A DNA stretch of 64,000 nt from the NCBI RefSeq assembly GCF_945890115.1, contig NZ_CAMDCK010000001.1, forward strand, positions 124,001 to 188,000. The letters are read 5' to 3'. This DNA comes from Sphingorhabdus sp. EL138 (GTDB lineage: Bacteria; Pseudomonadota; Alphaproteobacteria; Sphingomonadales; Sphingomonadaceae). The stretch's first letter is position 1, and the number at the start of each line of letters is the position of its first letter. Position numbers and translations under genes: made by a program. The notes below the pieces were generated by a model, which did not search any database, was not told the origin of the DNA, and worked only from the letters and a program-made list of their open reading frames with translations. Below are positions 1-64,000 of the stretch, piece after piece.

Positions 1-272
1 CGGGCCTGCGCATGGTCATTGCCGCGCCCGAGGGGGTCACCACGGACCGCAACAACATCAAGGCGGTCCGGATAGGCCACGCCGCTGGATTTTCTCTGTT
101 CACCGCAGCGACAGAACCGGGCGTTTGGCAATTTGCCGGCTGCGGTATTGAGTGGCTCTGCCGCGATGGAAATATTGAGCGGCAATCCGTGGCGGAGGCC
201 ATGGTCGAAGTTCTGGCGCCCGGGGTCATCGCGATTGCCTGCCGGTCAGCTAACTCAGGGGTAGGAAAATGA
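1..272 (+). CDS. 3' end of an unrecognised protein, cut by the window edge
   Basis: An open frame enters at the left edge (in frame from base 3) and stops with TGA at 270-272, giving about 89 C-terminal residues. It reads in from the edge without a stop, so the ATG at base 12 need not be the real start. I recognise no family. The tail is a small mixed hydrophobic/polar segment with Cys residues and no transmembrane helix. It lies on the flagellin strand, 188 bp upstream of flagellin, but belonging to the flagellar set is only a guess. Confidence 0.55.
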   Translation, partial: GLRMVIAAPEGVTTDRNNIKAVRIGHAAGFSLFTAATEPGVWQFAGCGIEWLCRDGNIERQSVAEAMVEVLAPGVIAIACRSANSGVGK

Positions 273-282
273 CCGGCTGAAT

Positions 283-335
283 AATATATTAGCTGCGACA
301 CCGAAAAAATGAGCAGCCGAAAAAAATATATTAGC
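283..335. repeat. Direct repeat of AATATATTAGC upstream of flagellin
   Basis: The 11-mer AATATATTAGC occurs at 283-293 and again at 325-335, 42 bp apart (about four helical turns), in the only upstream gap of the flagellin gene. A shorter repeat, GCCGAAAAAA, partly overlaps it. The spacing would suit a regulator binding on one face of the DNA, but no factor can be named. Confidence 0.5.
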
Positions 336-360
336 ATTCGAACCGTTCCGCTGAATTCTT

Positions 361-370
361 TTCCTATGAG
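361..370 (+). promoter_or_regulatory. Putative flagellin -10 element (TTCCTATGAG)
   Basis: The sequence TTTTCCTATGAG matches the CCTAT(A/G)A core found upstream of the other flagellar units in this window. Used as a -10 box it would start transcription near 377 and give a leader of about 85 nt. No clear GGCAA/TTGCC palindrome lies 40 bp upstream, so this is one of the weaker members of the set. Confidence 0.4.
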
Positions 371-378
371 CTTCTTAG

Positions 379-437
379 AGCCCATTTCCGGGCTTTCGGT
401 TGGTTGCCCGATGTAACCACCTCACAAGAATGTGAGG
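379..437 (+). promoter_or_regulatory. Structured flagellin 5' leader with two hairpins
   Basis: Two hairpins precede the ribosome-binding site. AGCCC pairs with GGGCT (379-394). CCTCACA pairs perfectly with TGTGAGG across an AGAA tetraloop (420-437). The second ends only 10 nt before AAAGGA. In Caulobacter, FlbT acts on the flagellin mRNA leader to control stability and translation, and both FlbT and FlaF are encoded in this window. This leader is therefore a natural candidate target, by inference. Confidence 0.5.
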
Positions 438-460
438 ACACTCCTAGAAAGGAATTTACT

Positions 461-1288
461 ATGGCTTTTTCTGTTAACACGAACTCCAGCGCGCTTGCTG
501 CCCTCCAGAACCTGAACAACACCCAGAACGAACTTAACTCCACTCAACAGCGGATTAACACCGGTCTTAAGGTGAGCTCAGCCAAGGATGACAGCTCTGC
601 ATTCGTCATCGCCCAGAACCTGCGTTCAGACCTCAGCGGAATGAAGTCGGTCACCTCGTCGCTCAATCGTGCGAAGAGCGTGCTCGATGTCACTCTAAAT
701 GGTGCCACGCAGATTTCGGACCTGATGAACCAGATGCAGGCGAAGGCACTTGAAGCCAGCGATGCGGGCCTTGACACCGCCAGCCGCACAGCCCTCAATC
801 TCGACTTCGTGGCACTCCAGAGCCAGATTGAGACTGTTATTGATTCGTCGGACTTCAACGGTTCTAATTTGCTTAAAGGACCTGCAGCTACCGGCAATTC
901 GCTGAGCGCTCTGCAGTCGATCCAGGGATCGTCGACTTTGGTCGTCGCTAACATGGATATCGAAACCATGTTGGGCACCGCCCTGACGGGCGACATCTCG
1001 ACTGGTGCCAACGCGACAACCCAGTTGGGTTTGCTCGAAACAGCCAAGGCCGCGATGGCTGGAAAGCTCAACACGCTTGGTTCGGCCGCACGTCAGGTGG
1101 ATTCGCAGTTGACCTTCACCGCGAAGCTCGCTGATGCAATCAAGAGCGGTATCGGCACTCTTGTCGATGCTGACTTGGCCGCGGAATCGGCAAACTTGCA
1201 AGCCCTGCAGCTCAAGCAGCAGCTGGGTGTTCAGGCCTTGTCGATTGCGAACCAGTCGCCGCAGGCAATCTCGTCGCTGTTCCGTTAA
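461..1288 (+). CDS. fliC: Flagellin
   Basis: Filament subunit, 275 aa, exported by the flagellar type III apparatus and polymerised beyond the hook. The N-terminus (MAFSVNTNSSALAALQNLN) and the C-terminal region, ending near SIANQSPQAISSLFR, are the conserved D0/D1 helices of the flagellin family. The central region is short, as in most alphaproteobacterial flagellins. The ATG at 461 is chosen because AAAGGA lies 7 nt upstream and the family start MAFSVN fits; an ATG 57 nt earlier in frame lies inside the leader hairpins. A rho-independent terminator follows directly. Only one flagellin gene is present in the window. Confidence 0.96.
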   Translation: MAFSVNTNSSALAALQNLNNTQNELNSTQQRINTGLKVSSAKDDSSAFVIAQNLRSDLSGMKSVTSSLNRAKSVLDVTLNGATQISDLMNQMQAKALEASDAGLDTASRTALNLDFVALQSQIETVIDSSDFNGSNLLKGPAATGNSLSALQSIQGSSTLVVANMDIETMLGTALTGDISTGANATTQLGLLETAKAAMAGKLNTLGSAARQVDSQLTFTAKLADAIKSGIGTLVDADLAAESANLQALQLKQQLGVQALSIANQSPQAISSLFR

Positions 1289-1310
1289 GTTGAACTGAGA
1301 CATATAGTTA

Positions 1311-1349
1311 AGGCCGGGGGCGGACTTGTTCCTCCTCCGGCCTTTTTTT
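1311..1349 (+). terminator. Rho-independent terminator after flagellin
   Basis: AGGCCGG pairs with CCGGCCT around a G-rich/C-rich inner stem (GGGGG opposite CCTCC), followed directly by a run of T. It lies 23 nt after the flagellin stop, so flagellin is probably a single-gene transcript. Confidence 0.85.
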
Positions 1350-1396
1350 ATGCGTGGCAGGGGTGCAGGCAGCGCAGGGCGCTCCCCCGCAATAGA

Positions 1397-1810
1397 TCAG
1401 AACGCTAAGGCGTCGATCACCAGCACGTCTTTCACCTTATGTCCCGGCTTGCGCACCGCATCGAGCAGCAATTTCCGGAGCGTTTTGACATTGACCGGAC
1501 GAAAGGTCGAAACGTTCAGGCGCGCATATTCATTGGCTGCGCTCAGCAGTATCGACTGGATAGCGGGCTGATGGGCGGACAGAACCGACCCATCCTCAGG
1601 CGTTTGCGGCACAAGTTTCAGCACAACCCGGAACTGGCCAGTAATCCGCCCGCCCTCGATGATGGGCACGGAGATCGGATTGATCGTGAGATAGGCTCCC
1701 TCGCCCGTCTTCCCGCCCCCCCCTGCCGCTCTGGCCGGGCTGGCTGCGCATAGAAGCGCGCCTATGATCAGGCCGGACACCCGCGTGGAGGTTAAAACAT
1801 ATCGGCGCAC
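1397..1810 (-). CDS. Small exported FliL-like protein
   Basis: 137 aa. GTG at 1810 is preferred because GAGGAG lies 7 nt upstream; TTG at 1825 is in frame but lies before that site. The N-terminus is a signal peptide or anchor (hydrophobic stretch, then ASPARAA). The body has the pattern of FliL-type domains: a beta-rich segment (YLTINPISVPII, then RVVLKLVP), a central helix, LRKLLLDAV, and a final strand (VKDVLVIDALAF). FliL sits around the stator; a role here is inferred from this resemblance and from the neighbours. It diverges from the TPR-like gene across a shared TATAAT palindrome. Primary similarity is weak, so it may be another small periplasmic protein. Confidence 0.6.
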   Translation of the reverse strand: MRRYVLTSTRVSGLIIGALLCAASPARAAGGGGKTGEGAYLTINPISVPIIEGGRITGQFRVVLKLVPQTPEDGSVLSAHQPAIQSILLSAANEYARLNVSTFRPVNVKTLRKLLLDAVRKPGHKVKDVLVIDALAF

Positions 1811-1862
1811 AGTTTTGCTCCTCAAATACCCTTAGTGGCATCTCACTTTCCTATAATAGGAA
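1807..1862. promoter_or_regulatory. Divergent promoter with TTCCTATAATAGGAA and weak upstream operator
   Basis: TTCCTATAATAGGAA (1848-1862) is a palindrome containing TATAAT on the plus strand and TATTAT on the minus strand, so it could serve both flanking genes. GCACAGTTTTGCT (1807-1819) matches 8 of 13 positions of the GGCAAATTTTGCC motif and is centred 41.5 bp from the plus-strand -10, the spacing also seen upstream of fliF. The plus -10 ends 8 nt before the ATG at 1865. Confidence 0.5.
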
Positions 1863-1864
1863 GG

Positions 1865-3733
1865 ATGCAGCCACTCCTTCGCCCGACCCCCACCAAAGTC
1901 GCCTCCCTTCTGCTTGGGCGCGATCGCTTTGCCTTAGCTATCGCGCGCGTGTGGCGCGCCGCGCGCCTCGCGCCTCTCCTCCTCGGCTCTGTTGCGATGG
2001 GTTCGGCCAACATTCCCAAATCGGAAGATGCGAACGTCGCCATTGTTATCCCGGCAGCTATCGCGACACCGGATATCTTCGCCTGGACCATCCTGCCGCC
2101 AGCCCAAGCATGGAAGAATATTGTAGCCTCGGAAGAACTTGATCGCCCCAAGGCATATTGGCAGGCCGCAATCGCCCTGCTGCACGCAGAGCAAGGCCAA
2201 GAAGCAACCGGCATGCTCGATCTGCTTGTCCGCAAGCGGCCAGACGCCGCGATGAACCCTAACTACACCTTGGCGCGCGCTCAGGCACTTGTGCTGATGC
2301 GCCGCGACGCCGACGGCCTTGTCGCGTTAGGCGATCCGGCGCTCTTGCGCTCGCCGCAAGGCTGCCTGTGGCGCATTCGTGCATCTGCCGCGATCCCTGA
2401 GAGTCCGGACAGGACCCCAGAGTATAATTGTGCCTTGCCGGCCATCGACCGACTTTCCCCCAAATCGCAGCTGCCGTTTTTTATTGCCATGGCCCGCCAC
2501 GCATACAATATTGGCCGTTACCCTCTTGGCTTAGCATGGATCGGCAAGATCAAGACCGTCGACCCCGAAGCTAAGATATTGGAGGCCAAGCTGCTCTTTG
2601 CGAGCGGCAGATCGAACGAGGCCGAAAAGGCGCTCAAAGCGGCGCAATCGACTGGGGACGAGCAAGCACGCGCCGAGGCAAGCTTCATCAAGTTGCAAAG
2701 GGCCACGCTCAACAAGTCCCAACGGCCCGCCGAAATCATCAAGGCCCTTGATAATTTGCGATATGGTTGGCGCGACCATCAGGTGGAGTTGGATGCGTTG
2801 GCCTTTGGGTTCCGCGTCGCCAGCTCCAGCAACGATCGCAAGAATTCTCTTGGCTTAGGGGCAACCTTGCTACGCAACTTCCCCGAAGAATCGCGCAGCC
2901 GCGAGATCCTTCCCGAATACCGGAAAATCCTGCTGTCGGTGCTGGATCCCGCCAATGGACTGAGCATGGATCAATCGATTGGTCTTTACTGGGAGTATCG
3001 TGACCTTGGCCCAGATGGCGCGGAGGGCGATGCCATAACTTTGAAGATCGCGCAGCGGCTTGAGGCCGCTGGACTTTATGAACGCGCCGCCCAATTGCTC
3101 CAGTATCAACTCGAAAACCGGGCGCAGGATATCGCAAAAGGGCCCATCTCGATTAAAGCGGCAATTTTGAGTGTCCGTGCGGGCCGGTATGACCAGGCCC
3201 TTCGGCTGATTACGGACAGCGAAGGTCCGCGCTATCCGGACGATATCGCGAACACGCGAAAGAAGGTTGCCGCAGTTGCCCTGACCTTGCTAGGCCGAAG
3301 GCCTGAGGCACTCGCCGCGCTGGACGAAGTTCCCGATGGCTTGGCAATCACCGCTGAAATCCTTTGGCATGATCAGCAATGGGTTGATCTTGAAGCCGCA
3401 CAGGCCCTGCTTCTTAGGCGCACCGGTGCGACGTCCCCCGTCGCGCGGACCTTGATTTTCAGGCAGGCTTTGGCGCTGTCCATGCAAAGCAAAACGCCCC
3501 AGATAGCTGACCTGCGCCGTCGCTACGGTGGCGCATTCGCTGGCCAGCCGGACGGAGCAGCCTTTGATCTGCTGACGGCACCGGCTGATGGCATTGATCC
3601 CGCTGCGATCGCAGATGCGATCAAGAAGCTTCCGTCCGTGAGCCCGGCGGGTGCCTTCGGTGACCTCCTGAGCCTTGCTCCGCCGCCCAAAGCCCGTCCA
3701 GCCAAATCGGGGCGCGCGCCACCACGCGCATGA
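1865..3733 (+). CDS. Exported TPR-like repeat protein in the flagellar cluster
   Basis: 622 aa from ATG at 1865. A hydrophobic N-terminal stretch (RLAPLLLGSVAMGSA) looks like a signal peptide with an extended n-region. The rest is almost all helical with tetratricopeptide-like A/L/G spacing (YNIGRYPLGLAWIGKI, LLFASGRSNEAEKALKAAQ, ERAAQLLQYQLENRAQ, RAGRYDQALRLI), ending in a Pro/Lys/Arg-rich tail. It is probably a periplasmic scaffold. Rhizobial MotC is a periplasmic motor protein with a MotE chaperone, and a MotE-like protein is encoded at 37.8 kb, so a MotC-like role is a speculative option. The start has no normally spaced Shine-Dalgarno site; the -10-like TATAAT ends 8 nt upstream. Confidence 0.7.
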   Translation: MQPLLRPTPTKVASLLLGRDRFALAIARVWRAARLAPLLLGSVAMGSANIPKSEDANVAIVIPAAIATPDIFAWTILPPAQAWKNIVASEELDRPKAYWQAAIALLHAEQGQEATGMLDLLVRKRPDAAMNPNYTLARAQALVLMRRDADGLVALGDPALLRSPQGCLWRIRASAAIPESPDRTPEYNCALPAIDRLSPKSQLPFFIAMARHAYNIGRYPLGLAWIGKIKTVDPEAKILEAKLLFASGRSNEAEKALKAAQSTGDEQARAEASFIKLQRATLNKSQRPAEIIKALDNLRYGWRDHQVELDALAFGFRVASSSNDRKNSLGLGATLLRNFPEESRSREILPEYRKILLSVLDPANGLSMDQSIGLYWEYRDLGPDGAEGDAITLKIAQRLEAAGLYERAAQLLQYQLENRAQDIAKGPISIKAAILSVRAGRYDQALRLITDSEGPRYPDDIANTRKKVAAVALTLLGRRPEALAALDEVPDGLAITAEILWHDQQWVDLEAAQALLLRRTGATSPVARTLIFRQALALSMQSKTPQIADLRRRYGGAFAGQPDGAAFDLLTAPADGIDPAAIADAIKKLPSVSPAGAFGDLLSLAPPPKARPAKSGRAPPRA

Positions 3734-4007
3734 GCAAATGAAGATTAATTGCCATTAAAAGGCGATCAATCCATAATGACCCACAATGCGCATAGTTGGC
3801 GTTTCCACACACTCTCCGAGTGCGTCTTGCCGCCGCATCGGGCACCGTTTCGGGGGCCCGATTACCTCCGCACGGCCATGCGTCGATTATTATGGTAAAA
3901 ATAAAAAAAATGTTTAAATTGGTGATTATTATTCGATCCGAATCGCGTTAGGTTTTTATCGTTTATAGGTCGGTCAATGGGCGCGCAATTAGCTAGAGGA
4001 GGGTTTT

Positions 4008-4592
4008 GTGGCACTGCAAGTCAATTCGTATAACTTCTCGCCTGCTGCCTTCAAGCCCTCAATAGGCTCAGACGTGGCATTTGCCTCTCAACGGGGTAAT
4101 GTAGCGCGCACCGGTCAAACTTCATTGAACATCGCCCTGGCCTCCATTAACGGCGCTATTTCCTCGTCGGAAAATCTTGGGGACAAGTTGGGCCCAGTCG
4201 ATTTGAAGATGCGCATTGAATCTCTTATCGACGAGCAGATTTCAAGCGGGGTCCTAAACGACAAGCAAGCCGCTGTGCTGCGCGCCTATTTTGGGACGGG
4301 CGTAGCTGTTCCTGAAGAAACCGACGAAGTGCCTCCGCCACCGCCACCGCCACCGCCACCGCCACCGCCAGCCATAGCTTCCGAGGCCGTGAACCAAACG
4401 GGGCGCCCCGAAAAGCGTGCGGAAGTGCCCTATCCCGGCGCGAGGCCCGATACCAAGGATCCGCTCGATCCAATCGCAGTTTTCATTCAGAAACTACGCA
4501 ATGAATCTCCGACAGGTTTCAATGGGTATAATTCATTGTCCGGTGCCTCAACTGCACGTCGTGATCCGGTTCTGTTGGACATCAATGCCTGA
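4008..4592 (+). CDS. Unrecognised 194-aa protein with a polyproline tract
   Basis: GTG start at 4008 with a strong GAGGAGGG site 5 nt upstream. It has no signal peptide or membrane segment. Residues about 60-95 form an amphipathic helical pair (MRIESLIDEQISSG, then DKQAAVLRAYF). A run of about 13 prolines follows, encoded by a CCGCCA-type repeat near 4335-4371, then a charged, Pro-rich tail. The lack of a signal peptide and the position in the flagellar cluster would fit a type III substrate or a cytoplasmic regulator, but nothing shows which. The 274-bp gap upstream is AT-rich with A-runs and no clear member of the flagellar promoter set. Confidence 0.65.
   Translation: MALQVNSYNFSPAAFKPSIGSDVAFASQRGNVARTGQTSLNIALASINGAISSSENLGDKLGPVDLKMRIESLIDEQISSGVLNDKQAAVLRAYFGTGVAVPEETDEVPPPPPPPPPPPPPAIASEAVNQTGRPEKRAEVPYPGARPDTKDPLDPIAVFIQKLRNESPTGFNGYNSLSGASTARRDPVLLDINA
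4335..4371 (+). repeat. CCGCCA microsatellite encoding polyproline
   Basis: Six or so near-perfect CCGCCA units lie inside the open frame from 4008. Because the unit is 6 bp, gain or loss changes proline number without shifting the frame. A tract this long normally needs elongation factor P for translation. Confidence 0.75.
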
Positions 4593-4637
4593 TTAATCCG
4601 TCGGCGCAAATGTGCGTTGCGTTTGGGCCGAACTGAA

Positions 4638-5612
4638 TTATCCATTTTGCTCAAAACGCTGCGGTCGTATTTGGCGCGCAACATACCCGTTCAGCCATTC
4701 GCGGTGGGCGACGGTCGCACTCCCAGCCCGATTGATACGATCACCGGCGCGGTCTGCCCCGATCTGCGCCGCGAGCAGCTCCCGCGCTCTTCCTTCTGGA
4801 ATGCCCTGCCCCAGAAACCGCTCAGCGTCCCCCCTTCCCAAGTGATGCGCAAGATAAGCGACACGGCTGATAGCATTGGTACTCCCGCCAATCGAAACGC
4901 CGGACCGCTTGAGTTTCTCCACATTATGCCGCGCATAATCCGCCGTGGCCTCGATCGAGCTTTGTGGATCGTAGCGCTGGGAAAGCAACTGATGGCGCGC
5001 ACCGGGTTGCACGCGGCCATTGCCATCAAGCCAGCCTTGCCGGCGGGATAAATTATTCAGCCAAGTTCCGGCCCGCTCCGCCTCTGAAATCCAGGTGCCC
5101 GACAGGAACTGACCCAAGCCCGCCGCGCTCGACCTGGGGTTGCGCGACCAAGGGTTCCATTCTCCACCACTTCGCTTGCCGGCCTCGGCATCGACAATGG
5201 CGGCCAATGCAGAACTCGGAAGCCCCACCCGCTGCGCCGCATTCTCGACGATTGGCTGATATTTGCTGTTGGCGCCAAGGGCCGTGGTGCCTCCGCTAAC
5301 CGTATCAATCTCAGGCTTGCCCAAAGGTTGTGTTGGCAAAGCTGCGAAAGGGACCGTGCCCACCGCACCCTTTCCATCGAACTGATCCGAACTCGCGACG
5401 CTTGGGTCGGCCATTAAGGACAACAATGCAGACAGGCTATAAGTTCCGCCGCCTTGAGCCAGCGGCATGTTCGCATCACGCGGCGAGTCGCCATCGGCAT
5501 CACCCAAGGCCATCTGCCACAGCTTGCTTGTCACCTCAGCGCGGGCTTGCGCATAGATAAGATCGGCCTTGCGGGCGGGACTAAGGTTACGCAATTGTGT
5601 CGGGTCAATCAT
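4638..5612 (-). CDS. Flagellar lytic transglycosylase (SLT domain)
   Basis: 324 aa. The second half carries a soluble lytic transglycosylase fold: catalytic Glu about residue 143 in AAIVDAEAG, followed by SSAAGLGQFLSGTW, which matches the family's glycine-glutamine motif. It would cut peptidoglycan so that the rod can cross the wall, the job that gamma-proteobacterial FlgJ does with its own C-terminal domain. FlgJ in this window (16205) has only the rod-binding part, so the split agrees. The start overlaps fliJ by 4 nt (ATGA), making it the last gene of flbT-fliI-fliJ. The N-terminus has no clear signal peptide, so the export route is uncertain (SltF-like naming is inference). Confidence 0.85.
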   Translation of the reverse strand: MIDPTQLRNLSPARKADLIYAQARAEVTSKLWQMALGDADGDSPRDANMPLAQGGGTYSLSALLSLMADPSVASSDQFDGKGAVGTVPFAALPTQPLGKPEIDTVSGGTTALGANSKYQPIVENAAQRVGLPSSALAAIVDAEAGKRSGGEWNPWSRNPRSSAAGLGQFLSGTWISEAERAGTWLNNLSRRQGWLDGNGRVQPGARHQLLSQRYDPQSSIEATADYARHNVEKLKRSGVSIGGSTNAISRVAYLAHHLGRGDAERFLGQGIPEGRARELLAAQIGADRAGDRINRAGSATVAHREWLNGYVARQIRPQRFEQNG

Positions 5613-6040
5613 GCCGCAACTCCACGCTCAAGCTCGCGCGCGCGGAAGACGAACGCGACCCGGTCATCGTTCTGCGCCTGCTCAGTCCGCTCGGCGGCCA
5701 ACCGCAAGGCTTCCTCATGTGTCTCTACCAATTGCTCAAGCGCCTTGCTTTCTGCAAGCACCTGCAAAAGTTCGGTGCGACGCTCTTCCAGTTCTGCGGC
5801 GGCATGGCCAATACTCTGCCTCAGGTCGGCCATCATGTCCAACATCTGCAACAGATAGAGGTCGCTGCGCATCGTAAGATCATCTACTGGCAGGTTGCTT
5901 TCATTGGCATATGCGTCCTGCGAATGGCCCAGCCGAGCTTCCAGAGTTTCGAGACCCTCCGCCGCGAACCTGAAGGCCTCAGCCGCCGCGTCTACCTCGC
6001 GCTTACGGATACGCAGGACTGCATCATAAGGAGAAGCCAT
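5609..6040 (-). CDS. fliJ: FliJ-like flagellar export chaperone
   Basis: 143 aa, nearly all heptad-patterned helix with long charged stretches (AELEERRTELLQVLAESKALEQLVETH), as expected for the FliJ antiparallel coiled coil. It binds the FliI hexamer and helps export at the base of the flagellum. FliJ sequences are poorly conserved, so the call rests on size, coiled-coil character and position: it starts 17 nt inside the end of fliI and ends inside the transglycosylase start. Confidence 0.8.
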   Translation of the reverse strand: MASPYDAVLRIRKREVDAAAEAFRFAAEGLETLEARLGHSQDAYANESNLPVDDLTMRSDLYLLQMLDMMADLRQSIGHAAAELEERRTELLQVLAESKALEQLVETHEEALRLAAERTEQAQNDDRVAFVFRARELERGVAA

Positions 6041-7361
6041 CTGTCACCCCCTGTATTGCGGCAAGCGCCTGAAAGGCTTCGTCAATCGTACCCGGATCAT
6101 CTTTGCCTTGGCCGAGCAACTGCTCGATCTGCGGCGCTAGCAAGATCGCGCGATCCACTTGAGGGTTCGCGCCCGAACGATAGGCTCCGAGGCGCACAAT
6201 CTCCTCCATATCACCAAAGAGCGAAAGCGTTTCCCGAGCCTTCAGCCGGATGGCGTTTTCCTCGTCCGTCTGTGCCCGGGGCAGAGTCCGAGAGACGCTC
6301 TTAAGTACATCAACGGCCGGATATCGGCCCCGTTCGGCGATACGCCGGCTCATGACGACATGGCCATCGAGAATGCCCCTAACGGCATCGGCAACAGGTT
6401 CGTTATGGTCATCACCGTCCACGAGCACGGTGAATACGCCCGTGATCGAACCCTGTCCTGGAAGTCCGGGTCCTGCCCGCTCGAGCAGCCGAGGCAATTC
6501 CGCAAAAACCGTCGGCGTATAACCTTTCGTTGCAGGCGGCTCGCCGGCACCAAGTCCAATCTCCCGCTGCGCCATTGCAAAACGGGTGACCGAATCCATT
6601 AAGCAAAGAACCCGCTTACCCTCGTCCCGAAAATGCTCGGCAACCGCGAGGGTCGTCCACGCTGCCTGTCTGCGCAGCAAGGCGGACTCATCCGATGTTG
6701 CGACAACCACAACGCTGCGCGCTAGGCCTTCCGGGCCAAGATCATCTTCTATGAATTCCTGAACCTCACGGCCCCGCTCACCGATCAGCCCGATGACGGC
6801 GACATCACAGTCGCACCACCGCGCAAGCATCGAGAGCATGACCGACTTGCCGACGCCCGAACCTGCGAACAGCCCCAGCCGCTGGCCCTCACACAGGGGC
6901 ACGAATAAATCGAGCACCCGAACACCTGTCTGCATGCGCGCACCTACTCTCGCACGGTTCGCGGCGGGAGGAGGAAGGCTCTTGATCGCGCGCGGTTCGC
7001 GGCCTTGTGTAATTGGTCCCTTGCCGTCGACCGGCTCACCGAGCCCATTGATGACCCTGCCCAGCCAAAGCGAAGATGGCCGCAGTTCGAATTTGCTCGC
7101 CTGGAGTTCAGCGTACATCCCGATAGAGACGCCTTGCGTGTCGGAAAATGACATGCATTGCGCCTGACCGCGATCAAACCCGACCACTTCAACCTGAAAG
7201 GGACCGTCCGGTGTCATGATCGAGAGATGAGAACCCGTGCGCGCCGCCCCATCGAGCCCGGCAACTTCGATCATGTTGCCGCGTGATGCGGTGACGCGCC
7301 CATAGCGGGTATGCACAGGCATCTGGCGCAGCGAATGGGTGACATCGTTCAGGCTGAGCAT
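6024..7361 (-). CDS. fliI: Flagellum-specific ATPase FliI
   Basis: Type III export ATPase, 445 aa from ATG at 7361, 25 nt after flbT. It has an N-terminal beta-barrel, Walker A GLFAGSGVGKS, the conserved IGLIGERGREVQEFIE segment, Walker B-like VLCLMDSVTRFAMAQREIGL, and GEPPATKGYTPTVFAELPRLLERAG, all characteristic of FliI/SctN. It powers unfolding and export of rod, hook and filament subunits with FliH (28 kb) and FliJ (next gene). The frame is open for 20 codons further upstream, but that would overlap flbT and no good ribosome site is seen at either start. Confidence 0.95.
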   Translation of the reverse strand: MLSLNDVTHSLRQMPVHTRYGRVTASRGNMIEVAGLDGAARTGSHLSIMTPDGPFQVEVVGFDRGQAQCMSFSDTQGVSIGMYAELQASKFELRPSSLWLGRVINGLGEPVDGKGPITQGREPRAIKSLPPPAANRARVGARMQTGVRVLDLFVPLCEGQRLGLFAGSGVGKSVMLSMLARWCDCDVAVIGLIGERGREVQEFIEDDLGPEGLARSVVVVATSDESALLRRQAAWTTLAVAEHFRDEGKRVLCLMDSVTRFAMAQREIGLGAGEPPATKGYTPTVFAELPRLLERAGPGLPGQGSITGVFTVLVDGDDHNEPVADAVRGILDGHVVMSRRIAERGRYPAVDVLKSVSRTLPRAQTDEENAIRLKARETLSLFGDMEEIVRLGAYRSGANPQVDRAILLAPQIEQLLGQGKDDPGTIDEAFQALAAIQGVTDGFSL

Positions 7362-7386
7362 ATACAGAACCGAAGGCGCACCAATT

Positions 7387-7776
7387 TCAGACCGACGCTG
7401 CCTGTGCGTCTTCCAACGCAATCAATTCGCGGCAATCGGACAGAGCACTGTAATAGTCGGAACAGGCGACCTTATGCGCGAAACTGACGCATAGAGCAGC
7501 CGTTTCGATTGACGGCGCTTCACCAATAATTTCCCGCACGCGGACAATGATCTCGTCCTGATGACCGGCGCGCTGTTCTTCGTCAACATATGCCATCATT
7601 GTGGAGTGGTACAGTTTCCGAGCCGGCGTCGTGGCGTCTTCCGCGGACATAAACTCGCTGCCGCGCAAAATTACGGCGCGGTTCTCTATCTCAATGGTCA
7701 CACGCCCGCTGGCGCGCAACACCGCGCCATTCACGATGATCCGCTCATTGTCTTTCAGATTAACCTTCAACCCCAT
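7387..7776 (-). CDS. flbT: Flagellin translational regulator FlbT
   Basis: 129 aa. LKVNLKDNERIIVNGAVL, IENRAVILRGSEFMSAEDA and TPARKLYHSTMMAYVDEE match the alphaproteobacterial FlbT family. In Caulobacter it binds the flagellin mRNA leader and couples flagellin synthesis to hook completion, working against FlaF. FlaF is at 16962, and the flagellin leader here contains hairpins. First gene of flbT-fliI-fliJ-transglycosylase, divergent from flgE across a shared regulatory region. Confidence 0.93.
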   Translation of the reverse strand: MGLKVNLKDNERIIVNGAVLRASGRVTIEIENRAVILRGSEFMSAEDATTPARKLYHSTMMAYVDEEQRAGHQDEIIVRVREIIGEAPSIETAALCVSFAHKVACSDYYSALSDCRELIALEDAQAASV

Positions 7777-7796
7777 GGGGAAATCTCCTGCTTCTA

Positions 7797-7885
7797 GTTC
7801 TTATAGGCAAAAATCTCCGCGACTGGGTGTTATTGGGCAACTTTTGCCGCCCTGCACAACACTTATCGGTTCTGATCCTATAATC
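7797..7885. promoter_or_regulatory. Symmetric divergent flbT/flgE promoter region with central palindrome
   Basis: GGCAACTTTTGCC (7836-7848, centre 7842) lies midway between two diverging -10 boxes: CCTATAAG on the minus strand (hexamer 7800-7805, centre 7802.5) and CCTATAAT on the plus strand (TATAAT 7879-7884, centre 7881.5). Both centres are 39.5 bp away. No sigma-54 GG-N10-GC arrangement is present in the palindrome. This is the cleanest case of the promoter layout repeated across the cluster. Binding by the FlbD-like protein is inferred. Confidence 0.7.
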
Positions 7886-7909
7886 TCTGCAGGACTAAGG
7901 AGAATTCGA

Positions 7910-9142
7910 ATGACAGTCACTTCCTCACTTGCGGTCGGCATTGCCGGCATGACAGCCAACGCGAATGCTATGTCTGGCGTAGCCGACAATATCGCGAACC
8001 TCAATACGGCGGGCTACAAGCGCGCCTCAACTTCATTCAGCTCCCTCGTTGCCGACCAGACAGGTGGCGACGGCCGCACAGGCGGGGTAACGTCCAAGAC
8101 GAACTCGCTTATCTCAAAGCAGGGCTTGATCCAAGCCAGTGCCAACCAGACAGATCTCGCAATCGACGGCAGCGGCTTTTTTGTGACGCGTTCCGGCTCG
8201 GCATCGTCTGACCAGATTACATACTCCCGCTCAGGCGCGTTTACGCCTGATCGCGATGGCTATCTTCGTAACAGCGATGGCTTGTACATTCAGGGCTGGA
8301 AACTCAGCGGCGACGGCAACATGACGGTTGCGGCAACGCTAGATACGGCAACGCCGATCCAGATTAGTGAGCTGTCCGGCACGGCTGCCCCCACAAGCAA
8401 TTTCAAGATTAACGCAAACTTAGATTCTAGGGCGCCTACTGGGACGCAGTTTACCAACACCTTCACTTATTATGACTCGCTGGGTGGTTCCCGTCAGCTG
8501 AGCGTCGTGTTCACCAAGATCGCGGCTGCAAACAGTTGGGACTGTGATCTAAATGACGGCGCGACACTGCTTGGGACCGGGACACTCGCATTCAACACTA
8601 ACGGCACGCTCCAAAGCGTAACAGGCGCGATAAACACTGCCACGACCGCGATCTCGATCGCTTCCGGCACTGCAGGCTCAAGCCCGCTGAAGCTTGACTT
8701 TGGCACACTCGGCCAAGCCAACGGCTTGCGCCAATTTGCCGAAAGCTCTGTCGTCGTTAACGCCTCGGCGGACGGAGGCTTTCTTCGCACCATAAGCAGT
8801 GTGGACGTCAGCCCGACCGGTCAGCTCGACGTGCTGTTTTCTGATGGCACGCGTCGTCCGTTCTATAAGCTTCCGCTTGCGACATTCCGCAATGCAGACG
8901 GCCTCACTTCGCTTGCCGGCAACGCCTATGTTGAATCTCCCGATTCAGGCTCGCCGACCATTAGTGACCCAGGTTCACTGGGTGCGGGTTCAATCAAGGC
9001 CAGTTCTCTCGAAGCCTCGAACGTCGATCTGGCTGAGGAATTCAGCAACATGATCCGCTACCAGCGTGCCTACAGCGCTTCGTCGAGGATCATCACGACT
9101 GCAGATGAAATGCTGCAGGAAGCCAACAACCTGAAGCGCTAA
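7910..9142 (+). CDS. flgE: Flagellar hook protein FlgE
   Basis: 410 aa from ATG at 7910, with TAAGGAG 6 nt upstream; a longer in-frame reading from 7601 would run back through flbT on the other strand. The N-terminal rod/hook signature is clear (MTANANAMSGVADNIANLNT, then GYKR), as is the C-terminal heptad region (ASNVDLAEEFSNMIRYQRAY). Subunits polymerise into the hook under FlgD capping and FliK length control, both encoded at 20-22 kb. First gene of a tight operon flgE-flgK-flgL-motA-motB-FliL-like. Confidence 0.95.
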   Translation: MTVTSSLAVGIAGMTANANAMSGVADNIANLNTAGYKRASTSFSSLVADQTGGDGRTGGVTSKTNSLISKQGLIQASANQTDLAIDGSGFFVTRSGSASSDQITYSRSGAFTPDRDGYLRNSDGLYIQGWKLSGDGNMTVAATLDTATPIQISELSGTAAPTSNFKINANLDSRAPTGTQFTNTFTYYDSLGGSRQLSVVFTKIAAANSWDCDLNDGATLLGTGTLAFNTNGTLQSVTGAINTATTAISIASGTAGSSPLKLDFGTLGQANGLRQFAESSVVVNASADGGFLRTISSVDVSPTGQLDVLFSDGTRRPFYKLPLATFRNADGLTSLAGNAYVESPDSGSPTISDPGSLGAGSIKASSLEASNVDLAEEFSNMIRYQRAYSASSRIITTADEMLQEANNLKR

Positions 9143-9178
9143 ACATTCGCCGACGCCTGATCCGGAGATATTCCCCCA

Positions 9179-11284
9179 GTGCCACTGAATAACATCCTCA
9201 GTATAGCGACATCGGGAATGTCTGCGGCCCAGGCCGCAATTGACACGATTTCGAATAACGTCTCGAACGCGAGTACCCCGGGGTATACGCGCCAGCAGAT
9301 CAATTTTTCTGCGAATGCGGCGGGCAAAACGCTCAACGGGGTTACCTTCAGTGCGCCCGAGCGTGTTGCCAGCCAGTTTTTGGAGAACTCGGTCTTCAAT
9401 CGATCAAGCCAAGCTGGATATGACGATACGAACAACACCTATCTGGGTCAGTTACAATCGCTACTCGGCGCGCCGGACTCTAAATCCGGTCTGGGTGCCA
9501 GCTTAAACCGGGTTCAGGCGGCAGCCATTTCATTGACTGCGCCAGGTGCCGGTCAGCAAGCCACGACTGCGTTTGTCGCCACGGTTGAGGATTCGTTGCG
9601 GACGCTGCAGCAGACCGATGCCGATGTGAAGCAACTGCGGCTTGATGCCGAATCCGAAATCGCTGGCAAAGTGCCGCAGATCAACCAGCTTCTCGCCCAG
9701 ATCCACGGCCTCAACCAGCAGCTCGGCAGCGTCTCGGCGGGACTGCGGAGCAATGCGGATATCGATCAGCGCGGTCTCGCGATCAAGAAGTTGAGCGATC
9801 TGGTATCCATTGCCACAACGGACAACCCCAATGGGACCGTTACGATCAAGTCCGCTAGCGGGAACGTCTTACTTGATCAGCAGCTCCGTGAACTCTCCTA
9901 CGCCAGAAGTTATGATGGCGGCAGCGAAGCCTTTGGCGCTATCGGCATCAACTTTGCAGCCCAGTCGGGCCAAGCCGCAACGCCGACCGGCGAAACGATC
10001 ACATCATCTGCAATTGGCGGTCAGCTGGGGGGCTTACTGAATATCAGGGACACCGAATTGCCCACAGTGCGCGACAATTTGGCGTCCTTGTCCGCAGGTT
10101 TGGCGATCGCGCTTAACAAGGCATCAAACCAGGCGAGCACAGCGCCGGCTCTGCAAACCCTTATCGGCAGGAATACCGGTCTGTTGGCGACAGATCGGCT
10201 CAACTTCACCGGCAAGACGACCTTTGCGATTACCGATGCCAGCGGCAATTTAGTTAGCAAGGCGACGATCGATCTGAGCAGTCTTGGGGCTGCTGCGACC
10301 ATTCAAGACCTCGTCAACAGCATAAACAGCAGCGCCGTTGGCTCGGGGCCCGTTTCGGCAACCGCAACCTTCAGCAAGGGCACGCTCAGCATTGCATCGA
10401 ATTCCTCCGCCTATGGAATAAGCCTCGTCGACGATGCAACGACCCCAGCTGATCGGGCAGGGAGCGGACTTTCGGAATTCTTTGGCCTAAATGATCTGGT
10501 ACGGTCCGATAAGGCACAATTGGTGCCAACTGGGCTGACCGCAACTGAGCCGCATAGTTTTACAGGTTCAACCAGCCTAATGCTGCGCGACAGCACGGGC
10601 CGGGTGCTCGCGACGCAAACTATCGATTTCGACAACCCATCCTTGACGGGAGTCCAGGATGTCCTGACGGCTCTGGGGGCCGGGGAACTTAGCCCGTTCG
10701 GATCCTTCTCGCTCGACAGCAAGGGACGGTTTGCCTTCACGCCATCCCTTACTGCACAAGGCGCGCGGATTGCCGTTTCCGATGACACCAGTGCCCGAGG
10801 GGACACAGGCGTCTCATTCGGTTCGCTGAGCGGTTTCTCCAACGCCGCTCTGTCACCAAGCAACTTCTATGTGCGCAAGGATATCAGTGTCAGCGCCAAC
10901 AAACTTCCGATGGCGACCCTGTCTGCATCTGCGACAGTGGGCGCTATAGCCCTTGGGAATTCCGACCGAGGCGGCCTGAGCAATTATCTTGTCCAACTCG
11001 ATAAGGAGGTCAGCGTTGGCAGCCGGTCGCCTGCCCGCCTTCAGGACGCGCTCAATGGAACTATAGCGCAAATCTCGTTGCGGGCCGATATCGTTCAGCG
11101 CCAGTTTCAAGATAGTTCCTCACGCCTCTCCGACGCCGTCAAGCGACGCGACGCGGTGAGCGGCGTAAATGTCGATGAAGAGCTTGCCAGTCTTGTAATT
11201 TTTCAAAACAGCTACGCCGCATCTGCCCGCGTCATTTCAACGACGCAGCAGATGTATGACACCCTCCTTTCCATGATCAGATAA
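9179..11284 (+). CDS. flgK: Hook-filament junction protein FlgK (HAP1)
   Basis: 701 aa from GTG at 9179; GGAG lies 12 nt upstream, slightly long spacing. The conserved N-terminus (SIATSGMSAAQAAIDTISNN, then VSNASTPGYTRQ) and C-terminus (GVNVDEELASLVIFQNSYAASARVISTTQQMYDTLLSMIR) identify FlgK. It joins hook to filament together with FlgL, encoded 10 nt downstream. It is longer than the enterobacterial protein; the extra length is in the middle and holds hook-IN-like segments (residues about 340-560). Confidence 0.94.
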   Translation: MPLNNILSIATSGMSAAQAAIDTISNNVSNASTPGYTRQQINFSANAAGKTLNGVTFSAPERVASQFLENSVFNRSSQAGYDDTNNTYLGQLQSLLGAPDSKSGLGASLNRVQAAAISLTAPGAGQQATTAFVATVEDSLRTLQQTDADVKQLRLDAESEIAGKVPQINQLLAQIHGLNQQLGSVSAGLRSNADIDQRGLAIKKLSDLVSIATTDNPNGTVTIKSASGNVLLDQQLRELSYARSYDGGSEAFGAIGINFAAQSGQAATPTGETITSSAIGGQLGGLLNIRDTELPTVRDNLASLSAGLAIALNKASNQASTAPALQTLIGRNTGLLATDRLNFTGKTTFAITDASGNLVSKATIDLSSLGAAATIQDLVNSINSSAVGSGPVSATATFSKGTLSIASNSSAYGISLVDDATTPADRAGSGLSEFFGLNDLVRSDKAQLVPTGLTATEPHSFTGSTSLMLRDSTGRVLATQTIDFDNPSLTGVQDVLTALGAGELSPFGSFSLDSKGRFAFTPSLTAQGARIAVSDDTSARGDTGVSFGSLSGFSNAALSPSNFYVRKDISVSANKLPMATLSASATVGAIALGNSDRGGLSNYLVQLDKEVSVGSRSPARLQDALNGTIAQISLRADIVQRQFQDSSSRLSDAVKRRDAVSGVNVDEELASLVIFQNSYAASARVISTTQQMYDTLLSMIR

Positions 11285-11294
11285 GGCCACTATT

Positions 11295-12224
11295 ATGACC
11301 CGCGTCTCCTCAAACAGCATCCAGCAAAGCACAATCGAGTCGATCGCGCGCGCGCAGGAAAAGATGGCCAGCCTCCAGTTGCAGCTTGCCACCGGCAAGA
11401 AGGCCAACACATACCGCGACCTTGGCGCCGACACGACAAAGACCTTGACGGCTCGAACCGCGCTAGATCGGACGCAGGCGTTTCAGGGCGCCAGTAAGCA
11501 ACTCACGAACACCCTCAATCTCTATGATATCAAGTTCGGCCAACTGAACACCCTTGGCGACAATCTGAAATCCGAACTGGCGCAAAAGAGCGATGGGAAC
11601 AGCGCGCCACTGCAGACGGCGGTCGAACAGGCTTTTACCGAGTTTCGGAGCGTTCTTCTGTCTGATGATGCTGGGTTTTCAATGTTTTTGCCGCCGAAGG
11701 GAGGGGGCGACGCTTTCAAACTAACCGCCCTGACCGACGCGGCGCTGTTAGCGGGTGAGACACCCGAACAGGCAGACGACCGAGCATTCGGGACGACTAC
11801 GGGCAATAACAGTGCGCTCGTCGCCGAGGGCGTTTCGATGGCCTACGGGGCCGACGCGCGCACGACCGGCTCTCAAATGCTAGCGGCCTTCAGAACAATA
11901 GCGAATGAATTGCCGCTCTCGAGCCCGCTGACGTCGGCTCAGTCCTCAGCGATTGATGCTGCCGTTAGCCAGATCAACCAGGCCCAGCTCGGCATTAATG
12001 CGCTGACGTCTCAGAACGGCGCGAATGTTGCACGGCTTGAAGACATTAATGACCTCGCCAATCGCCGCACCGAGACGCTCCAGCTGATCGTATCAAGCTT
12101 CGAAGATGCAAACATCCCTGAAGTGGCAAGCAAGATATCACAACAAAAGAGCCTACTTGAATCTTCATACGCCCTATTCTCGCAGCTTTCTGGGCTTTCT
12201 CTAGTTAACTATCTGAGAAATTGA
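11295..12224 (+). CDS. flgL: Hook-filament junction protein FlgL (HAP3)
   Basis: 309 aa. RVSSNSIQQSTIESIARAQE and LQLQLATGKKANTYRDLG form the flagellin-like N-terminal helix; the C-terminus (ANIPEVASKISQQKSLLESSYALFSQLSGLSLVNYL) matches the flagellin/FlgL D0 domain. Together with FlgK it forms the transition zone on which filament grows. Its position directly after flgK is the usual one. Confidence 0.92.
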   Translation: MTRVSSNSIQQSTIESIARAQEKMASLQLQLATGKKANTYRDLGADTTKTLTARTALDRTQAFQGASKQLTNTLNLYDIKFGQLNTLGDNLKSELAQKSDGNSAPLQTAVEQAFTEFRSVLLSDDAGFSMFLPPKGGGDAFKLTALTDAALLAGETPEQADDRAFGTTTGNNSALVAEGVSMAYGADARTTGSQMLAAFRTIANELPLSSPLTSAQSSAIDAAVSQINQAQLGINALTSQNGANVARLEDINDLANRRTETLQLIVSSFEDANIPEVASKISQQKSLLESSYALFSQLSGLSLVNYLRN

Positions 12225-12253
12225 TACGTTTTTAGAAAGACTGTGCATCCAAC

Positions 12254-13132
12254 ATGTTAAATGTAATTGGCTTCATTATCATCTTTGGCTGCGTATTTGG
12301 TGGCTATGCTATGGCAGGCGGCAAGATGGGTATCGTACTTGCGGCACTGCCGCACGAAATGTTGACCATCGGCGGTGCGACCGTCGGGGCACTGCTCGTT
12401 GGCAATCAAATGAATATCGTCAAGCAGTGCGGCACTGGCATAGTGCGCGTGTTCAAGGCGCCGCGTTTCCAACGCAAGGAATACACCCAGCTTCTTTGCT
12501 TGATGTTCGAGCTGCTAATGACCTTCAGAAAGGGCGGCGCGACCGTCCTCGAGCCGCATCTGGATGCCCCTAAGGACAGCAACATATTCACGCGCTACCC
12601 CGCCGTGCTTGCGGATCACCATCTGTGCGATTTCATCTGCGACTATTTGCGGCTCATGACCCTTAACTTCGAGGATCCGAACCAGCTCTCCGAAGTAATG
12701 GACAATGACATCGCGCGCATCCACGAGGAAGAGCTTGGTCCGCACATGGCGCTGCAGTCGGTTGCAGACGCTTTGCCCGCGATCGGCATCGTCGCTGCTG
12801 TGCTTGGCGTGATTAAAACTATGAGCTCCATCGACCAGCCTGTTGAAATTCTCGGTGCAATGATAGGTGGCGCGCTCGTCGGGACATTTCTCGGCGTGCT
12901 CCTGAGTTATTGCTTCGTCGGGCCGATTTCGCAAAAGCTTAAGCAGGTCGTTGAACTTGAGGGACTGTCCTTCAGCGTTGCCAAAACTGCGATCATTGCC
13001 TACGCGAACAAGCTTGCTCCGCCCGTGGCGATAGAGATTGCGCGGCGCATGGCGCCCGGCGTCTATGCCCCCTCTTTTGCCGAACTCGATGCAGAGCTAG
13101 AAACGGTCCGTTCGGAAATGAGCGCCAAATGA
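12254..13132 (+). CDS. motA: Flagellar stator protein MotA
   Basis: 292 aa with four predicted membrane helices and a large cytoplasmic loop between the second and third. The start MLNVIGFIIIFGCVFGGYAMAGG and the conserved ADALPAIGIVAAVLGVIKTM and GALVGTFLGVLLSYCFVGP segments identify MotA. It forms the proton channel stator with MotB, whose gene overlaps by 4 nt. The location inside the hook operon suggests co-expression with late hook-basal body genes. Confidence 0.95.
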   Translation: MLNVIGFIIIFGCVFGGYAMAGGKMGIVLAALPHEMLTIGGATVGALLVGNQMNIVKQCGTGIVRVFKAPRFQRKEYTQLLCLMFELLMTFRKGGATVLEPHLDAPKDSNIFTRYPAVLADHHLCDFICDYLRLMTLNFEDPNQLSEVMDNDIARIHEEELGPHMALQSVADALPAIGIVAAVLGVIKTMSSIDQPVEILGAMIGGALVGTFLGVLLSYCFVGPISQKLKQVVELEGLSFSVAKTAIIAYANKLAPPVAIEIARRMAPGVYAPSFAELDAELETVRSEMSAK

Positions 13133-13938
13133 GTGCAGCGAATGAACGCCCAATTGTAATCCGACGGGTCAAGCGCGGTGGCCATGGTGGGCACCATGGC
13201 GGCTCCTGGAAAGTTGCTTACGCTGACTTTGTGACCGCAATGATGGCCTTTTTCATGCTTCTGTGGCTCATCTCGACCCCTGACAAAGCAAAGCTGAAGG
13301 GGCTCGCTGAATATTTCACACCCAATTCTCCCTCTCCATCGAGGCCCATGGGGGCGTCAGGCACCCAGAAATCGCAATCCGGTGCGGGCAATACGCAGAG
13401 CAAAAATTCAAGCCCGACCGCCAGCCAGAAACGCAGCGGGTCGAGCACGCAAGTCAGGATGATAGCGTCCGATATCAAGACCGCTATCGTAACGTCGCCA
13501 CAGCTCAATAGCGGGCCTTCCAATCTCCTGCTTGAGCCGACACCCGATGGTGTGCGGATCAACCTGATGGACACCGCAACCCGCACGATGTTCAAAGCGA
13601 ATACGGCTGTCCTCAACGAATATGCCGAACAGCTCCTTGCCGTCATCAGCAGGAAGATTATCCGCTCGAAAGTTAAGATTAGCGTTGAGGGACATACTTT
13701 GCCGACTACCTCCGGAGGTGCGGGCAATTGGTCGCTTTCCTCAAGACGCGCGCAAGCGGCGATGCAGGCGATGAATGATAATGGCATCGCCAGCGATCGA
13801 TTTGTCGAGGTTATCGCTCTGGCAGGGACGCGGCCAATCTATCCTGACCAGCCGACAAGAGCGGAAAATCGTCGGGTCACTGTAGTTTTGCTCAATGAAG
13901 CCGGGTCCCTTCCCGGTGATGCCAGTTTCAAATTCTAA
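13129..13938 (+). CDS. motB: Flagellar stator protein MotB
   Basis: 269 aa. A basic, His/Gly-rich cytoplasmic N-terminus leads into one transmembrane helix with the proton-binding Asp at residue 33 (YADFVTAMMAFFMLLWLI). A Ser/Gly-rich linker (about 65-110) leads to an OmpA-like peptidoglycan-binding domain (VKISVEGHTLPT, then LSSRRAQAAMQAM and PTRAENRRVTVVLL). It anchors the MotA/MotB stator to the wall. The start overlaps motA by ATGA. Confidence 0.95.
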   Translation: MSAANERPIVIRRVKRGGHGGHHGGSWKVAYADFVTAMMAFFMLLWLISTPDKAKLKGLAEYFTPNSPSPSRPMGASGTQKSQSGAGNTQSKNSSPTASQKRSGSSTQVRMIASDIKTAIVTSPQLNSGPSNLLLEPTPDGVRINLMDTATRTMFKANTAVLNEYAEQLLAVISRKIIRSKVKISVEGHTLPTTSGGAGNWSLSSRRAQAAMQAMNDNGIASDRFVEVIALAGTRPIYPDQPTRAENRRVTVVLLNEAGSLPGDASFKF

Positions 13939-13945
13939 GGCGAAA

Positions 13946-14407
13946 ATGAAACATATCATCATTCCAGTCGCTAGCCTGATTGCCGGCCTCGCGCTCGGTG
14001 CGGGCGGCATGTTCTTCTATGAGCGCCAATTTGGCGCCGCACCGGTGCAGGCAAAAGCCGCACCTTCCCCGTCGCGGGAAGACAGCGAGATATTGCCGGC
14101 CTTCAAAGTCCGCGCGCCTATCGTGGCGGGTGATGGAACGTTAGAGACTTATGTTGTGTTCACAGTGCAATTGGCCGTCGCAAAGACAGCCGCTGAAACA
14201 GCTCCGGAACAGCTCCCGGTGATACTGAATGAAATCAACATGCGCACCTATGAAGCGCCCTTGGCGCAAGGGCCGGATGGCAGAATGCCGAGCGTCAAGA
14301 TATTCCGAGATCTTGTTTTAGCGGCTGCTAAACCGATTTTGGGGCAGGGCGTGTTGACCAATGTCATGGTGACGGATGTCGTAATAGGCCAAACGGAACC
14401 GCTCTGA
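13946..14407 (+). CDS. Second FliL-like membrane protein, last gene of the flgE operon
   Basis: 153 aa from ATG at 13946, 7 nt after motB, with AAGG upstream. It has one N-terminal transmembrane helix (HIIIPVASLIAGLALGAGGMFFYE) and a periplasmic domain. The domain pattern (LETYVVFTVQLAV, PVILNEINMRTYEA, then FRDLVLAAAKPIL and VLTNVMVTDVVI) follows the FliL family: two strands, a helix bundle and a last strand. The true fliL is at 35962 next to fliM. Being next to motAB suggests a stator-associated role. Similarity is by pattern, not strong identity. Confidence 0.7.
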   Translation: MKHIIIPVASLIAGLALGAGGMFFYERQFGAAPVQAKAAPSPSREDSEILPAFKVRAPIVAGDGTLETYVVFTVQLAVAKTAAETAPEQLPVILNEINMRTYEAPLAQGPDGRMPSVKIFRDLVLAAAKPILGQGVLTNVMVTDVVIGQTEPL

Positions 14408-14492
14408 AAAATCTTTGAGTTGCCATTGCAACATTGTCCGACGCTAGCATTCAGAAATGTGGGATCTGTCCGGCAATTACGTCAACGCGGCT

Positions 14493-14945
14493 TTAACTGC
14501 CCAACCCTGCGGCCTCGACGCTGTGTTTCGCAAGCTCTACCTGAGCGCGCAAGCTGATTTCGCGCATGAGCGCTTGAACCGAAGGATCTGAATGTTCACC
14601 TTGTTCAGAAAGCCATGATGTCAGACCCTTCAGCGCGCTTGGGTTCCGGTTCCCTTGCAAAGCTTCAGTATGCAAGCTTTCGAGATGGCCGAGCCCCTCG
14701 TCTGCATCCTTTACCAAACGCTTTCTGTGTTCCCTGTCTTCGCCGCCGCCAGCAATGGTCATGAGCATGTCGACAGAGAATGTGCCCCGCGCCGCGGCGG
14801 CCGACCTTATTGTGTGCGTGCTTACTGCCGAAGCAGTAGGATCACTAGTTGGTGCAAAAATTTCCGGCGCGGCTTTTGAACCGGTACGGCCGACTGCGGT
14901 TGCAGGCGGGGTAAAAGCAAAAGGATTGGGAGCAGTAATACGCAT
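14493..14945 (-). CDS. fliX: Class II flagellar assembly regulator FliX
   Basis: 150 aa. The N-terminus (MRITAPNPF), the central GTFSVDMLM and the C-terminal DPSVQALMREISLRAQVELAK are characteristic of FliX. In Caulobacter FliX binds FlbD and couples its activity to assembly of the basal body. A FlbD-like protein is encoded at 24 kb, so the pair is present, although that partner is catalytically degenerate. Divergent from flgI. The ATG at 14945 lies 7 nt after a TATAAA box and no Shine-Dalgarno site fits, so it may be read from a leaderless mRNA. Confidence 0.9.
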   Translation of the reverse strand: MRITAPNPFAFTPPATAVGRTGSKAAPEIFAPTSDPTASAVSTHTIRSAAAARGTFSVDMLMTIAGGGEDREHRKRLVKDADEGLGHLESLHTEALQGNRNPSALKGLTSWLSEQGEHSDPSVQALMREISLRAQVELAKHSVEAAGLGS

Positions 14946-14951
14946 ATCATC

Positions 14952-15075
14952 TTTATAGGAGCATTATTCGTTCAATAGTGACCACTGGGAAAATTCTTCC
15001 AAAAAGACCGAACGAGAAAAATTTGCCGCCAAAAAATTTTTCCGGAACTAACACCAGGACATTTTTTCCTATAAA
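14952..15075. promoter_or_regulatory. Divergent fliX/flgI promoter region
   Basis: Minus strand: CCTATAAA (hexamer 14952-14957) ends 7 nt before the fliX ATG; GGAAAATTCTTCC (14988-15000, 10 of 13 matches to GGCAAATTTTGCC) is centred exactly 39.5 bp from that -10. Plus strand: CCTATAAA (TATAAA 15070-15075) ends 6 nt before the flgI ATG; AGAAAAATTTGCC (15015-15027, 10 of 13 matches) is centred 51.5 bp upstream, one helical turn further than at fliF. The operator calls are by eye. Confidence 0.55.
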
Positions 15076-15080
15076 GAGGT

Positions 15081-16208
15081 ATGAACAGTCACAGTATTCG
15101 TTTCCGGCTCCAGCTAGGCTTGCATTATCTGGTGGGTATCTTTGCCTTACTCGCAGCGATGAGTTCGCCAGCTTTAGCCAACTCGCGCATCAAGGACATA
15201 GCCGACTTCGAGAATATCCGGACTAACCAACTGGTCGGGTACGGGCTGGTTGTTGGCCTCGCAGGCACAGGTGACAAAATCCGAAACGCGCCCTTCACCG
15301 AAGAATCGATGAAAGGCATGCTGGAGCGCATGGGCATCAATGTCCGCGGCGCAGATATGAAGGTCCAAAATGTCGCCGCCGTAGTTGTCACGGCAACCAT
15401 GCCGGCCTTCGCGCGCCCTGGCTCGCGAGTCGACGTTCTGGTGTCCGCCATTGGAGACGCGTCAAGCCTGCAGGGCGGCATGCTCATTGTCTCTTCGCTA
15501 CGCGGACTGGACGGAGAAGTTTATGCTGTCGCGCAGGGGCCCATTGCGGTGTCCGGCTTCAAGGCCCAAGGCGCAGGCGCATCGATCATCCGCGGCGTTG
15601 CAACGCACGGACATATTGCCGAAGGCGGCATTATCGAACGAGAGGTGGCCTTCAGGCTTAACTCGATGGATGTTTTGAATCTCGCCTTGCGAAATCCTGA
15701 TTTCACAACTGCACGACATGTTGCCGAGGCGATCAACCGGGCCATTCCGAATGCCGCAGAAATGCTTGATCCCGGCACTGTCCAGATAAAAGCGAACGGC
15801 CAAGCCATGGCCCAGCTTCTAAGCCGCATCGAAAATCTGGAGGTTCAGGTGGACCAGTTGGCCCGTGTGATCATCGATGAATCTTCGGGTACTATCGTCA
15901 TGGGGCAAAATGTCCGCATCAGCCCGGTGGCAATCGCCCAAGGCGCGCTAACCATCACGGTGTCTGAAAACAGCGTCGTCTCTCAACCCAATCCCCTATC
16001 GACCGGCGAGACCGTAGTGCTCCCTGCAACGCAGATTACAGTTGACGACGGGCAAGGTAAAAAGCTGGCGGTCCTTGATGAGGGCGTTTCACTGCGCTCG
16101 TTGGTCAAAGGTCTGAACGCCCTCGGGGTAAGCCCGCGCGATCTGATAACGATCTTTCAGGCCATTAAAGCGGCGGGCGCCCTTCAAGCAGAGGTGGTCG
16201 TGCAATGA
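15081..16208 (+). CDS. flgI: Flagellar P-ring protein FlgI
   Basis: 375 aa. The N-terminal signal peptide runs through LHYLVGIFALLAAMSSPALA, and the mature part begins with the hallmark RIKDIADFENIRTNQLVGYG and VVGLAGTGD. It forms the periplasmic peptidoglycan-level ring around the rod, with FlgA (33.8 kb) as its assembly chaperone. First gene of flgI-flgJ-flgN-flaF. The start follows AAAGAGGT with spacing of only 1-2 nt, so either a leaderless start or a short-spaced site is used. Confidence 0.95.
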   Translation: MNSHSIRFRLQLGLHYLVGIFALLAAMSSPALANSRIKDIADFENIRTNQLVGYGLVVGLAGTGDKIRNAPFTEESMKGMLERMGINVRGADMKVQNVAAVVVTATMPAFARPGSRVDVLVSAIGDASSLQGGMLIVSSLRGLDGEVYAVAQGPIAVSGFKAQGAGASIIRGVATHGHIAEGGIIEREVAFRLNSMDVLNLALRNPDFTTARHVAEAINRAIPNAAEMLDPGTVQIKANGQAMAQLLSRIENLEVQVDQLARVIIDESSGTIVMGQNVRISPVAIAQGALTITVSENSVVSQPNPLSTGETVVLPATQITVDDGQGKKLAVLDEGVSLRSLVKGLNALGVSPRDLITIFQAIKAAGALQAEVVVQ

Positions 16209-16510
16209 GTAGTTCGGTTAACGCTTCGCCATTTGTCTCTGGACCGGCCCAGCCCGTTGTTCAGGTTCCCAATATCGAAAACTTGCAAAAGCAAGCACGT
16301 GATTTTGAAGCCGTGTTCGCGGGTAAGTTAATCAACACGATGCTTTCAACAGTCGAAAAAGGCGATTTTTCGGGCGGGAGCGCAGAAGAGACCTTCCAAG
16401 GCATTTTGGGTGAACGGATGGGTGAAGCTTTGGCTGCTCAGGGTGGCTTTGGCATCGCACCTTCGGTTCTGGCACAACTTATTCGGTTGCAGGGAAATTC
16501 GCATGAGTGA
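16205..16510 (+). CDS. flgJ: Rod-binding protein FlgJ, N-terminal domain only
   Basis: 101 aa. LQKQARDFEAVFAGKLINTML, TFQGILGERMGEALAAQGG and GIAPSVLAQLIR match the rod-scaffolding domain of FlgJ. The muramidase domain found in enterobacterial FlgJ is absent; the separate transglycosylase at 4638 probably supplies it. The start overlaps flgI by ATGA and the gene overlaps the next by 8 nt, so the four genes are tightly coupled. Confidence 0.9.
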   Translation: MSSSVNASPFVSGPAQPVVQVPNIENLQKQARDFEAVFAGKLINTMLSTVEKGDFSGGSAEETFQGILGERMGEALAAQGGFGIAPSVLAQLIRLQGNSHE

Positions 16511-16922
16511 TGAAGTGCTGGAATTACTGACAGATCTTCAGGAAGTGATCACCCAAGAAAACGGGATCCTTGGGGAATATCCCTATGATGGGCTGGCAAC
16601 AGTGGTGGACACAAAGGCGCGCCTGACCACTCGGCTCGAGACCGTGCTTATGCACCAGAATAGGGAAACGCCGCAGTGGCTGGAGCAAATGGACCTTCCG
16701 CGTAAACGGCAGCTTCGCGCCAGCATCGAACAATTGTCCGCCGGTACGTCTCTCAACGAGCGACTACTCAAACGTAAGATCGAACAGTCGGGTGAAATGA
16801 TAGCATTTGTTGCAGGCGAAGCCCGGCGAATGGCAAACAATCACAGCTCTACCTATACGTCGCATGGCTCCTTGGACCGTCGAGACATTGCGACCCCCCT
16901 GTCGGTAAATACGACTAGCTAA
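16503..16922 (+). CDS. flgN: FlgN-like export chaperone
   Basis: 139 aa from ATG at 16503, overlapping the end of flgJ. It is all-helical with the FlgN-type opening (LELLTDLQEVITQENGIL) and a long central coiled region (LSAGTSLNERLLKRKIEQ). FlgN chaperones FlgK and FlgL to the export gate, and both are encoded at 9-12 kb. The family is weakly conserved, so the call rests on the N-terminal pattern, size and the flgJ-flgN order common in proteobacteria. Confidence 0.75.
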   Translation: MSDEVLELLTDLQEVITQENGILGEYPYDGLATVVDTKARLTTRLETVLMHQNRETPQWLEQMDLPRKRQLRASIEQLSAGTSLNERLLKRKIEQSGEMIAFVAGEARRMANNHSSTYTSHGSLDRRDIATPLSVNTTS

Positions 16923-16961
16923 TGGCCGCTATTCAACGCATATTTTTCTCAGGAGCAATGC

Positions 16962-17300
16962 ATGCTTGACGCATACCGGCGCAATCAACTCAATGCCGAG
17001 CATCCCCGGTCTATGGAGCGACGGCTCCTTGCAGAGATTACCAGCGAAATGATTTCAGCTGCAGACCAAGGTCTCTTAGGGTCGGCGCTCATGCCATCGT
17101 TGCACCGCAACCGCGAGCTCTGGTCGGTCTGGTCGGCCACTTGCCTTGACAATGACAACGCCTTGCCGCCCGAGATCCGTGCGACGATCGTGTCTTTGGC
17201 GTTGTGGGTAGGCCGCTTCACCAGTGAAGTCGTCGCTGGACGAGAAGAAATCGAACCGCTGGTCAGCGTCAACCGTTCGGTCATCGCAGCCCTCGCCTGA
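16962..17300 (+). CDS. flaF: Flagellin synthesis regulator FlaF
   Basis: 112 aa. The pattern MLDAYRRNQ with SMERRLLAEITSEM, the central NRELWSVWSATCLDNDNALPPEIRA, and the SLALWVGRFTSEVVAG helix identify FlaF. In Caulobacter FlaF promotes flagellin secretion and translation, opposing FlbT. It is 39 nt downstream of flgN with AGGAG before the start, probably the last gene of the flgI unit. Confidence 0.88.
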   Translation: MLDAYRRNQLNAEHPRSMERRLLAEITSEMISAADQGLLGSALMPSLHRNRELWSVWSATCLDNDNALPPEIRATIVSLALWVGRFTSEVVAGREEIEPLVSVNRSVIAALA

Positions 17301-17906
17301 ACAAAGGCGTCTAGGACCAATCAGCATCCACTTGGTCGGACATATTCCACGCACAAGAGCACCTTTCGTCTGGAGAAGATAGGGTGCAACATTTGCCTCC
17401 TAGCTTGCCCACGACGATATCCGCAGATGGGGGGGGCTAATATGCGGCCAATCGGAGCGGACACAGATCTGCGATCTGGGGGGCAATGGGGGACATGTTC
17501 GTCGACGCAATCAACCTAAAGCGCGTTGCGGCGAGAATCACCTGCGACACCGTCCGATGATTCGCATGAGGCGGACCCAGCGGCAGGAAAATTTGGTCAA
17601 ATCGACCAGCTAAAGGCAAATGTTGCCGCACAAAATCAGAAATCAGCGATATTTGTCCTCAATGTGAGAAGATATTGTAAGCCGACTAACGTAACAATTA
17701 TGTTGCCGCTGGAAGTAAAAATACGGCGTAGCGACGCAAATCTAAGACAAATTACACTCATTATGGCACTTTATACCGCCATAATGAGTGTAATAACCAA
17801 GCCATATCTGATAATATTACTTCAATTTGATGATAATAACTGTAGTAGAAGTACAAATAATTGCTTTTAGACAAGCTTACCAAACCGTCAAAAGTAGGTT
17901 AGCAAA
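17301..17906. other. 606-bp gap between flaF and the sigma-like gene
   Basis: The left half has GC-rich sequence with G-runs (8 G at 17429-17436, 6 G at 17478-17483, 5 G at 17488-17492). The right half from about 17640 is AT-rich and holds the perfect inverted repeat at 17751-17794. A 114-codon open frame across it (17526-17870) has no plausible ribosome site or protein-like composition and I do not call it. It probably contains the control region of the sigma-like gene. Confidence 0.5.
17751..17794. repeat. Perfect 17-bp inverted repeat upstream of the sigma-like gene
   Basis: ATTACACTCATTATGGC is followed by a 10-nt spacer and then its exact reverse complement. No T-run follows on either strand, so it is not a standard terminator. 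It lies 113 bp upstream of the gene at 17907. Operator, mRNA structure or recombination site are all possible. Confidence 0.85.
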
Positions 17907-18863
17907 ATGTCTAAAGCGATTTCCAATCTTGAGTCACTGGTGCAAAATGTCATGGCCTGTTTACCAGATGAGGCAGGTGATTTCGCCTCGCCTGCCCAAC
18001 GTTCGGCTTATAACCGAGGGTTCGAGAGACTTCTTCGCGCTCTTCGCCCGCGCATCAGCTATTTCATCCGCCGTTACGGGCTTCTCGGTCATTGGGAAGA
18101 TGCCGAACAAGTCGGTGCGATGGCCGTCCATCGCGCGATCGCCGGCTACAACCCGGAGAAAGCGCAGTTCACCACATTTGTGAATTGGCAAATCAGGGGC
18201 GATATGCAGGGCCTTAGATACACAGTGATGGTTGACCAGCGCGCACCAGCCAAAAAGGTCAAAGCGTCAACTGTTTCCCTGCAGTCGCTGATGTCGAAAG
18301 CGGATGGCCAGGATGAGTACCAGTTTGATATCGAAGATGATTCTGCCCTTGCCATGGTTGAGCGTTCTGCAGAAAACCATCTTGCAAAAAAGACTATGAA
18401 CGCCCTTCTCGATAGCGTCACAAAGCGCATGACCGAGGCGGGGACGCGCGATCTGCTTTGCAAGCAGGGACCGACCGCCACTCGGAAGCCGGGTGTTGCT
18501 ATGCTAAAGGTCAACTCGATTGATCCCGATCAGCTGCGCCAGCTGGAGGTATGTGTTGCCGAAAGCCGCAAAGTCATCATCAGGAAGATGTTCGAAATGG
18601 ATGCTGCTGGCAATAGCGACGTAGCGAGCGAGCCGAGCCCCGAGCGCGCCCGACATTTGGCCAGAAAGGCCGCTGCAATGATGCGAGAAATCATCGCAGA
18701 GGAAAGCCAGTTTGCGCTTCTCGCCGATAGCCTGCCGCCACTGGATGTTCTCAAAACGCGTCGTCCGGCCAATCGTAGCACCGCGCGGGGACGTCAGGCA
18801 AGTGTAGCGAAGCTGCCCGTGCGCAGCTCCGTCCCAACGAAAAATGTGTCCCTTGCCATTTGA
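17907..18863 (+). CDS. Divergent sigma-70-family-like protein without obvious region 4
   Basis: 318 aa. Residues about 30-115 resemble sigma region 2: RPRISYFIRRYGLLGHWEDAEQ, AMAVHRAIAGYNPEKAQFTTF and VNWQIRGDMQGLRYTVMVDQR follow the core-binding and -10-recognition helices. The following SLQSLMS stretch recalls the region 3 linker. The C-terminal half is helical and basic but I see no region 4 helix-turn-helix that would read a -35 box. A promoter class with a strong -10 and no -35 would fit such a factor, and that is what the flagellar units here show; the link is inference. The next gene overlaps it. It is not a recognisable FliA. Confidence 0.65.
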   Translation: MSKAISNLESLVQNVMACLPDEAGDFASPAQRSAYNRGFERLLRALRPRISYFIRRYGLLGHWEDAEQVGAMAVHRAIAGYNPEKAQFTTFVNWQIRGDMQGLRYTVMVDQRAPAKKVKASTVSLQSLMSKADGQDEYQFDIEDDSALAMVERSAENHLAKKTMNALLDSVTKRMTEAGTRDLLCKQGPTATRKPGVAMLKVNSIDPDQLRQLEVCVAESRKVIIRKMFEMDAAGNSDVASEPSPERARHLARKAAAMMREIIAEESQFALLADSLPPLDVLKTRRPANRSTARGRQASVAKLPVRSSVPTKNVSLAI

Positions 18864-19713
18864 TCAGGCCCAGATAAATGCCACGCGAAGTTTCGGCCTG
18901 CCGACCAGCGCCCTGAAATCTATGGCGCTGGTCGGCGTTGGCTTGCACTCCCTTGATCAATTGACCGTCCTTCAAGCGGGTAAGCTGCTCGCGCTCGAAG
19001 CTACCTTTGTGGAACAGTGCAGCCTCAGTTCGCTTGTGGTGCACTTGGACCGTCCGACGGTTATTGTCGTGAGCTTCGAGGACAATTCCATCGGCGAAGT
19101 GGCCGAAGACCTGGCAGTCACAATGTTTTCAGCCACGCAACCGATCGGCCTGATTGCAGTGAGCCAAGAGCGGCAAGATCTCCATAGGCTTATGGATCTG
19201 GCCCCGAGCGCTATACGAAAAATGGCGCACCCATTATCTTATTCCGAAACGTTGATGCACTTCATTTATTATTACGAGAATTTATTCAGCGAAAAATTGA
19301 TCAGAAGCCAGAAAAACGACGATACAATAAAGCAATTTATTCAGAATAGTTTGAAGAGAGAAAAATTTCATACATTCTGCAACTGGCTTCGCCTTATCCG
19401 CAAGGCACGTGAATCCTTCTTCCCCGTTGAATGGCTAAGCGATCCTATTTGGGACATCATGATTGCCCTTGCTTTGGCCAAGGTTGAAGGGCGCATAACG
19501 CCAGTATCAAACATCGGGCTGGAGGCGAATGTTCCCGTCAGCACGGCACTGCGAAAGCTCAAGGAAATCGAGGCACGGGGCTTCGTCAATCGCTGGCCTG
19601 ATCCCAAAGACAAGCGACGCGAATATGTCGAATTGTCTGAATTGGGAATGCAAAAATTTTCGGAGTTTGTTGAAGTTGTATGGGACAGATGTGCAGAAAC
19701 TGGATTTATGTAA
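18844..19713 (+). CDS. Winged-helix (MarR-like) regulator with receiver-like N-terminus
   Basis: 289 aa. The C-terminal 90 residues have a MarR-type winged helix: SDPIWDIMIALALAKVEG, VSTALRKLKEIEARGFVNRW and a wing DPKDKRREYVELSELG. Residues about 55-125 alternate strands and helices (LVVHLDRPTVIVVSFED, PIGLIAVSQERQ) and look like a degenerate receiver. The frame overlaps the sigma-like gene by 20 nt, so the two are probably co-translated and act together. The start is uncertain: ATG 18844, or TTG 18853 or ATG 18922 further down. The position between flagellar operons suggests a flagellar or motility regulator. Target unknown. Confidence 0.7.
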   Translation: MCPLPFDQAQINATRSFGLPTSALKSMALVGVGLHSLDQLTVLQAGKLLALEATFVEQCSLSSLVVHLDRPTVIVVSFEDNSIGEVAEDLAVTMFSATQPIGLIAVSQERQDLHRLMDLAPSAIRKMAHPLSYSETLMHFIYYYENLFSEKLIRSQKNDDTIKQFIQNSLKREKFHTFCNWLRLIRKARESFFPVEWLSDPIWDIMIALALAKVEGRITPVSNIGLEANVPVSTALRKLKEIEARGFVNRWPDPKDKRREYVELSELGMQKFSEFVEVVWDRCAETGFM

Positions 19714-19793
19714 ATGCCGGTTTAGAGGCAATCTGCAATTATCTTGTTGAAATCGGCGCGACTGAGAAGCCATTTGAATGCCAAACCGATATC

Positions 19794-19814
19794 AAGGCTT
19801 GCCACTAAAGCCTT
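19794..19814. terminator. Small hairpin in the convergent gap before flgD
   Basis: AAGGCTT, a 7-nt loop, and AAGCCTT form a perfect 7-bp stem between the convergent winged-helix gene and flgD. There is no T-run, so termination activity is doubtful. Confidence 0.3.
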
Positions 19815-19836
19815 GCCAAGCAACCGCGCCGTTCAG

Positions 19837-20511
19837 CTATATCCCCGAAACGGCGATTAATGAACTGACAGGCAACTTGGCGCCGCCGTTCAAGCCCAAA
19901 ACCACCTGACCACCCGACATCTCGACCGAACTGACGGTACCCGTCGAACTCACTTGCACAGGAACGGTCGCCCCAGTCGCATCCGTTGCAACAATGGTGA
20001 GGGAATATGGACCATTCGCAGCGCGGCCTCCGCCGACCGTCTGCCCATCCCACGCAACACGGCCTGACGCGGAGCTTGGGCTGAGCGCCATTTCCCGCAC
20101 GACCCGGCCGTTGGCATCCGAGATGGTTGCGGTAATCGATGCCACAGGGCGGCTGACAGAATATGTCCAGCTTGCAGACCCACCGCTAGAATCAAGGCTA
20201 GATATCGCATTATCGAAGGTAGCCTGCCGGCCAATGTAATTGGCCGCGCCAGCCATATCTTGGCCGTTCATTCGGGTAAGGATTTGGTTCAGGACCGAGG
20301 TCTGCTGGACCGATTGCTCAACCTGCGAATACTGCGCAAGTTGCTGGGTGTATTCAGATGATTTCATCGGATCGAGCGGATCCTGATTCTTCATCTGGGT
20401 CGTCATCAGCCGCAAGAACATGTTGAAGTCCTTGCTGGTCGAATTGACGGTCTGCGTGGCGTTCGTCGTTGCCACGTTGGTTACACCGGGGACTGTTCCT
20501 ACCTGAGCCAT
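19837..20511 (-). CDS. flgD: Hook capping/scaffolding protein FlgD
   Basis: 224 aa. The N-terminal signature (DFNMFLRLMTTQMKNQDPLDP, then SSEYTQQLAQYSQVEQ) is typical of FlgD, followed by an FlgD Ig-like domain (ISDANGRVVREMALS, GRVAWDGQTVGGGRAANGPYS). It caps the growing hook so FlgE can assemble. AGGAGG lies 5 nt before the ATG, and fliK ends 9 nt upstream, so the pair forms an operon. Confidence 0.94.
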   Translation of the reverse strand: MAQVGTVPGVTNVATTNATQTVNSTSKDFNMFLRLMTTQMKNQDPLDPMKSSEYTQQLAQYSQVEQSVQQTSVLNQILTRMNGQDMAGAANYIGRQATFDNAISSLDSSGGSASWTYSVSRPVASITATISDANGRVVREMALSPSSASGRVAWDGQTVGGGRAANGPYSLTIVATDATGATVPVQVSSTGTVSSVEMSGGQVVLGLNGGAKLPVSSLIAVSGI

Positions 20512-20520
20512 AGCATCCTC

Positions 20521-21834
20521 CTAAGCTCTTAAATCAAATTGACCGCGCGCGCTCCGCGGGCGGGTTCCAAATACGGTATCTTCTTCGGGTCTAAGGTCTT
20601 CCCAAGCCCCATTCCGCGAGGGTGTCCGGCGTTCCTCCTGAGGGGTCTGCCGCTGGCCAGAGCCGCCTCCGGACCCAGATTGAAGCTCAAAGCGTAGACT
20701 GCCCTCGTCCATTCTGACCCCGGCACCGGACAGGTTGCGAACCAGCGTCGGCAGTTCCTGCCGCAACAGATCGTTGGAAGCCGAAGTGGAGGCCGTGATG
20801 ATCGCCCGAAGTGCTCCGTCCTTCTCGAAAGAGAGACGAACATCGAGTTGGCCGAGTTCCTTCGGGTCAAGCCTGACGCGCATATGCTCTCGCCCATCTT
20901 CGATGGACTTACGCATTTCTAACGCGAGCCCTTTCCCTAACCCTTTGGATGTCTGAAGCGCTGGCGCGGTTGGCAGCGCAGCAGGCGGGGTCGGCACAGG
21001 CGAACTGGACCGGTCGGTATTGGTAACATTCGCGTCTTGACGGCTTACGCCTGCGTGCGCCGCGCCGGCCTGATTGTCTGGCATCGAGGCTGCGAAACCT
21101 GAGGCTTCAATTGGTCGCTGTTGCCCCGTTACGGCAACATTGTCTGCGCGCGGCGCGAGCGCCCCGTCGGGAACAGCGATGTCGGACGCTGCGGCGTTAC
21201 CATCAGATGCCACTGGCGGCTTGTCTGCCGCCACACGCGATGCGCTCTGAACATTTGGTGCGGCAGCAAGCAATTGCGCGGGTTCACCGAGCAACTCCTG
21301 CGCCGCGCTACCCATCTGCTGGGGCAATTCGCTCTCGACCTCTGCCTCGGTGCCGCGCCCGCGCGGCGGCATTGCGGGCGTCGCTGAACGGCTCCCGAGC
21401 TGCGGAGGCAGGGGCATGTCATCTGCAGCTCGGAATCTCATGGGCTCGGACCCCGCAGAGATCAGAGCATCGCCCACCTCTGTCGTTGTCGCCGCAGCCT
21501 GCATTTGAGCCGGCACGTTTGGCGCAGCGGCTGCTTGAATATCTTGATCCGCCGGCCATTCATCCTCGGAGCTTGCAATCAGGCCAGCGCCTGACAGCAA
21601 TCCGGGTGTGACTTGGGCAAGGCCCTGAACCTGCAACCCTAAACTAGAAGCATCAACCGCGGTTGCAGGGCCCGGAGCGCCAAGCGTGGATTCCACCGAG
21701 GTTAACCCTTGGTCCAGTATCTTCCCCGCATCGTTGATGGCAAGGCCAAAAGCCTGCGCATCTCCTTCAGGCACAACAGCACCGGCCCACTCAATCGGGA
21801 GATACGAGACAGAAGGGACGGCAGTTACTGACAT
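20521..21834 (-). CDS. fliK: Hook-length control protein FliK
   Basis: 437 aa. A long Ala/Pro/Gln-rich, low-complexity N-terminal region acts as the ruler. The conserved C-terminal domain (MRVRLDPKELGQLDVRLSFEKDGALRAIITAS, then ELPTLVRNLSGAGVRMDEG) interacts with FlhB to switch export from hook to filament subunits. FlhB itself is not in this window. A TATAAT box lies about 33 bp upstream of the ATG on the minus strand. Confidence 0.92.
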   Translation of the reverse strand: MSVTAVPSVSYLPIEWAGAVVPEGDAQAFGLAINDAGKILDQGLTSVESTLGAPGPATAVDASSLGLQVQGLAQVTPGLLSGAGLIASSEDEWPADQDIQAAAAPNVPAQMQAAATTTEVGDALISAGSEPMRFRAADDMPLPPQLGSRSATPAMPPRGRGTEAEVESELPQQMGSAAQELLGEPAQLLAAAPNVQSASRVAADKPPVASDGNAAASDIAVPDGALAPRADNVAVTGQQRPIEASGFAASMPDNQAGAAHAGVSRQDANVTNTDRSSSPVPTPPAALPTAPALQTSKGLGKGLALEMRKSIEDGREHMRVRLDPKELGQLDVRLSFEKDGALRAIITASTSASNDLLRQELPTLVRNLSGAGVRMDEGSLRFELQSGSGGGSGQRQTPQEERRTPSRNGAWEDLRPEEDTVFGTRPRSARGQFDLRA

Positions 21835-21866
21835 GGTTTTACTTTAGATATTTCTATTCAATTCTT

Positions 21867-21872
21867 ATTATA
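21867..21872 (-). promoter_or_regulatory. fliK -10 element (GTCCTATAATAAG)
   Basis: The minus strand reads TGTCCTATAATAAG with the TATAAT hexamer at 21867-21872, giving a leader of about 26 nt to the fliK ATG. I found no GGCAA/TTGCC palindrome about 40 bp upstream, where the end of flhA lies. Confidence 0.5.
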
Positions 21873-21910
21873 GGACAGATTCATGACGCCGCAGAGAAGG
21901 CACCCTCATT

Positions 21911-23989
21911 TTAACCGATGACACCCAAATTGCGCACACGCATCCGGGCGTGAACTTCATTTTGCGACAGGACCACGGTCGCTGGACGAATGCGCTCCAT
22001 CACAGAACGGACATAGGGCCTGATGGAGGGGTTAGTCAGCATGCAGGGTAATTGTCCATCTGTTGCCATACGGTCATAGAATTCGCGGACGGTCGTGACA
22101 AACGCCTGCAGGGATGAAGGCGCCATCACGAGTTGACGGTCTTCGCCCTGCCCCACCAAGCTTTCGACGAAAGCGTTATCCCAATAGGGTGAAAGCGTGA
22201 CGACCGGCAGCATGCCATCCTGGGCCTGTGCCGCACAGATTTGGCGCGCCAGCTTGGTTCTCACATGCTCTGTTATCATCGTGACATTCTGCGTGAAAAC
22301 AGTCGCCTCGGCTACGCCTTCAAGAATCCCGGGAATGTCGCGGATCGAGACGCCCTCATTGAGAAGGTTCTGCAAAATCCGCTGCACACCAGAAATGGAG
22401 ATACGCGCGGGAATGATGTCCGCAACGAGCTTGGCCGAATCCTTGTGAACCTGCGTAAGGAGCTTCTGCGTCTCTTCATAAGACAGCAGATCCGAAATGT
22501 TTTCCTTCACCACTTCTGTGAGATGCGTAGTGATGACCGTGCTGTTATCGACGACGGTAAGTCCGCGAAATCCGGCTTCATCGCGCAGATCTTTGTCGAT
22601 CCATAAGGCCGGTAGCTTAAACACTGGCTCGGTTGTCACCTCTCCTGGCAGGCCCACATTTTCGCCACCTGGATTGATGATCAAGAGTTTGCCGAGTTTA
22701 ATTTCGCCTCGGCCGGCCTCGGTTTCACGAATGTTTACAACATATTCGTCGGGGCCGAGCGTCACATTATCGATGATCCGCACCGTCGGGAGGACAAAGC
22801 CATATTCCTGTGCCATCTGCCGGCGCAACGCTCGGACTTGATCATCCAGTCGCATCTCCGTGCTCTGATCCGTCAAGAGCGGCAACAACCCATATCCGAT
22901 TTCGAGCCGGATCGCGTCGATCGCAAGCGTCTCCGAAATATTCTCTTCGACGGGTCCCTCAACTGACTCTGCCAAAACAGCTTCCTCGCGCGCTGCTTCC
23001 CGCTCCTGCTTGTTCTTGCTCAGTTGCCACGCGGCAAAACCCGCAGCGGCGCCAAGTGAAGCAAAGGGGAGAAAGGGCAGTCCCGGAAGCAGCGAAAAGC
23101 CAATCATAAGGGCCGATACAAGGCCATATGCCATGGGATGCCTAGTGAACTGCTCGACAAGAGCGCCTGATGCCTTTCCAGCCTCCCCCCCCTTTGTCAC
23201 AAGCAAGCCTGAAGCGATCGAGACGATCAAGGCAGGGATTTGTGTTACTAGCCCATCGCCAACTGTAAGGAGCGTATAAACTTGGAAGGCTTCACCAACG
23301 GGAAGGTCATGGACAAACACACCTAAGATGAGCCCAACTATGATATTGACCGCCGTGATCAGCAGACCGGCTACGGCATCGCCCTTAACAAATTTGGACG
23401 CACCGTCCATGGCCCCGAAAAAGGAGCTCTCTGCCTCGATCTCAGAGCGCCTTGCTTTCGCCTGCTCCTCGTTAATCATGCCAGCCGAAAGATCGGCGTC
23501 GATCGCCATTTGCTTGCCGGGCATAGCATCCAGACTGAAGCGCGCCGATACTTCAGCGATGCGTCCCGAGCCCTTGGTGATGACGACAAAATTGATGACG
23601 AGCAGGATCAGGAAGAGCGTAATCCCGATGATGGCTTCTCCGCCCATAAGGAACTCGCCAAATGCGGCGATCACCCCGCCCGCCGCTTCCGGGCCTTCGT
23701 GGCCATGCGAGAGGATAAGGCGCGTCGAAGCAATATTGAGACCCAGCCTGAGCATGGTCACGATAAGCAGAATGGTTGGAAAAGCCGCCAGGTCGATTGG
23801 CTTTTCGATGAAAAGGGCTGTCAGCAGGATCAGAACGGAAACCGTGATTGAAAGCGAGAGCCCAATATCAAGTAACCAGGTCGGAATGGGCAACACCAGC
23901 AGTGAGATGATTGCAATGACGGCAAGCGCCAGAGCCATATCCCGTCCAGCGCCCAAACGGTGCGCGATCTGATTGAGCAACCCATTCAT
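21911..23989 (-). CDS. flhA: Flagellar export gate protein FlhA
   Basis: 692 aa. Eight predicted membrane helices occupy about the first 320 residues, including the conserved GLNIASTRLIL segment and the FHIPEP-type loop region (MPGKQMAIDADLSAGMINEEQA). A C-terminal cytoplasmic domain (DQVRALRRQMAQEYGFVLP, ISGVQRILQNLLNEG) forms the nonameric ring docking export substrates. It works with FliP, FliQ, FliR and FlhB, none of which is in the window. It starts 31 nt after the FlbD-like gene and is the last gene of fliF-fliN-flbD-flhA. Confidence 0.97.
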   Translation of the reverse strand: MNGLLNQIAHRLGAGRDMALALAVIAIISLLVLPIPTWLLDIGLSLSITVSVLILLTALFIEKPIDLAAFPTILLIVTMLRLGLNIASTRLILSHGHEGPEAAGGVIAAFGEFLMGGEAIIGITLFLILLVINFVVITKGSGRIAEVSARFSLDAMPGKQMAIDADLSAGMINEEQAKARRSEIEAESSFFGAMDGASKFVKGDAVAGLLITAVNIIVGLILGVFVHDLPVGEAFQVYTLLTVGDGLVTQIPALIVSIASGLLVTKGGEAGKASGALVEQFTRHPMAYGLVSALMIGFSLLPGLPFLPFASLGAAAGFAAWQLSKNKQEREAAREEAVLAESVEGPVEENISETLAIDAIRLEIGYGLLPLLTDQSTEMRLDDQVRALRRQMAQEYGFVLPTVRIIDNVTLGPDEYVVNIRETEAGRGEIKLGKLLIINPGGENVGLPGEVTTEPVFKLPALWIDKDLRDEAGFRGLTVVDNSTVITTHLTEVVKENISDLLSYEETQKLLTQVHKDSAKLVADIIPARISISGVQRILQNLLNEGVSIRDIPGILEGVAEATVFTQNVTMITEHVRTKLARQICAAQAQDGMLPVVTLSPYWDNAFVESLVGQGEDRQLVMAPSSLQAFVTTVREFYDRMATDGQLPCMLTNPSIRPYVRSVMERIRPATVVLSQNEVHARMRVRNLGVIG

Positions 23990-24020
23990 AAAATAATCCT
24001 TATCGTTCGCCCGCCGATGA

Positions 24021-25352
24021 TCAGGCGATTGGGATTCCAGCCTCGACGAAGCTCTTCAGCTTGTTGCGCATGGTGCGCACGGAGATCCCTAAGATTGAGG
24101 AAGCCGCAGTGCGGTTTCCGCTACAATGCTGCAGCGTCTGCAGGATCAAATCCCGCTCCACGTCCGCCATGCACCTTCCCACCATGTTGCCCGACAAAGG
24201 TGTCGGCGTTGCTGCAGGTTGCAGGAGCAAAGGGGTACCATCCGCAAGTGTCAGATGCTCGGGTGCAAGTTCGCGGCCGCGCGAGAGAATAACGCCGCGC
24301 AGCATCACATGCTCAAGCTCCTGAACATTGCCCGGCCAAGGTTGCACTTGGAGAATGGCCAGTGCTTGTGAAGAGACCGGGCGGATGTCGAAACCGTTAA
24401 GGCGCGCAAAGCGCTCTGCAAAATACTGTGCCAGCACAGAGGTGTCCTCGGGCCTGTCACGCAGCGGCGATATTTTGATGTTTACCAAACTGAGTTGCTG
24501 ATACAGCTCCTCAAGAAAGCTGCCTTCATCTACCCGTTGGGCTAGGTCTTTCTGCGACCCTGCAACAAGACGGATATCAACATTCTGATATATATCGGTA
24601 CCAAGACGCCGTATCCGCCTAGTTTCGAGTAATTCGAGCAGGCTGGCCTGGACCAAGGGATCAAGCGCATCAATGTTACGAAGGTAGATTGTGCCACCGC
24701 TTGCCTGTTCAATTCTGCCTGCCCTTTTGGCAACTGCCCCATCGAATGCGCCCGGCTCCTGACCAAAAAGTTCCGCCATGATATGCTCGGCGTTGGCCGC
24801 TGCGCAGTTCACCACAACAAAGCGCCCGCCGCGGCCAGAGAAATTGTGAACGATCCGAGCAAGCATCTCCTTGCCATTCCCGCGCTCACCTACCAGAAGT
24901 ACCGGCAAAGGCGACTTGCTCATGGCAAGCGCGAAATCGAGTGATTGGCGGAAAGGTGCGGACACACCGACAACATCCACCGACCGCATTGAGACAGACA
25001 GAATTGCTGCCCCAATAAGGTCTGCATCTGGTGGAAGCGAAACATAATCCTGCGCACCAGCGTGAATGGCCGCCACAGCTTGTTCCGCTGGTGCATCGAC
25101 ACCGCACGCAATCACCGGGACCAGCATACGCTCGGCACGCAATTGAGCGATGAAACGTGCAACGTCGCACCCGACGTCGACCATAACCAAATCAGCTCCG
25201 ACTTCGCGAAGTATCGCCACAGCATCATCAGGAGATGGAACGATCTGGACGGCTGCGCCGACTGTGTCAGCCAGCTTAGCTGCAGTCCTAAACTCAGCTC
25301 GATCCGAACCGACAAGGAGCATCCGGACCGGGACTTTAAGGCCGAACGACAT
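24021..25352 (-). CDS. flbD: FlbD-type flagellar regulator with degenerate receiver and AAA+ motifs
   Basis: 443 aa: receiver-like domain (10-120), AAA+ domain (about 128-370), Fis-type helix-turn-helix (CSGNRTAASSILGISVRTMRNKLKSF, 410-435). Walker A is present (GERGNGKE, 155-162). Other motifs of sigma-54 activators have changed: GAFTGA is GAFDGA (201-206), the Walker B acidic pair is Arg-Asn (225-226), both arginine fingers are Leu280 and Gln286, and the sensor II Arg is Gln344. The receiver lacks the paired acidic residues (SD at 16-17) and the conserved Lys (VSLPP). It probably binds DNA without remodelling sigma-54. It sits in the fliF operon, whose promoter has a palindrome, so autoregulation is likely. 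FliX is the expected partner. Confidence 0.88.
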   Translation of the reverse strand: MSFGLKVPVRMLLVGSDRAEFRTAAKLADTVGAAVQIVPSPDDAVAILREVGADLVMVDVGCDVARFIAQLRAERMLVPVIACGVDAPAEQAVAAIHAGAQDYVSLPPDADLIGAAILSVSMRSVDVVGVSAPFRQSLDFALAMSKSPLPVLLVGERGNGKEMLARIVHNFSGRGGRFVVVNCAAANAEHIMAELFGQEPGAFDGAVAKRAGRIEQASGGTIYLRNIDALDPLVQASLLELLETRRIRRLGTDIYQNVDIRLVAGSQKDLAQRVDEGSFLEELYQQLSLVNIKISPLRDRPEDTSVLAQYFAERFARLNGFDIRPVSSQALAILQVQPWPGNVQELEHVMLRGVILSRGRELAPEHLTLADGTPLLLQPAATPTPLSGNMVGRCMADVERDLILQTLQHCSGNRTAASSILGISVRTMRNKLKSFVEAGIPIA

Positions 25353-25711
25353 CAGTTGACCTGCCGGACCATTTCGGTGAGCGCAACGCCCAGCAATCCA
25401 TCTGTTAGGACGACTTCACCGCGCGCAATAAGCCGATTGTTGACCCATACATCGATCGGCTCACCTGCTCTACGGTCAAGGTCAATGACATCGCCCGAGC
25501 GCATCCGCATCAGTTCACCGACATTGACCTTGGTCTTGCCCAGCACTGCTTGGATCTTAACCACCACATTATGAACGGGCTCAAGGTTCAGCTGAGCGTC
25601 AGTTGCCGAAAACTGGTCACTCTCTTCCAATGCCTGTCCCGATATCTCAGGCAGCTGTGGAAGTTCAAATTCAGTCGTAGAGTCTTGATCATCTTCCATT
25701 ACATTATCCAT
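25352..25711 (-). CDS. fliN: Flagellar motor switch protein FliN
   Basis: 119 aa. The C-terminal SpoA domain is clear: VVVKIQAVLGKTKVNVGELMRMRSGDVIDLDRRAGEPIDVWVNNRLIARGEVV. An acidic N-terminus (MEDDQDSTTEFELPQLP) precedes it. Part of the C-ring with FliM (36.5 kb) and FliG (28 kb), and also binds FliH for export. It overlaps fliF at its start and touches flbD at its stop. Confidence 0.95.
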   Translation of the reverse strand: MDNVMEDDQDSTTEFELPQLPEISGQALEESDQFSATDAQLNLEPVHNVVVKIQAVLGKTKVNVGELMRMRSGDVIDLDRRAGEPIDVWVNNRLIARGEVVLTDGLLGVALTEMVRQVN

Positions 25712-27317
25712 TCAGCCACTGGCGGAACACGTTGGCGGCGGCAGTCGGATCAGTGGCAACACGGCTACCCAACTGGCTAATTACTGCGGCTTTCTTCGTC
25801 GCGGCGGCCTCTTCGGCCATACGGAGGGCATCTCCCCTCGCCTGATCGCTTAAGGCGTTCTGGGCGTCGGCAAATACGGCGTTGAGGCTTGAATCGCCCT
25901 CAAGAGGGCCCGCTGCGGCCAGCTGAAACTGCCCTTGTTCGCTGCCACCGCCGCGGCTGCGCAGGATGCGCAGGACCACAATACCCGCACCCGCGATGAT
26001 GATGAGCTTCAATACGCTGATGATCTGATCCATATTGATGCCGAACGGGAGCGCCGTGCTGACCTCTGCTACGTCCTCGGCCTTTGCGAATGCCATGCTT
26101 TCAACAATCACACTGTCGCCTCGCTCCGTGACGGCACCTACGGAATTCTCGACGAGACGGGTGACCTGCTGGATCTGCGGCTTCGGAACTCCGGCTTTAC
26201 CGCCATCAATTGTGACAGCGACTGTAAGGCGCTTCACGCTTCCGGGCGCATTGACCAACACTTTGCGGGTGACACTGTTCTGATAAGTTGTGTCCTCTGA
26301 AGTCTGGTTGCTCTGGGTGGCGCGACTGCTGCCCGCAGCGCCGTCGGTGGCGTTTTCGGGAAGCTGGTTCGACACAGTCGTTCCCGAAGGCTGCGAATTC
26401 TGACCCTCGGTATTTTGGTCGGCGGATTCTACACTGACTTGACGTTGAATGACCTGATTTTCGGGATCGTAGACTTCGGTTTCTTCGCGGGTTTGAGACC
26501 GTTCGAGTTGAACTGAAACCTCGGCACGAACCTTTCCTGCCCCATAAATTGGCTCCAACAAGGATTCGATCTGTGAGCGCAGGCGCGCGGCGACCGCAGT
26601 CTGCTGCTGCTCCAAGTCGCCACCGCCGTCCGACCCAGGTTCCCCCGCCCGCGCCAGCAAGGCACCCGTCTGATCCACGATAGAAACATTGTCCGGTAGC
26701 AGCTCGGGAACCGCCGATGATACCAAGTAGCGAATGGAATTGATCTGTTCCGGCTTCAGCCGCCCAAGCGTTTTGAGCGTTACAGACGCGGTCGATTTTC
26801 GCGGTTCACTTGCAAAGAGTTCCCGCTCGGGCATCACGATCTGCACGCGAGCGCCAGATACGGAATCTAGCGTCTGTATGGATTTGGCCAATTCACCTTC
26901 GATTGCGCGCGTTTCGTTCATTTTAGCGCGGGAAGCGGAGACGCCAAAAGGCTGTTCTGCATCTAGGACATCATAGCCTATCTTGGCGCCAAGCTGCTGC
27001 GAGGCGAGGCTCATGCGCAGTTCCGCCATGCGGTCGCGCGGCACCATGAGCGCCGTTCCATCTGCGGCCACCTGATAAGGAACATTCTGGCTCTTGAGCT
27101 GATCAGCGATCTGGCTCGCAGCGCCAGGTTCAAGGCCAGTGTACAGGAAGCCCATCTCAGGGGACGAGCCCCGAAAGGCGACATAGCCCAGCACTGCCAG
27201 CATTAAGGCAGCAACTGCCCCCATTACGAGGAGCCGCCCCCTGCCCATCTGTCCCAGAAAATTTAAAATACTTTGCACGCCTGGGTTATCCGTCCTTCGG
27301 TTTCTCTCTTCCATCAT
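25704..27317 (-). CDS. fliF: Flagellar MS-ring protein FliF
   Basis: About 537 aa. It has two transmembrane helices (LLVMGAVAALMLAVLGYVAF near the N-terminus, and IISVLKLIIIAGAGIVVLRIL near residue 435) and YscJ/FliF domains between them (FLYTGLEPGAASQIADQLKSQNVPYQ, ALMVPRDRMAELRMSLA). The C-terminal tail binds FliG. It is the platform on which the basal body is built. Start: the double ATG at 27317/27314 overlaps the putative -10 box TATGAT, so either that box is not used or translation begins later, for example at GTG 27278. First gene of fliF-fliN-flbD-flhA. Confidence 0.93.
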   Translation of the reverse strand: MMEERNRRTDNPGVQSILNFLGQMGRGRLLVMGAVAALMLAVLGYVAFRGSSPEMGFLYTGLEPGAASQIADQLKSQNVPYQVAADGTALMVPRDRMAELRMSLASQQLGAKIGYDVLDAEQPFGVSASRAKMNETRAIEGELAKSIQTLDSVSGARVQIVMPERELFASEPRKSTASVTLKTLGRLKPEQINSIRYLVSSAVPELLPDNVSIVDQTGALLARAGEPGSDGGGDLEQQQTAVAARLRSQIESLLEPIYGAGKVRAEVSVQLERSQTREETEVYDPENQVIQRQVSVESADQNTEGQNSQPSGTTVSNQLPENATDGAAGSSRATQSNQTSEDTTYQNSVTRKVLVNAPGSVKRLTVAVTIDGGKAGVPKPQIQQVTRLVENSVGAVTERGDSVIVESMAFAKAEDVAEVSTALPFGINMDQIISVLKLIIIAGAGIVVLRILRSRGGGSEQGQFQLAAAGPLEGDSSLNAVFADAQNALSDQARGDALRMAEEAAATKKAAVISQLGSRVATDPTAAANVFRQWLNG

Positions 27318-27363
27318 AGGAAGAAAGTGACACAACCGAGCACGCAGCTAGGCAAATTTTGCC
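27308..27363 (-). promoter_or_regulatory. fliF upstream region: perfect GGCAAATTTTGCC palindrome and CCTATGAT
   Basis: GGCAAATTTTGCC (27351-27363) is a perfect 13-bp palindrome in the fliH-fliF gap, the best operator match in the window. On the minus strand TTCCTATGATGG follows with its hexamer at 27313-27318, centred 41.5 bp from the palindrome, the layout seen at flgE and flbT. It precedes the operon that encodes the FlbD-like protein. Confidence 0.65.
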
Positions 27364-27374
27364 TTATGCCGTCA

Positions 27375-28079
27375 TCAAGCCTCAAATTCAGCGTCGTCTG
27401 GGAGAATCACCGCCAGGGTTTCGGCCATGGTTGCGCGGCGTGTCGGCCCGTCGATCTTGAGGCCACCTGCGCCCCAAGAGAGCAGCGCGTCGCCAAGGCT
27501 GATTTCCGCATTGCCGTAGATATTGATCTCGCAGGCCTTTCGGCTTGCCTCGTCGGCGCGCGGAAAGTTGGACTGCAACGGCTCAACGAGCGTAGGATGC
27601 ACTTCTACATCTATCGTCTGCAACTGGTGCATCTCGCCAAGCAATTCTGAGATGGCTGTGGAAACGGGGCCGAGAGGGGCAGTCCGCAAAGCTTGGCCAG
27701 CCAGAAACTCACCCGTGGCCAAGGCAAGAGAGGCACTGTCTCGCACAACCGCCTCGAACCGCCGCTCAACGGTTTCACCCAGTTGCTCAATCGACGATTG
27801 GATGGCATCGGTTGCAGCCAGAACGCACCCCGGCAGCTCTCGCCGCGCCTGCTCCAAACCAGCCCTCTCGCCCTCGATACGCGCCTTTTCGACTAGAACC
27901 CGCAGGTCCACAAGTGTCTGCTCAAGCTGCCCTTCAAGGTTCGCGACCAGCAACCGCAATTGATGGTCATTGAGGCCGGCTGTGCCGATCCGGCCGCCAT
28001 TATGGTTAGCAGCACTGGTAACAAGCGTCCCGAAGGTGAACCGTTGAGGCTGTGGTGTGTCAGGCATATCCATGTGCAA
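27375..28079 (-). CDS. fliH: FliH-like flagellar export regulator
   Basis: 234 aa. A central charged coiled coil (DLRVLVEKARIEGERAGLEQARREL) is followed by a globular C-terminal part ending in the FliH/SctL-like pattern CEINIYGNAEISLGDALLSWGAGG. It is expected to hold FliI in an inhibited complex and dock it at FliN. Conservation of FliH is low, so the call rests on the coiled coil, the ending and the position directly after fliG (stop and start adjacent). Confidence 0.82.
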   Translation of the reverse strand: MHMDMPDTPQPQRFTFGTLVTSAANHNGGRIGTAGLNDHQLRLLVANLEGQLEQTLVDLRVLVEKARIEGERAGLEQARRELPGCVLAATDAIQSSIEQLGETVERRFEAVVRDSASLALATGEFLAGQALRTAPLGPVSTAISELLGEMHQLQTIDVEVHPTLVEPLQSNFPRADEASRKACEINIYGNAEISLGDALLSWGAGGLKIDGPTRRATMAETLAVILPDDAEFEA

Positions 28080-29114
28080 TCAGTATACCAGACCGTCGTC
28101 GTTACGCGGATCGATCAGGACGATCTCGCCGCGGTCGGCCAGCGTCTTGGCAACACGCACCAGATTGGCCTGCGCCGCTTCACAATCCCGCGCACGCACA
28201 GGCCCCATGGCCTGCATTTCTTCGCGCATCAGTTTTGCGGCACGCTCCGTCATGGCGCTGAAGAACTTCTGTTTGACCTCGTCGTCCACAGGCTTGAGCG
28301 CGAGTGCGAGATCGCGCTTCTCTGCCGTGCGGATGATAGCCTGAATAGCTTCGGGCAAAAGCCCGAGCAGGTCAGTGAAGGTGAACATCAATGCCCTAAT
28401 CTTCTCTGCATCATCCTCAGAGAGCTTTTCAAGGTCCCCCAGCATGAATTCACCCGTCTTGACGTCGAGGGAGTTGAACATCTCCGCCAGCGCTTCGTGA
28501 GAATTGCGGCGCTGTGTCCTCGCCAGATTGTTCATGAACTCCTGACGCAGGGTCTCCTCAACGCGCTTCAACACATCGCTTTGCACTGTATCAATATTCA
28601 GCATCCGGTATAGGACGTCCGCCATTATTTCTCTGGGCAGTGTCTGGATCACACGCGCAGAATGCGAAGGCTCTAGGTTATGGAGGATCAAAGCCACCGT
28701 TTGGGGATTCTCATTTTTCAGATAGCTTGCAAGCACACTATCACTGACATTGGACAGCTTGTCCCAGACCGTTCGGCCTGAAGGTCCGCGAATGTCCGAC
28801 ATGATCTCGCCAAGCTGGTCCTCGGAAAAAAAATCTCCCAGCCAGTTCTCCGCAGCCTCCATAGATCCGTAAAGCCCAGATCCGCCGCCAAGTTCCCCGG
28901 AAAACCGCGCCAGAAAATGCTCGACAATGGTGGTGGGAACACGGCCGAGACTGGCAATCCCGGCAGACACTTCTTTGATCTCTTCGACACTGAGTTGGTC
29001 CCAGATCGGCGCGAACTTGTCCTTGCCCATTGCAAGCATGAGTGCAGCTGCCCTTTGCGGGCCACTAAACTGCCTAAGTTCGGCCAGTTCTGACGGCGCA
29101 GCCGCTTCGCTCAT
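28080..29114 (-). CDS. fliG: Flagellar motor switch protein FliG
   Basis: 344 aa. It has the three FliG domains, with MLAMGKDKFAPIWDQLSVEEIKEVSAGI in the N-domain, NENPQTVALILHNLEPSHSARVIQTLP in the middle and the torque-generating C-domain (LMFTFTDLLGLLPEAIQAIIRTAEKRDLALALK). The charged ridge contacts MotA. GAGGTAATGTT precedes the ATG. It diverges from the 898-aa gene. Confidence 0.96.
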   Translation of the reverse strand: MSEAAAPSELAELRQFSGPQRAAALMLAMGKDKFAPIWDQLSVEEIKEVSAGIASLGRVPTTIVEHFLARFSGELGGGSGLYGSMEAAENWLGDFFSEDQLGEIMSDIRGPSGRTVWDKLSNVSDSVLASYLKNENPQTVALILHNLEPSHSARVIQTLPREIMADVLYRMLNIDTVQSDVLKRVEETLRQEFMNNLARTQRRNSHEALAEMFNSLDVKTGEFMLGDLEKLSEDDAEKIRALMFTFTDLLGLLPEAIQAIIRTAEKRDLALALKPVDDEVKQKFFSAMTERAAKLMREEMQAMGPVRARDCEAAQANLVRVAKTLADRGEIVLIDPRNDDGLVY

Positions 29115-29123
29115 AACATTACC

Positions 29124-29174
29124 TCAAAAAGTTGCTGTTTCGGGCTCGGGATGCCCATCTCCTTCCTATTATAG
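29124..29174. promoter_or_regulatory. Divergent fliG / 898-aa gene promoter palindrome
   Basis: TTCCTATTATAGGA (29164-29177) carries TATTAT on the plus strand (29167-29172) and TATAAT on the minus strand (29168-29173), so both genes can use it. TCAAAAAGTTGCT (29124-29136) shares AAAAGTTGC with the flbT/flgE operator and is centred exactly 39.5 bp from the plus-strand -10. No matching site was found 40 bp upstream on the fliG side. Confidence 0.55.
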
Positions 29175-29198
29175 GACAGTAGGCTTCATCCGTGCGGG

Positions 29199-31895
29199 AT
29201 GATAGACGGTAGTTTTTTGGATGCGTTGGCTATGGCATTAAATGTCGCCTTTTCAGTGCTTGGAGGCTCATCATCTTCAGCGGATACATTTGCGTCGAGC
29301 AATTCCCTCATGAGGTCGCTGGGGCAGAACCTGATAACGCCCAACGAACAACCTGAAACGGCGGCTGTCCTCAGGGCCAAGGCCCTGTTCACGGCTCCGG
29401 TTGTTCTTCCTCCTTGGCTTAATGCCAACGGCAACCCCGCTTCCTCGCCGACGCTGTCAGCCGTCAAGTCGCTCAAAACGTTCGTAGATCCCAAGGTTGA
29501 TTCAACCCTGCCGGTCGATCTGCAGCAGGCCTTTACCGCTTATCGTGCGCTTGACCGGATGAAAGTCCTTGCCAAGGCCGCGACATCGACTGGGCTGTCA
29601 GCCACAGAACGGTCCGCGCTGGATCAACAGTTTAAAAAGGGCCTTACCGACCTTCGCGGCTATCTTTCATCGGTTTCGCCTGATAAGTTGAAGATGTATT
29701 TCGATGCTCCAAGCAGGCTTGCGGTGTCAAGCGTGATCCCGCGCAGCACATTGCCAACGACCCATATTCTGAAGGGCGCGCTTCCCACGCGGACCACGGC
29801 GATCGACACTCTAACAGGAACCGAGGTCGTCAACCTGAACGTTGTGAAGGCCGGTCGTACCTATCAAGTGCAGACTGATCTCAGCACCATCGAACTGCCA
29901 CGCACGCTCGACAAGATCGCGCGGGCTTTAAACGCGGCGATTGCTGCGGTGCCTGCCACCGCCAGCAATGGCGATCCCGTTATGGGCAATGATGGGCAAC
30001 CCGTTGGGGCCTTATCTTCCCGATTTAGCGTCAAGTCCGTTGGCGACAAATGGGGTTTGGCTTTGCAGTCGGGGGCCGGTGAAGCGATTTGGGCAACGCC
30101 GCCCTCGGATCAAGACGGGCTCATGGTCATATCCTCCCGCCAAACCGGTTCGACAGTCGCCCCCGTGCAGATTGGCCGGATTGACAATCCATTAAATCAA
30201 GCCGCCTATCGCACCGCAGCTAGCCTGTCCGCCGTCGACTCCGCGGCCACTGCCCGCGCACAACTGACCAGCAGCAAGGCCGCCGAACTTCAGGCATCCG
30301 TCGATGTAAAGGGTGCCGTCACCGATGCTGATGGCAACACCTTCATGCTGGGCCAAACAGCCGGAGCGATGAACGACGTCTCTGCAGCCGGAATGCAGGA
30401 GATGTTCCTGCGCAAAGTAAACCCATCTGGTACATTGCTGTGGCAGCGCCCCATCCCGAATGCCTCGGCCACAGATGCAAGCGCCATTGCGCTCACGCCT
30501 TCGGGACAAGTGGTGGTTACGGGCAGTGTTAAAGGAGGCAAAGCCGAGGCCTCCGCCAGCAACGGCGACATCTTCGTCGCGCGCTTTTCGGCAGATGGCG
30601 CCGAGATGATGCGGCAGACGACGCAGATGGCCGGGGACCAGCGCCCCACCGCCGTGGCGACGGACGCTGCCGGCAATATCTTCGTCACAAGCAAGAACGG
30701 TTCGAACGGCAGCATGCTGATCAAATATGATACAACCGGCAATGAAAGCGCCCGAGCCACCTTTGCTAATTCAAACCTAGCCGCGGTTCAGGTTGGGGCT
30801 GATGGCCTGCCTATCGTTCTCACCCGCAGCGCGGACAGCACAAGCCTTGTCCAGCGGTTAGATGCGCAACTCAATGCAGTCGGCCAGCCGCTCAACCTCG
30901 GGGCAATGCAGCCTTCGGATATGGCAATCGGCCCGGACGGCACGATCGCGGTGAGCGGGACAGTCAGCAGCGACGCCACGGACAGCGATGTGGTCGTGTC
31001 ACTCATCGATGCCGGCCTGACAGGCGAGCGCAGGGTGACAATCGGCACTGCGGCAAGCGAAAGGGCGGACAGCCTGATCTACGATGACGGCTTCTTCTTT
31101 GTTGGAGGCCGAACGGCAGGTATTCTGGGCGAATATCGCACAGGTATCGTCGATGGCTTCGTCGCGAGGATTGATCCACAATCGGCACAAGTCGTCAGCA
31201 CCACCCAGTTTGGTAAGCCCGGAACCACCACTGGCCCTGTTGCAATCGCAAAATCTGCTGCCTCGTCGAGCACGCTCGAAACGCTAGGCCTAGGCACGGG
31301 GCGGCTCACCCCCAACGTCGAAAACCTGCTCGTCAACACCACGCGACTGAAGGTTGGAGACAGCTTCTCGGTAAATCTCGACGGCGGCAAATACAGCAAG
31401 ATTAGCATTGCACAGGGCGAGACAATCTCGTCTCTGGCCGCCAAAGTCCGCAAGGCGCTCGGTTCAAAGGTAGCTGTCACCACAGTGACCAGTGGCAATG
31501 GCCTCACCCTGCGCGTGCAACCAAGCACCGGTCATGCGGTTCAACTGCAGGCAGGGCCTGATGGTCAGGATGCCCTTGCCAAGCTCGGGCTAAAAGTCAG
31601 CCGGATTTATACCCCTCCGGCAACCTCGCCCAAAGATCCGGCGGTCGTGCCGGGCGGGCAATATGGCCTTAGTCTTTCCGATGCGATGTCCCTCGGATCT
31701 TTGGCCGATGCCAAGACCGCGTTAATGAAGGTAAGCTCTGCCGCATCGATGACGCAGACGGCCTATCGCACCCTGTACTGGGACGCGAACAAGGCCGCTA
31801 AGGTCGATGGAACCGGAGCCAATTCGGTCCTGTCGGCAAACCAGAAATCACAGTTGCAGCAATATCAGGCGGCTATCTACCGTCTGGGCGGCTGA
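29199..31895 (+). CDS. 898-aa protein with hook-IN-like domains and a beta-propeller, probable flagellar substrate
   Basis: No signal peptide or membrane helix. Residues about 200-310 and 705-795 look like the hook-IN motif of FliD, FlgK and flagellins: VVKAGRTYQVQTDLS with LDKIARALNAAI, and KVGDSFSVNLDGGKYSK with ISSLAAKVRKALGSKVAVTTV. Between them (about 365-680) are repeats of the SBBP beta-propeller kind, such as VTDADGNTFMLGQT, ATDAAGNIFVTSKNG and GFVARIDPQSAQVV. The C-terminus is helical. This suggests a protein exported through the flagellar channel to the hook-filament zone or cell exterior. It shares a promoter palindrome with fliG and runs into flgB. No FliD is present in the window. 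Function is unproven. Confidence 0.7.
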   Translation: MIDGSFLDALAMALNVAFSVLGGSSSSADTFASSNSLMRSLGQNLITPNEQPETAAVLRAKALFTAPVVLPPWLNANGNPASSPTLSAVKSLKTFVDPKVDSTLPVDLQQAFTAYRALDRMKVLAKAATSTGLSATERSALDQQFKKGLTDLRGYLSSVSPDKLKMYFDAPSRLAVSSVIPRSTLPTTHILKGALPTRTTAIDTLTGTEVVNLNVVKAGRTYQVQTDLSTIELPRTLDKIARALNAAIAAVPATASNGDPVMGNDGQPVGALSSRFSVKSVGDKWGLALQSGAGEAIWATPPSDQDGLMVISSRQTGSTVAPVQIGRIDNPLNQAAYRTAASLSAVDSAATARAQLTSSKAAELQASVDVKGAVTDADGNTFMLGQTAGAMNDVSAAGMQEMFLRKVNPSGTLLWQRPIPNASATDASAIALTPSGQVVVTGSVKGGKAEASASNGDIFVARFSADGAEMMRQTTQMAGDQRPTAVATDAAGNIFVTSKNGSNGSMLIKYDTTGNESARATFANSNLAAVQVGADGLPIVLTRSADSTSLVQRLDAQLNAVGQPLNLGAMQPSDMAIGPDGTIAVSGTVSSDATDSDVVVSLIDAGLTGERRVTIGTAASERADSLIYDDGFFFVGGRTAGILGEYRTGIVDGFVARIDPQSAQVVSTTQFGKPGTTTGPVAIAKSAASSSTLETLGLGTGRLTPNVENLLVNTTRLKVGDSFSVNLDGGKYSKISIAQGETISSLAAKVRKALGSKVAVTTVTSGNGLTLRVQPSTGHAVQLQAGPDGQDALAKLGLKVSRIYTPPATSPKDPAVVPGGQYGLSLSDAMSLGSLADAKTALMKVSSAASMTQTAYRTLYWDANKAAKVDGTGANSVLSANQKSQLQQYQAAIYRLGG

Positions 31896-31924
31896 GCCGG
31901 CCGAAAAGCTAAGGAGCCGAATAC

Positions 31925-32338
31925 ATGACAGACCGTCCAGACATTCTCTCAGGAATGCAGCGCGCCCTGCGCCAACTCGACGTACGGCAACGGGTAATTG
32001 CTGGCAATCTTGCCAATAGTGACACGCCGGGCTTCAAAGCCCTGGACGTCAAGTCTGACTTTGCCAATATGGTGGATCAGCGCGTGGGGAAGGCAGATAA
32101 TCCCACTGTAGCCTTAACGGCGCGCATGTCGGAGCTTGGCGCCAAGAGTGGCAATAGCCTTGGGGTGCGGAGCGATGTGATCGTCGATAACAGCGCGACA
32201 GAGATCAAGCCCGACGGGAATAGCGTTAACATTGAAGAGCAGATGATGAAAATGTCCCAAATTCAAACAGAATATATCACGTTGATAAATCTTTATAAGA
32301 AAAATATATCGTTGTTTAAATCGGCCATTGGCAAATAG
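31925..32338 (+). CDS. flgB: Proximal rod protein FlgB
   Basis: 137 aa. RQLDVRQRVIAGNLANSDTPGFKA is the FlgB rod signature, and the C-terminus (NIEEQMMKMSQIQTEYITLINLYKKNISLFKSAIG) is the typical closing helix. It forms the proximal rod with FlgC, FlgF and FliE. In most bacteria flgC and fliE follow directly; here an unrelated AT-rich gene follows instead. TAAGGAG lies 7 nt upstream. Confidence 0.95.
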   Translation: MTDRPDILSGMQRALRQLDVRQRVIAGNLANSDTPGFKALDVKSDFANMVDQRVGKADNPTVALTARMSELGAKSGNSLGVRSDVIVDNSATEIKPDGNSVNIEEQMMKMSQIQTEYITLINLYKKNISLFKSAIGK

Positions 32339-32359
32339 CCCAGCCCGCAGGATTAATGA

Positions 32360-32884
32360 ATGACAGATTTTTACAACATAAAATTGTTTTGCGAATTATG
32401 TAACGTCACAATTTATGAGGATAAACTTCACCTTGATGATGGAGAAACTTACGCACTTCCATCCGGTGGCACAGTTGCGTCAAAATATTTCCGTGGTGTC
32501 GGATGGTGCATGGATTGCAAGGGCGACAAGCTAATTTACGCGCCTTACCCAATCACACAAGCGATCAATGAAATAACCCAGCTACAATCACAGCTTAGTC
32601 AGATCACTTCTTCTTGGACCTTCCAGACTTTTGGATTCCTAATGACCTTGACCCGGGCAAGAGCGAAAAAAATTAAACAAAAAATCCTGAAACAGAAAAA
32701 CATTGTCGAATTTGCCAAGACAAGGGCTGATTATGAACGCCAATATTGCATAGCATGTGGCTCAAGCCACATCATCCCGCTGAGCAAGCGCACCAAATCT
32801 ATCGAACTTATCACGCACGTATGCGGAGAGGCGGTGGCGTGCCAAATCGATACGGGTTACTACGCGTGGACCAAGGACGACTGA
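32360..32884 (+). CDS. Unrecognised protein with Cys pairs (zinc-ribbon-like), AT-rich
   Basis: 174 aa, starting 21 nt after flgB with AGGA upstream. Cys pairs at 11/14 (CELC) and 50/53 (CMDC), then 130/133 (CIAC) and single Cys at 155 and 161, suggest two metal-binding ribbons around a basic helical middle (TRARAKKIKQKILKQK). No membrane segment or signal peptide is seen. The base composition is visibly more AT-rich than the flagellar genes around it, and it sits where flgC-fliE would be expected, so it may have been acquired. Family unknown; no flagellar role can be claimed. Confidence 0.65.
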   Translation: MTDFYNIKLFCELCNVTIYEDKLHLDDGETYALPSGGTVASKYFRGVGWCMDCKGDKLIYAPYPITQAINEITQLQSQLSQITSSWTFQTFGFLMTLTRARAKKIKQKILKQKNIVEFAKTRADYERQYCIACGSSHIIPLSKRTKSIELITHVCGEAVACQIDTGYYAWTKDD

Positions 32885-33005
32885 CGCGCAACGGCGTCGA
32901 GCAGCAGCCAGCCATCTATGTCAAAGTTCAAACCGGACCGGCCTTGACGCAGTTGTGCAGGCGTCTGCTCCGTTAAGTTCGCAAATGCAACGATCTCGGG
33001 TCGGT

Positions 33006-33731
33006 TCAGAACGGGGAAACCGCATCAATCACCTTTTGCCCCCAGCGCATCTTCTGGGCGTCGCTTATCTGACCACGGCCGCCATAGCTGATCCGCGCTT
33101 CGGCGATTTGGGTATGCTGGATGCTGTTATCGCGCGCAATATCTTCAGGGCGGATAATTCCAGTTACCGTGAGTTCACGAAGCTCACTATTTACGCGCAC
33201 CTCCTGACTGCCCCGGACCATGAGGTTGCCGTTGGGCAGAACGTTGGACACAACGGCCGCGACTGTCATGTCGACCTTCTCGCTGCGCGCGATATTTCCG
33301 GTGCCTGCTGTCTTGGAACCAGAGTTTGTCCCCAAGAGACTGCCCGGGTCGAGAGACGGTGGCAGCAGCTTTTCCAATCCAAACAGACTGGAAACCCCGG
33401 ACTTGTCTGATCCATCGCGGGAACGGGTTGTGGAATTGCCTACCGTCGCGCTGTCCGAGATATTGATCTTGATGGTGACGATATCGCCCACCCGGGCAGC
33501 GCGCTGGTCCCGAAAGAAGCCGCTGGCACCCGATCGGAATAGCGAGGCTGAAGGTTCTGTCACGACCGCGACATTACCGCGGCGTTCCTCTTGCCCCTGT
33601 TGCGCGATAGAAGGCTGTACATTAGGGGTTACCGGCATTTCAGCCTTGCTGAGCGCAGATGATTTGGCCTGACCTGCGACAGGATAGCCCAAGAGGGCTA
33701 TTCCAACTACGAGCGGTGCAAATTTCTTCAT
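33006..33731 (-). CDS. flgH: Flagellar L-ring protein FlgH, without a lipobox
   Basis: 241 aa. SLFRSGASGFFRDQRAARVGDIVTIKI, ARSEKVDMTVAAVVSNVLPNGNLMVRGSQEVRVNSELRELTVTGIIRPEDIARDN and RWGQKVIDAVSPF are FlgH hallmarks. It forms the outer-membrane ring around the rod. The signal peptide (FAPLVVGIALLGYPVAGQAKSS) ends in a normal AxA-type site, and the protein contains no cysteine at all, so it cannot be a lipoprotein, unlike the standard FlgH. Last gene of flgF-flgG-flgA-flgH. Confidence 0.94.
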   Translation of the reverse strand: MKKFAPLVVGIALLGYPVAGQAKSSALSKAEMPVTPNVQPSIAQQGQEERRGNVAVVTEPSASLFRSGASGFFRDQRAARVGDIVTIKINISDSATVGNSTTRSRDGSDKSGVSSLFGLEKLLPPSLDPGSLLGTNSGSKTAGTGNIARSEKVDMTVAAVVSNVLPNGNLMVRGSQEVRVNSELRELTVTGIIRPEDIARDNSIQHTQIAEARISYGGRGQISDAQKMRWGQKVIDAVSPF

Positions 33732-33753
33732 GTTCGAATTCCCTAGTTGCCGG

Positions 33754-34269
33754 TCAGTAGCCAGCCAGATTCACGATTGCCGGTCCTTGAACCACGGCAT
33801 CAACAGTGCGATTGCTGACATTGCTGAACACACGTACCGGCATTCCCATCCGTCCGTCGGCAAGCGCCCGCCCGGTGCTGGTGATCAGAATGCCGCCGAT
33901 CTGCACCCGCAAAGTGACCGGTGCGCCGCGATACACCAATTGCTGCTCGATCACGTCGGACGCGCGCAAAAAGGCACCTTCAGGGATCGCTCGGGCAGCG
34001 GCCTTGCCGACGATGGCGTCAAGCGGGAGAAGCCCGCTCGTCGCACGCGCCTGCGTTGTCTGCGTTACAAAATCCTGCTCCGTAAACACTTGGCCACGTT
34101 CCACCGCCCGGTTGAGGGCGGGCCAGGGTACGTCCGTCACCACGCTTGCCGCGCGCGGTCCGACGGCGGCAGGCGCCTGCCAGACATCCTGAGCTTGCAA
34201 GCTACCAGGCAAAATAGCGAAGGGGATAGCGCCAAGCATTGAGCGCATTAGCCAAAAACGAATAGTCAT
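33754..34269 (-). CDS. flgA: P-ring assembly chaperone FlgA
   Basis: 171 aa. A signal peptide (SMLGAIPFAILPGSLQAQ) precedes the SAF-like domain: ALNRAVERGQVFTEQDFVT, DAIVGKAAARAIPEGAFLRASDV, and the C-terminal GRMGMPVRVFSNVSNRTVDAVVQGP. It delivers FlgI subunits to the P ring in the periplasm. The gene lies 2 nt after flgG and 22 nt before flgH. Confidence 0.92.
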   Translation of the reverse strand: MTIRFWLMRSMLGAIPFAILPGSLQAQDVWQAPAAVGPRAASVVTDVPWPALNRAVERGQVFTEQDFVTQTTQARATSGLLPLDAIVGKAAARAIPEGAFLRASDVIEQQLVYRGAPVTLRVQIGGILITSTGRALADGRMGMPVRVFSNVSNRTVDAVVQGPAIVNLAGY

Positions 34270-34271
34270 TT

Positions 34272-35057
34272 CTACCTCATCTGGCTCGTAGTGGAGAGCA
34301 TCTCGTCTGCCGTCTTCACAACTCGGCTGTTCATTTCATAAGCTCTCTGCGCCGTAATCAGCGCTGTAATCTCAGAAACCGGATTGACGTTGGACGCCTC
34401 AAGAAACCCCTGCACCAGCATTCCATAGCCTGGTTCGCCAGGCGACGCGACTGACGCCTGCCCGGATGCCGCTGTTTCAACAAAGAGATTGCCGCCAAGT
34501 GCTTCCAGACCGGCTTCATTTGTGAACGTGGCCAACTGCAGCTGGCCGACTGTCTGCAGTTCCGGTGCATCCGCATTCTTGACCTGAACTTCGCCGGTTT
34601 TAGAGATAACCACGTCGACTACACCCTGCGGTATCGCGATGCCCGGTTGCACCCTTAGCCCATCGCTGGTCACAAGCTCGCCCTGATCGGAGACCTGAAA
34701 CGAACCCGCACGGGTGTAGGCCGTCGCGCCCGTTGGCAAATCGACCTGAAAATAGCCCATGCCATCAATCGCGACGTCAAAACGGTTGCTCGTCTGGGTC
34801 AGGGCACCTTGCTCCGCGATCCGGTATATTCCGGCGGTCTTGACCCCTGATCCGATCTGAATACCCGACGGTGCCATTGCGTCCGTGCCAGCGGTCGCGC
34901 CCCCCGGGCGCTGTGCCTGCTGATAGAGCAAGTCCTGAAACTCTGCGCGCTGACGCTTAAACGCGGTTGTGTTCATGTTGGCGATATTGTTCGATATAAC
35001 ATCAACATTGGTCTGCTGTGCCTGCATTCCGGTTGCAGCAATTGAAAGTGAACGCAT
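34272..35057 (-). CDS. flgG: Distal rod protein FlgG
   Basis: 261 aa. SIAATGMQAQQTNVDVISNN with IANMNTTAFKRQRAEFQDLLYQ at the N-terminus, DGMGYFQVDLPTGATAYTRAGSF in the middle, and EASNVNPVSEITALITAQRAYEMNSRVV at the end are definitive for FlgG. It builds the distal rod and accepts the hook. 39 nt downstream of flgF. Confidence 0.97.
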   Translation of the reverse strand: MRSLSIAATGMQAQQTNVDVISNNIANMNTTAFKRQRAEFQDLLYQQAQRPGGATAGTDAMAPSGIQIGSGVKTAGIYRIAEQGALTQTSNRFDVAIDGMGYFQVDLPTGATAYTRAGSFQVSDQGELVTSDGLRVQPGIAIPQGVVDVVISKTGEVQVKNADAPELQTVGQLQLATFTNEAGLEALGGNLFVETAASGQASVASPGEPGYGMLVQGFLEASNVNPVSEITALITAQRAYEMNSRVVKTADEMLSTTSQMR

Positions 35058-35096
35058 ATTGATATTCCTTATGATAAAAAGATAACTTGAATGAAC

Positions 35097-35840
35097 TCAG
35101 CCCAGCTGACCCAGCTTCTCGATTGCCTTCGCGCGAAGGTCCCGAATATTCTCCAGTGCCCGCTGGCTGTTCTGATAGGAGCGCATAACCTCGATCATTT
35201 GCGTCGTCTCGACCAGCGGTTGGACATTAGAACTTTCCAAACCACCCGACTGCAACTTGACCAACGGAGCTGCCGACGCTGTCATACCGCCGGCTGAAAA
35301 CATGTTGCTCCCGATGGGCATCAATTTGGATTCGTCGGAGAAAGTGACAAGCGACAGGCGCCCCAGTTCCCCTTGCGGGCCGGTTACTGAGCCGTCCTGC
35401 GCGATGCGGATTTGCCCTGCTTGTCCGTCCGGAATGGCAATGGGCTGCCCTGTCGATCCGAGCAACCGCCTCCCGGCAGATGTCTCAAGCTCGCCTGTAG
35501 ATGATATGCGCAGCATCCCTGCACGTGTATAAGCAGGATTGCCGTCGGGGCCCTCGACCGTGAGATAGCCTTGACCATCGATCATGACATCCAAAGGATT
35601 GCCAGTCGCTTGATAGGCACCGGGCGATATGTCATGCGTTGTGCCATAATCAAGCACGTACGAAGTCGATTGCATGCCTGGAGCGGTCGGCGTGGCGTTC
35701 TTCTCCACATATTCTTGGAACACCGGCATTTCCCGCCGGAAGCCCGTCGTGTTCATATTCGCCATATTGTTGGCGATAACGTCCAGCCGGCGGCGCAGCG
35801 CCTGCTCCTGACTTAATAGCAAATAACTCGACACATCCAT
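35097..35840 (-). CDS. flgF: Proximal rod protein FlgF
   Basis: 247 aa. QALRRRLDVIANNMANMNTTGFRREMP, MIDGQGYLTVEGPDGNPAYTRAG and SSNVQPLVETTQMIEVMRSYQNSQRAL identify FlgF, a shorter relative of FlgG. AGGAAGG lies 7 nt before the ATG. First gene of flgF-flgG-flgA-flgH and divergent from fliL. Confidence 0.93.
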   Translation of the reverse strand: MDVSSYLLLSQEQALRRRLDVIANNMANMNTTGFRREMPVFQEYVEKNATPTAPGMQSTSYVLDYGTTHDISPGAYQATGNPLDVMIDGQGYLTVEGPDGNPAYTRAGMLRISSTGELETSAGRRLLGSTGQPIAIPDGQAGQIRIAQDGSVTGPQGELGRLSLVTFSDESKLMPIGSNMFSAGGMTASAAPLVKLQSGGLESSNVQPLVETTQMIEVMRSYQNSQRALENIRDLRAKAIEKLGQLG

Positions 35841-35879
35841 CGTAGGGACCTTCCTGATCGCCTCTTTGTATGCGCATGC

Positions 35880-35913
35880 GGCAAATTTTGCTCGATGCTA
35901 TCCTATAATAGGA
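35880..35913. promoter_or_regulatory. fliL/flgF divergent region: GGCAAATTTTGCT and TCCTATAATAGGA
   Basis: GGCAAATTTTGCT (35880-35892, 12 of 13 matches to the palindrome) is followed by TCCTATAATAGGA (35901-35913), with plus-strand TATAAT at 35904-35909. The centres are 20.5 bp apart, half the 40-bp spacing elsewhere and thus on the same helical face. The palindromic -10 also gives TATTAT towards flgF. fliL would get a leader of about 45 nt. Confidence 0.6.
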
Positions 35914-35961
35914 AAAAATGTACCTCCGCGGACGGCGGCCGGAAAAATTGAAAGGTTGCAG

Positions 35962-36474
35962 ATGGCAGAACCAGAACTTGATCAAGAAACGGACGATCTA
36001 CTTGATCCCCAAGAATCCGACGGTGTAGCAGCCAAGCGCAAGCGATTTCGGATCATTGCCGCAGCGTTAGTCTTGCTTTTGCTGATTGCAGGAGGGCTAG
36101 GATATTATTTCCTAGTCATGCAGCACGGCGACGCGAAAGCGGAGGCCCCAGAGGAAAAGTCTGCTAAAGCTGCGATCTATGTTCCGGCGCCTGAGATGAT
36201 CGTTAATTTGCGAACGCCCGATGGCCAGAGTGCATTTCTAAAAATTAATTTCGCCATCACAGCACATGATAAGGAGGCGGAAGAGATGCTCAAGGAACGC
36301 ATGCCTGAAATCCGCGACGCGCTTCAGCCTTTCCTGCGTGAACTGCGCCCGGAAGACCTTGCTGGTTCAGCAGGCGTCTTTCGCATCAAGGAGGAAATGA
36401 CACGACGCGTGAAGGATCGTGTCGGGCCAGACAAGGTCGACGATATCCTTATCCAAGACCTTATTCAGCAGTGA
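35962..36474 (+). CDS. fliL: Flagellar basal body-associated protein FliL
   Basis: 170 aa from ATG at 35962, with GAAAGG 7 nt upstream; the longer frame from 35866 runs through the promoter. A cytoplasmic acidic start leads to one membrane helix (30-51, IIAAALVLLLLIAGGLGYYF) and a periplasmic FliL domain (YVPAPEMIVNLRTPDGQSAFLKINFAI, MPEIRDALQPFLREL, IKEEMTRRVKDRVG, VDDILIQDLIQ). It surrounds and stabilises the stator. The stop overlaps the start of fliM, its usual neighbour. Confidence 0.94.
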   Translation: MAEPELDQETDDLLDPQESDGVAAKRKRFRIIAAALVLLLLIAGGLGYYFLVMQHGDAKAEAPEEKSAKAAIYVPAPEMIVNLRTPDGQSAFLKINFAITAHDKEAEEMLKERMPEIRDALQPFLRELRPEDLAGSAGVFRIKEEMTRRVKDRVGPDKVDDILIQDLIQQ

Positions 36475-37430
36475 CTGATATGACCGAACCAAGCCAATCA
36501 GAAACATCACTGCCGGAAGGCGATGCCAGCTCCATGCCGCCACTCGGCATTCGGGCAATGATCGAGTCCAACGTCATCAGCCAGGTACAGTTGCCGTTGC
36601 TAGAGGTTGTATGCGACCGAATGGTCCGCACATTCTCGACAAGCATGCGTAACCTCACGTCCGGCGCTGTCGAAGTCGAATTGAAACAGCTCGTATCTTT
36701 GCGATTCGGCGAATTCCTCAATCGCCAGGATGGTCGTTCTGTCCTGGGCGTGTTTACCATCGTGGAATTGGAAAATTTCGGTCTAATCACGCTGGACAAC
36801 GGGCTGGCGCGCCACGTGATAGAGACTTTACTCGGAAATCGCGTCGTCTCGCAGCAAGGCGATAGCCCGCCTATGTCCGAGAACCGCAGCTTCACACAGC
36901 TGGAGATAAAACTGGTCGGCCATATGCTCGAAGTTGCGCTGGCCGACCTGCAGGAAGCGTTCAAAGAAGTTCGTGATGTTCAAATGAACCTCGATCGGAT
37001 CGAAACGGGCATCCATTTCGCGACGATTACCGGGATGAGCAATGTGGCCGTGGTCGCCGAGTTTTCGGTCGGCATTCGTTCCCAAACCGGGATTATGTCC
37101 GTGCTGCTGCCCTATACCACGATTGAGCCAGTGCGGGAGAAGCTGCAGCAGAAGTTCATGGGCGAGCAGCTCAATCTGCAGAGCGTTTGGGATGTACACA
37201 TGCAAAGGGAGGTTGCAGCCATGGATTTGGAGATCAAGGCCGTGCTGGGCGAGCAGATTATGACCGTTCAGGAAGTGCAAAACCTTAAGCCGGGGGATGT
37301 CATTTCCTTGGGGGTCGTGCCCAATACACCGGTTCGCATACAATGTGGCGATATTGTTGTTTCAAATGGATTTTTTGGACCACATGAAGGCCGCATGGCG
37401 ATATCTATCAATAAACCCCTCGGCCAGTGA
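36471..37430 (+). CDS. fliM: Flagellar motor switch protein FliM
   Basis: 319 aa from GTG at 36471 (ATG 36480 is the alternative). The middle CheC-like domain (FTQLEIKLVGHMLEVALADLQEAF, GMSNVAVVAEFSVGI, GIMSVLLPYTTIEPVREKL) and the C-terminal SpoA domain (LGEQIMTVQEVQNLKPGDVISLG) are intact. The N-terminal peptide has no EIDALL-type motif, the segment that binds phosphorylated CheY in classical FliM; instead it starts with a Ser/Glu-rich stretch. It forms the C-ring with FliG and FliN. Confidence 0.95.
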   Translation: MTDMTEPSQSETSLPEGDASSMPPLGIRAMIESNVISQVQLPLLEVVCDRMVRTFSTSMRNLTSGAVEVELKQLVSLRFGEFLNRQDGRSVLGVFTIVELENFGLITLDNGLARHVIETLLGNRVVSQQGDSPPMSENRSFTQLEIKLVGHMLEVALADLQEAFKEVRDVQMNLDRIETGIHFATITGMSNVAVVAEFSVGIRSQTGIMSVLLPYTTIEPVREKLQQKFMGEQLNLQSVWDVHMQREVAAMDLEIKAVLGEQIMTVQEVQNLKPGDVISLGVVPNTPVRIQCGDIVVSNGFFGPHEGRMAISINKPLGQ

Positions 37431-37437
37431 GATTGTC

Positions 37438-37827
37438 ATGATCGACATGTCTAATACGCTTAATTTTGTACTGATGATATTGTGCATCGCCGTTCTGGTT
37501 CAAACTGCAAGGCTGATGCGCAGCATCAAAATGCTCCGCAGCACGGACTTCAAGGCCATGATCGTCGCACTCGACAGGTCTTCCGAGCAGGCCCGTCAGG
37601 TTACCCAAGAGACGAAGGAAGCTTTGTCCGGCTGCGCGCTTGCCAACAAGCTAACGTTGACCAAATCGCAGGATTTGCGGGACGAGCTATCCTTTATGGC
37701 TGATGTCGCCAACTCTGCGGCAGACAGAGTCATTGAGGCGGTGGAGCAGGCAAATGCCCACCCTCTTTCCAAGGTTGTTTCGCAACTAAGAACCGAAATT
37801 GAAACCCGCCAGAAGGATGATATATAA
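37438..37827 (+). CDS. Small single-pass membrane protein after fliM
   Basis: 129 aa from ATG at 37438. A membrane helix (TLNFVLMILCIAVLVQTARLM) is followed by a charged helical, coiled-coil-like cytoplasmic part. Proteins of this size and layout follow fliM in many alphaproteobacteria (I believe the DUF6468 type). Its function is not established; the position might suggest an FliO-like or motor-associated role, and FliO is otherwise missing here. It overlaps the next start. Confidence 0.65.
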   Translation: MIDMSNTLNFVLMILCIAVLVQTARLMRSIKMLRSTDFKAMIVALDRSSEQARQVTQETKEALSGCALANKLTLTKSQDLRDELSFMADVANSAADRVIEAVEQANAHPLSKVVSQLRTEIETRQKDDI

Positions 37828-38486
37828 TGCGCTTCAGGCCCACCCTCCTGCAACTCACCGCTTTCAGTGCACTCAGTGCTTCTGTTGGCCTTGGGAGTGC
37901 CATTGCCAACCAGCCTGTAGAGACCAGCCGCCTTGGCGCGTCGATCAAGGAAAATCTTGTCGAGCGCGATCGGGTGGCAGCCGAACAAAAGCGCAAGCTC
38001 GATTTGCAGAAGCAAGTGGTGCAGGCTGCCGAGACCCGTTTGCGGGAGCGGCTGGGCGCAGGCCAGCCGCAAGCCGGGGGCGCACCGGGCGCACCGGGCG
38101 CTGGGGGGGCACCAGGGGCTGTGGGCGCACTGCCCGGCCAAGCGGCGCAAGCTGCCCTGCCGGATGAGGCTATCAGCAACCTTGCCCGCATCTATCAGGC
38201 CATGAAGCCAGCCAAGGCAGCCCTTGTCATGGAGAAGCTGGGCCTTGATGTTCAGGTCAAGATCACCAAGGAAATCCGCGAACGTTCAATGGGGATGATC
38301 ATGGGAGCGATGACGCCCGATGGCGCAGCAAGATTAAGCGCGGCGCTCGCCAACAACGGTCGTCTGCCAGCTGGTTTTGGCCAGCCTCCGGGTCTGGGCT
38401 TAGCGAAAGCAACGAGCCCCGCAGGTGATCAGCAAGGTGCAAAACCTGTGGGTCAGAATGCCTCTGCCCGACCCGCAATCCGCTGA
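37827..38486 (+). CDS. motE: MotE-like periplasmic protein
   Basis: 219 aa. A signal peptide (LLQLTAFSALSASVGLGSAIA) is followed by a coiled coil (VERDRVAAEQKRKLDLQKQVVQAAETRL), a Gly/Ala/Pro linker and a domain like that of MotE (MgtE N-like): NLARIYQAMKPAKAALVMEKLG, then MGMIMGAMTPDGAARLSAALA. In rhizobia MotE is the chaperone of periplasmic MotC, a motor protein. No recognisable MotC is present; the TPR-like protein at 1865 is a candidate client. Last gene of the fliL unit. Confidence 0.75.
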   Translation: MRFRPTLLQLTAFSALSASVGLGSAIANQPVETSRLGASIKENLVERDRVAAEQKRKLDLQKQVVQAAETRLRERLGAGQPQAGGAPGAPGAGGAPGAVGALPGQAAQAALPDEAISNLARIYQAMKPAKAALVMEKLGLDVQVKITKEIRERSMGMIMGAMTPDGAARLSAALANNGRLPAGFGQPPGLGLAKATSPAGDQQGAKPVGQNASARPAIR

Positions 38487-38498
38487 CGGTTTAGCGGC

Positions 38499-38524
38499 GC
38501 GGGCTTTTTGAGGGCAAAGCCCGC
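38499..38524 (+). terminator. GC-rich hairpin after the motE-like gene
   Basis: GCGGGCTTT and AAAGCCCGC form a perfect 9-bp stem 12 nt after the stop, in the convergent gap facing the histidine kinase gene. It lacks a terminal T-run, so it may terminate weakly or only mark the 3' end. Confidence 0.5.
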
Positions 38525-38610
38525 CCGAGAACTGCTAAGCCTGCGCCCCGCCGTCTTGCGCTCCGCAAAATGGCCTTCAACCGCGCAGGTGATATGTATG
38601 CGTTCACGAC

Positions 38611-40023
38611 CTAGTCGGGGAAGAACAGGTCAAATGTAACCGTATTTTTGTCATGAACGGCATAGGATATTGTTCCAAAATGCGCTTCCGCAACTTTTTT
38701 AATGAGGAATAAGCCAAGGCCAGAGCCCTCCGCTTTGGTGCCCGACCCGCGGACCCCCTGCATGAAAATATCCTCGTTCAATAAGTTGGGACCGTTCAGC
38801 ATATTGGTCACTGTAATAGAGGTGCCAAGCCGATCTTCACGCTGAATGATGTCGAGCTGTATTTCGCTGAAGGCCGGTGCATATTTCAGGGCGTTATCCA
38901 GAAGGTTCCGCAAGGCGATGCGGACAAGGATGGGGTCAATATCGGCGAAAATATGCGCGCCACCCGAACCCAATTTGATCCGATCCTGAAGGTCAATCGG
39001 GCAATCAAATTTCGCGAGTGAGGCCACATCATGTACGTTCATAGAACGGGTTGCGACCGGATTTTTATTCTCCAGCAACGGAAGGACCAAAATAGCGTTG
39101 GAAATCGACAAGTTGATAGCATCAAGGACGGCCTGCGCGCGACCAATCGCCTTCTTAAAATCCCTCGCCTTTGGGCTGTCGGGCTTGATTTCCGCGTCAA
39201 GTGCCTCAAGCGCAGCGTGGGCGTTGTTGATTGGCTGTCGGACATCATGCGTTAAAAGGTCCAACGTGAAAAGTCTTTCATCCGCGATGGCGGCTAAACG
39301 CTTTTCCTCCTGCTCCATCTCCACGCCAATTTCAAACATTCTAGCCGCGCGGCGGCTCGCAAAGCGGCGAGACCGGAGTGCACGTTCCCCAACCATGCCC
39401 ATAAAACCAACTTGTATGAAGACCCCTGTCACGACGACCAGCGAAAGCCCGAGGAGTGACATTTCAGGATCTATGCGGAACCCCGCCCCTTCCCGCCCTT
39501 CAAACAGCAGCCAACCGCGCCAAAGCATAATGACAGCGCAGGCGCACAGGCTCGAGATCAGAATGGCTTGGCCCCAAAGTCCCCGCCAGTATCGATTCTT
39601 AAAGCACACCCAAGCGGTCGCAAAAACGATAACGCCACCTGATGAATATCCTATCACCGACGGAAACCATCCATAAGGGAGAAAGGCAGAAGTGAGCAGC
39701 ATCACCACAGCAATGCCAAAAATAGGGAAGGACTTGTGGAAATGAACAATCTTGCCCTGACCACCCGCCAGTGAAAAATAGGGCAGCAAAAGGGATGATC
39801 CAGCCAGTATAAAACCCAGCAAATTATAGTCGCTGGCACTTTTCGTTTCAACAAATACCGATGGATTTATCATCGAGAGAGCCGACATTACATTGGCAAG
39901 CGCCCACAATACGGACAGTCTAATATTTTTAGATTTCAGGAAAAACAAAACAGCCAATGCAAATGCGTTTAAAATCGCAAAGTGCATAAAACTTATATTT
40001 TGTAATTGCTGTTCAATGGACAT
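38611..40023 (-). CDS. Membrane sensor histidine kinase (7-TM input, intact kinase core)
   Basis: 470 aa from ATG at 40023 (TTG 40029 also possible). About seven hydrophobic segments fill residues 10-215, followed by a helical linker, the H-box LTHDVRQPINNAHAALEAL with His259, N-box RNLLDNALKYAP and G-box EGSGLGLFLIKK. It is a complete histidine kinase and no known sensor domain is recognisable. It lies downstream of the response regulator and a related kinase, so all three probably form one system. Confidence 0.88.
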   Translation of the reverse strand: MSIEQQLQNISFMHFAILNAFALAVLFFLKSKNIRLSVLWALANVMSALSMINPSVFVETKSASDYNLLGFILAGSSLLLPYFSLAGGQGKIVHFHKSFPIFGIAVVMLLTSAFLPYGWFPSVIGYSSGGVIVFATAWVCFKNRYWRGLWGQAILISSLCACAVIMLWRGWLLFEGREGAGFRIDPEMSLLGLSLVVVTGVFIQVGFMGMVGERALRSRRFASRRAARMFEIGVEMEQEEKRLAAIADERLFTLDLLTHDVRQPINNAHAALEALDAEIKPDSPKARDFKKAIGRAQAVLDAINLSISNAILVLPLLENKNPVATRSMNVHDVASLAKFDCPIDLQDRIKLGSGGAHIFADIDPILVRIALRNLLDNALKYAPAFSEIQLDIIQREDRLGTSITVTNMLNGPNLLNEDIFMQGVRGSGTKAEGSGLGLFLIKKVAEAHFGTISYAVHDKNTVTFDLFFPD

Positions 40024-40074
40024 TTTCAAAAAGCCGTTGGTAAATAAATGAGTTATTTAATAAATATTTATATC

Positions 40075-41493
40075 TTACTGTCGAACGAGAAATATGATTT
40101 TCGTAACATCAGGATTGTCTGTCTCAATCGAACATTCTCCCAGATGATTTTGCGCGATAAGATTGGCAACGAAGAGCCCGGAACTGGTCATTTGAGGCGA
40201 AGCCCTGCCTTTCTCGCGAAGATCCCGCGACACGTCCATTTCTTCCATTTTTTGTGGGTTCATGTTGCCCGAAATCGTGAATAGGACACCTAGCTGCACG
40301 CTATCAACCGTCACCGAAACGGAAATATTCTCTCCCGCGTCCGCCACACTCAAAGCGTGCTCCAAAAGATTATGGAGCGCCACGCGCAAAAGGGTCGGGA
40401 CACATTCAATAAAGATGTGCTGGTCCGGCGGCGCCACGACAATCCGCTTCTGATTGGCATTACTGCAATCCAGCCGCGCCATTTCAAGGATTTCCATCGC
40501 GTCGGTTTGTTGCCTGAACCAGTTTTGGTCGTCCGCAACCAGCGTGCTGGCAACGATGACGTTGGACAAAGCGCGGGTGATACCATCCAATGAGCCCTTG
40601 GCCCGATCCAAGGCATAATTTGCGCGGTCCGAAATCGAAGGCAGCTTATCAAGGTCCGGTGTTATTGACTGGAGAGAGGCCTGCGCATTGTTGATCGGCT
40701 GTCGAACCTCATGCGTCAAAAGCTGGATTAAATCAAGGCGCTGTTTTGCTAGTTCGCGCATGTTTCGCCCGCGCTGTGCGAGGATAGCGGACCTTTGCCA
40801 AACGCGCACATTACGGCGATCCGCAAACTTGGCCTCCTTATCCCGCCGGTTAACCAGCATGCCAAAGAACCCGATCTGAAGGAAAATTGAAATGACAACC
40901 AAGATCTCCATCGCGCGGATTTGTAACATGGACGCGCCCACAAAAAGTCTGTCGTCACCCAGTGGGTAAGAGGTTAAGCCCCGCACTGCCAACGCAATAA
41001 TGGAGACGGCCATACCCGCGAGCACGATCCTGCGTCCTAATTCGTTCTCGTTTGCCCAATATCGATTTCGCAGTAAAGCGAGGAAGCAAGCGACCGAGAT
41101 GGCAACGCCGACCACGGAGGCAATGAGCAGTCTATACTCAGCCAAAGCGGGTGCAAGAGCGAACGGCGTTCCAACGACTGCTGCCATGGCGAATGCTTTG
41201 GACCAATAATCGTGCGTTAACCCTTTGGTACGAAAACTCAGGGCCACATACCGAAACAGCCCCCCAACTAAGGATGAAAAGCCAGCCCATTCTATAAGGT
41301 CTTGCGAGCTGAACACGGTCAGTATGTGTGGTGCGCCCAATATGGACAGGGCGGAAAAGCCGCTCGCGAGTTGCCAATAGAAGATATGGACCCGATTATT
41401 TGGCTGAAGCAGCAAAAGCTGGCAAAAGGCAAAGGCGACGATCTGGCCTAAATAGACGTAACCCAACGCGGCCAGATAGTCGCTGTTGCTCAC
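40075..41493 (-). CDS. Paralogous membrane histidine kinase with degenerate ATP-binding domain
   Basis: 472 aa from GTG at 41493, with GAGG 5 nt upstream, directly after the response-regulator stop. Same layout as the downstream kinase: about seven membrane segments to residue 215 and an H-box LLTHEVRQPINNAQ with His261. The catalytic domain is worn: the N-box reads HNLLEHALSVAD (the key Asn replaced by His), no D-x-G-x-G box is visible and the G2 box reads SSGLFVANLIAQ. It may be phosphorylated by its partner kinase or act as a regulator. Not truncated. Confidence 0.85.
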   Translation of the reverse strand: MSNSDYLAALGYVYLGQIVAFAFCQLLLLQPNNRVHIFYWQLASGFSALSILGAPHILTVFSSQDLIEWAGFSSLVGGLFRYVALSFRTKGLTHDYWSKAFAMAAVVGTPFALAPALAEYRLLIASVVGVAISVACFLALLRNRYWANENELGRRIVLAGMAVSIIALAVRGLTSYPLGDDRLFVGASMLQIRAMEILVVISIFLQIGFFGMLVNRRDKEAKFADRRNVRVWQRSAILAQRGRNMRELAKQRLDLIQLLTHEVRQPINNAQASLQSITPDLDKLPSISDRANYALDRAKGSLDGITRALSNVIVASTLVADDQNWFRQQTDAMEILEMARLDCSNANQKRIVVAPPDQHIFIECVPTLLRVALHNLLEHALSVADAGENISVSVTVDSVQLGVLFTISGNMNPQKMEEMDVSRDLREKGRASPQMTSSGLFVANLIAQNHLGECSIETDNPDVTKIIFLVRQ

Positions 41494-42204
41494 CTAAACC
41501 TCATCTGGCTTAGCAACTACCTCAACCGCTTCAGTGACTTGATAGCCAAACCCATGCAACGTCTTTAGCGGCGAAGGTTGATCTGTGACATTTTCTATCT
41601 TGCGACGGAGACGAAAAATTGCCGAATCCAAATTTCGGTCGTCAACGCTCTGCACAAGACCCGCAACTTCCGCGAGATCGTGCCGCGATACAGGGGTTGT
41701 CGTATCTGCACACAATCGATGCAAGATCATGAGCTCAATCGCGGTCAAGTCTACAATGGCACCGAGGGGTGAGACAAACTGCGACCGGCGACCATCCAGA
41801 GTCCAAGACGCGTTGCGAACCGACCGCATCGTCATGCGGCGGCAGACCGAGGCAATAGCATTATACACCTGATCGAAGCGGACGGGTTTGTTCACGAACA
41901 TGTCCGCGCCCGCCGTAAGCGCCGAATTAAATGCATCTGCGCCCATTCTGCCGCTGATCACCAAGATACCTGCAGAAGAATGTTGCCGGATCAGGGTGAT
42001 GAGGTCGACGCCATCAATACCGGGTAGACCAAGATCCAAAATGAAAAAATCAAATGCAGCCAAATCGCCTGACTTTAGCAGCGCCTCTGCCGCGCCGAAA
42101 CCCTTTGCCTCAAGGCCACGGGCATTTAGGAACTGACCAAGAAACTCAACGAAATCACCGTCGTCATCAACGATACAGATGTTTTTCGGCGCGTTCTCTA
42201 TCAT
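41494..42204 (-). CDS. OmpR-family response regulator
   Basis: 236 aa from ATG at 42204; the longer frame to 42324 runs through the tRNA. The receiver has paired acidic residues (CIVDDDGDFVEF), the phosphorylatable Asp (FFILDLGLPGIDG) and Lys (FVNKPVRFD). The C-terminal winged helix (LTAIELMILHRLC, DRNLDSAIFRLRRKIENV, LKTLHGFGYQV) is OmpR type. It is cotranscribed with the two kinases and is their likely output. Targets are unknown, but proximity to the flagellar cluster makes motility a possibility. Confidence 0.9.
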   Translation of the reverse strand: MIENAPKNICIVDDDGDFVEFLGQFLNARGLEAKGFGAAEALLKSGDLAAFDFFILDLGLPGIDGVDLITLIRQHSSAGILVISGRMGADAFNSALTAGADMFVNKPVRFDQVYNAIASVCRRMTMRSVRNASWTLDGRRSQFVSPLGAIVDLTAIELMILHRLCADTTTPVSRHDLAEVAGLVQSVDDRNLDSAIFRLRRKIENVTDQPSPLKTLHGFGYQVTEAVEVVAKPDEV

Positions 42205-42233
42205 GAATTCCCCAATCCGTTTAGGAGAAAGCT

Positions 42234-42308
42234 TGGAGCGGGCGAAGGGATTCGAACCCTCGACCCCAACCTTGGCAAGGTTGTGCTCTACCCCTGAGCT
42301 ACGCCCGC
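42234..42308 (-). tRNA. tRNA-Gly (GCC anticodon)
   Basis: The minus strand folds as a cloverleaf: acceptor GCGGGCG paired with CGCCCGC, D-arm GCTCAGGGGTAGAGC, anticodon loop with GCC (CTTGCCAAG), T-arm GGGTTCGAATCCC, and encoded CCA at 42236-42234. It lies 30 nt upstream of the response-regulator start on the same strand. Confidence 0.96.
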
Positions 42309-42479
42309 TCTGGCGGTCAGGCATCTAATTCCTGACAGGTGAGGCGCGCAGTTAGCATGGGGTATACCCCCCCGCAAGCCCCAATTGCCGCCTTTTTACC
42401 AAAAAGGGGGTAAAGCCTGTCTTGTGAAAGTCATCGTTTTACCCACATAGGGTATGAAACGAATCCTAAAGATTGGAGA

Positions 42480-43403
42480 ATGACCTTGGCGACGATGGGC
42501 CTGACCACCGACGAACAAAAAGCCGTTGAGCAATTCCGGACCGACGTTGTTGCGCCGTCGATGGAGCAGTTGGTGATTCTCGATTTCTGGGCCGAATGGT
42601 GCGGCCCGTGCAAGCAACTGACGCCGATACTGGAAAAGGTTGCGGCCGAATATGCGGATCGCGGCGTCGTGCTGGCCAAGGTCAATGTTGACGAGAACAA
42701 GTTTATCGCGTCGCAATTTCAGGTGCGGTCCATTCCAACGGTTTACGCCATATTTCAAGGGCAGCCCGTTGCGGACCTGACGCCGGCGCGCACAGAGCCA
42801 CAATTGCGGCAGATGCTGGACCAATTGTTGGAGAAGCTGCCGATCACGGCGGGAGACGCCGTTACCGACCCAGCCGTGCAATTGGCACCGCTCGTGGACG
42901 AGGCGGAAGCGCTTTTGGCGCAAGATGGCGCGGAGCAAGCTTATGCCCTGTTTGCCGAAGTGCTTTCGGTATTGCCCGAACATCCTGCCGCTTTGTCGGG
43001 GCTGATCCGTGCATTGACCGCATTGGGACGTCCGGAGGAGGCGCAGGCTATTTTTGACAGCCTTAGCGAGGAACTGCGCACCGACCCAGCGTTGGAAAAG
43101 GCGGGGTCGGTGTTAAGCATTGCAGCCGCGGCCGTTCCGCCGGAAGAATTGGCGCGCTTAAAAGCCGCCGTTGCAGCGTCGCCTAATGACCATGCTCTGC
43201 GCTTGGAACTGGCCAATGCCCTGATGGCCGCAGGCGACCGTGACGGGTCAGCCGAAGCGTTGTTACATAGCATCGCGGCGGACCGCGAATGGAATGACGG
43301 CGCCGCCAAGGCGCGGCTCCTCGAAATATTTGCTTTAATTGGATTGGAAGACCCATGGGTAGCAGCAACACGCCGAAAATTATCAGCGATCCTGTTCGGA
43401 TGA
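42480..43403 (+). CDS. Thioredoxin-like co-chaperone with TPR region (CnoX/YbbN family)
   Basis: 307 aa. The thioredoxin domain (about 25-120) has the active site FWAEWCGPCKQ, with SIPTVY carrying the cis-Pro. A helical repeat region follows (EALLAQDGAEQAYALFAEVLSVLPEHPAAL). This domain pair is that of CnoX/YbbN, which holds oxidised or unfolded proteins and hands them to GroEL. The presence of the full CGPC would allow redox activity. Start choice is uncertain: ATG 42480 lies 2 nt after GGAG, TTG 42486 has better spacing. Confidence 0.88.
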   Translation: MTLATMGLTTDEQKAVEQFRTDVVAPSMEQLVILDFWAEWCGPCKQLTPILEKVAAEYADRGVVLAKVNVDENKFIASQFQVRSIPTVYAIFQGQPVADLTPARTEPQLRQMLDQLLEKLPITAGDAVTDPAVQLAPLVDEAEALLAQDGAEQAYALFAEVLSVLPEHPAALSGLIRALTALGRPEEAQAIFDSLSEELRTDPALEKAGSVLSIAAAAVPPEELARLKAAVAASPNDHALRLELANALMAAGDRDGSAEALLHSIAADREWNDGAAKARLLEIFALIGLEDPWVAATRRKLSAILFG

Positions 43404-44017
43404 CCGCGCAGCGCATTTCCATTTTCCCGCTTACCGGCGCGATTATTTTCCCGAGCATGCAATTGCCGCTGCATATTTTTGAGCCGCGCTATCGCGATCT
43501 GGTGAGCGATTCGCTGGCCCGTGACCGCAAGATCGGCATGATCCAACCAATGGGGCAAGGCAATCAGCCGCCCTTGTTCAATGTTGGCTGCTTGGCGCGG
43601 ATCCACGATGTGGAGGCGCTGGACGATGGTCGGTACAATATCATCCTTGAAGGCGTGCAACGCTTTTCTGTGATCAGCGAACTGGATGTGACCACCAGCT
43701 TTCGTCAGGTTGAGGCTGAATTATGGGACGAGGATGAAATGGGCGAAGCCCTCTCGCTTGCCGAACGCGCGTCGATTGAAATCGAATCACGCCGCTTTGC
43801 CGAAGCGCAAGGGTATAGCGTCGATTGGGCGGCCGTTTCGCAACTGGACGATTATTCTCTGGTCAACGCCATCGCCCAAATTGCCCCGTTTGATTTTGCC
43901 GCAAAGCAAGCCTTGTTGGAAGCGCGCGGGCTATCCGACCGTGCCGACACTATCGTGCAATTGATGCAGTTTTTTGGACGGCATGACGGGTCCGACGATC
44001 GCGTCACGCTTCAATAA
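43355..44017 (+). CDS. LON-domain (PUA-like) protein
   Basis: 220 aa, overlapping the thioredoxin gene by 49 nt. ISIFPLTGAIIFPSMQLPLHIFEPRYRDLV is the start of the Lon N-terminal substrate-binding domain, followed by MIQPMGQG and GCLARIHDVEALDDGRYNIILEGVQRF. There is no ATPase or protease domain, so it is a stand-alone LON protein. Its substrate is unknown; pairing with a CnoX-like chaperone suggests protein quality control. Confidence 0.85.
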   Translation: MGSSNTPKIISDPVRMTAQRISIFPLTGAIIFPSMQLPLHIFEPRYRDLVSDSLARDRKIGMIQPMGQGNQPPLFNVGCLARIHDVEALDDGRYNIILEGVQRFSVISELDVTTSFRQVEAELWDEDEMGEALSLAERASIEIESRRFAEAQGYSVDWAAVSQLDDYSLVNAIAQIAPFDFAAKQALLEARGLSDRADTIVQLMQFFGRHDGSDDRVTLQ

Positions 44018-44644
44018 TCAGCCCAGAAAGCTCGCCCGCAGGCCGTCGATAACGAATTGCGCGGCCAATGCGGCGAGCAGCACACCCAACAGCCGTGTGA
44101 TCACGGCTTCGGCATTGGCACCCAGAACGCGCATAATGGGGCCAGCCGCAAGAAGCGCCAGCAGCGTCAGCACAAGCACTGTTCCCAGTGCCGCCAAAAT
44201 GATGCCGGCGCGGTCAATCCCGCTATTTTGCGACATAAGCAGCATGACCGAGGCGATGGACCCTGGCCCTGCGATCATCGGCATGGCCATGGGGAAGACC
44301 GAAACATCCTCAATCTCGGGCGTATCGATGATTTTCTGCGCGCGCTCCTCACGGCGTGACGTGCGCTTTTCAAAAACCATGTCGATAGCGATTAGAAACA
44401 GCATGATGCCGCCTGCAATGCGGAAACTGTTCAATTCAATATGCAACGCGCCCAACAATTGTTCGCCGAACAACGCAAAGACGAGCAATATGCCCGACGC
44501 GACCATGACGGCACGCAAAGCCATATTGCGGCGTTGGGCGGCATTGGCGCCCTTGGTCAGGCTGGCGTAAATCGGCGCACAGCCCGGCGGGTCAATTACG
44601 ACGAAAAAGGTGATGAAGGCGGAAAGAAACAGTTCAATCATCAT
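44018..44644 (-). CDS. MarC family membrane protein
   Basis: 208 aa from ATG at 44644 (overlapping the upstream stop, ATGA). Six membrane helices, with the MarC hallmarks FFVVIDPPGCAPIY near the N-terminus and PMAMPMIAGPGSIASVM in the middle. Transport function of this family is unproven despite the historical 'multiple antibiotic resistance' name. An in-frame extension to 44695 lacks a ribosome site. Confidence 0.9.
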   Translation of the reverse strand: MMIELFLSAFITFFVVIDPPGCAPIYASLTKGANAAQRRNMALRAVMVASGILLVFALFGEQLLGALHIELNSFRIAGGIMLFLIAIDMVFEKRTSRREERAQKIIDTPEIEDVSVFPMAMPMIAGPGSIASVMLLMSQNSGIDRAGIILAALGTVLVLTLLALLAAGPIMRVLGANAEAVITRLLGVLLAALAAQFVIDGLRASFLG

Positions 44645-45324
44645 TGCGGCGCAACCTGATCCATGATGGCGGTCTCGGTTGTTGCACCGTTCCAATATGT
44701 AACCTCTATACTGCGCGCACCATTGGGTTGGACGATATAGTTGTAACGCAAGGATTGATCACCCGAATAGCCGGTTTTTATTGTTGCGCCTTGAGGCCGG
44801 GTGGCGAACGTCGCGGACGCTCGGCCTTTGCAACTGGCGACCTTTGTTTCAATCATCTCTTTCGGCGCACGCGGCACAGTCAGTGTGTCCGCATGGTGGA
44901 GCGCCCATTTCCATTCCCCGTCACCGCGCGCATTTTTCTCGACAAACTGCCAGACGGTGGTGAAATAGCCGACCGCACCATCGGCCCTCTCCCACGCGCC
45001 CGTCGTCACGCCGGTTTTGCCATCGCAGGACATGACCGCCTTATGCGGTTGCCATTTGAGCAGCACGGCGGGGTCGGCCTTGCCCTTCAGCCATTCGAGC
45101 GCAAGCGTGGGTTGCGGCACGAACATTATCGCATCCTTGGCAGCGGTTTCACGAAAGGCGGTCCATTGTCCCTTTTGTTGGGCAAGCTGATTAAAACCGA
45201 TGTCAGCCGCAATAATCGCGCTTGGGTTCGCGATTTTGGGCTGAAATTCATAATATTCCCGGCTTGGCGACGACGCACAAGCCGAAAGCGCTGCTGCGGC
45301 AAGAAGGACAGGAAATGCTTTCAT
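44641..45324 (-). CDS. Lipoprotein with NTF2/SnoaL-like fold
   Basis: 227 aa from ATG at 45324. Lipoprotein signal peptide with lipobox LSAC (AFPVLLAAAALSACASS). The mature part (ADIGFNQLAQQKGQWTAFRETAAKDAIMFVP, then GYFTTVWQFVEKNARGDGEWKWALHHAD) has the pattern of DUF4440/SnoaL-like proteins with an NTF2 fold. Function unknown. The downstream marC start overlaps. Confidence 0.75.
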   Translation of the reverse strand: MKAFPVLLAAAALSACASSPSREYYEFQPKIANPSAIIAADIGFNQLAQQKGQWTAFRETAAKDAIMFVPQPTLALEWLKGKADPAVLLKWQPHKAVMSCDGKTGVTTGAWERADGAVGYFTTVWQFVEKNARGDGEWKWALHHADTLTVPRAPKEMIETKVASCKGRASATFATRPQGATIKTGYSGDQSLRYNYIVQPNGARSIEVTYWNGATTETAIMDQVAPQ

Positions 45325-45328
45325 CGCG

Positions 45329-46225
45329 TCATATTCCTTCTGGTGCGGCCACTCCTGCACGGCGGTGTGCGGCAACCAGTGTATTGCGCAACAGACACGC
45401 AATGGTCATCGGGCCGACCCCGCCCGGCACGGGGGTTATGGCACCAGCATGGCGTAAGGCATCGTCAAAGGCAACGTCGCCGACCAAACGGCCTTTGCTT
45501 TGGCCCGCCTCGGGTTCCAAGCGGTTAATGCCAACATCAATCACCACGGCGCCGGGTTTCAAATAATCGCCGGTCACCATCTCTGCGCGGCCCACGGCGG
45601 CAACGACAATGTCTGCGCGGCGCACAACATCTGGCAAATCCTGCGTGCGGCTATGTGCGATTGTCACCGTGCAATTTTCTGCCAACAACAATTGCGCCAT
45701 CGGCTTACCGACAATGTTCGACCGCCCGATGACCACGGCGTTTTTACCGGACAGATCGCCCATATGGTCCTTAAGCAGCATTAAGCAGCCAAGCGGCGTG
45801 CATGGCACAAACGCCTCTTCACCTACCGCGAGACGCCCCGCATTAACGACATGAAAGCCGTCAACATCTTTGCCCGGATCAATCGCGGCGATCACAGCCT
45901 TATCATCAATATGCGACGGCAAGGGCAATTGCACCAATATGCCATCGACGGCGGCATCCGCGTTGAGCGTTTCGACAAGCGCAATGAGGGCGTCTTGTGT
46001 AACCGAGGCAGGCAAGCGATGTTCGAAGCTGTTCATGCCCGCCTCGACCGTCGCTTTCTTCTTGGACCCCACATAGACTTGGCTGGCGGGGTCTTCACCC
46101 ACCAAGACAACGGCAAGGCCGGGCTTATGGGCAGTTAACGCGATAAAGCTTTCAACGGCAACGGCCACGCGCTGACGCAATTGGGCGGCAAATGCCTTGC
46201 CATCAATGATAACGGCGTTGCTCAC
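45329..46225 (-). CDS. folD: Methylenetetrahydrofolate dehydrogenase/cyclohydrolase FolD
   Basis: 298 aa. [27 protein letters not shown] includes the catalytic Lys segment; [39 protein letters not shown] and [15 protein letters not shown] are all FolD signatures. It interconverts methylene- and formyl-tetrahydrofolate with NADP. The start overlaps yggT by 4 nt; the lipoprotein gene starts 4 nt after it. Confidence 0.97.
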
Positions 46226-46524
46226 ATGCCCGCTGCAGAAATATCATTGGCCACACCCACCAACAGCATCTGCAATATGCGCAGACCGATCAATAACACC
46301 ATGGGCGAAAAATCGATCATGCCCGTATCAGGCATGATCTTGCGGATAGGCTTGAGAAACGGATCCAAAATGACCGAAAGTGCCTGCCAGATAGAGGCAA
46401 CGATGTTGTTCGACAGGCTGACGACGTTAAACGAAATCAGCAAGCTCAGGATGAATTGAACGATGACGACGGTGGACAATATCGTCATCAAATATCCGAT
46501 TATAGAAATAAGCGCGAGAAGCAT
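46222..46524 (-). CDS. YggT family membrane protein
   Basis: 100 aa from ATG at 46524. Two membrane helices with the YggT pattern: an N-terminal helix, [40 protein letters not shown]. Family members are inner-membrane proteins linked to osmotic stress or division-site function; mechanism unclear. Its small size and position next to argB/folD are common in sphingomonads. Confidence 0.88.
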
Positions 46525-46603
46525 GAAATTCTCCGGAAAAGATGTGCTGAAGCGATTAGCCGAGGCAGCGCGCTGTTTCAACTGGTTAAGGTCAGGGCGC
46601 AGG

Positions 46604-47494
46604 TTACTTGTGAATCAGTGTTCCTGCGCCTTTTACAGTGAACATTTCGATTAGCATGGCATGGCTGGTGCGACCGTCCAATATGACCGCCGCATCCACG
46701 CCCGATTCCACGGCATCGACACATGTCTGAATTTTCGGGATCATACCGCCGCTGATCGTGCCGTCCTTTTGCAGCTCAGCAATCGCGGCAGGATCGAGAT
46801 CTGTCAGCAGCTCACCCGATTTGCTTAAGACGCCGGCAACATCCGTCAAAAGGAAAAGCCGCGAGGCCCCCAGTGCACTTGCGACCGCGCCAGCCATGGT
46901 ATCGGCATTGATGTTATAGGTATGCCCATCTGCGCCAACACCGATTGGGGCGATCACAGGAATCATGCCTGCCGCGCTAATCGTGTCAATGATGCTGCGG
47001 TCAACATTGGTTGGTTCGCCGACAAAGCCAAGGTCGATATTGCGTTCAATATGGCTGTCGGGGTCCTTTTGCGTGCGCTGAACCTTAGTGGCGGTAACGA
47101 ACCCGCCATCCTTGCCCGATATGCCAAGCGCCTTACCACCAGCGGCATTGATCCAGCCGACCAGTTCCTTGTTAATCGAACCCGATAGCACCATTTCCGC
47201 AATCTTCGCGGTTTCAGCATCGGTGACGCGTAGGCCGTCGACAAATTCGCTCTCGACACCTAATTTTTTGAGCATTGCGCCAATCTGGGGGCCGCCGCCA
47301 TGCACGACAACGGGATTGATACCGACAGCCTTTAACAACACCACATCGTCGGCAAAGTCGCGCGCCAGGCTAGCATCGCCCATCGCATGCCCGCCATATT
47401 TCACGACAAAGGTTTTGCCCGCATAACGCTGCAGATAAGGGAGCGCTTCGGTTAGCGTTTCGGCCTTCGCCAGATTGGCTGGATCAATCGTCAT
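46604..47494 (-). CDS. argB: Acetylglutamate kinase ArgB
   Basis: 296 aa. [66 protein letters not shown] and the C-terminal [27 protein letters not shown] belong to the amino-acid kinase family ArgB. Catalyses the second step of arginine synthesis. The long N-terminal helix suggests the arginine-sensitive hexameric type (inference). Overlaps the upstream transporter gene by 4 nt. Confidence 0.97.
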
Positions 47495-48168
47495 GCGACA
47501 GGGTCTGCTTTTGGGTCTGTGCCATCCAGCTTATGCCCGTAGCTCACAAAAAAAGTGATGAGCAACGGCACCATGATGATGCTCAACACCACCTTGGCTA
47601 GCATTTGGCCGAACAGCAACTCCGTGATGGGGAACACGCCGTAAAACGCAACGCTTACGAACAATAAAGTGTCGATAATCTGTGACAGCACCGCAGCGAT
47701 GGCCCCCCGCAATGCGACATATTTACCAACTGTTTTTTTCAGGCGATCAAACAGATAGACGTTCAGCATTTGGGACACGCCATAAGCGATGATGCCAGCA
47801 AGCCATATGCGCGGCGTCTGCCCCATCATGGTGTTGAACGCATCCAGATATTTGTCGTCCATTTTCGGGGACGGCGGCAAGGAAAGCACCAGCAACGCGA
47901 GCAATATCGAGGCAATAAGCGGAATGAAGCCATATTTAACCAATCGGTCCGCAATAATCTTACCATGCAAGGCTGCTACCGCGCTGGAAAGGATGACCAG
48001 CAAAAGAAACGGAAAAATCCCCGCCTCCACAGCCAGCGGCCCTAAAGACACCTGTTTATTTCCAAGCACACCGGCAATGCACACCATGCCGCCATAAATG
48101 ATTGAGAACATGAAAAGCGATTTCGGGATGCCTCCACCGGTCGCGTGCAATGTGGTCTGATTAGTCAT
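47491..48168 (-). CDS. Queuosine precursor transporter (YhhQ family)
   Basis: 225 aa with about six membrane helices. [46 protein letters not shown] match the YhhQ/DUF165 family, which imports preQ0/preQ1 or queuine for tRNA modification. No preQ1 riboswitch was recognised upstream; the 173-bp gap to nupC contains only short repeats. Confidence 0.88.
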
Positions 48169-48220
48169 CCAAAACTGACTAGCGTCTTATTTAATTGGCG
48201 CAAGACTAACGATGGCGCTA

Positions 48221-48307
48221 GGTCAGACCGGGAAACATAAAATGCCGTCGCGCGGGTCTTTTCCAGCGTCTTAATTCTTACAGTTGTAGGGGTCAGACCG
48301 GGAAACA
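48221..48307. repeat. Direct repeat of GGTCAGACCGGGAAACA upstream of nupC
   Basis: The 17-mer occurs at 48221-48237 and 48291-48307, 70 bp apart, each followed by a short A-rich stretch. GGTCAGACC inside it is itself a palindrome. AGCGTCTTA also recurs (48181, 48265), so the region may be a diverged duplication or a pair of operator sites controlling nupC. Confidence 0.7.
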
Positions 48308-48341
48308 AAATCTAGGATGACGGTTTTCGGGGAAGCTATAC

Positions 48342-49607
48342 ATGCAGTTTTTATTGAGCATCGCGGGGATGATCCTCATTTTGGCGATTGCGGTTGTATT
48401 GTCGTCCAACCGCCGCGCGATCAAATTCCGTGTCGTCGGTGCGGCTTTTGCCCTGCAGGCAAGTTTGGCGGCTTTGGTATTGTACACCTCATGGGGCAAG
48501 GTTGCGTTGAATGCTGCGTCGACTGGCGTGTCCAATTTGCTTGGCTATTCGGCCAAAGGCACGCAGTTCATCTTTGGTCCGCTGGCCTCTCCGGAAATCG
48601 GCGGTAACAGCTTTGCGATTGCGGCCTTACCCGTCATCATCTTTTTCGCGTCGTTAATCTCCATCCTCTATTATTTGGGCATCATGCAATATGTGATCCG
48701 CTGGATTGGTGGTGGTTTGCAGAAAATCACTGGCATCTCCAAAGTCGAGAGCCTGTGCGCCGCAGCCAATATTTTCGTTGGCCAATCGGAATCGCCATTG
48801 GTCATTCGACCTTATCTCGCTGGGTTGAAGCCTGAACAATTATTCTGCGTCATGACCGTTGGCATGGCGGGCGTTGCTGGCACCATTCTTGCCGCTTATG
48901 CATCAATGGGCATTCGCATTGATTATCTGCTCGCCGCGGCTTTCATGTCAGCGCCCGGCGGCATATTGATGGCGAAGATCATGATGCCCGACGTCCCACC
49001 CGTATTGGTGGCAGAAGGTGACCCTGCATTGGCCAACCCGCATCCTGATGATGAACCGGAAATGGCACATGAAGATGAGGAAGAGAAACCAGCCAACATC
49101 ATCATGGCCGCAGCGCAAGGTGCGCAAACCGGCGTGAAGCTGGCGGTTGCCGTCGGTGCGATGGTGCTGGCATTTGTCGCCTTGGTTGCCTTGGCAAATG
49201 GTATTTTGGGCGGCATTGGCGGCTGGTTCGGTCTGCCCGGTTTGAGTTTTCAGCAGATTGTCGGCTATGTCTTTGCGCCCATCATGTTCCTGCTCGGCGT
49301 GCCTTGGAATGAGGCTATTCAGGCAGGCGGCTTGTTTGGTACAAAGGTCGTCCTCAACGAATTTGTGGCATTCATCGACTTGGGCGCGCTGAAAGACTTG
49401 TCCGCGCCAACCGTCGGTATCGTGACGTTCGCTTTGTGCGGCTTCGCCAATTTCAGTTCGATTGCGATCCAGATGGCGGTGACGGGCAGCCTTGCCCCCA
49501 ATCAGCGGCCAATGATTGCTAAGCTGGGTATCAAAGCCCTTGCCGCGGGGTCGCTGTCGAACCTGATGAGTGCGGCGCTGGCGGGACTGTTTCTGTCGCT
49601 GACCTAG
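48342..49607 (+). CDS. nupC: NupC-type concentrative nucleoside transporter
   Basis: 421 aa, multiple membrane helices. IMQYVIRWIGGGLQKITGISKVES, AANIFVGQSESPLVIRPYL and TVGMAGVAGTILAAYASMGI are core CNT family motifs; FALCGFANFSSIAIQMA near the end is the last conserved element. Couples nucleoside uptake to proton or sodium flow. Convergent with mutS. An acidic loop (PDDEPEMAHEDEEEKP, about residues 235-250) is cytoplasmic. Confidence 0.93.
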   Translation: MQFLLSIAGMILILAIAVVLSSNRRAIKFRVVGAAFALQASLAALVLYTSWGKVALNAASTGVSNLLGYSAKGTQFIFGPLASPEIGGNSFAIAALPVIIFFASLISILYYLGIMQYVIRWIGGGLQKITGISKVESLCAAANIFVGQSESPLVIRPYLAGLKPEQLFCVMTVGMAGVAGTILAAYASMGIRIDYLLAAAFMSAPGGILMAKIMMPDVPPVLVAEGDPALANPHPDDEPEMAHEDEEEKPANIIMAAAQGAQTGVKLAVAVGAMVLAFVALVALANGILGGIGGWFGLPGLSFQQIVGYVFAPIMFLLGVPWNEAIQAGGLFGTKVVLNEFVAFIDLGALKDLSAPTVGIVTFALCGFANFSSIAIQMAVTGSLAPNQRPMIAKLGIKALAAGSLSNLMSAALAGLFLSLT

Positions 49608-49620
49608 GATGGGTACCTAA

Positions 49621-52257
49621 TCAGTTTTCGCCAGCCGCGCGCTTGAGTTCATACAATAAATCAAGCGCGGCGCGGGGGCTGAGTGCGTCAATGTCGAGAT
49701 CGGTCAATTTGTCACGCAAGGCGTCAACCTTCGCCTCGGCGGCGTCGATAGCGGCGCTGAACAATGGCAAGTCACCAAGCCCTGCCGCAAGGCCGCCGGT
49801 TTCTGCGCGGCCTTTTTCCAGCTTGGCAAGCACGGAACTGGCGCGCGCCACAACCTGCGGCGGAAGACCGGCAAGCTTTGCCACCGCTATTCCATAGCTT
49901 CTGTCGGCAGGTCCATCAGCAAGCTCATGCAACAGGACCAGATCGCCCTTATATTCTTTCGCGCGCACATGGTGCAGCGACAGCGCGTCAAGGCTATCTG
50001 CCAACCGCGTCAGTTCGTGATAATGCGTTGCGAACAGGCAGCGACAACGATTGGTTTCGTGAACGCCCTCCACCACGGCCCAGGCAATGGCAAGGCCGTC
50101 ATAAGTCGAGGTGCCGCGCCCAACCTCATCCAATATAACAAAGCTGCGCTCGGTCGCTTGGGCAAGAATCGCGGCGGTTTCGACCATTTCGACCATGAAG
50201 GTTGACCGCCCACGCGCCAAATTGTCCGACGCGCCAACGCGGCTGAACAATCGGTCGACAAGGCCAAGCCGCGCCGAGGTTGCAGGCACATAGCTGCCCG
50301 CCTGCGCCAGCAAAACGATCAACGCATTCTGCCGCAAAAAGGTGGATTTTCCGCCCATGTTGGGACCGCTGACGAGCCATAACCGCTTTTCAGGCGACAG
50401 CTTGCAGTCATTGGCGATAAAACGGTCGCCCGACTTTGCCAGTGCGCTTTCGACAACGGGGTGACGCCCAGCTTCGATCTCAAGGCACGGATGCGCCACA
50501 AAAGTTGGGCGGCACCAATTGCTCTGCGCAGCGCGCTCGGCGAGTGCGGCGGACACGTCAATGCGCGCCAAGGCATCAGCGCTTATGGCGATGGCATCGC
50601 GGCGGGACAGTATCAGCGTGATCAGCTCTTCCAGATGCGCCGCTTCGGCGGCCAAAGCATGGCCGCCGGCTTGCGTGATGCGGACTGCTTCTTCATGCAA
50701 TTCCGGCGAATTGAATCGCACCGCCCCTGCCATCGTTTGCCGATGGGTGAAGCCTGTTCCAGGAGCCATCAGCGCATCGCCATGCTTGGCAGGCACTTCG
50801 ACAAAATAGCCAAGAACGGCATTGTGCCGGATTTTGAGCGCAGATATGCCCGTGGCATCACGATAACGCGCTTCCAACTGCGCGATCGCTTGTCGTCCAT
50901 CGCGCCCCGCCACCCGCAGATTGTCCAAAGCGGCATCATAGCCTTCGGCGATATAGCCGCCTTGCGTCGCGTCGGTGGGCGGTGAAGCCACCAAAGCGCG
51001 CGCCAGCAGATCCACCATATGGCCATGGCCATCCAATGCGGGCAGAAGGTGATCCAACAGCTCCGGCCGATCTGCCATTGCGCCCAGACGTTCACGCAAG
51101 GCCCGCGCCGCATCCAAGCCGTCCCGAATCTGGCCCAAGTCCCTTGGGCTGCCCCGACCCGCCACAACACGGCCAAGCGCGCGTGCAATATCGGGCAGTT
51201 GCCGCAACGCCCCGCGCACGGCATCGCGGGTTAACGGCGCGTCATGGAACCATTGCACCAATGACAGGCGCGCTTCAATCTTCGCTTGGTCCATCAGGGG
51301 CGCAGCCAGATCAGCGGCCAGTTGCCGCGCACCTGCGCCCGTGATTGTGCGGTCAACCTCGGCCAACAAAGACCCTGTGCGCCCGCCTTTGCTTGCGCTG
51401 TTGATCTCCAGACTATCGCGCGTTGCCTGATCAATCAAAAGATGTTCATGCACCTCGCGGCGGACGGGCAGTTTTAGGAAGGGCATTTTGCCCTGCCCGG
51501 CATGCGCGAGATAAGAAATCAGGCCGCCAGCCGCCGCCTGCTCTGCACGCGTAACAGGGCCAATGCTATCGAGCGTGTTCAGCGCAAAATGCTGCCGCAA
51601 CACATCGCTGCCAACGATGCTGTCAAAATCTGCCCGTGGCCGCATGCTGGCGCCCGGTAGTTCTGCAAAGCCGTCGGGCACAACCAACTCGCTGGCAGAT
51701 AGCCGAGCCAACTCCGCCTCAAGCGCGCCAGCCGTCACCGTGACCAGTTCAAAATAGCCCGTCGAAATGTCGGCAGCGGCTATCCCAAAAAGCTCTCCGA
51801 CCGGCGCAACTGCCACGAGCATGTTGGACGCCCAGCTATCCAGCAGACTATCTTCAGTCAGCGTCCCTGCGGTCACAAAGCGCACAATGTCGCGCGTGAC
51901 CAACGTTTTTCCACCACGCGCTTTGGCTTGGTCAGGGCTTTCCGTCTGCTCTGCAATCGCGACGCGATGCCCCGCCTTAATCAACCGCGCCAGATACCCT
52001 TCGGCGGCATGGACTGGCACACCGCACATGGGGATGGGCTTGCCATCATGTTCGCCGCGCGAGGTCAGGGCAATATCCAGCGTCGCGGCCGCCGCGCGGG
52101 CATCATCAAAGAATAATTCGAAAAAATCACCCATGCGGTAAAACAGCAAGCAATCGCCCGCCTTGGCCTTTAAACCAAAATATTGCACCATCATGGGTGT
52201 CGGTGTGTTGTCCCCCGCCATAAACAACGCGTTAGCGAAGCCTGTCGGGCGGGGCAA
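49621..52257 (-). CDS. mutS: DNA mismatch repair protein MutS
   Basis: 878 aa, full length. The mismatch-binding motif is GDFFELF near residue 45. The ATPase has Walker A GPNMGGKSTFLRQ, Walker B VILDEVGRGTSTYDGLAI and the CLFATHYHEL switch. Recognises mispairs and recruits MutL. The start follows the divergent promoter gap shared with the malic enzyme gene; an alternative start (ATG at 52218, giving MAGDNTP) would be 13 residues shorter and fit other MutS proteins well. Confidence 0.97.
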   Translation of the reverse strand: MPRPTGFANALFMAGDNTPTPMMVQYFGLKAKAGDCLLFYRMGDFFELFFDDARAAAATLDIALTSRGEHDGKPIPMCGVPVHAAEGYLARLIKAGHRVAIAEQTESPDQAKARGGKTLVTRDIVRFVTAGTLTEDSLLDSWASNMLVAVAPVGELFGIAAADISTGYFELVTVTAGALEAELARLSASELVVPDGFAELPGASMRPRADFDSIVGSDVLRQHFALNTLDSIGPVTRAEQAAAGGLISYLAHAGQGKMPFLKLPVRREVHEHLLIDQATRDSLEINSASKGGRTGSLLAEVDRTITGAGARQLAADLAAPLMDQAKIEARLSLVQWFHDAPLTRDAVRGALRQLPDIARALGRVVAGRGSPRDLGQIRDGLDAARALRERLGAMADRPELLDHLLPALDGHGHMVDLLARALVASPPTDATQGGYIAEGYDAALDNLRVAGRDGRQAIAQLEARYRDATGISALKIRHNAVLGYFVEVPAKHGDALMAPGTGFTHRQTMAGAVRFNSPELHEEAVRITQAGGHALAAEAAHLEELITLILSRRDAIAISADALARIDVSAALAERAAQSNWCRPTFVAHPCLEIEAGRHPVVESALAKSGDRFIANDCKLSPEKRLWLVSGPNMGGKSTFLRQNALIVLLAQAGSYVPATSARLGLVDRLFSRVGASDNLARGRSTFMVEMVETAAILAQATERSFVILDEVGRGTSTYDGLAIAWAVVEGVHETNRCRCLFATHYHELTRLADSLDALSLHHVRAKEYKGDLVLLHELADGPADRSYGIAVAKLAGLPPQVVARASSVLAKLEKGRAETGGLAAGLGDLPLFSAAIDAAEAKVDALRDKLTDLDIDALSPRAALDLLYELKRAAGEN

Positions 52258-52322
52258 TGCTTGCCCTTGCGTCAGCAGCGCGTTAGGGCTTATAAATTGA
52301 TGATAAATGGTCAGGGCCCAAA

Positions 52323-54584
52323 ATGAACGATAGCGACGTCCAAATCACCCCGCAGGAAGCGCTGGATTTTCATGCGCAAGGACGCCCCGGCAAAATCGAG
52401 ATCGTGGCGACTAAGCCGATGGCGACTCAGCGTGACCTGAGCCTTGCATATTCGCCCGGCGTCGCTGTGCCGGTGCAGGCCATTTATGATGATCCGGCAA
52501 CAGCTTATGACTACACCGCCAAAGGCAATCTTGTGGCGGTCATCTCCAATGGCACCGCGATTCTCGGCATGGGCAATTTAGGCGCCTTGGCATCAAAGCC
52601 AGTCATGGAAGGCAAGGCCGTCTTGTTCAAACGCTTCGCCGATGTCGACTCCATCGACATCGAAGTGAATACCGAAGATGCGCAGCGCTTCATTGACGCG
52701 GTTGAATTGTTGGAACCGACCTTTGGCGGCATCAATTTGGAAGATATTGCCGCGCCCGATTGCTTCATCATTGAACAAACATTGAAAGAGCGGATGAATA
52801 TCCCTGTGTTTCATGATGATCAACATGGTACAGCGATCATAGCCGCTGCTGGATTGATCAACGCGTGCGAGCTCACCGGAAAGTCGTTTCAAGACATTAA
52901 GATCGTTTGCAACGGCGCTGGCGCTGCGGCGATTGCCTGCACGGAGCTGATCAAGGGCATGGGTGTGCCGCACAATAATGTCATAATGTGCGACCGGAAA
53001 GGCGTCATCTATCAGGGCCGGACCGAAGGCATGGATCAATGGAAATCCGCGCATGCCGCAAAGACCAGCGCACGCACCCTTGCTGAAGCGATTGTTGGCG
53101 CGGATGTGTTTCTGGGGCTTTCGGCGGCCAATGCCTTGAGCGCCGATATGGTGAAATCCATGGCGTATCAGCCAATCATTTTTGCCATGGCAAACCCCGA
53201 TCCCGAAATTTCTCCGCCGGTGGCGCGTGCGGCGCGGCCGGATGCGATTATCGCGACGGGCCGGTCAGATTTCCCCAATCAGGTCAACAATGTGCTGTGC
53301 TTCCCGTTTTTGTTCCGCGGTGCATTGGATGTGCGGGCGACGACCATCAACGAGCCGATGAAGATTGCTGCGTCACACGCGCTGGCGCAACTGGCGCGCG
53401 AAACCGTGCCCGAAGAAGTGGCCGCAGCTTATGGCGGCCTCAGGCACAAATTTGGCCGAGATTACATCATTCCGTCGCCATTCGACCCGCGTCTGATAGA
53501 AATCGTGGCTTCCGCCGTTGCGAAGGCCGCGATGGATTCGGGTGTAGCACAAAAGCCGATTGCAGACATGAACGCCTATCGCGCCAGCCTGCGCGCACGG
53601 CAGAACCCGACGACATCGGCGCTCACCCAAGTTTATGAGGCAGCCCGCGCGAAACCCAAGCGCGTGATTTTTGCCGAGGCCGAAGAAGATGTCGTCCTGC
53701 GCGCTGCCGTCCAGTTTAAACAGGATGGCTATGGCATTCCGGTCCTGATTGGCCGTGATGCCCGCGTGACGGAGAAGCTGATTGGGCTGGGTGCGAACCC
53801 CGATGATTATGAAATCCACAATAGCGCCACAAGCCCACTGGTCGATAAAATGGTCGACCGGCTGTATAGCCGCTTGCAACGCCGCGGTTATCTGCGCCGC
53901 GATATTCAGCGGATGGTCAACCGTGACCGCAATATCTTTGGCGCGTTGCTGCTGCAAATGGATCAGGCCGATGCCTTGATCACGGGCGTCACCCGCACCT
54001 TTGGCCAGACGCTGCGCGAATTGCGCCGCGTGCTTGACGCAAAAAAAGACGCGGTGCCCTTTGGTATTCACGTCATGGTCGGCAAAACGCACACAGTGTT
54101 TATTGCCGATACCACCGTGAACGAACGGCCAAGCGCCGAGGAACTCGCGCACATCGCCGAGAAGACCGCCGCCGTCGCCCGCCGTATGGGTCATGTGCCG
54201 CGCGTTGCATTTTTGTCCTTTTCAACATTTGGTAATCCCGCGGGAAATTGGCTTGACAACATCCGCGATGCGGTTGCGATACTGGACGCACGTCGGCCCG
54301 ATTTCGAATATGAAGGCGACATGCCACCCGATGTTGCGTTGAACCCGGCGCTCATGAAAAACTACCCATTCTGCCGCCTATCTGGCCCGGCGAATGTTCT
54401 GGTCATGCCCGGGCTTCAGTCCGCGAACCTTTCGGCCAAGTTGCTGCGCGAATTGGGGGGGGATCAGGTCATTGGCCCCATGTTGCTGGGCTTTGAACGG
54501 CAAGTGCAGGTCGCAACGATGGCATCAAGCACCAGCGACCTTGTGACGCTTGCCGTGTTGGCTGCTGCGGGGATTGCGGATTAG
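52323..54584 (+). CDS. maeB: NADP-dependent malic enzyme with phosphotransacetylase-like domain
   Basis: 753 aa. Malic enzyme domain (about 1-430): SLAYSPGVAVPVQAI, NGTAILGMGNLGALASKPVMEGKAVLFKRFADVDS, VFHDDQHGTAIIAAAGL, CNGAGAAAIACTELI. The C-terminal region (about 430-753) is a phosphotransacetylase-like domain (AEEDVVLRAAVQFKQDGYG, DADALITGVTRTFG), regulatory in known MaeB proteins. Converts malate to pyruvate with NADPH formation. Confidence 0.95.
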   Translation: MNDSDVQITPQEALDFHAQGRPGKIEIVATKPMATQRDLSLAYSPGVAVPVQAIYDDPATAYDYTAKGNLVAVISNGTAILGMGNLGALASKPVMEGKAVLFKRFADVDSIDIEVNTEDAQRFIDAVELLEPTFGGINLEDIAAPDCFIIEQTLKERMNIPVFHDDQHGTAIIAAAGLINACELTGKSFQDIKIVCNGAGAAAIACTELIKGMGVPHNNVIMCDRKGVIYQGRTEGMDQWKSAHAAKTSARTLAEAIVGADVFLGLSAANALSADMVKSMAYQPIIFAMANPDPEISPPVARAARPDAIIATGRSDFPNQVNNVLCFPFLFRGALDVRATTINEPMKIAASHALAQLARETVPEEVAAAYGGLRHKFGRDYIIPSPFDPRLIEIVASAVAKAAMDSGVAQKPIADMNAYRASLRARQNPTTSALTQVYEAARAKPKRVIFAEAEEDVVLRAAVQFKQDGYGIPVLIGRDARVTEKLIGLGANPDDYEIHNSATSPLVDKMVDRLYSRLQRRGYLRRDIQRMVNRDRNIFGALLLQMDQADALITGVTRTFGQTLRELRRVLDAKKDAVPFGIHVMVGKTHTVFIADTTVNERPSAEELAHIAEKTAAVARRMGHVPRVAFLSFSTFGNPAGNWLDNIRDAVAILDARRPDFEYEGDMPPDVALNPALMKNYPFCRLSGPANVLVMPGLQSANLSAKLLRELGGDQVIGPMLLGFERQVQVATMASSTSDLVTLAVLAAAGIAD

Positions 54585-54893
54585 CCTAAATGTCGGACCA
54601 GTTGGCATAGGGCGCTCGCCACCACTACGAGGCCAAACATTCGTCTTTGTGTCTTCGTGCGAACCAAAAAGCTGTGAAAGTTCGCACAAAGACACAAAGA
54701 CCTATCTAACACCGTCATGCTGGGGCCGAAGGCGTGCAGAGCACAATTTGGTTCAGCATCCATTTCGCCCAACAAACCAAAGTTTCAACGGATAGATGGA
54801 CCCTGAAACAAGTTCATGGTGACGAAGATTTTATAAGACGACGTCATTTCGGGACATCAATTGGGTGGCGACGCCCCATAACCGACATTATTT
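54585..54893. other. 309-bp intergenic region between maeB and bamE
   Basis: It contains the long inverted repeat at 54644-54700. I see no open frame with a ribosome site and no RNA gene in the rest. Both flanking genes end here (convergent), so it is a 3' region. Confidence 0.6.
54644..54700. repeat. Long inverted repeat (21-bp arms, 15-nt loop)
   Basis: The left arm 54644-54664 and right arm 54680-54700 are reverse complements with one mismatch; cores are CTTTGTGTCTT and CACAAAGACACAAAG. It sits between convergent maeB and bamE and probably works as a bidirectional terminator or is a REP-like dispersed repeat; other genomic copies would distinguish these. Confidence 0.8.
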
Positions 54894-55367
54894 TTAATTG
54901 GGACTATTCGGCGTCGCGCCTTGACCGCCACCGGCACCGACCGCACCGATATTACCGAATATTTCTTCAAAGAAGCTTGTGTCGCGACCCAATGTCGGCG
55001 TTTTGTCGCCTATCGGGCTGATCTTTGAAATCAATTCCGTGCCCGTTTGGGAGATAGACGCGACATTGCCTGCGGGGTCAAAACGGACCTTTAACACATA
55101 TTGCTTGTCAGCCTTTGGCTGCGAAAACGCCAGTTGCTTTGCGTCACGCGAATAATAATACCAGTCATTCTGGTCAAACTGGCCGACAAAGGTCGGGCGG
55201 CCCAGCGATGCCTGAACCGATTCCTTATTGTCGACGCCCGGCTGAACAGAATTCAGCAAAGTCTGATCACCAATATAACCCTGATGCGAACGCAGGCGGG
55301 TGCATCCCGTCGACAGTGTCAAAGCGGCAATCAATGTTGCAAGACCGGCAATTTGCGACGCACGCAT
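54894..55367 (-). CDS. bamE: Outer membrane assembly lipoprotein BamE
   Basis: 157 aa from ATG at 55367. Lipobox LSTGC after a signal peptide, then the SmpA/OmlA domain: HQGYIGDQTLLNSVQPGVDNKESVQASLGRPTFVGQFDQNDWYYYSR. Component of the BAM complex that inserts beta-barrels. C-terminus is a Gly/Asn-rich tail. Divergent from the cytochrome bc1 chaperone gene. Confidence 0.92.
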   Translation of the reverse strand: MRASQIAGLATLIAALTLSTGCTRLRSHQGYIGDQTLLNSVQPGVDNKESVQASLGRPTFVGQFDQNDWYYYSRDAKQLAFSQPKADKQYVLKVRFDPAGNVASISQTGTELISKISPIGDKTPTLGRDTSFFEEIFGNIGAVGAGGGQGATPNSPN

Positions 55368-55479
55368 AGACTTCTCCGCTAATCCACTAAACTTGGGGCT
55401 TTGCCATTGCATCCTTAAGGCGCAATATCAATATGCAATCCCAGATGAATGCTGCATGAGTAAGGAAGAGTACGCCGTG

Positions 55480-56004
55480 ATGACATTATTGAAACGACTG
55501 TTCGGCAACGGGCAACCCGACCCCAAAATAAAGCTTGTCCCTTTATATAATCAAATTGTTGCCAAGGCCCGTGAGCCGCATTGGTATATCGAAGGCGCGG
55601 TCCCGGACAGCCTTGACGGCAGGTTCGACATGGTGGCGGCGATTCTATCGCTGGTGCTTTTACGGCTGGAAGAAAGCAAGGCCCACGCGCTTGATATGGC
55701 GCGGCTGACGGAGGTTTTTGTCGATGACATGGACGGTCAGCTTCGCGAAGTCGGCATTGGCGACATGATCGTCGGAAAGCATATCGGTCAGATCATGGGC
55801 GCCGTCGGCGGCAGGTTAGGCGCGTTGCGCAATGCCATGGACGATCACAGCGCCCTTGACGACGCCTTGGTCCGCAACCTCTATCGCAGCGCGGCACCAT
55901 CGCCAGACGCGCTTGCACATACACGGCAGGGCTTGCTCGACGTCGAACGTGCACTGGGCGCACAATTGCCAGATATGTTAATAGAGGGCGCCGCCAAATG
56001 GTGA
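55480..56004 (+). CDS. Ubiquinol-cytochrome c chaperone (CBP3/UQCC1 family)
   Basis: 174 aa from ATG 55480 (GTG 55477 possible). LYNQIVAKAREPHWYIEGAVPDSLDGRFDMVAAILSLVLLRLE and QLREVGIGDMIVGKHIGQIMGAVGGRLGAL are typical of the family, which helps cytochrome b and the bc1 complex to assemble. Overlaps the next gene by 7 nt. Confidence 0.9.
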   Translation: MTLLKRLFGNGQPDPKIKLVPLYNQIVAKAREPHWYIEGAVPDSLDGRFDMVAAILSLVLLRLEESKAHALDMARLTEVFVDDMDGQLREVGIGDMIVGKHIGQIMGAVGGRLGALRNAMDDHSALDDALVRNLYRSAAPSPDALAHTRQGLLDVERALGAQLPDMLIEGAAKW

Positions 56005-56528
56005 CGGCCAACGAGTTCAGCCATGTGGTCAAGCTTTCCGAAGTGGGAAGCCATAGCCGCAATCTGCAACTGTCCGCAGACGCGGCGGCGCGTGCTGGCC
56101 TGATGGCGCGTTTTGATCTGGCTGCATTGGATTCGCTCAAGGCGGAGATTTCGCTGGCACATGATGCCGAAGGCGTGGTGGCAACTGGCCGTTTCTCCGC
56201 TGACCTTGCGCAATATTGCATTGCCTCGCACGACCCTGTTCCTGCCAAAATGGACGAAGTGGTGCATATCCGTTTCATCCCCGAACCCGTTATGAGCGGC
56301 GAAGTTGAACTTGAGTTGGAAGCCGGCGATTGCGACACGATGTTCCACGATGGCCAGACTATCGATCTGGGCGAAGCAGTGGCCCAATCGCTTGGCCTTG
56401 CGCTGAACCCATATCCACGCAGCCCGGAGGCAGAGAAAATGCTCAAGGCGGCTGGTGTAAAGAGCGAGGAAGATGTGGCCCCGACGGGCGCGCTGGCTGG
56501 CCTCAAGGACTTGTTGGCGAAAAAATGA
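55998..56528 (+). CDS. YceD/DUF177 family protein
   Basis: 176 aa. VVATGRFSADLAQYCIASHDPVP corresponds to the DUF177 centre, in which many members have a C-x2-C pair; here only one Cys remains. DTMFHDGQTIDLGEAVAQSLGLALNPYPRSP is the conserved second half. YceD proteins are linked to 23S rRNA metabolism and are often next to rpmF, which is not the case here. Confidence 0.85.
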   Translation: MVTANEFSHVVKLSEVGSHSRNLQLSADAAARAGLMARFDLAALDSLKAEISLAHDAEGVVATGRFSADLAQYCIASHDPVPAKMDEVVHIRFIPEPVMSGEVELELEAGDCDTMFHDGQTIDLGEAVAQSLGLALNPYPRSPEAEKMLKAAGVKSEEDVAPTGALAGLKDLLAKK

Positions 56529-56540
56529 TTGCCGCACGCC

Positions 56541-57143
56541 ATGTTTGACGTGGCGCTTCGCCGGTTCGTCGACCCTGCACTTAACCGCATAGCGGCTGGG
56601 GTCGTCGACGCCCGCATTTCGGCAAATATGTTGACGATCAGCGGCGCAGGGCTTGCGCTGGCTGCTGCGTTTTTCATCACCCAGTCAAATTTTGCAGCAG
56701 CCTTAGGCTTGATCCTGCTCAACCGGATCGTTGACGGGTTGGATGGCGCGGTGGCCCGTATCAAAGGGCCAACAGAGTTTGGCGGCTATCTCGACACCAT
56801 CTGCGATTATATTTTCTATCTCTCCATTCCGGTGGCGTTTGGATTGATGGACCAGTTTAACCAAATACCCGCTTTGCTGCTGGTCGCCAGCTTCACGCTG
56901 ACCGCTGTAAGCTTTCTGGCCTTTGCCGCCATTGCCGCGCGGCAGGTGTCCGACGACGGCGCGCATGGGCCAAAGGCATTTATCTATTCAACGGGGTTGA
57001 TGGAGGGCGCGGAGACCATCGCGTTTTTCGCGCTATTTTGCCTGTTTCCTAGCTTTTTCCCGACATTAGCGATCATCTTCGCTGCATTATGCCTACTGAC
57101 GGTCCTGCAACGTTTCATCCTCGCAGCAAAAAGTTTCGGCTAA
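56541..57143 (+). CDS. CDP-alcohol phosphatidyltransferase family protein
   Basis: 200 aa from ATG 56541 (TTG 56529 directly after the previous stop is possible). Active-site motif DGLDGAVARIKGPTEFGGYLDTICDY matches D-G-x2-A-R-x8-G-x3-D-x3-D. Several membrane helices surround it. Transfers a phosphatidyl group from CDP-diacylglycerol to an alcohol; the specific phospholipid is not determinable from sequence. Converges with the next gene, overlapping by 4 nt. Confidence 0.88.
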   Translation: MFDVALRRFVDPALNRIAAGVVDARISANMLTISGAGLALAAAFFITQSNFAAALGLILLNRIVDGLDGAVARIKGPTEFGGYLDTICDYIFYLSIPVAFGLMDQFNQIPALLLVASFTLTAVSFLAFAAIAARQVSDDGAHGPKAFIYSTGLMEGAETIAFFALFCLFPSFFPTLAIIFAALCLLTVLQRFILAAKSFG

Positions 57144-58600
57144 CCGCGTTGCCAGCGGAACCAGCGTTCGGCCCATTTCAACAGGCCCTCGGGTTTGCGC
57201 GCAAGGCCAAATTGCCCCGCAGCATATTTATTCGCCTCGGCCCATGTGGGATAAGGGTGAATGGTCTGAAGGATACTGCGCAGGCCCATATTGTGCTTCA
57301 TGGCAAAGGTGACCTCAGCGAGAATTTCGCCTGCATTCTGACCAATGATCGTCGCGCCCAATATCCGGTCGCTACCCTTTGCCGTCAGGATTTTCACAAA
57401 ACCATGCGCCTCGCTTTCGGCAATGGCGCGGTCAAGGTCGTCCAGATCATAACGCGTGATATCAAAGGAAAGACCCTGCGCTTCGGCTTCGGCTTGCGTC
57501 AGGCCAACCGTCGCCAACTCCGGTTCGGTATAGGTCACGCGCGGCAGGACGCGATAATCGGTACGGTATTTTTTGAAGGGCCGCGCCAGCGCGTTCACGC
57601 TGGCATACCAAGCCTCATGACTGCCGCCATGGGTAAGCTGCTGACGTCCCGCCACATCGCCGGCGCATAAAATATGTGGCAGGTTGGTGCGCAGAAATAC
57701 GTCGTTTTCCAAACGTCCATCGACGATTAGCCCAAGCTCTTCCAAACCAAAGCCGGCAACGCGGGGCGTGCGCCCGACCGCAATGATGATGTCATCATAT
57801 GCAATTTCTGCCGCGCCATTCGGTCCAGCCACAATGAGCGTCTTATTTGCCTCAAACCGCAATGCGCGATGGTGGGTAAGGACTGACACGCCTTCCGATT
57901 CCAGGCGCGCCGTTACGCATGCTGCAGCGTCGGCATCTTCCTTCAACAGCAAACGTTCCGCCATTTCGATTATGGTGACGTTTGACCCAAGCCGCTGAAA
58001 GGCCTGCGCCAGTTCACAGCCGATCGGCCCGCCACCCAAGATGACGAGCCTGTCCGGCGCGGCAGAACGCATGGCCATGGCGTCCCACAAAGTTTCGCTG
58101 GTTAGGTATCCGCTATTCTCCACACCGGGTAGCGGCGGAATCAGCGGCGTTGCGCCTGTGGCGATGATAAAGGATTTGGCCGTTAATCGCCGTGCGCCGT
58201 CAATCTCGACCGTCCACGGGTCGACGAAACGCGCATAGCCTTGCACGCAGTCGACCCCAAGGCCGGTAAAGCGTTCAACGCTATCATGTGGTTCAATAGC
58301 TGTGATGACGTCCCGGACGCGGCGCATCACGGCGGGGAAGTCAATGATAGGCGCACCCACGTCAATACCAAAGCGCGCGGCATCGGCAATCTGGTGCGCG
58401 ACCTTGGCGCTTTTGATGAGCGCCTTGGATGGCACGCATCCGGTGTTCAGGCAGTCCCCGCCCATCTCATGCGCTTCAATCAACGTCACCTTGGCCTGCA
58501 CCATTGCCGCGATATAGGCCGAGACCAAGCCCGCAGAACCCGCGCCAATGACGATAAGATTGCGGTCAAACCGTTTGGGTTTTTTCCAGCGTTCAGCCAC
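57140..58600 (-). CDS. FAD-dependent pyridine nucleotide-disulfide oxidoreductase (mercuric reductase-like)
   Basis: 486 aa from GTG at 58600. FAD-binding LIVIGAGSAGLVSAYIAA, redox disulfide GGDCLNTGCVPSKALI, NAD-binding VILGGGPIGCELAQAFQRLG, and C-terminal HPYPTWAEANKYAAGQF. Class I flavin disulfide reductase related to MerA and lipoamide dehydrogenase; the C-terminal Cys pair of true MerA and the usual HPHPT are replaced or absent, so mercury reduction is unlikely. Overlaps the TVP38 gene by 8 nt, a pair often fused or adjacent in bacteria. Confidence 0.9.
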   Translation of the reverse strand: MAERWKKPKRFDRNLIVIGAGSAGLVSAYIAAMVQAKVTLIEAHEMGGDCLNTGCVPSKALIKSAKVAHQIADAARFGIDVGAPIIDFPAVMRRVRDVITAIEPHDSVERFTGLGVDCVQGYARFVDPWTVEIDGARRLTAKSFIIATGATPLIPPLPGVENSGYLTSETLWDAMAMRSAAPDRLVILGGGPIGCELAQAFQRLGSNVTIIEMAERLLLKEDADAAACVTARLESEGVSVLTHHRALRFEANKTLIVAGPNGAAEIAYDDIIIAVGRTPRVAGFGLEELGLIVDGRLENDVFLRTNLPHILCAGDVAGRQQLTHGGSHEAWYASVNALARPFKKYRTDYRVLPRVTYTEPELATVGLTQAEAEAQGLSFDITRYDLDDLDRAIAESEAHGFVKILTAKGSDRILGATIIGQNAGEILAEVTFAMKHNMGLRSILQTIHPYPTWAEANKYAAGQFGLARKPEGLLKWAERWFRWQRG

Positions 58601-59267
58601 GGCTGCGTTGTACCAAAGCGACAAGGCCTTTTGCCACCCAAGGGAAAAGCGCGAGCGCGACAAAAGAGGCAATTAGCATTGGCGACAACAGACCAGAGGT
58701 GCTTTCGATCAGGCTAATCTGCGTGCCCGCATTCACGAATACGATGGTCGCAGGCAGCATGCCCAATTGGCTGACCCAGAAAAATGTCCCGGTTTTGATG
58801 CGCGTAAGACCCATTAAAAGGTTGATGACGAAAAACGGGAAGACAGGAATCAGGCGCAGCGTGAAAAGATAGAAAGCGCCATCCTTTTCTAGGCCTTGGT
58901 CAATCGCGCGCAGACGTTCCCCAAATTTGCCTTGGACCCATTCGCGCAACACGAAACGGGCGCTTAAAAACGCCAAGGTCGCCCCCAAGGTGGAGGCAAA
59001 AGAAACGATGATTGTGCCAACCACCACGCCGAACAATGCGCCCGCAATCAATGTCATGATCGCGGCACCGGGAATTGAAAGCCCCGTCACCGCGACATAT
59101 AGGATGAAGAACCCGGCGATATAGAGGACGGGATTGGCATCCTTCGCCGCGACGATATCTGCTTGGCTGGCCTTGAAGTTTTCGAGGCTCAGAATCTGGC
59201 CAAGATCGAAAACGACATACGCAACAATTGCGCCAAGCAGAACAAGGACCAAGATTGCTTTTTTCAT
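58593..59267 (-). CDS. TVP38/TMEM64 family membrane protein
   Basis: 224 aa from ATG 59267 (GTG 59270 directly upstream). Several membrane helices with the VTT domain: SIPGAAIMTLIAGALFGVVVGTIIVSFASTLGATLAFLSARFVLREW and the FTLRLIPVFPFFVINLLMGLTRI motif. Members are DedA-superfamily proteins thought to move lipids. Coupled to the flavin disulfide reductase by gene overlap. Confidence 0.9.
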   Translation of the reverse strand: MKKAILVLVLLGAIVAYVVFDLGQILSLENFKASQADIVAAKDANPVLYIAGFFILYVAVTGLSIPGAAIMTLIAGALFGVVVGTIIVSFASTLGATLAFLSARFVLREWVQGKFGERLRAIDQGLEKDGAFYLFTLRLIPVFPFFVINLLMGLTRIKTGTFFWVSQLGMLPATIVFVNAGTQISLIESTSGLLSPMLIASFVALALFPWVAKGLVALVQRSRG

Positions 59268-59298
59268 CACGGCCCCGGCTATGCGCCCCTATCTAGAA

Positions 59299-59802
59299 TC
59301 AAAACGGCACGTCGTCGTCAAGGTCATTATCAAAGTCGCCACCGCCAAAGCCGCCTGACGATCCGCCGCTGCTATTACCGCTGCCACCGGATCCACCGCC
59401 AGATGATGCGCCGCCACCCCAGCTATCGCCGCCGCCGCCTGATCCGCCTTTGGGACCGTCGAGCATCACCAGCTTGCCATCAAAACCGGCCACCGAAACT
59501 TCGGTCGTGTAACGGTCATTGCCTGATGCATCCTGCCATTTACGCGTACGCAATTGACCCTCAATATACACCTTGCTGCCTTTTTTTAAGAATCGCTCGG
59601 CCACGCCGACAAGGCCGTCCGAATTGAGCACAACGCTGTGCCATTCGGTGCGTTCCTTTTTTTCGCCCGTGGTGCGGTCTTTCCAATCTTCCGACGTTGC
59701 GATGCGCAAATTGCAGATGCGGCCGCCATTCTGGAAGGATTTGACTTCAGGATCCGCGCCCAAATTGCCAACGATGATGACTTTATTGACGCTTCCCGCC
59801 AT
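59299..59802 (-). CDS. ssb: Single-stranded DNA-binding protein
   Basis: 167 aa. OB-fold with [34 protein letters not shown] and [20 protein letters not shown], a Gly/Ser-rich linker and the acidic C-terminal tip DLDDDVPF that recruits partners. Protects ssDNA in replication and repair. Confidence 0.97.
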
Positions 59803-59838
59803 GTTCCCGTCCTTTAAGTAAAATTTTCTGTCGGACTG

Positions 59839-61692
59839 CTATAAGCCGAAGGACCGCGCTGTCCAATATGTAATCCCAGCAGCCGCATACGCCAGCGCAA
59901 AAAGATAGCTGACCATGAAGATGGGCCATTTCCAGCCATTGGTTTCACGCCGTGTCACAGCAATGGTCGAGATGCATTGTGGCGCGAAAACAAACCAAGC
60001 GAGGAAAGCCAAGGCCGTCGCCAACGACCAATCCGCCGAAAGCTTTGGCCCAAGGCTGGTCGCCGCGGCATCTTCATCTGCCGCGTCAATGGCATAGACT
60101 GTTGCGAGCGCCGATACCGCAACTTCGCGCGCAGCCATTGCCGGGATGAGCGCCAAGGCAATATCATGGTTGAAGCCGATCGGGCGCACAATCGGTTCAA
60201 GCCCGTCGGCTATGCGGCCTGCAACCGAATATTCGACTTGCGAAACATTGCTGCCGTCTGGTGCCTTGGGAAAGCTTAACAGCGCCCATAAGATAATCGT
60301 AGCGGCGAAGATGATCGTCCCTGCGCGGCGCAAAAACACCCAAGCGCGCTGCCATAGGTTGATCGCAATATCACGCGGGCGCGGCCATTGGTAACGCGGC
60401 ATTTCGATGAGGAAACTGCTCGTCCGGCTTTGCGTCACAAAGCGCTGAATGACCGCTGCTGCCAGCATGGCGCCCAATATACCTGCGATATACAGGCCGA
60501 AAAGGACAAGACCCTGAAGACCGATGCCGGGGCCAACGCTGGAGGCAGGAATAAAGGCGCCAATGATGACGGTATAGACCGGCAGACGCGCCGAACAGGT
60601 CATCAGCGGCGCAATCAGGATCGTCGCCAATCGCTCCTTTTGGTCCATGATCGTCCGCGTCGCCATAATGCCCGGAATCGCACAAGCGAAGGAGGACAAT
60701 AAGGGTATGAAACTGTGCCCCGACAGGCCGACTGCTGCCATCATGCGATCCATCACAAAGGCCGCGCGAGTCATATAGCCCGATGCCTCAAGCACCAAGA
60801 TGAAGAGGAACAGGATCAAAATTTGCGGCAAGAATACAATCACGGAACCCACGCCAGCGATCACACCATCTGTTAAAAACGAGCGTAGATATCCGTTGGG
60901 TAGGACATTTTTGATGCCATCGCTGAGCAACGCAAAGCCGCTTTCAATCCAGCCAATGGGCGCTTCGGACCAACCGTACACCGCCTGAAACATCAGGAAC
61001 AAAAGGCCCAATAATATCACGACGCCGCCCACCGGATGCAGCAGAACTGCGTCCAACCTGCGTGTCCATTGGCGGCCAGCGGCTTCGCTGATGATTGCCG
61101 AGCGGGCAATGTCGCGGGCGCGCTGATTCTGGGCGCCAAAGGATGTCGCGACGGGTTCAATCGACGCGACGGGATTTTTGAGCGCGCCATCAAGCGCCGT
61201 CATTAAGGGTTCAAGCCCGCGACGGCGGACCGCAACGGTTTCAATCACCGGCACGCCCAGCGCGCGGGCCAGTGCCTGCGCATCAAGCCGAAGGCCATCG
61301 CGTTCGGCAAGATCAACCATGTTCAGCGCGACCACCGTCGGCAGGCCTTGCGCAATCAGTTCAAGCGCAAAGCGCAAATGATTGTCGAGATTGCCCGCAT
61401 CGAGCACAATCAATAATGCGTCCGGGCGGCGGTGCCCGGAAAGATTGCCCAAAACAACATCGCGCGTGACGGCTTCGTCAAGGCTGTCGGGATCCAAGCT
61501 ATAAGCGCCGGGCAAGTCGATCATTTCAACCGGACGCCCATCGGCAAAAGAGGCGCGGCCCGATTTGCGTTCAACCGTGACGCCGGGATAATTGGCAATT
61601 TTCTGCCGCGCGCCGGTCAATGCATTGAACAGCGCACTTTTGCCGGCATTGGGGTTACCGACCAATGCGACTAGAGGGGGTAGTTGCGTCAT
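59839..61692 (-). CDS. feoB: Ferrous iron transporter FeoB
   Basis: 617 aa from ATG at 61692 (ATGA overlap with feoA). N-terminal G-domain: VALVGNPNAGKSALFNALTG (G1), NYPGVTVERKSG (G2), IDLPGAYSL (G3), ALNMVDLAERDG (G4). The membrane part has GATE-like segments (IPLLSSFACAIPGIMATRTI, LIAPLMTCSARLPVYTVIIGAF). Imports Fe2+. Shorter than the 770-aa enterobacterial form, as is common in this group. Confidence 0.96.
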   Translation of the reverse strand: MTQLPPLVALVGNPNAGKSALFNALTGARQKIANYPGVTVERKSGRASFADGRPVEMIDLPGAYSLDPDSLDEAVTRDVVLGNLSGHRRPDALLIVLDAGNLDNHLRFALELIAQGLPTVVALNMVDLAERDGLRLDAQALARALGVPVIETVAVRRRGLEPLMTALDGALKNPVASIEPVATSFGAQNQRARDIARSAIISEAAGRQWTRRLDAVLLHPVGGVVILLGLLFLMFQAVYGWSEAPIGWIESGFALLSDGIKNVLPNGYLRSFLTDGVIAGVGSVIVFLPQILILFLFILVLEASGYMTRAAFVMDRMMAAVGLSGHSFIPLLSSFACAIPGIMATRTIMDQKERLATILIAPLMTCSARLPVYTVIIGAFIPASSVGPGIGLQGLVLFGLYIAGILGAMLAAAVIQRFVTQSRTSSFLIEMPRYQWPRPRDIAINLWQRAWVFLRRAGTIIFAATIILWALLSFPKAPDGSNVSQVEYSVAGRIADGLEPIVRPIGFNHDIALALIPAMAAREVAVSALATVYAIDAADEDAAATSLGPKLSADWSLATALAFLAWFVFAPQCISTIAVTRRETNGWKWPIFMVSYLFALAYAAAGITYWTARSFGL

Positions 61693-61931
61693 GCGGATAA
61701 CTCGCAATCAATCGCGGCGGCCACCTTCGTGCGCAACGCGACGGTCATGCGGCCAACCCGGACGGCCAATGGATCACGCCACATCAATATGCCCTTATGC
61801 AACACCTCTATTGTCACCCCAGTTTCAAAACCCAGCGCGCGCAAACGATGCCCCTCTTGATCGGGCAAGGATTCCCAATCAATGGCCCGAATGAGGGCGA
61901 TTTGGTTCAACGGAAGATGGTCAAGTTGCAC
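61689..61931 (-). CDS. feoA: FeoA domain protein
   Basis: 80 aa from GTG at 61931 (TTG 61946 possible). HRLRALGFETGVTIEVLHKGILMWRDPLAVRVGRMTVALR is the SH3-like FeoA core; it is thought to bind FeoB and modulate iron transport. The stop overlaps feoB. Confidence 0.9.
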   Translation of the reverse strand: MQLDHLPLNQIALIRAIDWESLPDQEGHRLRALGFETGVTIEVLHKGILMWRDPLAVRVGRMTVALRTKVAAAIDCELSA

Positions 61932-61940
61932 GAATGCTAT

Positions 61941-61957
61941 TTGCAACCGATTCGCAA
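61941..61957 (-). promoter_or_regulatory. Possible Fur-type inverted repeat before feoA
   Basis: TTGCAA and TCGCAA flank a 5-bp spacer (an imperfect inverted repeat) directly upstream of the feoA GTG start. Iron regulators of alphaproteobacteria bind TTGC-rich dyads of about this size. Tentative. Confidence 0.3.
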
Positions 61958-61978
61958 TAACATCAATAGGGATTTGCG

Positions 61979-62647
61979 TTAACGCGCAGGATAGCGCAGC
62001 CGACCGATGAAACGTGACAGACTTGGCGTATAGTCCTTGCGCTGCTTTGCCTGATATTTCACTTTTTCAATCTGCATCACATTGTCGATCCGGCGGTCCA
62101 GAAAGGCGCGGGTATCAGCAAAGTTTTCGCTATCATCATTGACGAAAACGCTCAAGGTGCTTCCATAAACCGCCGATAACGTCATGCGCTTGGTATAATG
62201 ATTAAGGTCTGTGGCGTTATCGCCGGCCAGTCGCCAAATGCGATCCGCCGAACGCCAGCCCATTTTTGCGGCCCGCGCGAGATTCATTGGCATCGCCATG
62301 ATGGCCAGCGCACGGCGCAAGGATTCCCGGTCCGGTGCCATGATGTCTAGCCGAGTCGCAACCAAGGCCGTAATCCGGTCTCGGATCTTCATCGCGTTCA
62401 GCGTTTCCACAGGCAGGCGGCGGGCGAGTTCCAGATCAACGCCTTCGACCCATGCGTCGATTATGTCGATGGCCTTGCCCTTGTACGCGAGCATGGCAAC
62501 GTCGCGGTCAACGCCCATCTCATCCGCGGCGGCATGGACGGCGGCTTCGGACCATCCGTCAAAGCCGGCATGGCGGCCAATGGCGGGGGCAAGGGCGACG
62601 CGAATTTCATCAATCGTCGGGTCAGAGGGAAGAGCGTTTTCGGACAT
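61979..62647 (-). CDS. COQ9 family protein
   Basis: 222 aa from ATG 62647. GFDGWSEAAVHAAADEMGVDRDVAMLAY is a TetR-like opening, and WRSADRIWRLAGDNATDLNHYTKRMTLSAVYGSTLSVFVND is the signature of the COQ9 C-terminal domain, which binds lipids and supports ubiquinone synthesis with COQ7. Alphaproteobacteria and mitochondria share this family. Confidence 0.93.
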   Translation of the reverse strand: MSENALPSDPTIDEIRVALAPAIGRHAGFDGWSEAAVHAAADEMGVDRDVAMLAYKGKAIDIIDAWVEGVDLELARRLPVETLNAMKIRDRITALVATRLDIMAPDRESLRRALAIMAMPMNLARAAKMGWRSADRIWRLAGDNATDLNHYTKRMTLSAVYGSTLSVFVNDDSENFADTRAFLDRRIDNVMQIEKVKYQAKQRKDYTPSLSRFIGRLRYPAR

Positions 62648-62685
62648 AAAGGCTATGTAGGCGTTCGCCGCGTTCAAGAAAAGGG

Positions 62686-63558
62686 CTATTGCTTTCGCAC
62701 AAGAACCAGCGCGATCATAATAAGCGCACTGCCCATAAAATCCATTGGTGTCAGCATCTCACCAAAGGCCAACCAGCCAGCCGTCGCCGACAGAGCGGGT
62801 TGCAACAGCAAGGCAAGCCCGATCACCAATGGGCTGAAATGCGGCAAAGCATAAGTGAGGCAGCCTTGACCGAAAAATTGCGAGGTAAAGGCGAGCAGGA
62901 GGACAGGCCACCAAACCGCGGGAATGATCTGTTCATCTGCAAACACCGCGCCGGCAAAAAGGACAACAGCCGCAACGGCGCTCGCCATACCCAGCGCACC
63001 CCAGCTTTCGGTGTTTTGCCGCATCTTCATCATCAGCACCAAATAGACGGTATAGGTCAGCCCAGCGCCAAGCGACAAAAGGTCGCCGGTAAAGTGGCGC
63101 GGGGACAGCTCAAGGCTTTGGCCCATCAATAAGGCTGCGCCGACAAAAGCGAACATCACGGCCATGCTTTCCCATTTCGAAGGCATTTTGCGTGCTACAA
63201 GGACGCCATAAATCACCAGCAATAGGCTGGCACAATTGGCGAACAGCGTCGCATTGGCCATTTTTGTCTGAAAAATGCCAATATGCCACAAGATGATATC
63301 GACACCGAAAAACAGGCCCGCGATGATTGCGATCCAAAAGGTAGGTTGGCTGACCGCAGAAAAGCGAAACCCGAACCGGTAGCCCACAAACAGCAAAAAT
63401 GGCACAGCCAGCGCCAGCCGCCAGAACCCAGTCGCGATCGGTCCGCTATCTGCGTAGCGCACAAGCAATGGGCCAAAAGCAATCGCAACATTGCCCGCAA
63501 GCAATGCGGCAAAGGCAAGCAAGCTTGGCGATTGTTGATGGAAAATCTTCTGCTGCAT
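62686..63558 (-). CDS. EamA/DMT superfamily transporter
   Basis: 290 aa from ATG 63558. Ten membrane helices in two EamA repeats: GNVAIAFGPLLVRYADSGPIATGFWRLALAVPFLLF and LSLGAGLTYTVYLVLMMKM, then FFGQGCLTYALPHFSPLVIGLALLLQPALSA. Drug/metabolite exporter family; substrate unknown. Divergent from the following gene. Confidence 0.9.
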   Translation of the reverse strand: MQQKIFHQQSPSLLAFAALLAGNVAIAFGPLLVRYADSGPIATGFWRLALAVPFLLFVGYRFGFRFSAVSQPTFWIAIIAGLFFGVDIILWHIGIFQTKMANATLFANCASLLLVIYGVLVARKMPSKWESMAVMFAFVGAALLMGQSLELSPRHFTGDLLSLGAGLTYTVYLVLMMKMRQNTESWGALGMASAVAAVVLFAGAVFADEQIIPAVWWPVLLLAFTSQFFGQGCLTYALPHFSPLVIGLALLLQPALSATAGWLAFGEMLTPMDFMGSALIMIALVLVRKQ

Positions 63559-63630
63559 AAACCCCCGTTGCAATTTGCAACTTTCATCCGCATCTTGGCT
63601 TCAAATTCACGCTTAATGACAGGAAATCGC

Positions 63631-64000
63631 ATGACTGCAACTTTGTTCGACCCGATTACACTTGGGGCCATCTCCGCGCCCAATCGCATATTGATGTCGC
63701 CGTTGACCCGCGGACGCAGTGAAGGCGAACATGTACCTTTGTCCGACCTGAAGGCAGAATATTACAGCCAGCGCAGCAGCGCAGGCCTGATCATCGCGGA
63801 AGCAACGGGCATTAGCCAAGAAGGCCTTGGTTGGCCATCGGCCCCCGGCATCTGGTCCGACGCACAAATCACCGCATGGAAACCCGTTACCCAAGCCGTC
63901 CATGACGCGGGCGGACGGATCATCCTGCAATTGTGGCACATGGGCCGTCTTGTGCACCCGGATTTCTTGGGCGGCGCGCCATGTGTTTCGGCTTCGGCCA
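63631..64000 (+). CDS. Old Yellow Enzyme family oxidoreductase, 5' part (runs off the window)
   Basis: First 123 residues from ATG 63631 with AGGAA upstream. FDPITLGAISAPNRILMSPLTRGRS, SAGLIIAEATGISQEGLGWPSAPGIW and IILQLWHMGRLVHPDFLGG are typical of FMN-dependent NADH:flavin oxidoreductases of the OYE family (ene-reductases). The catalytic His-x2-His/Asn and Tyr lie beyond the window edge. Confidence 0.93.
   Translation, partial: MTATLFDPITLGAISAPNRILMSPLTRGRSEGEHVPLSDLKAEYYSQRSSAGLIIAEATGISQEGLGWPSAPGIWSDAQITAWKPVTQAVHDAGGRIILQLWHMGRLVHPDFLGGAPCVSASA

Follow-up and report, generated by a model that had tools for sequence, protein, structure and literature searches.

The flbD gene considered in the present study lies at positions 24021..25352 of the minus strand in a 64,000-nucleotide stretch of DNA from Sphingorhabdus sp. 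EL138, which is called the window here. It is an open frame of 443 amino acids that adjoins fliN and flhA, and its product consists of a pseudo-receiver, an AAA+ remnant without catalytic residues and a Fis-type helix-turn-helix (HTH). The gene has the position expected of flbD, with fliN and flhA on either side and within a flagellar cluster of the Caulobacter type that includes fliX, flbT and flaF. The best curated family for the protein is Caulobacter FlbD (NCBIfam NF050807), with 438.7 bits over residues 10-442, which is below the 750-bit cut-off of that family. The HTH (24051..24167, minus strand; PF02954, 1.9e-12) is the conserved part of the protein and contains the FlbD-type pattern GNRT..A..LGIS.RT.RNK. 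In addition, the gene for FliX, the known partner of FlbD, was found by a Pfam match (PF10768, 2.8e-19) at 14493..14945 of the minus strand. After the flagellar cluster, at 38611-42324 (minus strand), there are two histidine-kinase-like genes and an OmpR-type response regulator.

The first-pass annotation had claimed that this FlbD lost the residues by which bacterial enhancer-binding proteins (bEBPs) act on sigma-54 and kept DNA binding, and the alignments bear this out at all six named sigma-54/ATPase positions. The GAFTGA loop reads GAFDGA (residues 201-206, 24735..24752, with Thr204 changed to Asp), Arg225-Asn226 replaces the Asp-Glu of Walker B (24675..24680, aligned with relatives), both arginine fingers are replaced in the stretch from Leu280 to Gln286 (24495..24515), and Gln344 replaces the Arg of sensor II (24321..24323), all on the minus strand. 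Walker A is retained as GERGNGKE with Lys161 (24867..24890, minus strand), and the HTH is retained as well, as had been said. Among the features of a sigma-54 activator, the protein therefore shows Walker A and the AAA+ fold and is missing GAFTGA, the Walker B Asp-Glu, the arginine fingers and the sensor II Arg. An AlphaFold2 model with a mean pLDDT of 84 has a normal AAA+ fold, which is about 1.4-2.0 A from NtrC1 and FlrC chains over about 240 residues. Misalignment of the motifs as the source of these changes was considered and rejected, since in the phmmer alignments listed the motifs align without gaps to three solved structures, ZraR (1ojl), NtrC4 (3dzd) and NifA (9qq6), and a slip is thereby excluded. 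The same annotation had counted a receiver without its acidic pair and Lys among the losses. These residues are indeed missing here, but they are also missing in the canonical rows, so receiver decay as a special loss of the window lineage was rejected; the atypical receiver of canonical FlbD is described as well in an earlier paper (PMC3096577).

Of 377 family genomes, 14 contain a full-length relative of FlbD (E up to 1e-60); the motifs are changed in ten of these and canonical in four. The nine other genomes assigned to the genus of the window yielded none. A scan in which each species was represented by one genome confirmed 565 stretches, and its best 80, which are the named loci, added 64 canonical loci and 16 from sphingomonads with changed motifs. 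In the rows that include these best 80 of 565 loci, the motif set was complete in 68/68 canonical and 0/26 changed sphingomonad rows, although the division into 26 and 68 was itself made by motif, so the counts describe two classes and do not test them. The 26 clade rows represent 25 genomes, as one protein is entered twice (L054 and L040). Within the same best-80-of-565 rows, the Walker B Asp is replaced by Arg and the GAFTGA Thr is lost in all 26, the Walker A Lys is retained in 25, the two arginine fingers in 23 and 24, and sensor II in 19. The FlbD of the window is the extreme case with six of six positions changed, as the other clade rows have two to four. Residue 182, perhaps the switch Asn of bEBPs, is Asn in the window and Glu in 23 of the 26 clade rows, again with the best 80 of 565 loci included. 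The loss of the motif set is a trait of this clade, which is one branch of the sphingomonads.

The changed genes, among them those of Sphingomonas sp. S2M10 (L055) and S. gei (L062), are under purifying selection. For 14 close pairs of this type, which we call pseudo-AAA+ (80-99% identity, L051 left out), the median dN/dS was 0.057 in the HTH and 0.165 in the AAA+ domain, and for the 40 closest canonical pairs it was 0.036 and 0.054 (38 and 33 usable pairs, respectively). The value of the AAA+ remnant is thus about three times the canonical one, and dN/dS is low in each of the three FlbD domains measured. The HTH is nearly invariant across the clade.

In ten relatives, the AAA+ domain is deleted altogether and a small "mini-FlbD" keeps the Fis-type HTH. 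These genes, which were recognised by reading the operons of relatives that share the cluster and had yielded no full-length match, occupy the slot between fliN and flhA in 10/10 mini genomes. The protein is a piece of the pseudo-receiver fused to the FlbD HTH (the receiver piece is almost absent in G168 and G215), and the length is 95-168 amino acids in eight of the ten genes, depending on the start codon chosen. With one mini-FlbD as the query, 25 of 374 family genomes proved to have flbD, namely four canonical, ten pseudo-AAA+, ten mini and one short canonical-like frame. The latter, L234, is a 71-residue frame with the C-terminus of a canonical FlbD in an 86% complete genome (G119), and it is possibly due to a frameshift or an assembly break. 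A profile search of 28 genomes positive for the sigma-like gene Sig described below gave, among the matches read, NtrC-type proteins and no mini-FlbD. Relatives of a protein of 898 amino acids, which is encoded in the window at 29199-31895 (plus strand), adjoining flgB and divergent from fliG, and which has no Pfam match, occur in many pseudo-AAA+ and mini clusters. The order of genes is fliG-fliH-fliF-fliN in 22 annotated clade loci, and fliF stands before fliG in 13 canonical loci.

Since the classes had been divided by motif, a tree of FlhA with 55 rows served as an independent check (one row, L123, was dropped because no FlhA was found in it). In this tree the pseudo-AAA+ and mini rows form one clade (support 100/98), and the four canonical sphingomonad rows branch earlier. 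The mini rows are themselves one clade (87/98), nested within the pseudo-AAA+ rows through a branch (96/91) to which the window's row does not belong; the placement of the mini rows as sister of L056/L065 is weaker (82/87). The order from canonical through pseudo-AAA+ to mini indicates that the motor was inactivated before it was deleted. Furthermore, as orthologues without any AAA+ domain stand in the same operon slot, what FlbD does in this lineage is not dependent on the sigma-54 motor.

Whether the genome has rpoN was a question of the first-pass annotation, and the answer is that it does. The genome, of 2.31 Mb and 99.95% complete, carries the gene, and it was found in 28 of 30 genome handles (two of which, G006 and G378, are one genome), the two misses being genomes of 67% and 80% completeness. 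Absence of rpoN as an explanation was therefore rejected, and the change concerns the FlbD circuit and not the loss of sigma-54. Four strong matches to the sigma-54-activator domain (PF00158) were obtained in the window genome, which are NtrC-like, PspF-like, NtrX-like and FlbD, where the first three names were assigned by reading motifs and neighbours. The NtrC-like and PspF-like proteins have intact motifs. The NtrX-like protein is without GAFTGA and retains Walker B and the arginine fingers. No second flagellar activator was seen among these strong matches.

The promoters were compared by counting exact sigma-54 boxes (TGGC-N7-TTGC) upstream of flagellar genes in 22 clade loci and 13 of the 67 canonical loci; L054 (identical to G006), L066 (on a contig of 6.5 kb) and the flanks of G211 and G307 were left out on the clade side. 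The canonical set had five boxes in 38 regions (9.7 kb; 0.18 expected), and the clade had none in 165 regions (35.7 kb; 0.58 expected). When one mismatch was allowed, there were 11 boxes against 10.9 expected in the clade, which is the chance level, and 8 against 2.5 in the canonical set. Across whole loci, the exact boxes and their number in shuffles were 50 and 36 for pseudo-AAA+, 25 and 14 for mini, and 161 and 65 for canonical. A looser sigma-54 score applied to all genes gave no difference between the groups and shuffled sequence, and the exact boxes at flagellar genes were used in its place. Hence, the -24/-12 promoters expected of a sigma-54 activator are, in their exact form, missing upstream of the flagellar genes of the clade, and typical promoters of this kind at the target genes, which the first-pass annotation had named as evidence against its own reading, did not come to light as exact boxes in any of the 165 regions.

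A de novo search for dyads in 150 intergenic regions of the clade gave CGGCA-N5-TGCCG as the top motif by enrichment; it occurs in 22 regions, from 19 of the 22 genomes, against an expectation of 0.15. We regard it as the putative FlbD box and take it to be 'ftr'-like, and no paper giving an ftr consensus was found in the open-licence literature searched. Before fliF, the box is exact in 18 of the 22 clade loci, has one mismatch in two and two mismatches in two, including the window. A -10-like sequence follows a fliF box by 10-15 bp in 20 of 22 loci, as exact TATAAT in 14 and TATAAG or TATAAA in six (in G276 the spacing was measured from a second, weaker box), with the window and G094 as exceptions. 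At fliL, the distance from box to TATAAT is 10-11 bp wherever both are seen, and L065 has TATATT.

The company of the box differs between the groups when sites of at least 16 bits are counted in 22 pseudo-AAA+ loci, five of the ten mini loci and 67 canonical loci other than G122. An exact TATAAT lies 8-16 bp from 25/59 boxes in 19 of the 22 pseudo-AAA+ loci (0.10 expected at random positions), from 6/17 mini boxes in five genomes, and from 0/96 canonical boxes (0.05 expected). An exact sigma-54 box lies 25-250 bp from 28/96 canonical boxes in 26 of 67 loci (2.4 expected), from 3/59 pseudo-AAA+ boxes (0.97 expected) and from 0/17 mini boxes. Two of the three pseudo-AAA+ cases share one sigma-54 box inside fliH, and the third is inside an unassigned open reading frame. 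These box counts are not independent events, as the genomes are related, and some of the sites used to train the weight matrix came from the same genomes, although TATAAT was not used in the training. Since the shuffled controls held few boxes (1, 0 and 4), controls at random positions were added. In a genome-wide search of four relatives, the composite of box and TATAAT gave nine sites, seven of them in the flagellar cluster and two (G018) on contigs outside it, and the reversed pattern gave none. The composite before fliF is retained in 9 of the 10 mini genomes with a spacing of 12-14 bp; the mini genome G262 has no fliF box. No -35 sequence is visible at these promoters (1.83 of 6 matches vs 2.26 in shuffles, n=36), and a CtrA-like motif is present upstream of fliF in 0/22 clade and 6/13 canonical loci. 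Reckoned from the hexamers, the box centre is at about -31 for fliL, -34 for fliF and about -49 for flgE, and over the -10 at flgC, where the putative box directly adjoins a -10-like sequence or overlaps with it. The architecture of proximal operators at apparent sigma-70-type promoters is accordingly present as far as sequence can tell.

In the window, the boxes are mostly weaker than those of the relatives. The candidate box upstream of the fliF-fliN-flbD-flhA-fliK-flgD run, AGGCAAATTTTGCCT (27350..27364), scores 20.8 bits, and a -10-like TATGAT was found by sequence scan 31 bp downstream of it (27313..27318, minus strand), an arrangement similar to that in G094. At the fliL-fliM promoter, a putative box of 14.5 bits by the weight matrix (35879..35893) is followed after 10 bp by TATAAT (35904..35909, plus strand). 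The divergent flbT/flgE promoter region contains the candidate box GGGCAACTTTTGCCG (7835..7849), with the TATAAT of flgE 29 bp downstream (7879..7884, plus strand). Another possible box (17614..17628) precedes the sigma-like gene by about 280 bp and has no -10-like sequence beside it, and a further one, before flgC, is just outside the window (L133:13059). The strict composite pattern has no match in the flagellar cluster of the window, and the one match of this genome is on another contig, within an unrelated reading frame.

FliX (PF10768) follows the AAA+ domain in its distribution, as it is present in 23 of 25 pseudo-AAA+, three of four canonical and none of the ten mini genomes. The two pseudo-AAA+ genomes without it, G094 and G157, have GAFTGA loops among the most eroded. 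In Caulobacter, FlbD is controlled by FliX and not by phosphorylation, according to one report (PMC3096577). The first-pass annotation had proposed that FliX controls the FlbD of the window by binding. The simplest reading of this co-loss is that the AAA+ remnant has probably been kept as the FliX-responsive part of FlbD, as the gene contents suggest.

A sigma-70-family gene of the flagellar cluster, called Sig here (17907..18863, plus strand), is present in 50 of 374 family genomes, and it accompanies 20/20 non-canonical FlbDs and 0/4 canonical ones. It may be the polymerase partner that enabled the switch of promoter type. The stretch resembling region 4 is eroded in the window genome. A view of Sig as a factor without region 4 was weakened, since a stretch resembling that region is found in the relatives, and weak matches to PF04545 were obtained for two of the three scanned. 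At 18844-19713 (plus strand), overlapping the end of this gene, there is a protein of 289 amino acids with a weak MarR-type winged helix. A homologue of Sig with an FlgJ-like neighbour is also found in G035, G314 and G358 (L166, L168, L172; L187-L193, L203-L205), and the stretches read around it, on both sides in G035 and on one side in G314 and G358, hold no other flagellar gene.

Other readings of these results have to be weighed. The box, a motif known from sequence only, might belong to another regulator while FlbD has a different set of targets. We hold this to be improbable, because the palindrome lies near sigma-54 boxes in the loci of canonical FlbD, at the frequency given above, and before fliF, which FlbD is known to control, where it is kept in nine of ten genomes whose FlbD is little more than an HTH. 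Dead FlbD subunits might instead join a competent activator, NtrC or PspF, in a mixed ring and act still via sigma-54; ATPase-dead subunits can occur in AAA+ rings, and the genome has rpoN and two activators with intact motifs. Yet the flagellar genes of the clade show no exact sigma-54 box in the 165 upstream regions, a mini-FlbD without AAA+ could not enter a ring, and the genome's strong PF00158 matches offer no second flagellar activator, which makes such a helper very improbable. That FlbD is decaying into a pseudogene without a regulatory role seems to us scarcely credible. The threefold dN/dS of the AAA+ domain and the stepwise loss that ends in deletion would agree with decay, but selection is evident in all three domains, the operators are conserved alongside a nearly invariant HTH, and the place in the operon is kept.

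The sign of the control is a closer matter, and a repressor or dual regulator is the main alternative to an activator. FlbD might have kept only the repressing half of its Caulobacter-like functions, so that boxes over the -35 or -10 would block RNA polymerase, with negative autoregulation of the fliF-flbD run. Caulobacter FlbD represses fliF at ftr4, as reported earlier (PMC3930126), canonical loci also have boxes upstream of fliF, and the spacing there is variable (10-15 bp), looser than would be expected of an activator that substitutes for the -35; the flgC box overlapping a -10-like sequence looks repressive as well. Against pure repression, the fliL boxes hold 10-11 bp to TATAAT or its one-mismatch form wherever both are seen, the CtrA-like element, which could be an alternative activator of fliF, is absent in 22/22, and promoters with no visible -35 look dependent on an activator. 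Hence we judge pure repression to be rather unlikely, though it deserves serious attention, and the geometry of the box, which varies between promoters, makes dual action possible. That FlbD substitutes for the -35 contact as an activator is the role that we hold most likely, with some reserve.

Taken together, the FlbD of the window, an orthologue by position and HTH, appears to belong to a lineage in which FlbD is no longer a sigma-54 activator and is, quite probably, a sigma-54-independent regulator at the -35 slot of sigma-70-type promoters. Independence from sigma-54 had been proposed before, and it gains support from the AAA+-less orthologues in the same slot, the missing exact sigma-54 boxes and the move of the box to the -35 slot of TATAAT. 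The proposed rewiring of the flagellar hierarchy is favoured likewise, since the candidate box is near sigma-54 boxes in canonical loci and at the TATAAT in the clade; with the motor parts lost and the probable DNA sites retained beside ordinary-looking promoters, the circuit appears rewired. In the mechanism that we propose, FlbD would keep its Fis-type DNA-binding domain and bind its presumed old operator, CGGCA-N5-TGCCG. At fliF and fliL, operators near the -35 of TATAAT promoters that have no -35 of their own would let FlbD control a sigma-70-family polymerase, which would read the TATAAT, from a proximal site, most likely by supplying the missing -35 contact; the geometry differs at flgE/flbT and flgC. 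The AAA+ remnant without catalytic residues would be kept as a regulatory module, probably where FliX makes contact and gates FlbD, and in the sub-clade where FliX and AAA+ are both gone, the small HTH protein would be left. The full course of events is a more tentative proposal, to which we give somewhat less than an even chance. It is that a sigma-54 enhancer circuit was converted in place to a proximal sigma-70-type circuit with the same DNA site, by bringing the operator into the -35 slot, keeping the dead AAA+ motor as a FliX-gated module and deleting it where FliX was lost, which would leave a small HTH activator.

Sigma-54-independent bEBPs have been known as single cases, and here one gene presents a series at one operon position, intact, catalytically dead and domain-deleted, in which the promoters change in step with FlbD. 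How an ATP-driven enhancer regulator is turned into an ordinary one becomes a directly testable question, and the series points to a further function of the AAA+ domain, the reception of the FliX signal. Annotations as "sigma-54 activator FlbD" in this sphingomonad branch are probably wrong. The FlbD of Sphingomonas sp. WG has been described as a sigma-54 activator (PMC8921679). In the portions of the open-licence literature searched, we found no description of an FlbD without AAA+ or independent of sigma-54, nor of a staged loss of the motor domain with a preserved operator.

Among known systems, proximal-site regulators on a bEBP scaffold are represented by the sigma-54-independent TyrR/HupR type, which has different regulons. 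The clade FlbD, as we read it, would be a regulator of this kind; for the TyrR/HupR type, we know of no staged domain loss with conserved operators. VpsR of Vibrio cholerae is a bEBP without GAFTGA that regulates sigma-70 promoters and is reported not to require ATP, and the NtrC proteins of Caulobacter and Rhodobacter capsulatus are bEBPs without GAFTGA that act at sigma-70 promoters, the former needing its Walker residues and the latter ATP binding (all from PMC10274813). Like VpsR, the clade FlbD is a protein of the bEBP family without GAFTGA that seems to act at sigma-70 promoters, but VpsR has no flagellar operon context and no FliX. To our knowledge, VpsR has no AAA+-less descendants. 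The clade FlbD resembles the two NtrC proteins in having lost the sigma-54 contact loop and in its apparent action at sigma-70 promoters, and it differs from them in that no row keeps the Walker B Asp and in the later deletion of the domain. The Caulobacter FlbD-FliX system, in which FlbD is a sigma-54 activator and a repressor at ftr sites (PMC3930126 and PMC3096577), shares with the present one the fliN and flhA neighbours, the Fis-type HTH, the atypical receiver, the fliX gene in the cluster and the box upstream of fliF. Unlike the canonical FlbDs, which have the motifs in 68/68 rows and boxes near sigma-54 promoters, the clade is without the GAFTGA Thr and Walker B Asp in every row (best 80 of 565 loci included in both sets), and ten of its members carry on in the same operon without any AAA+ domain.
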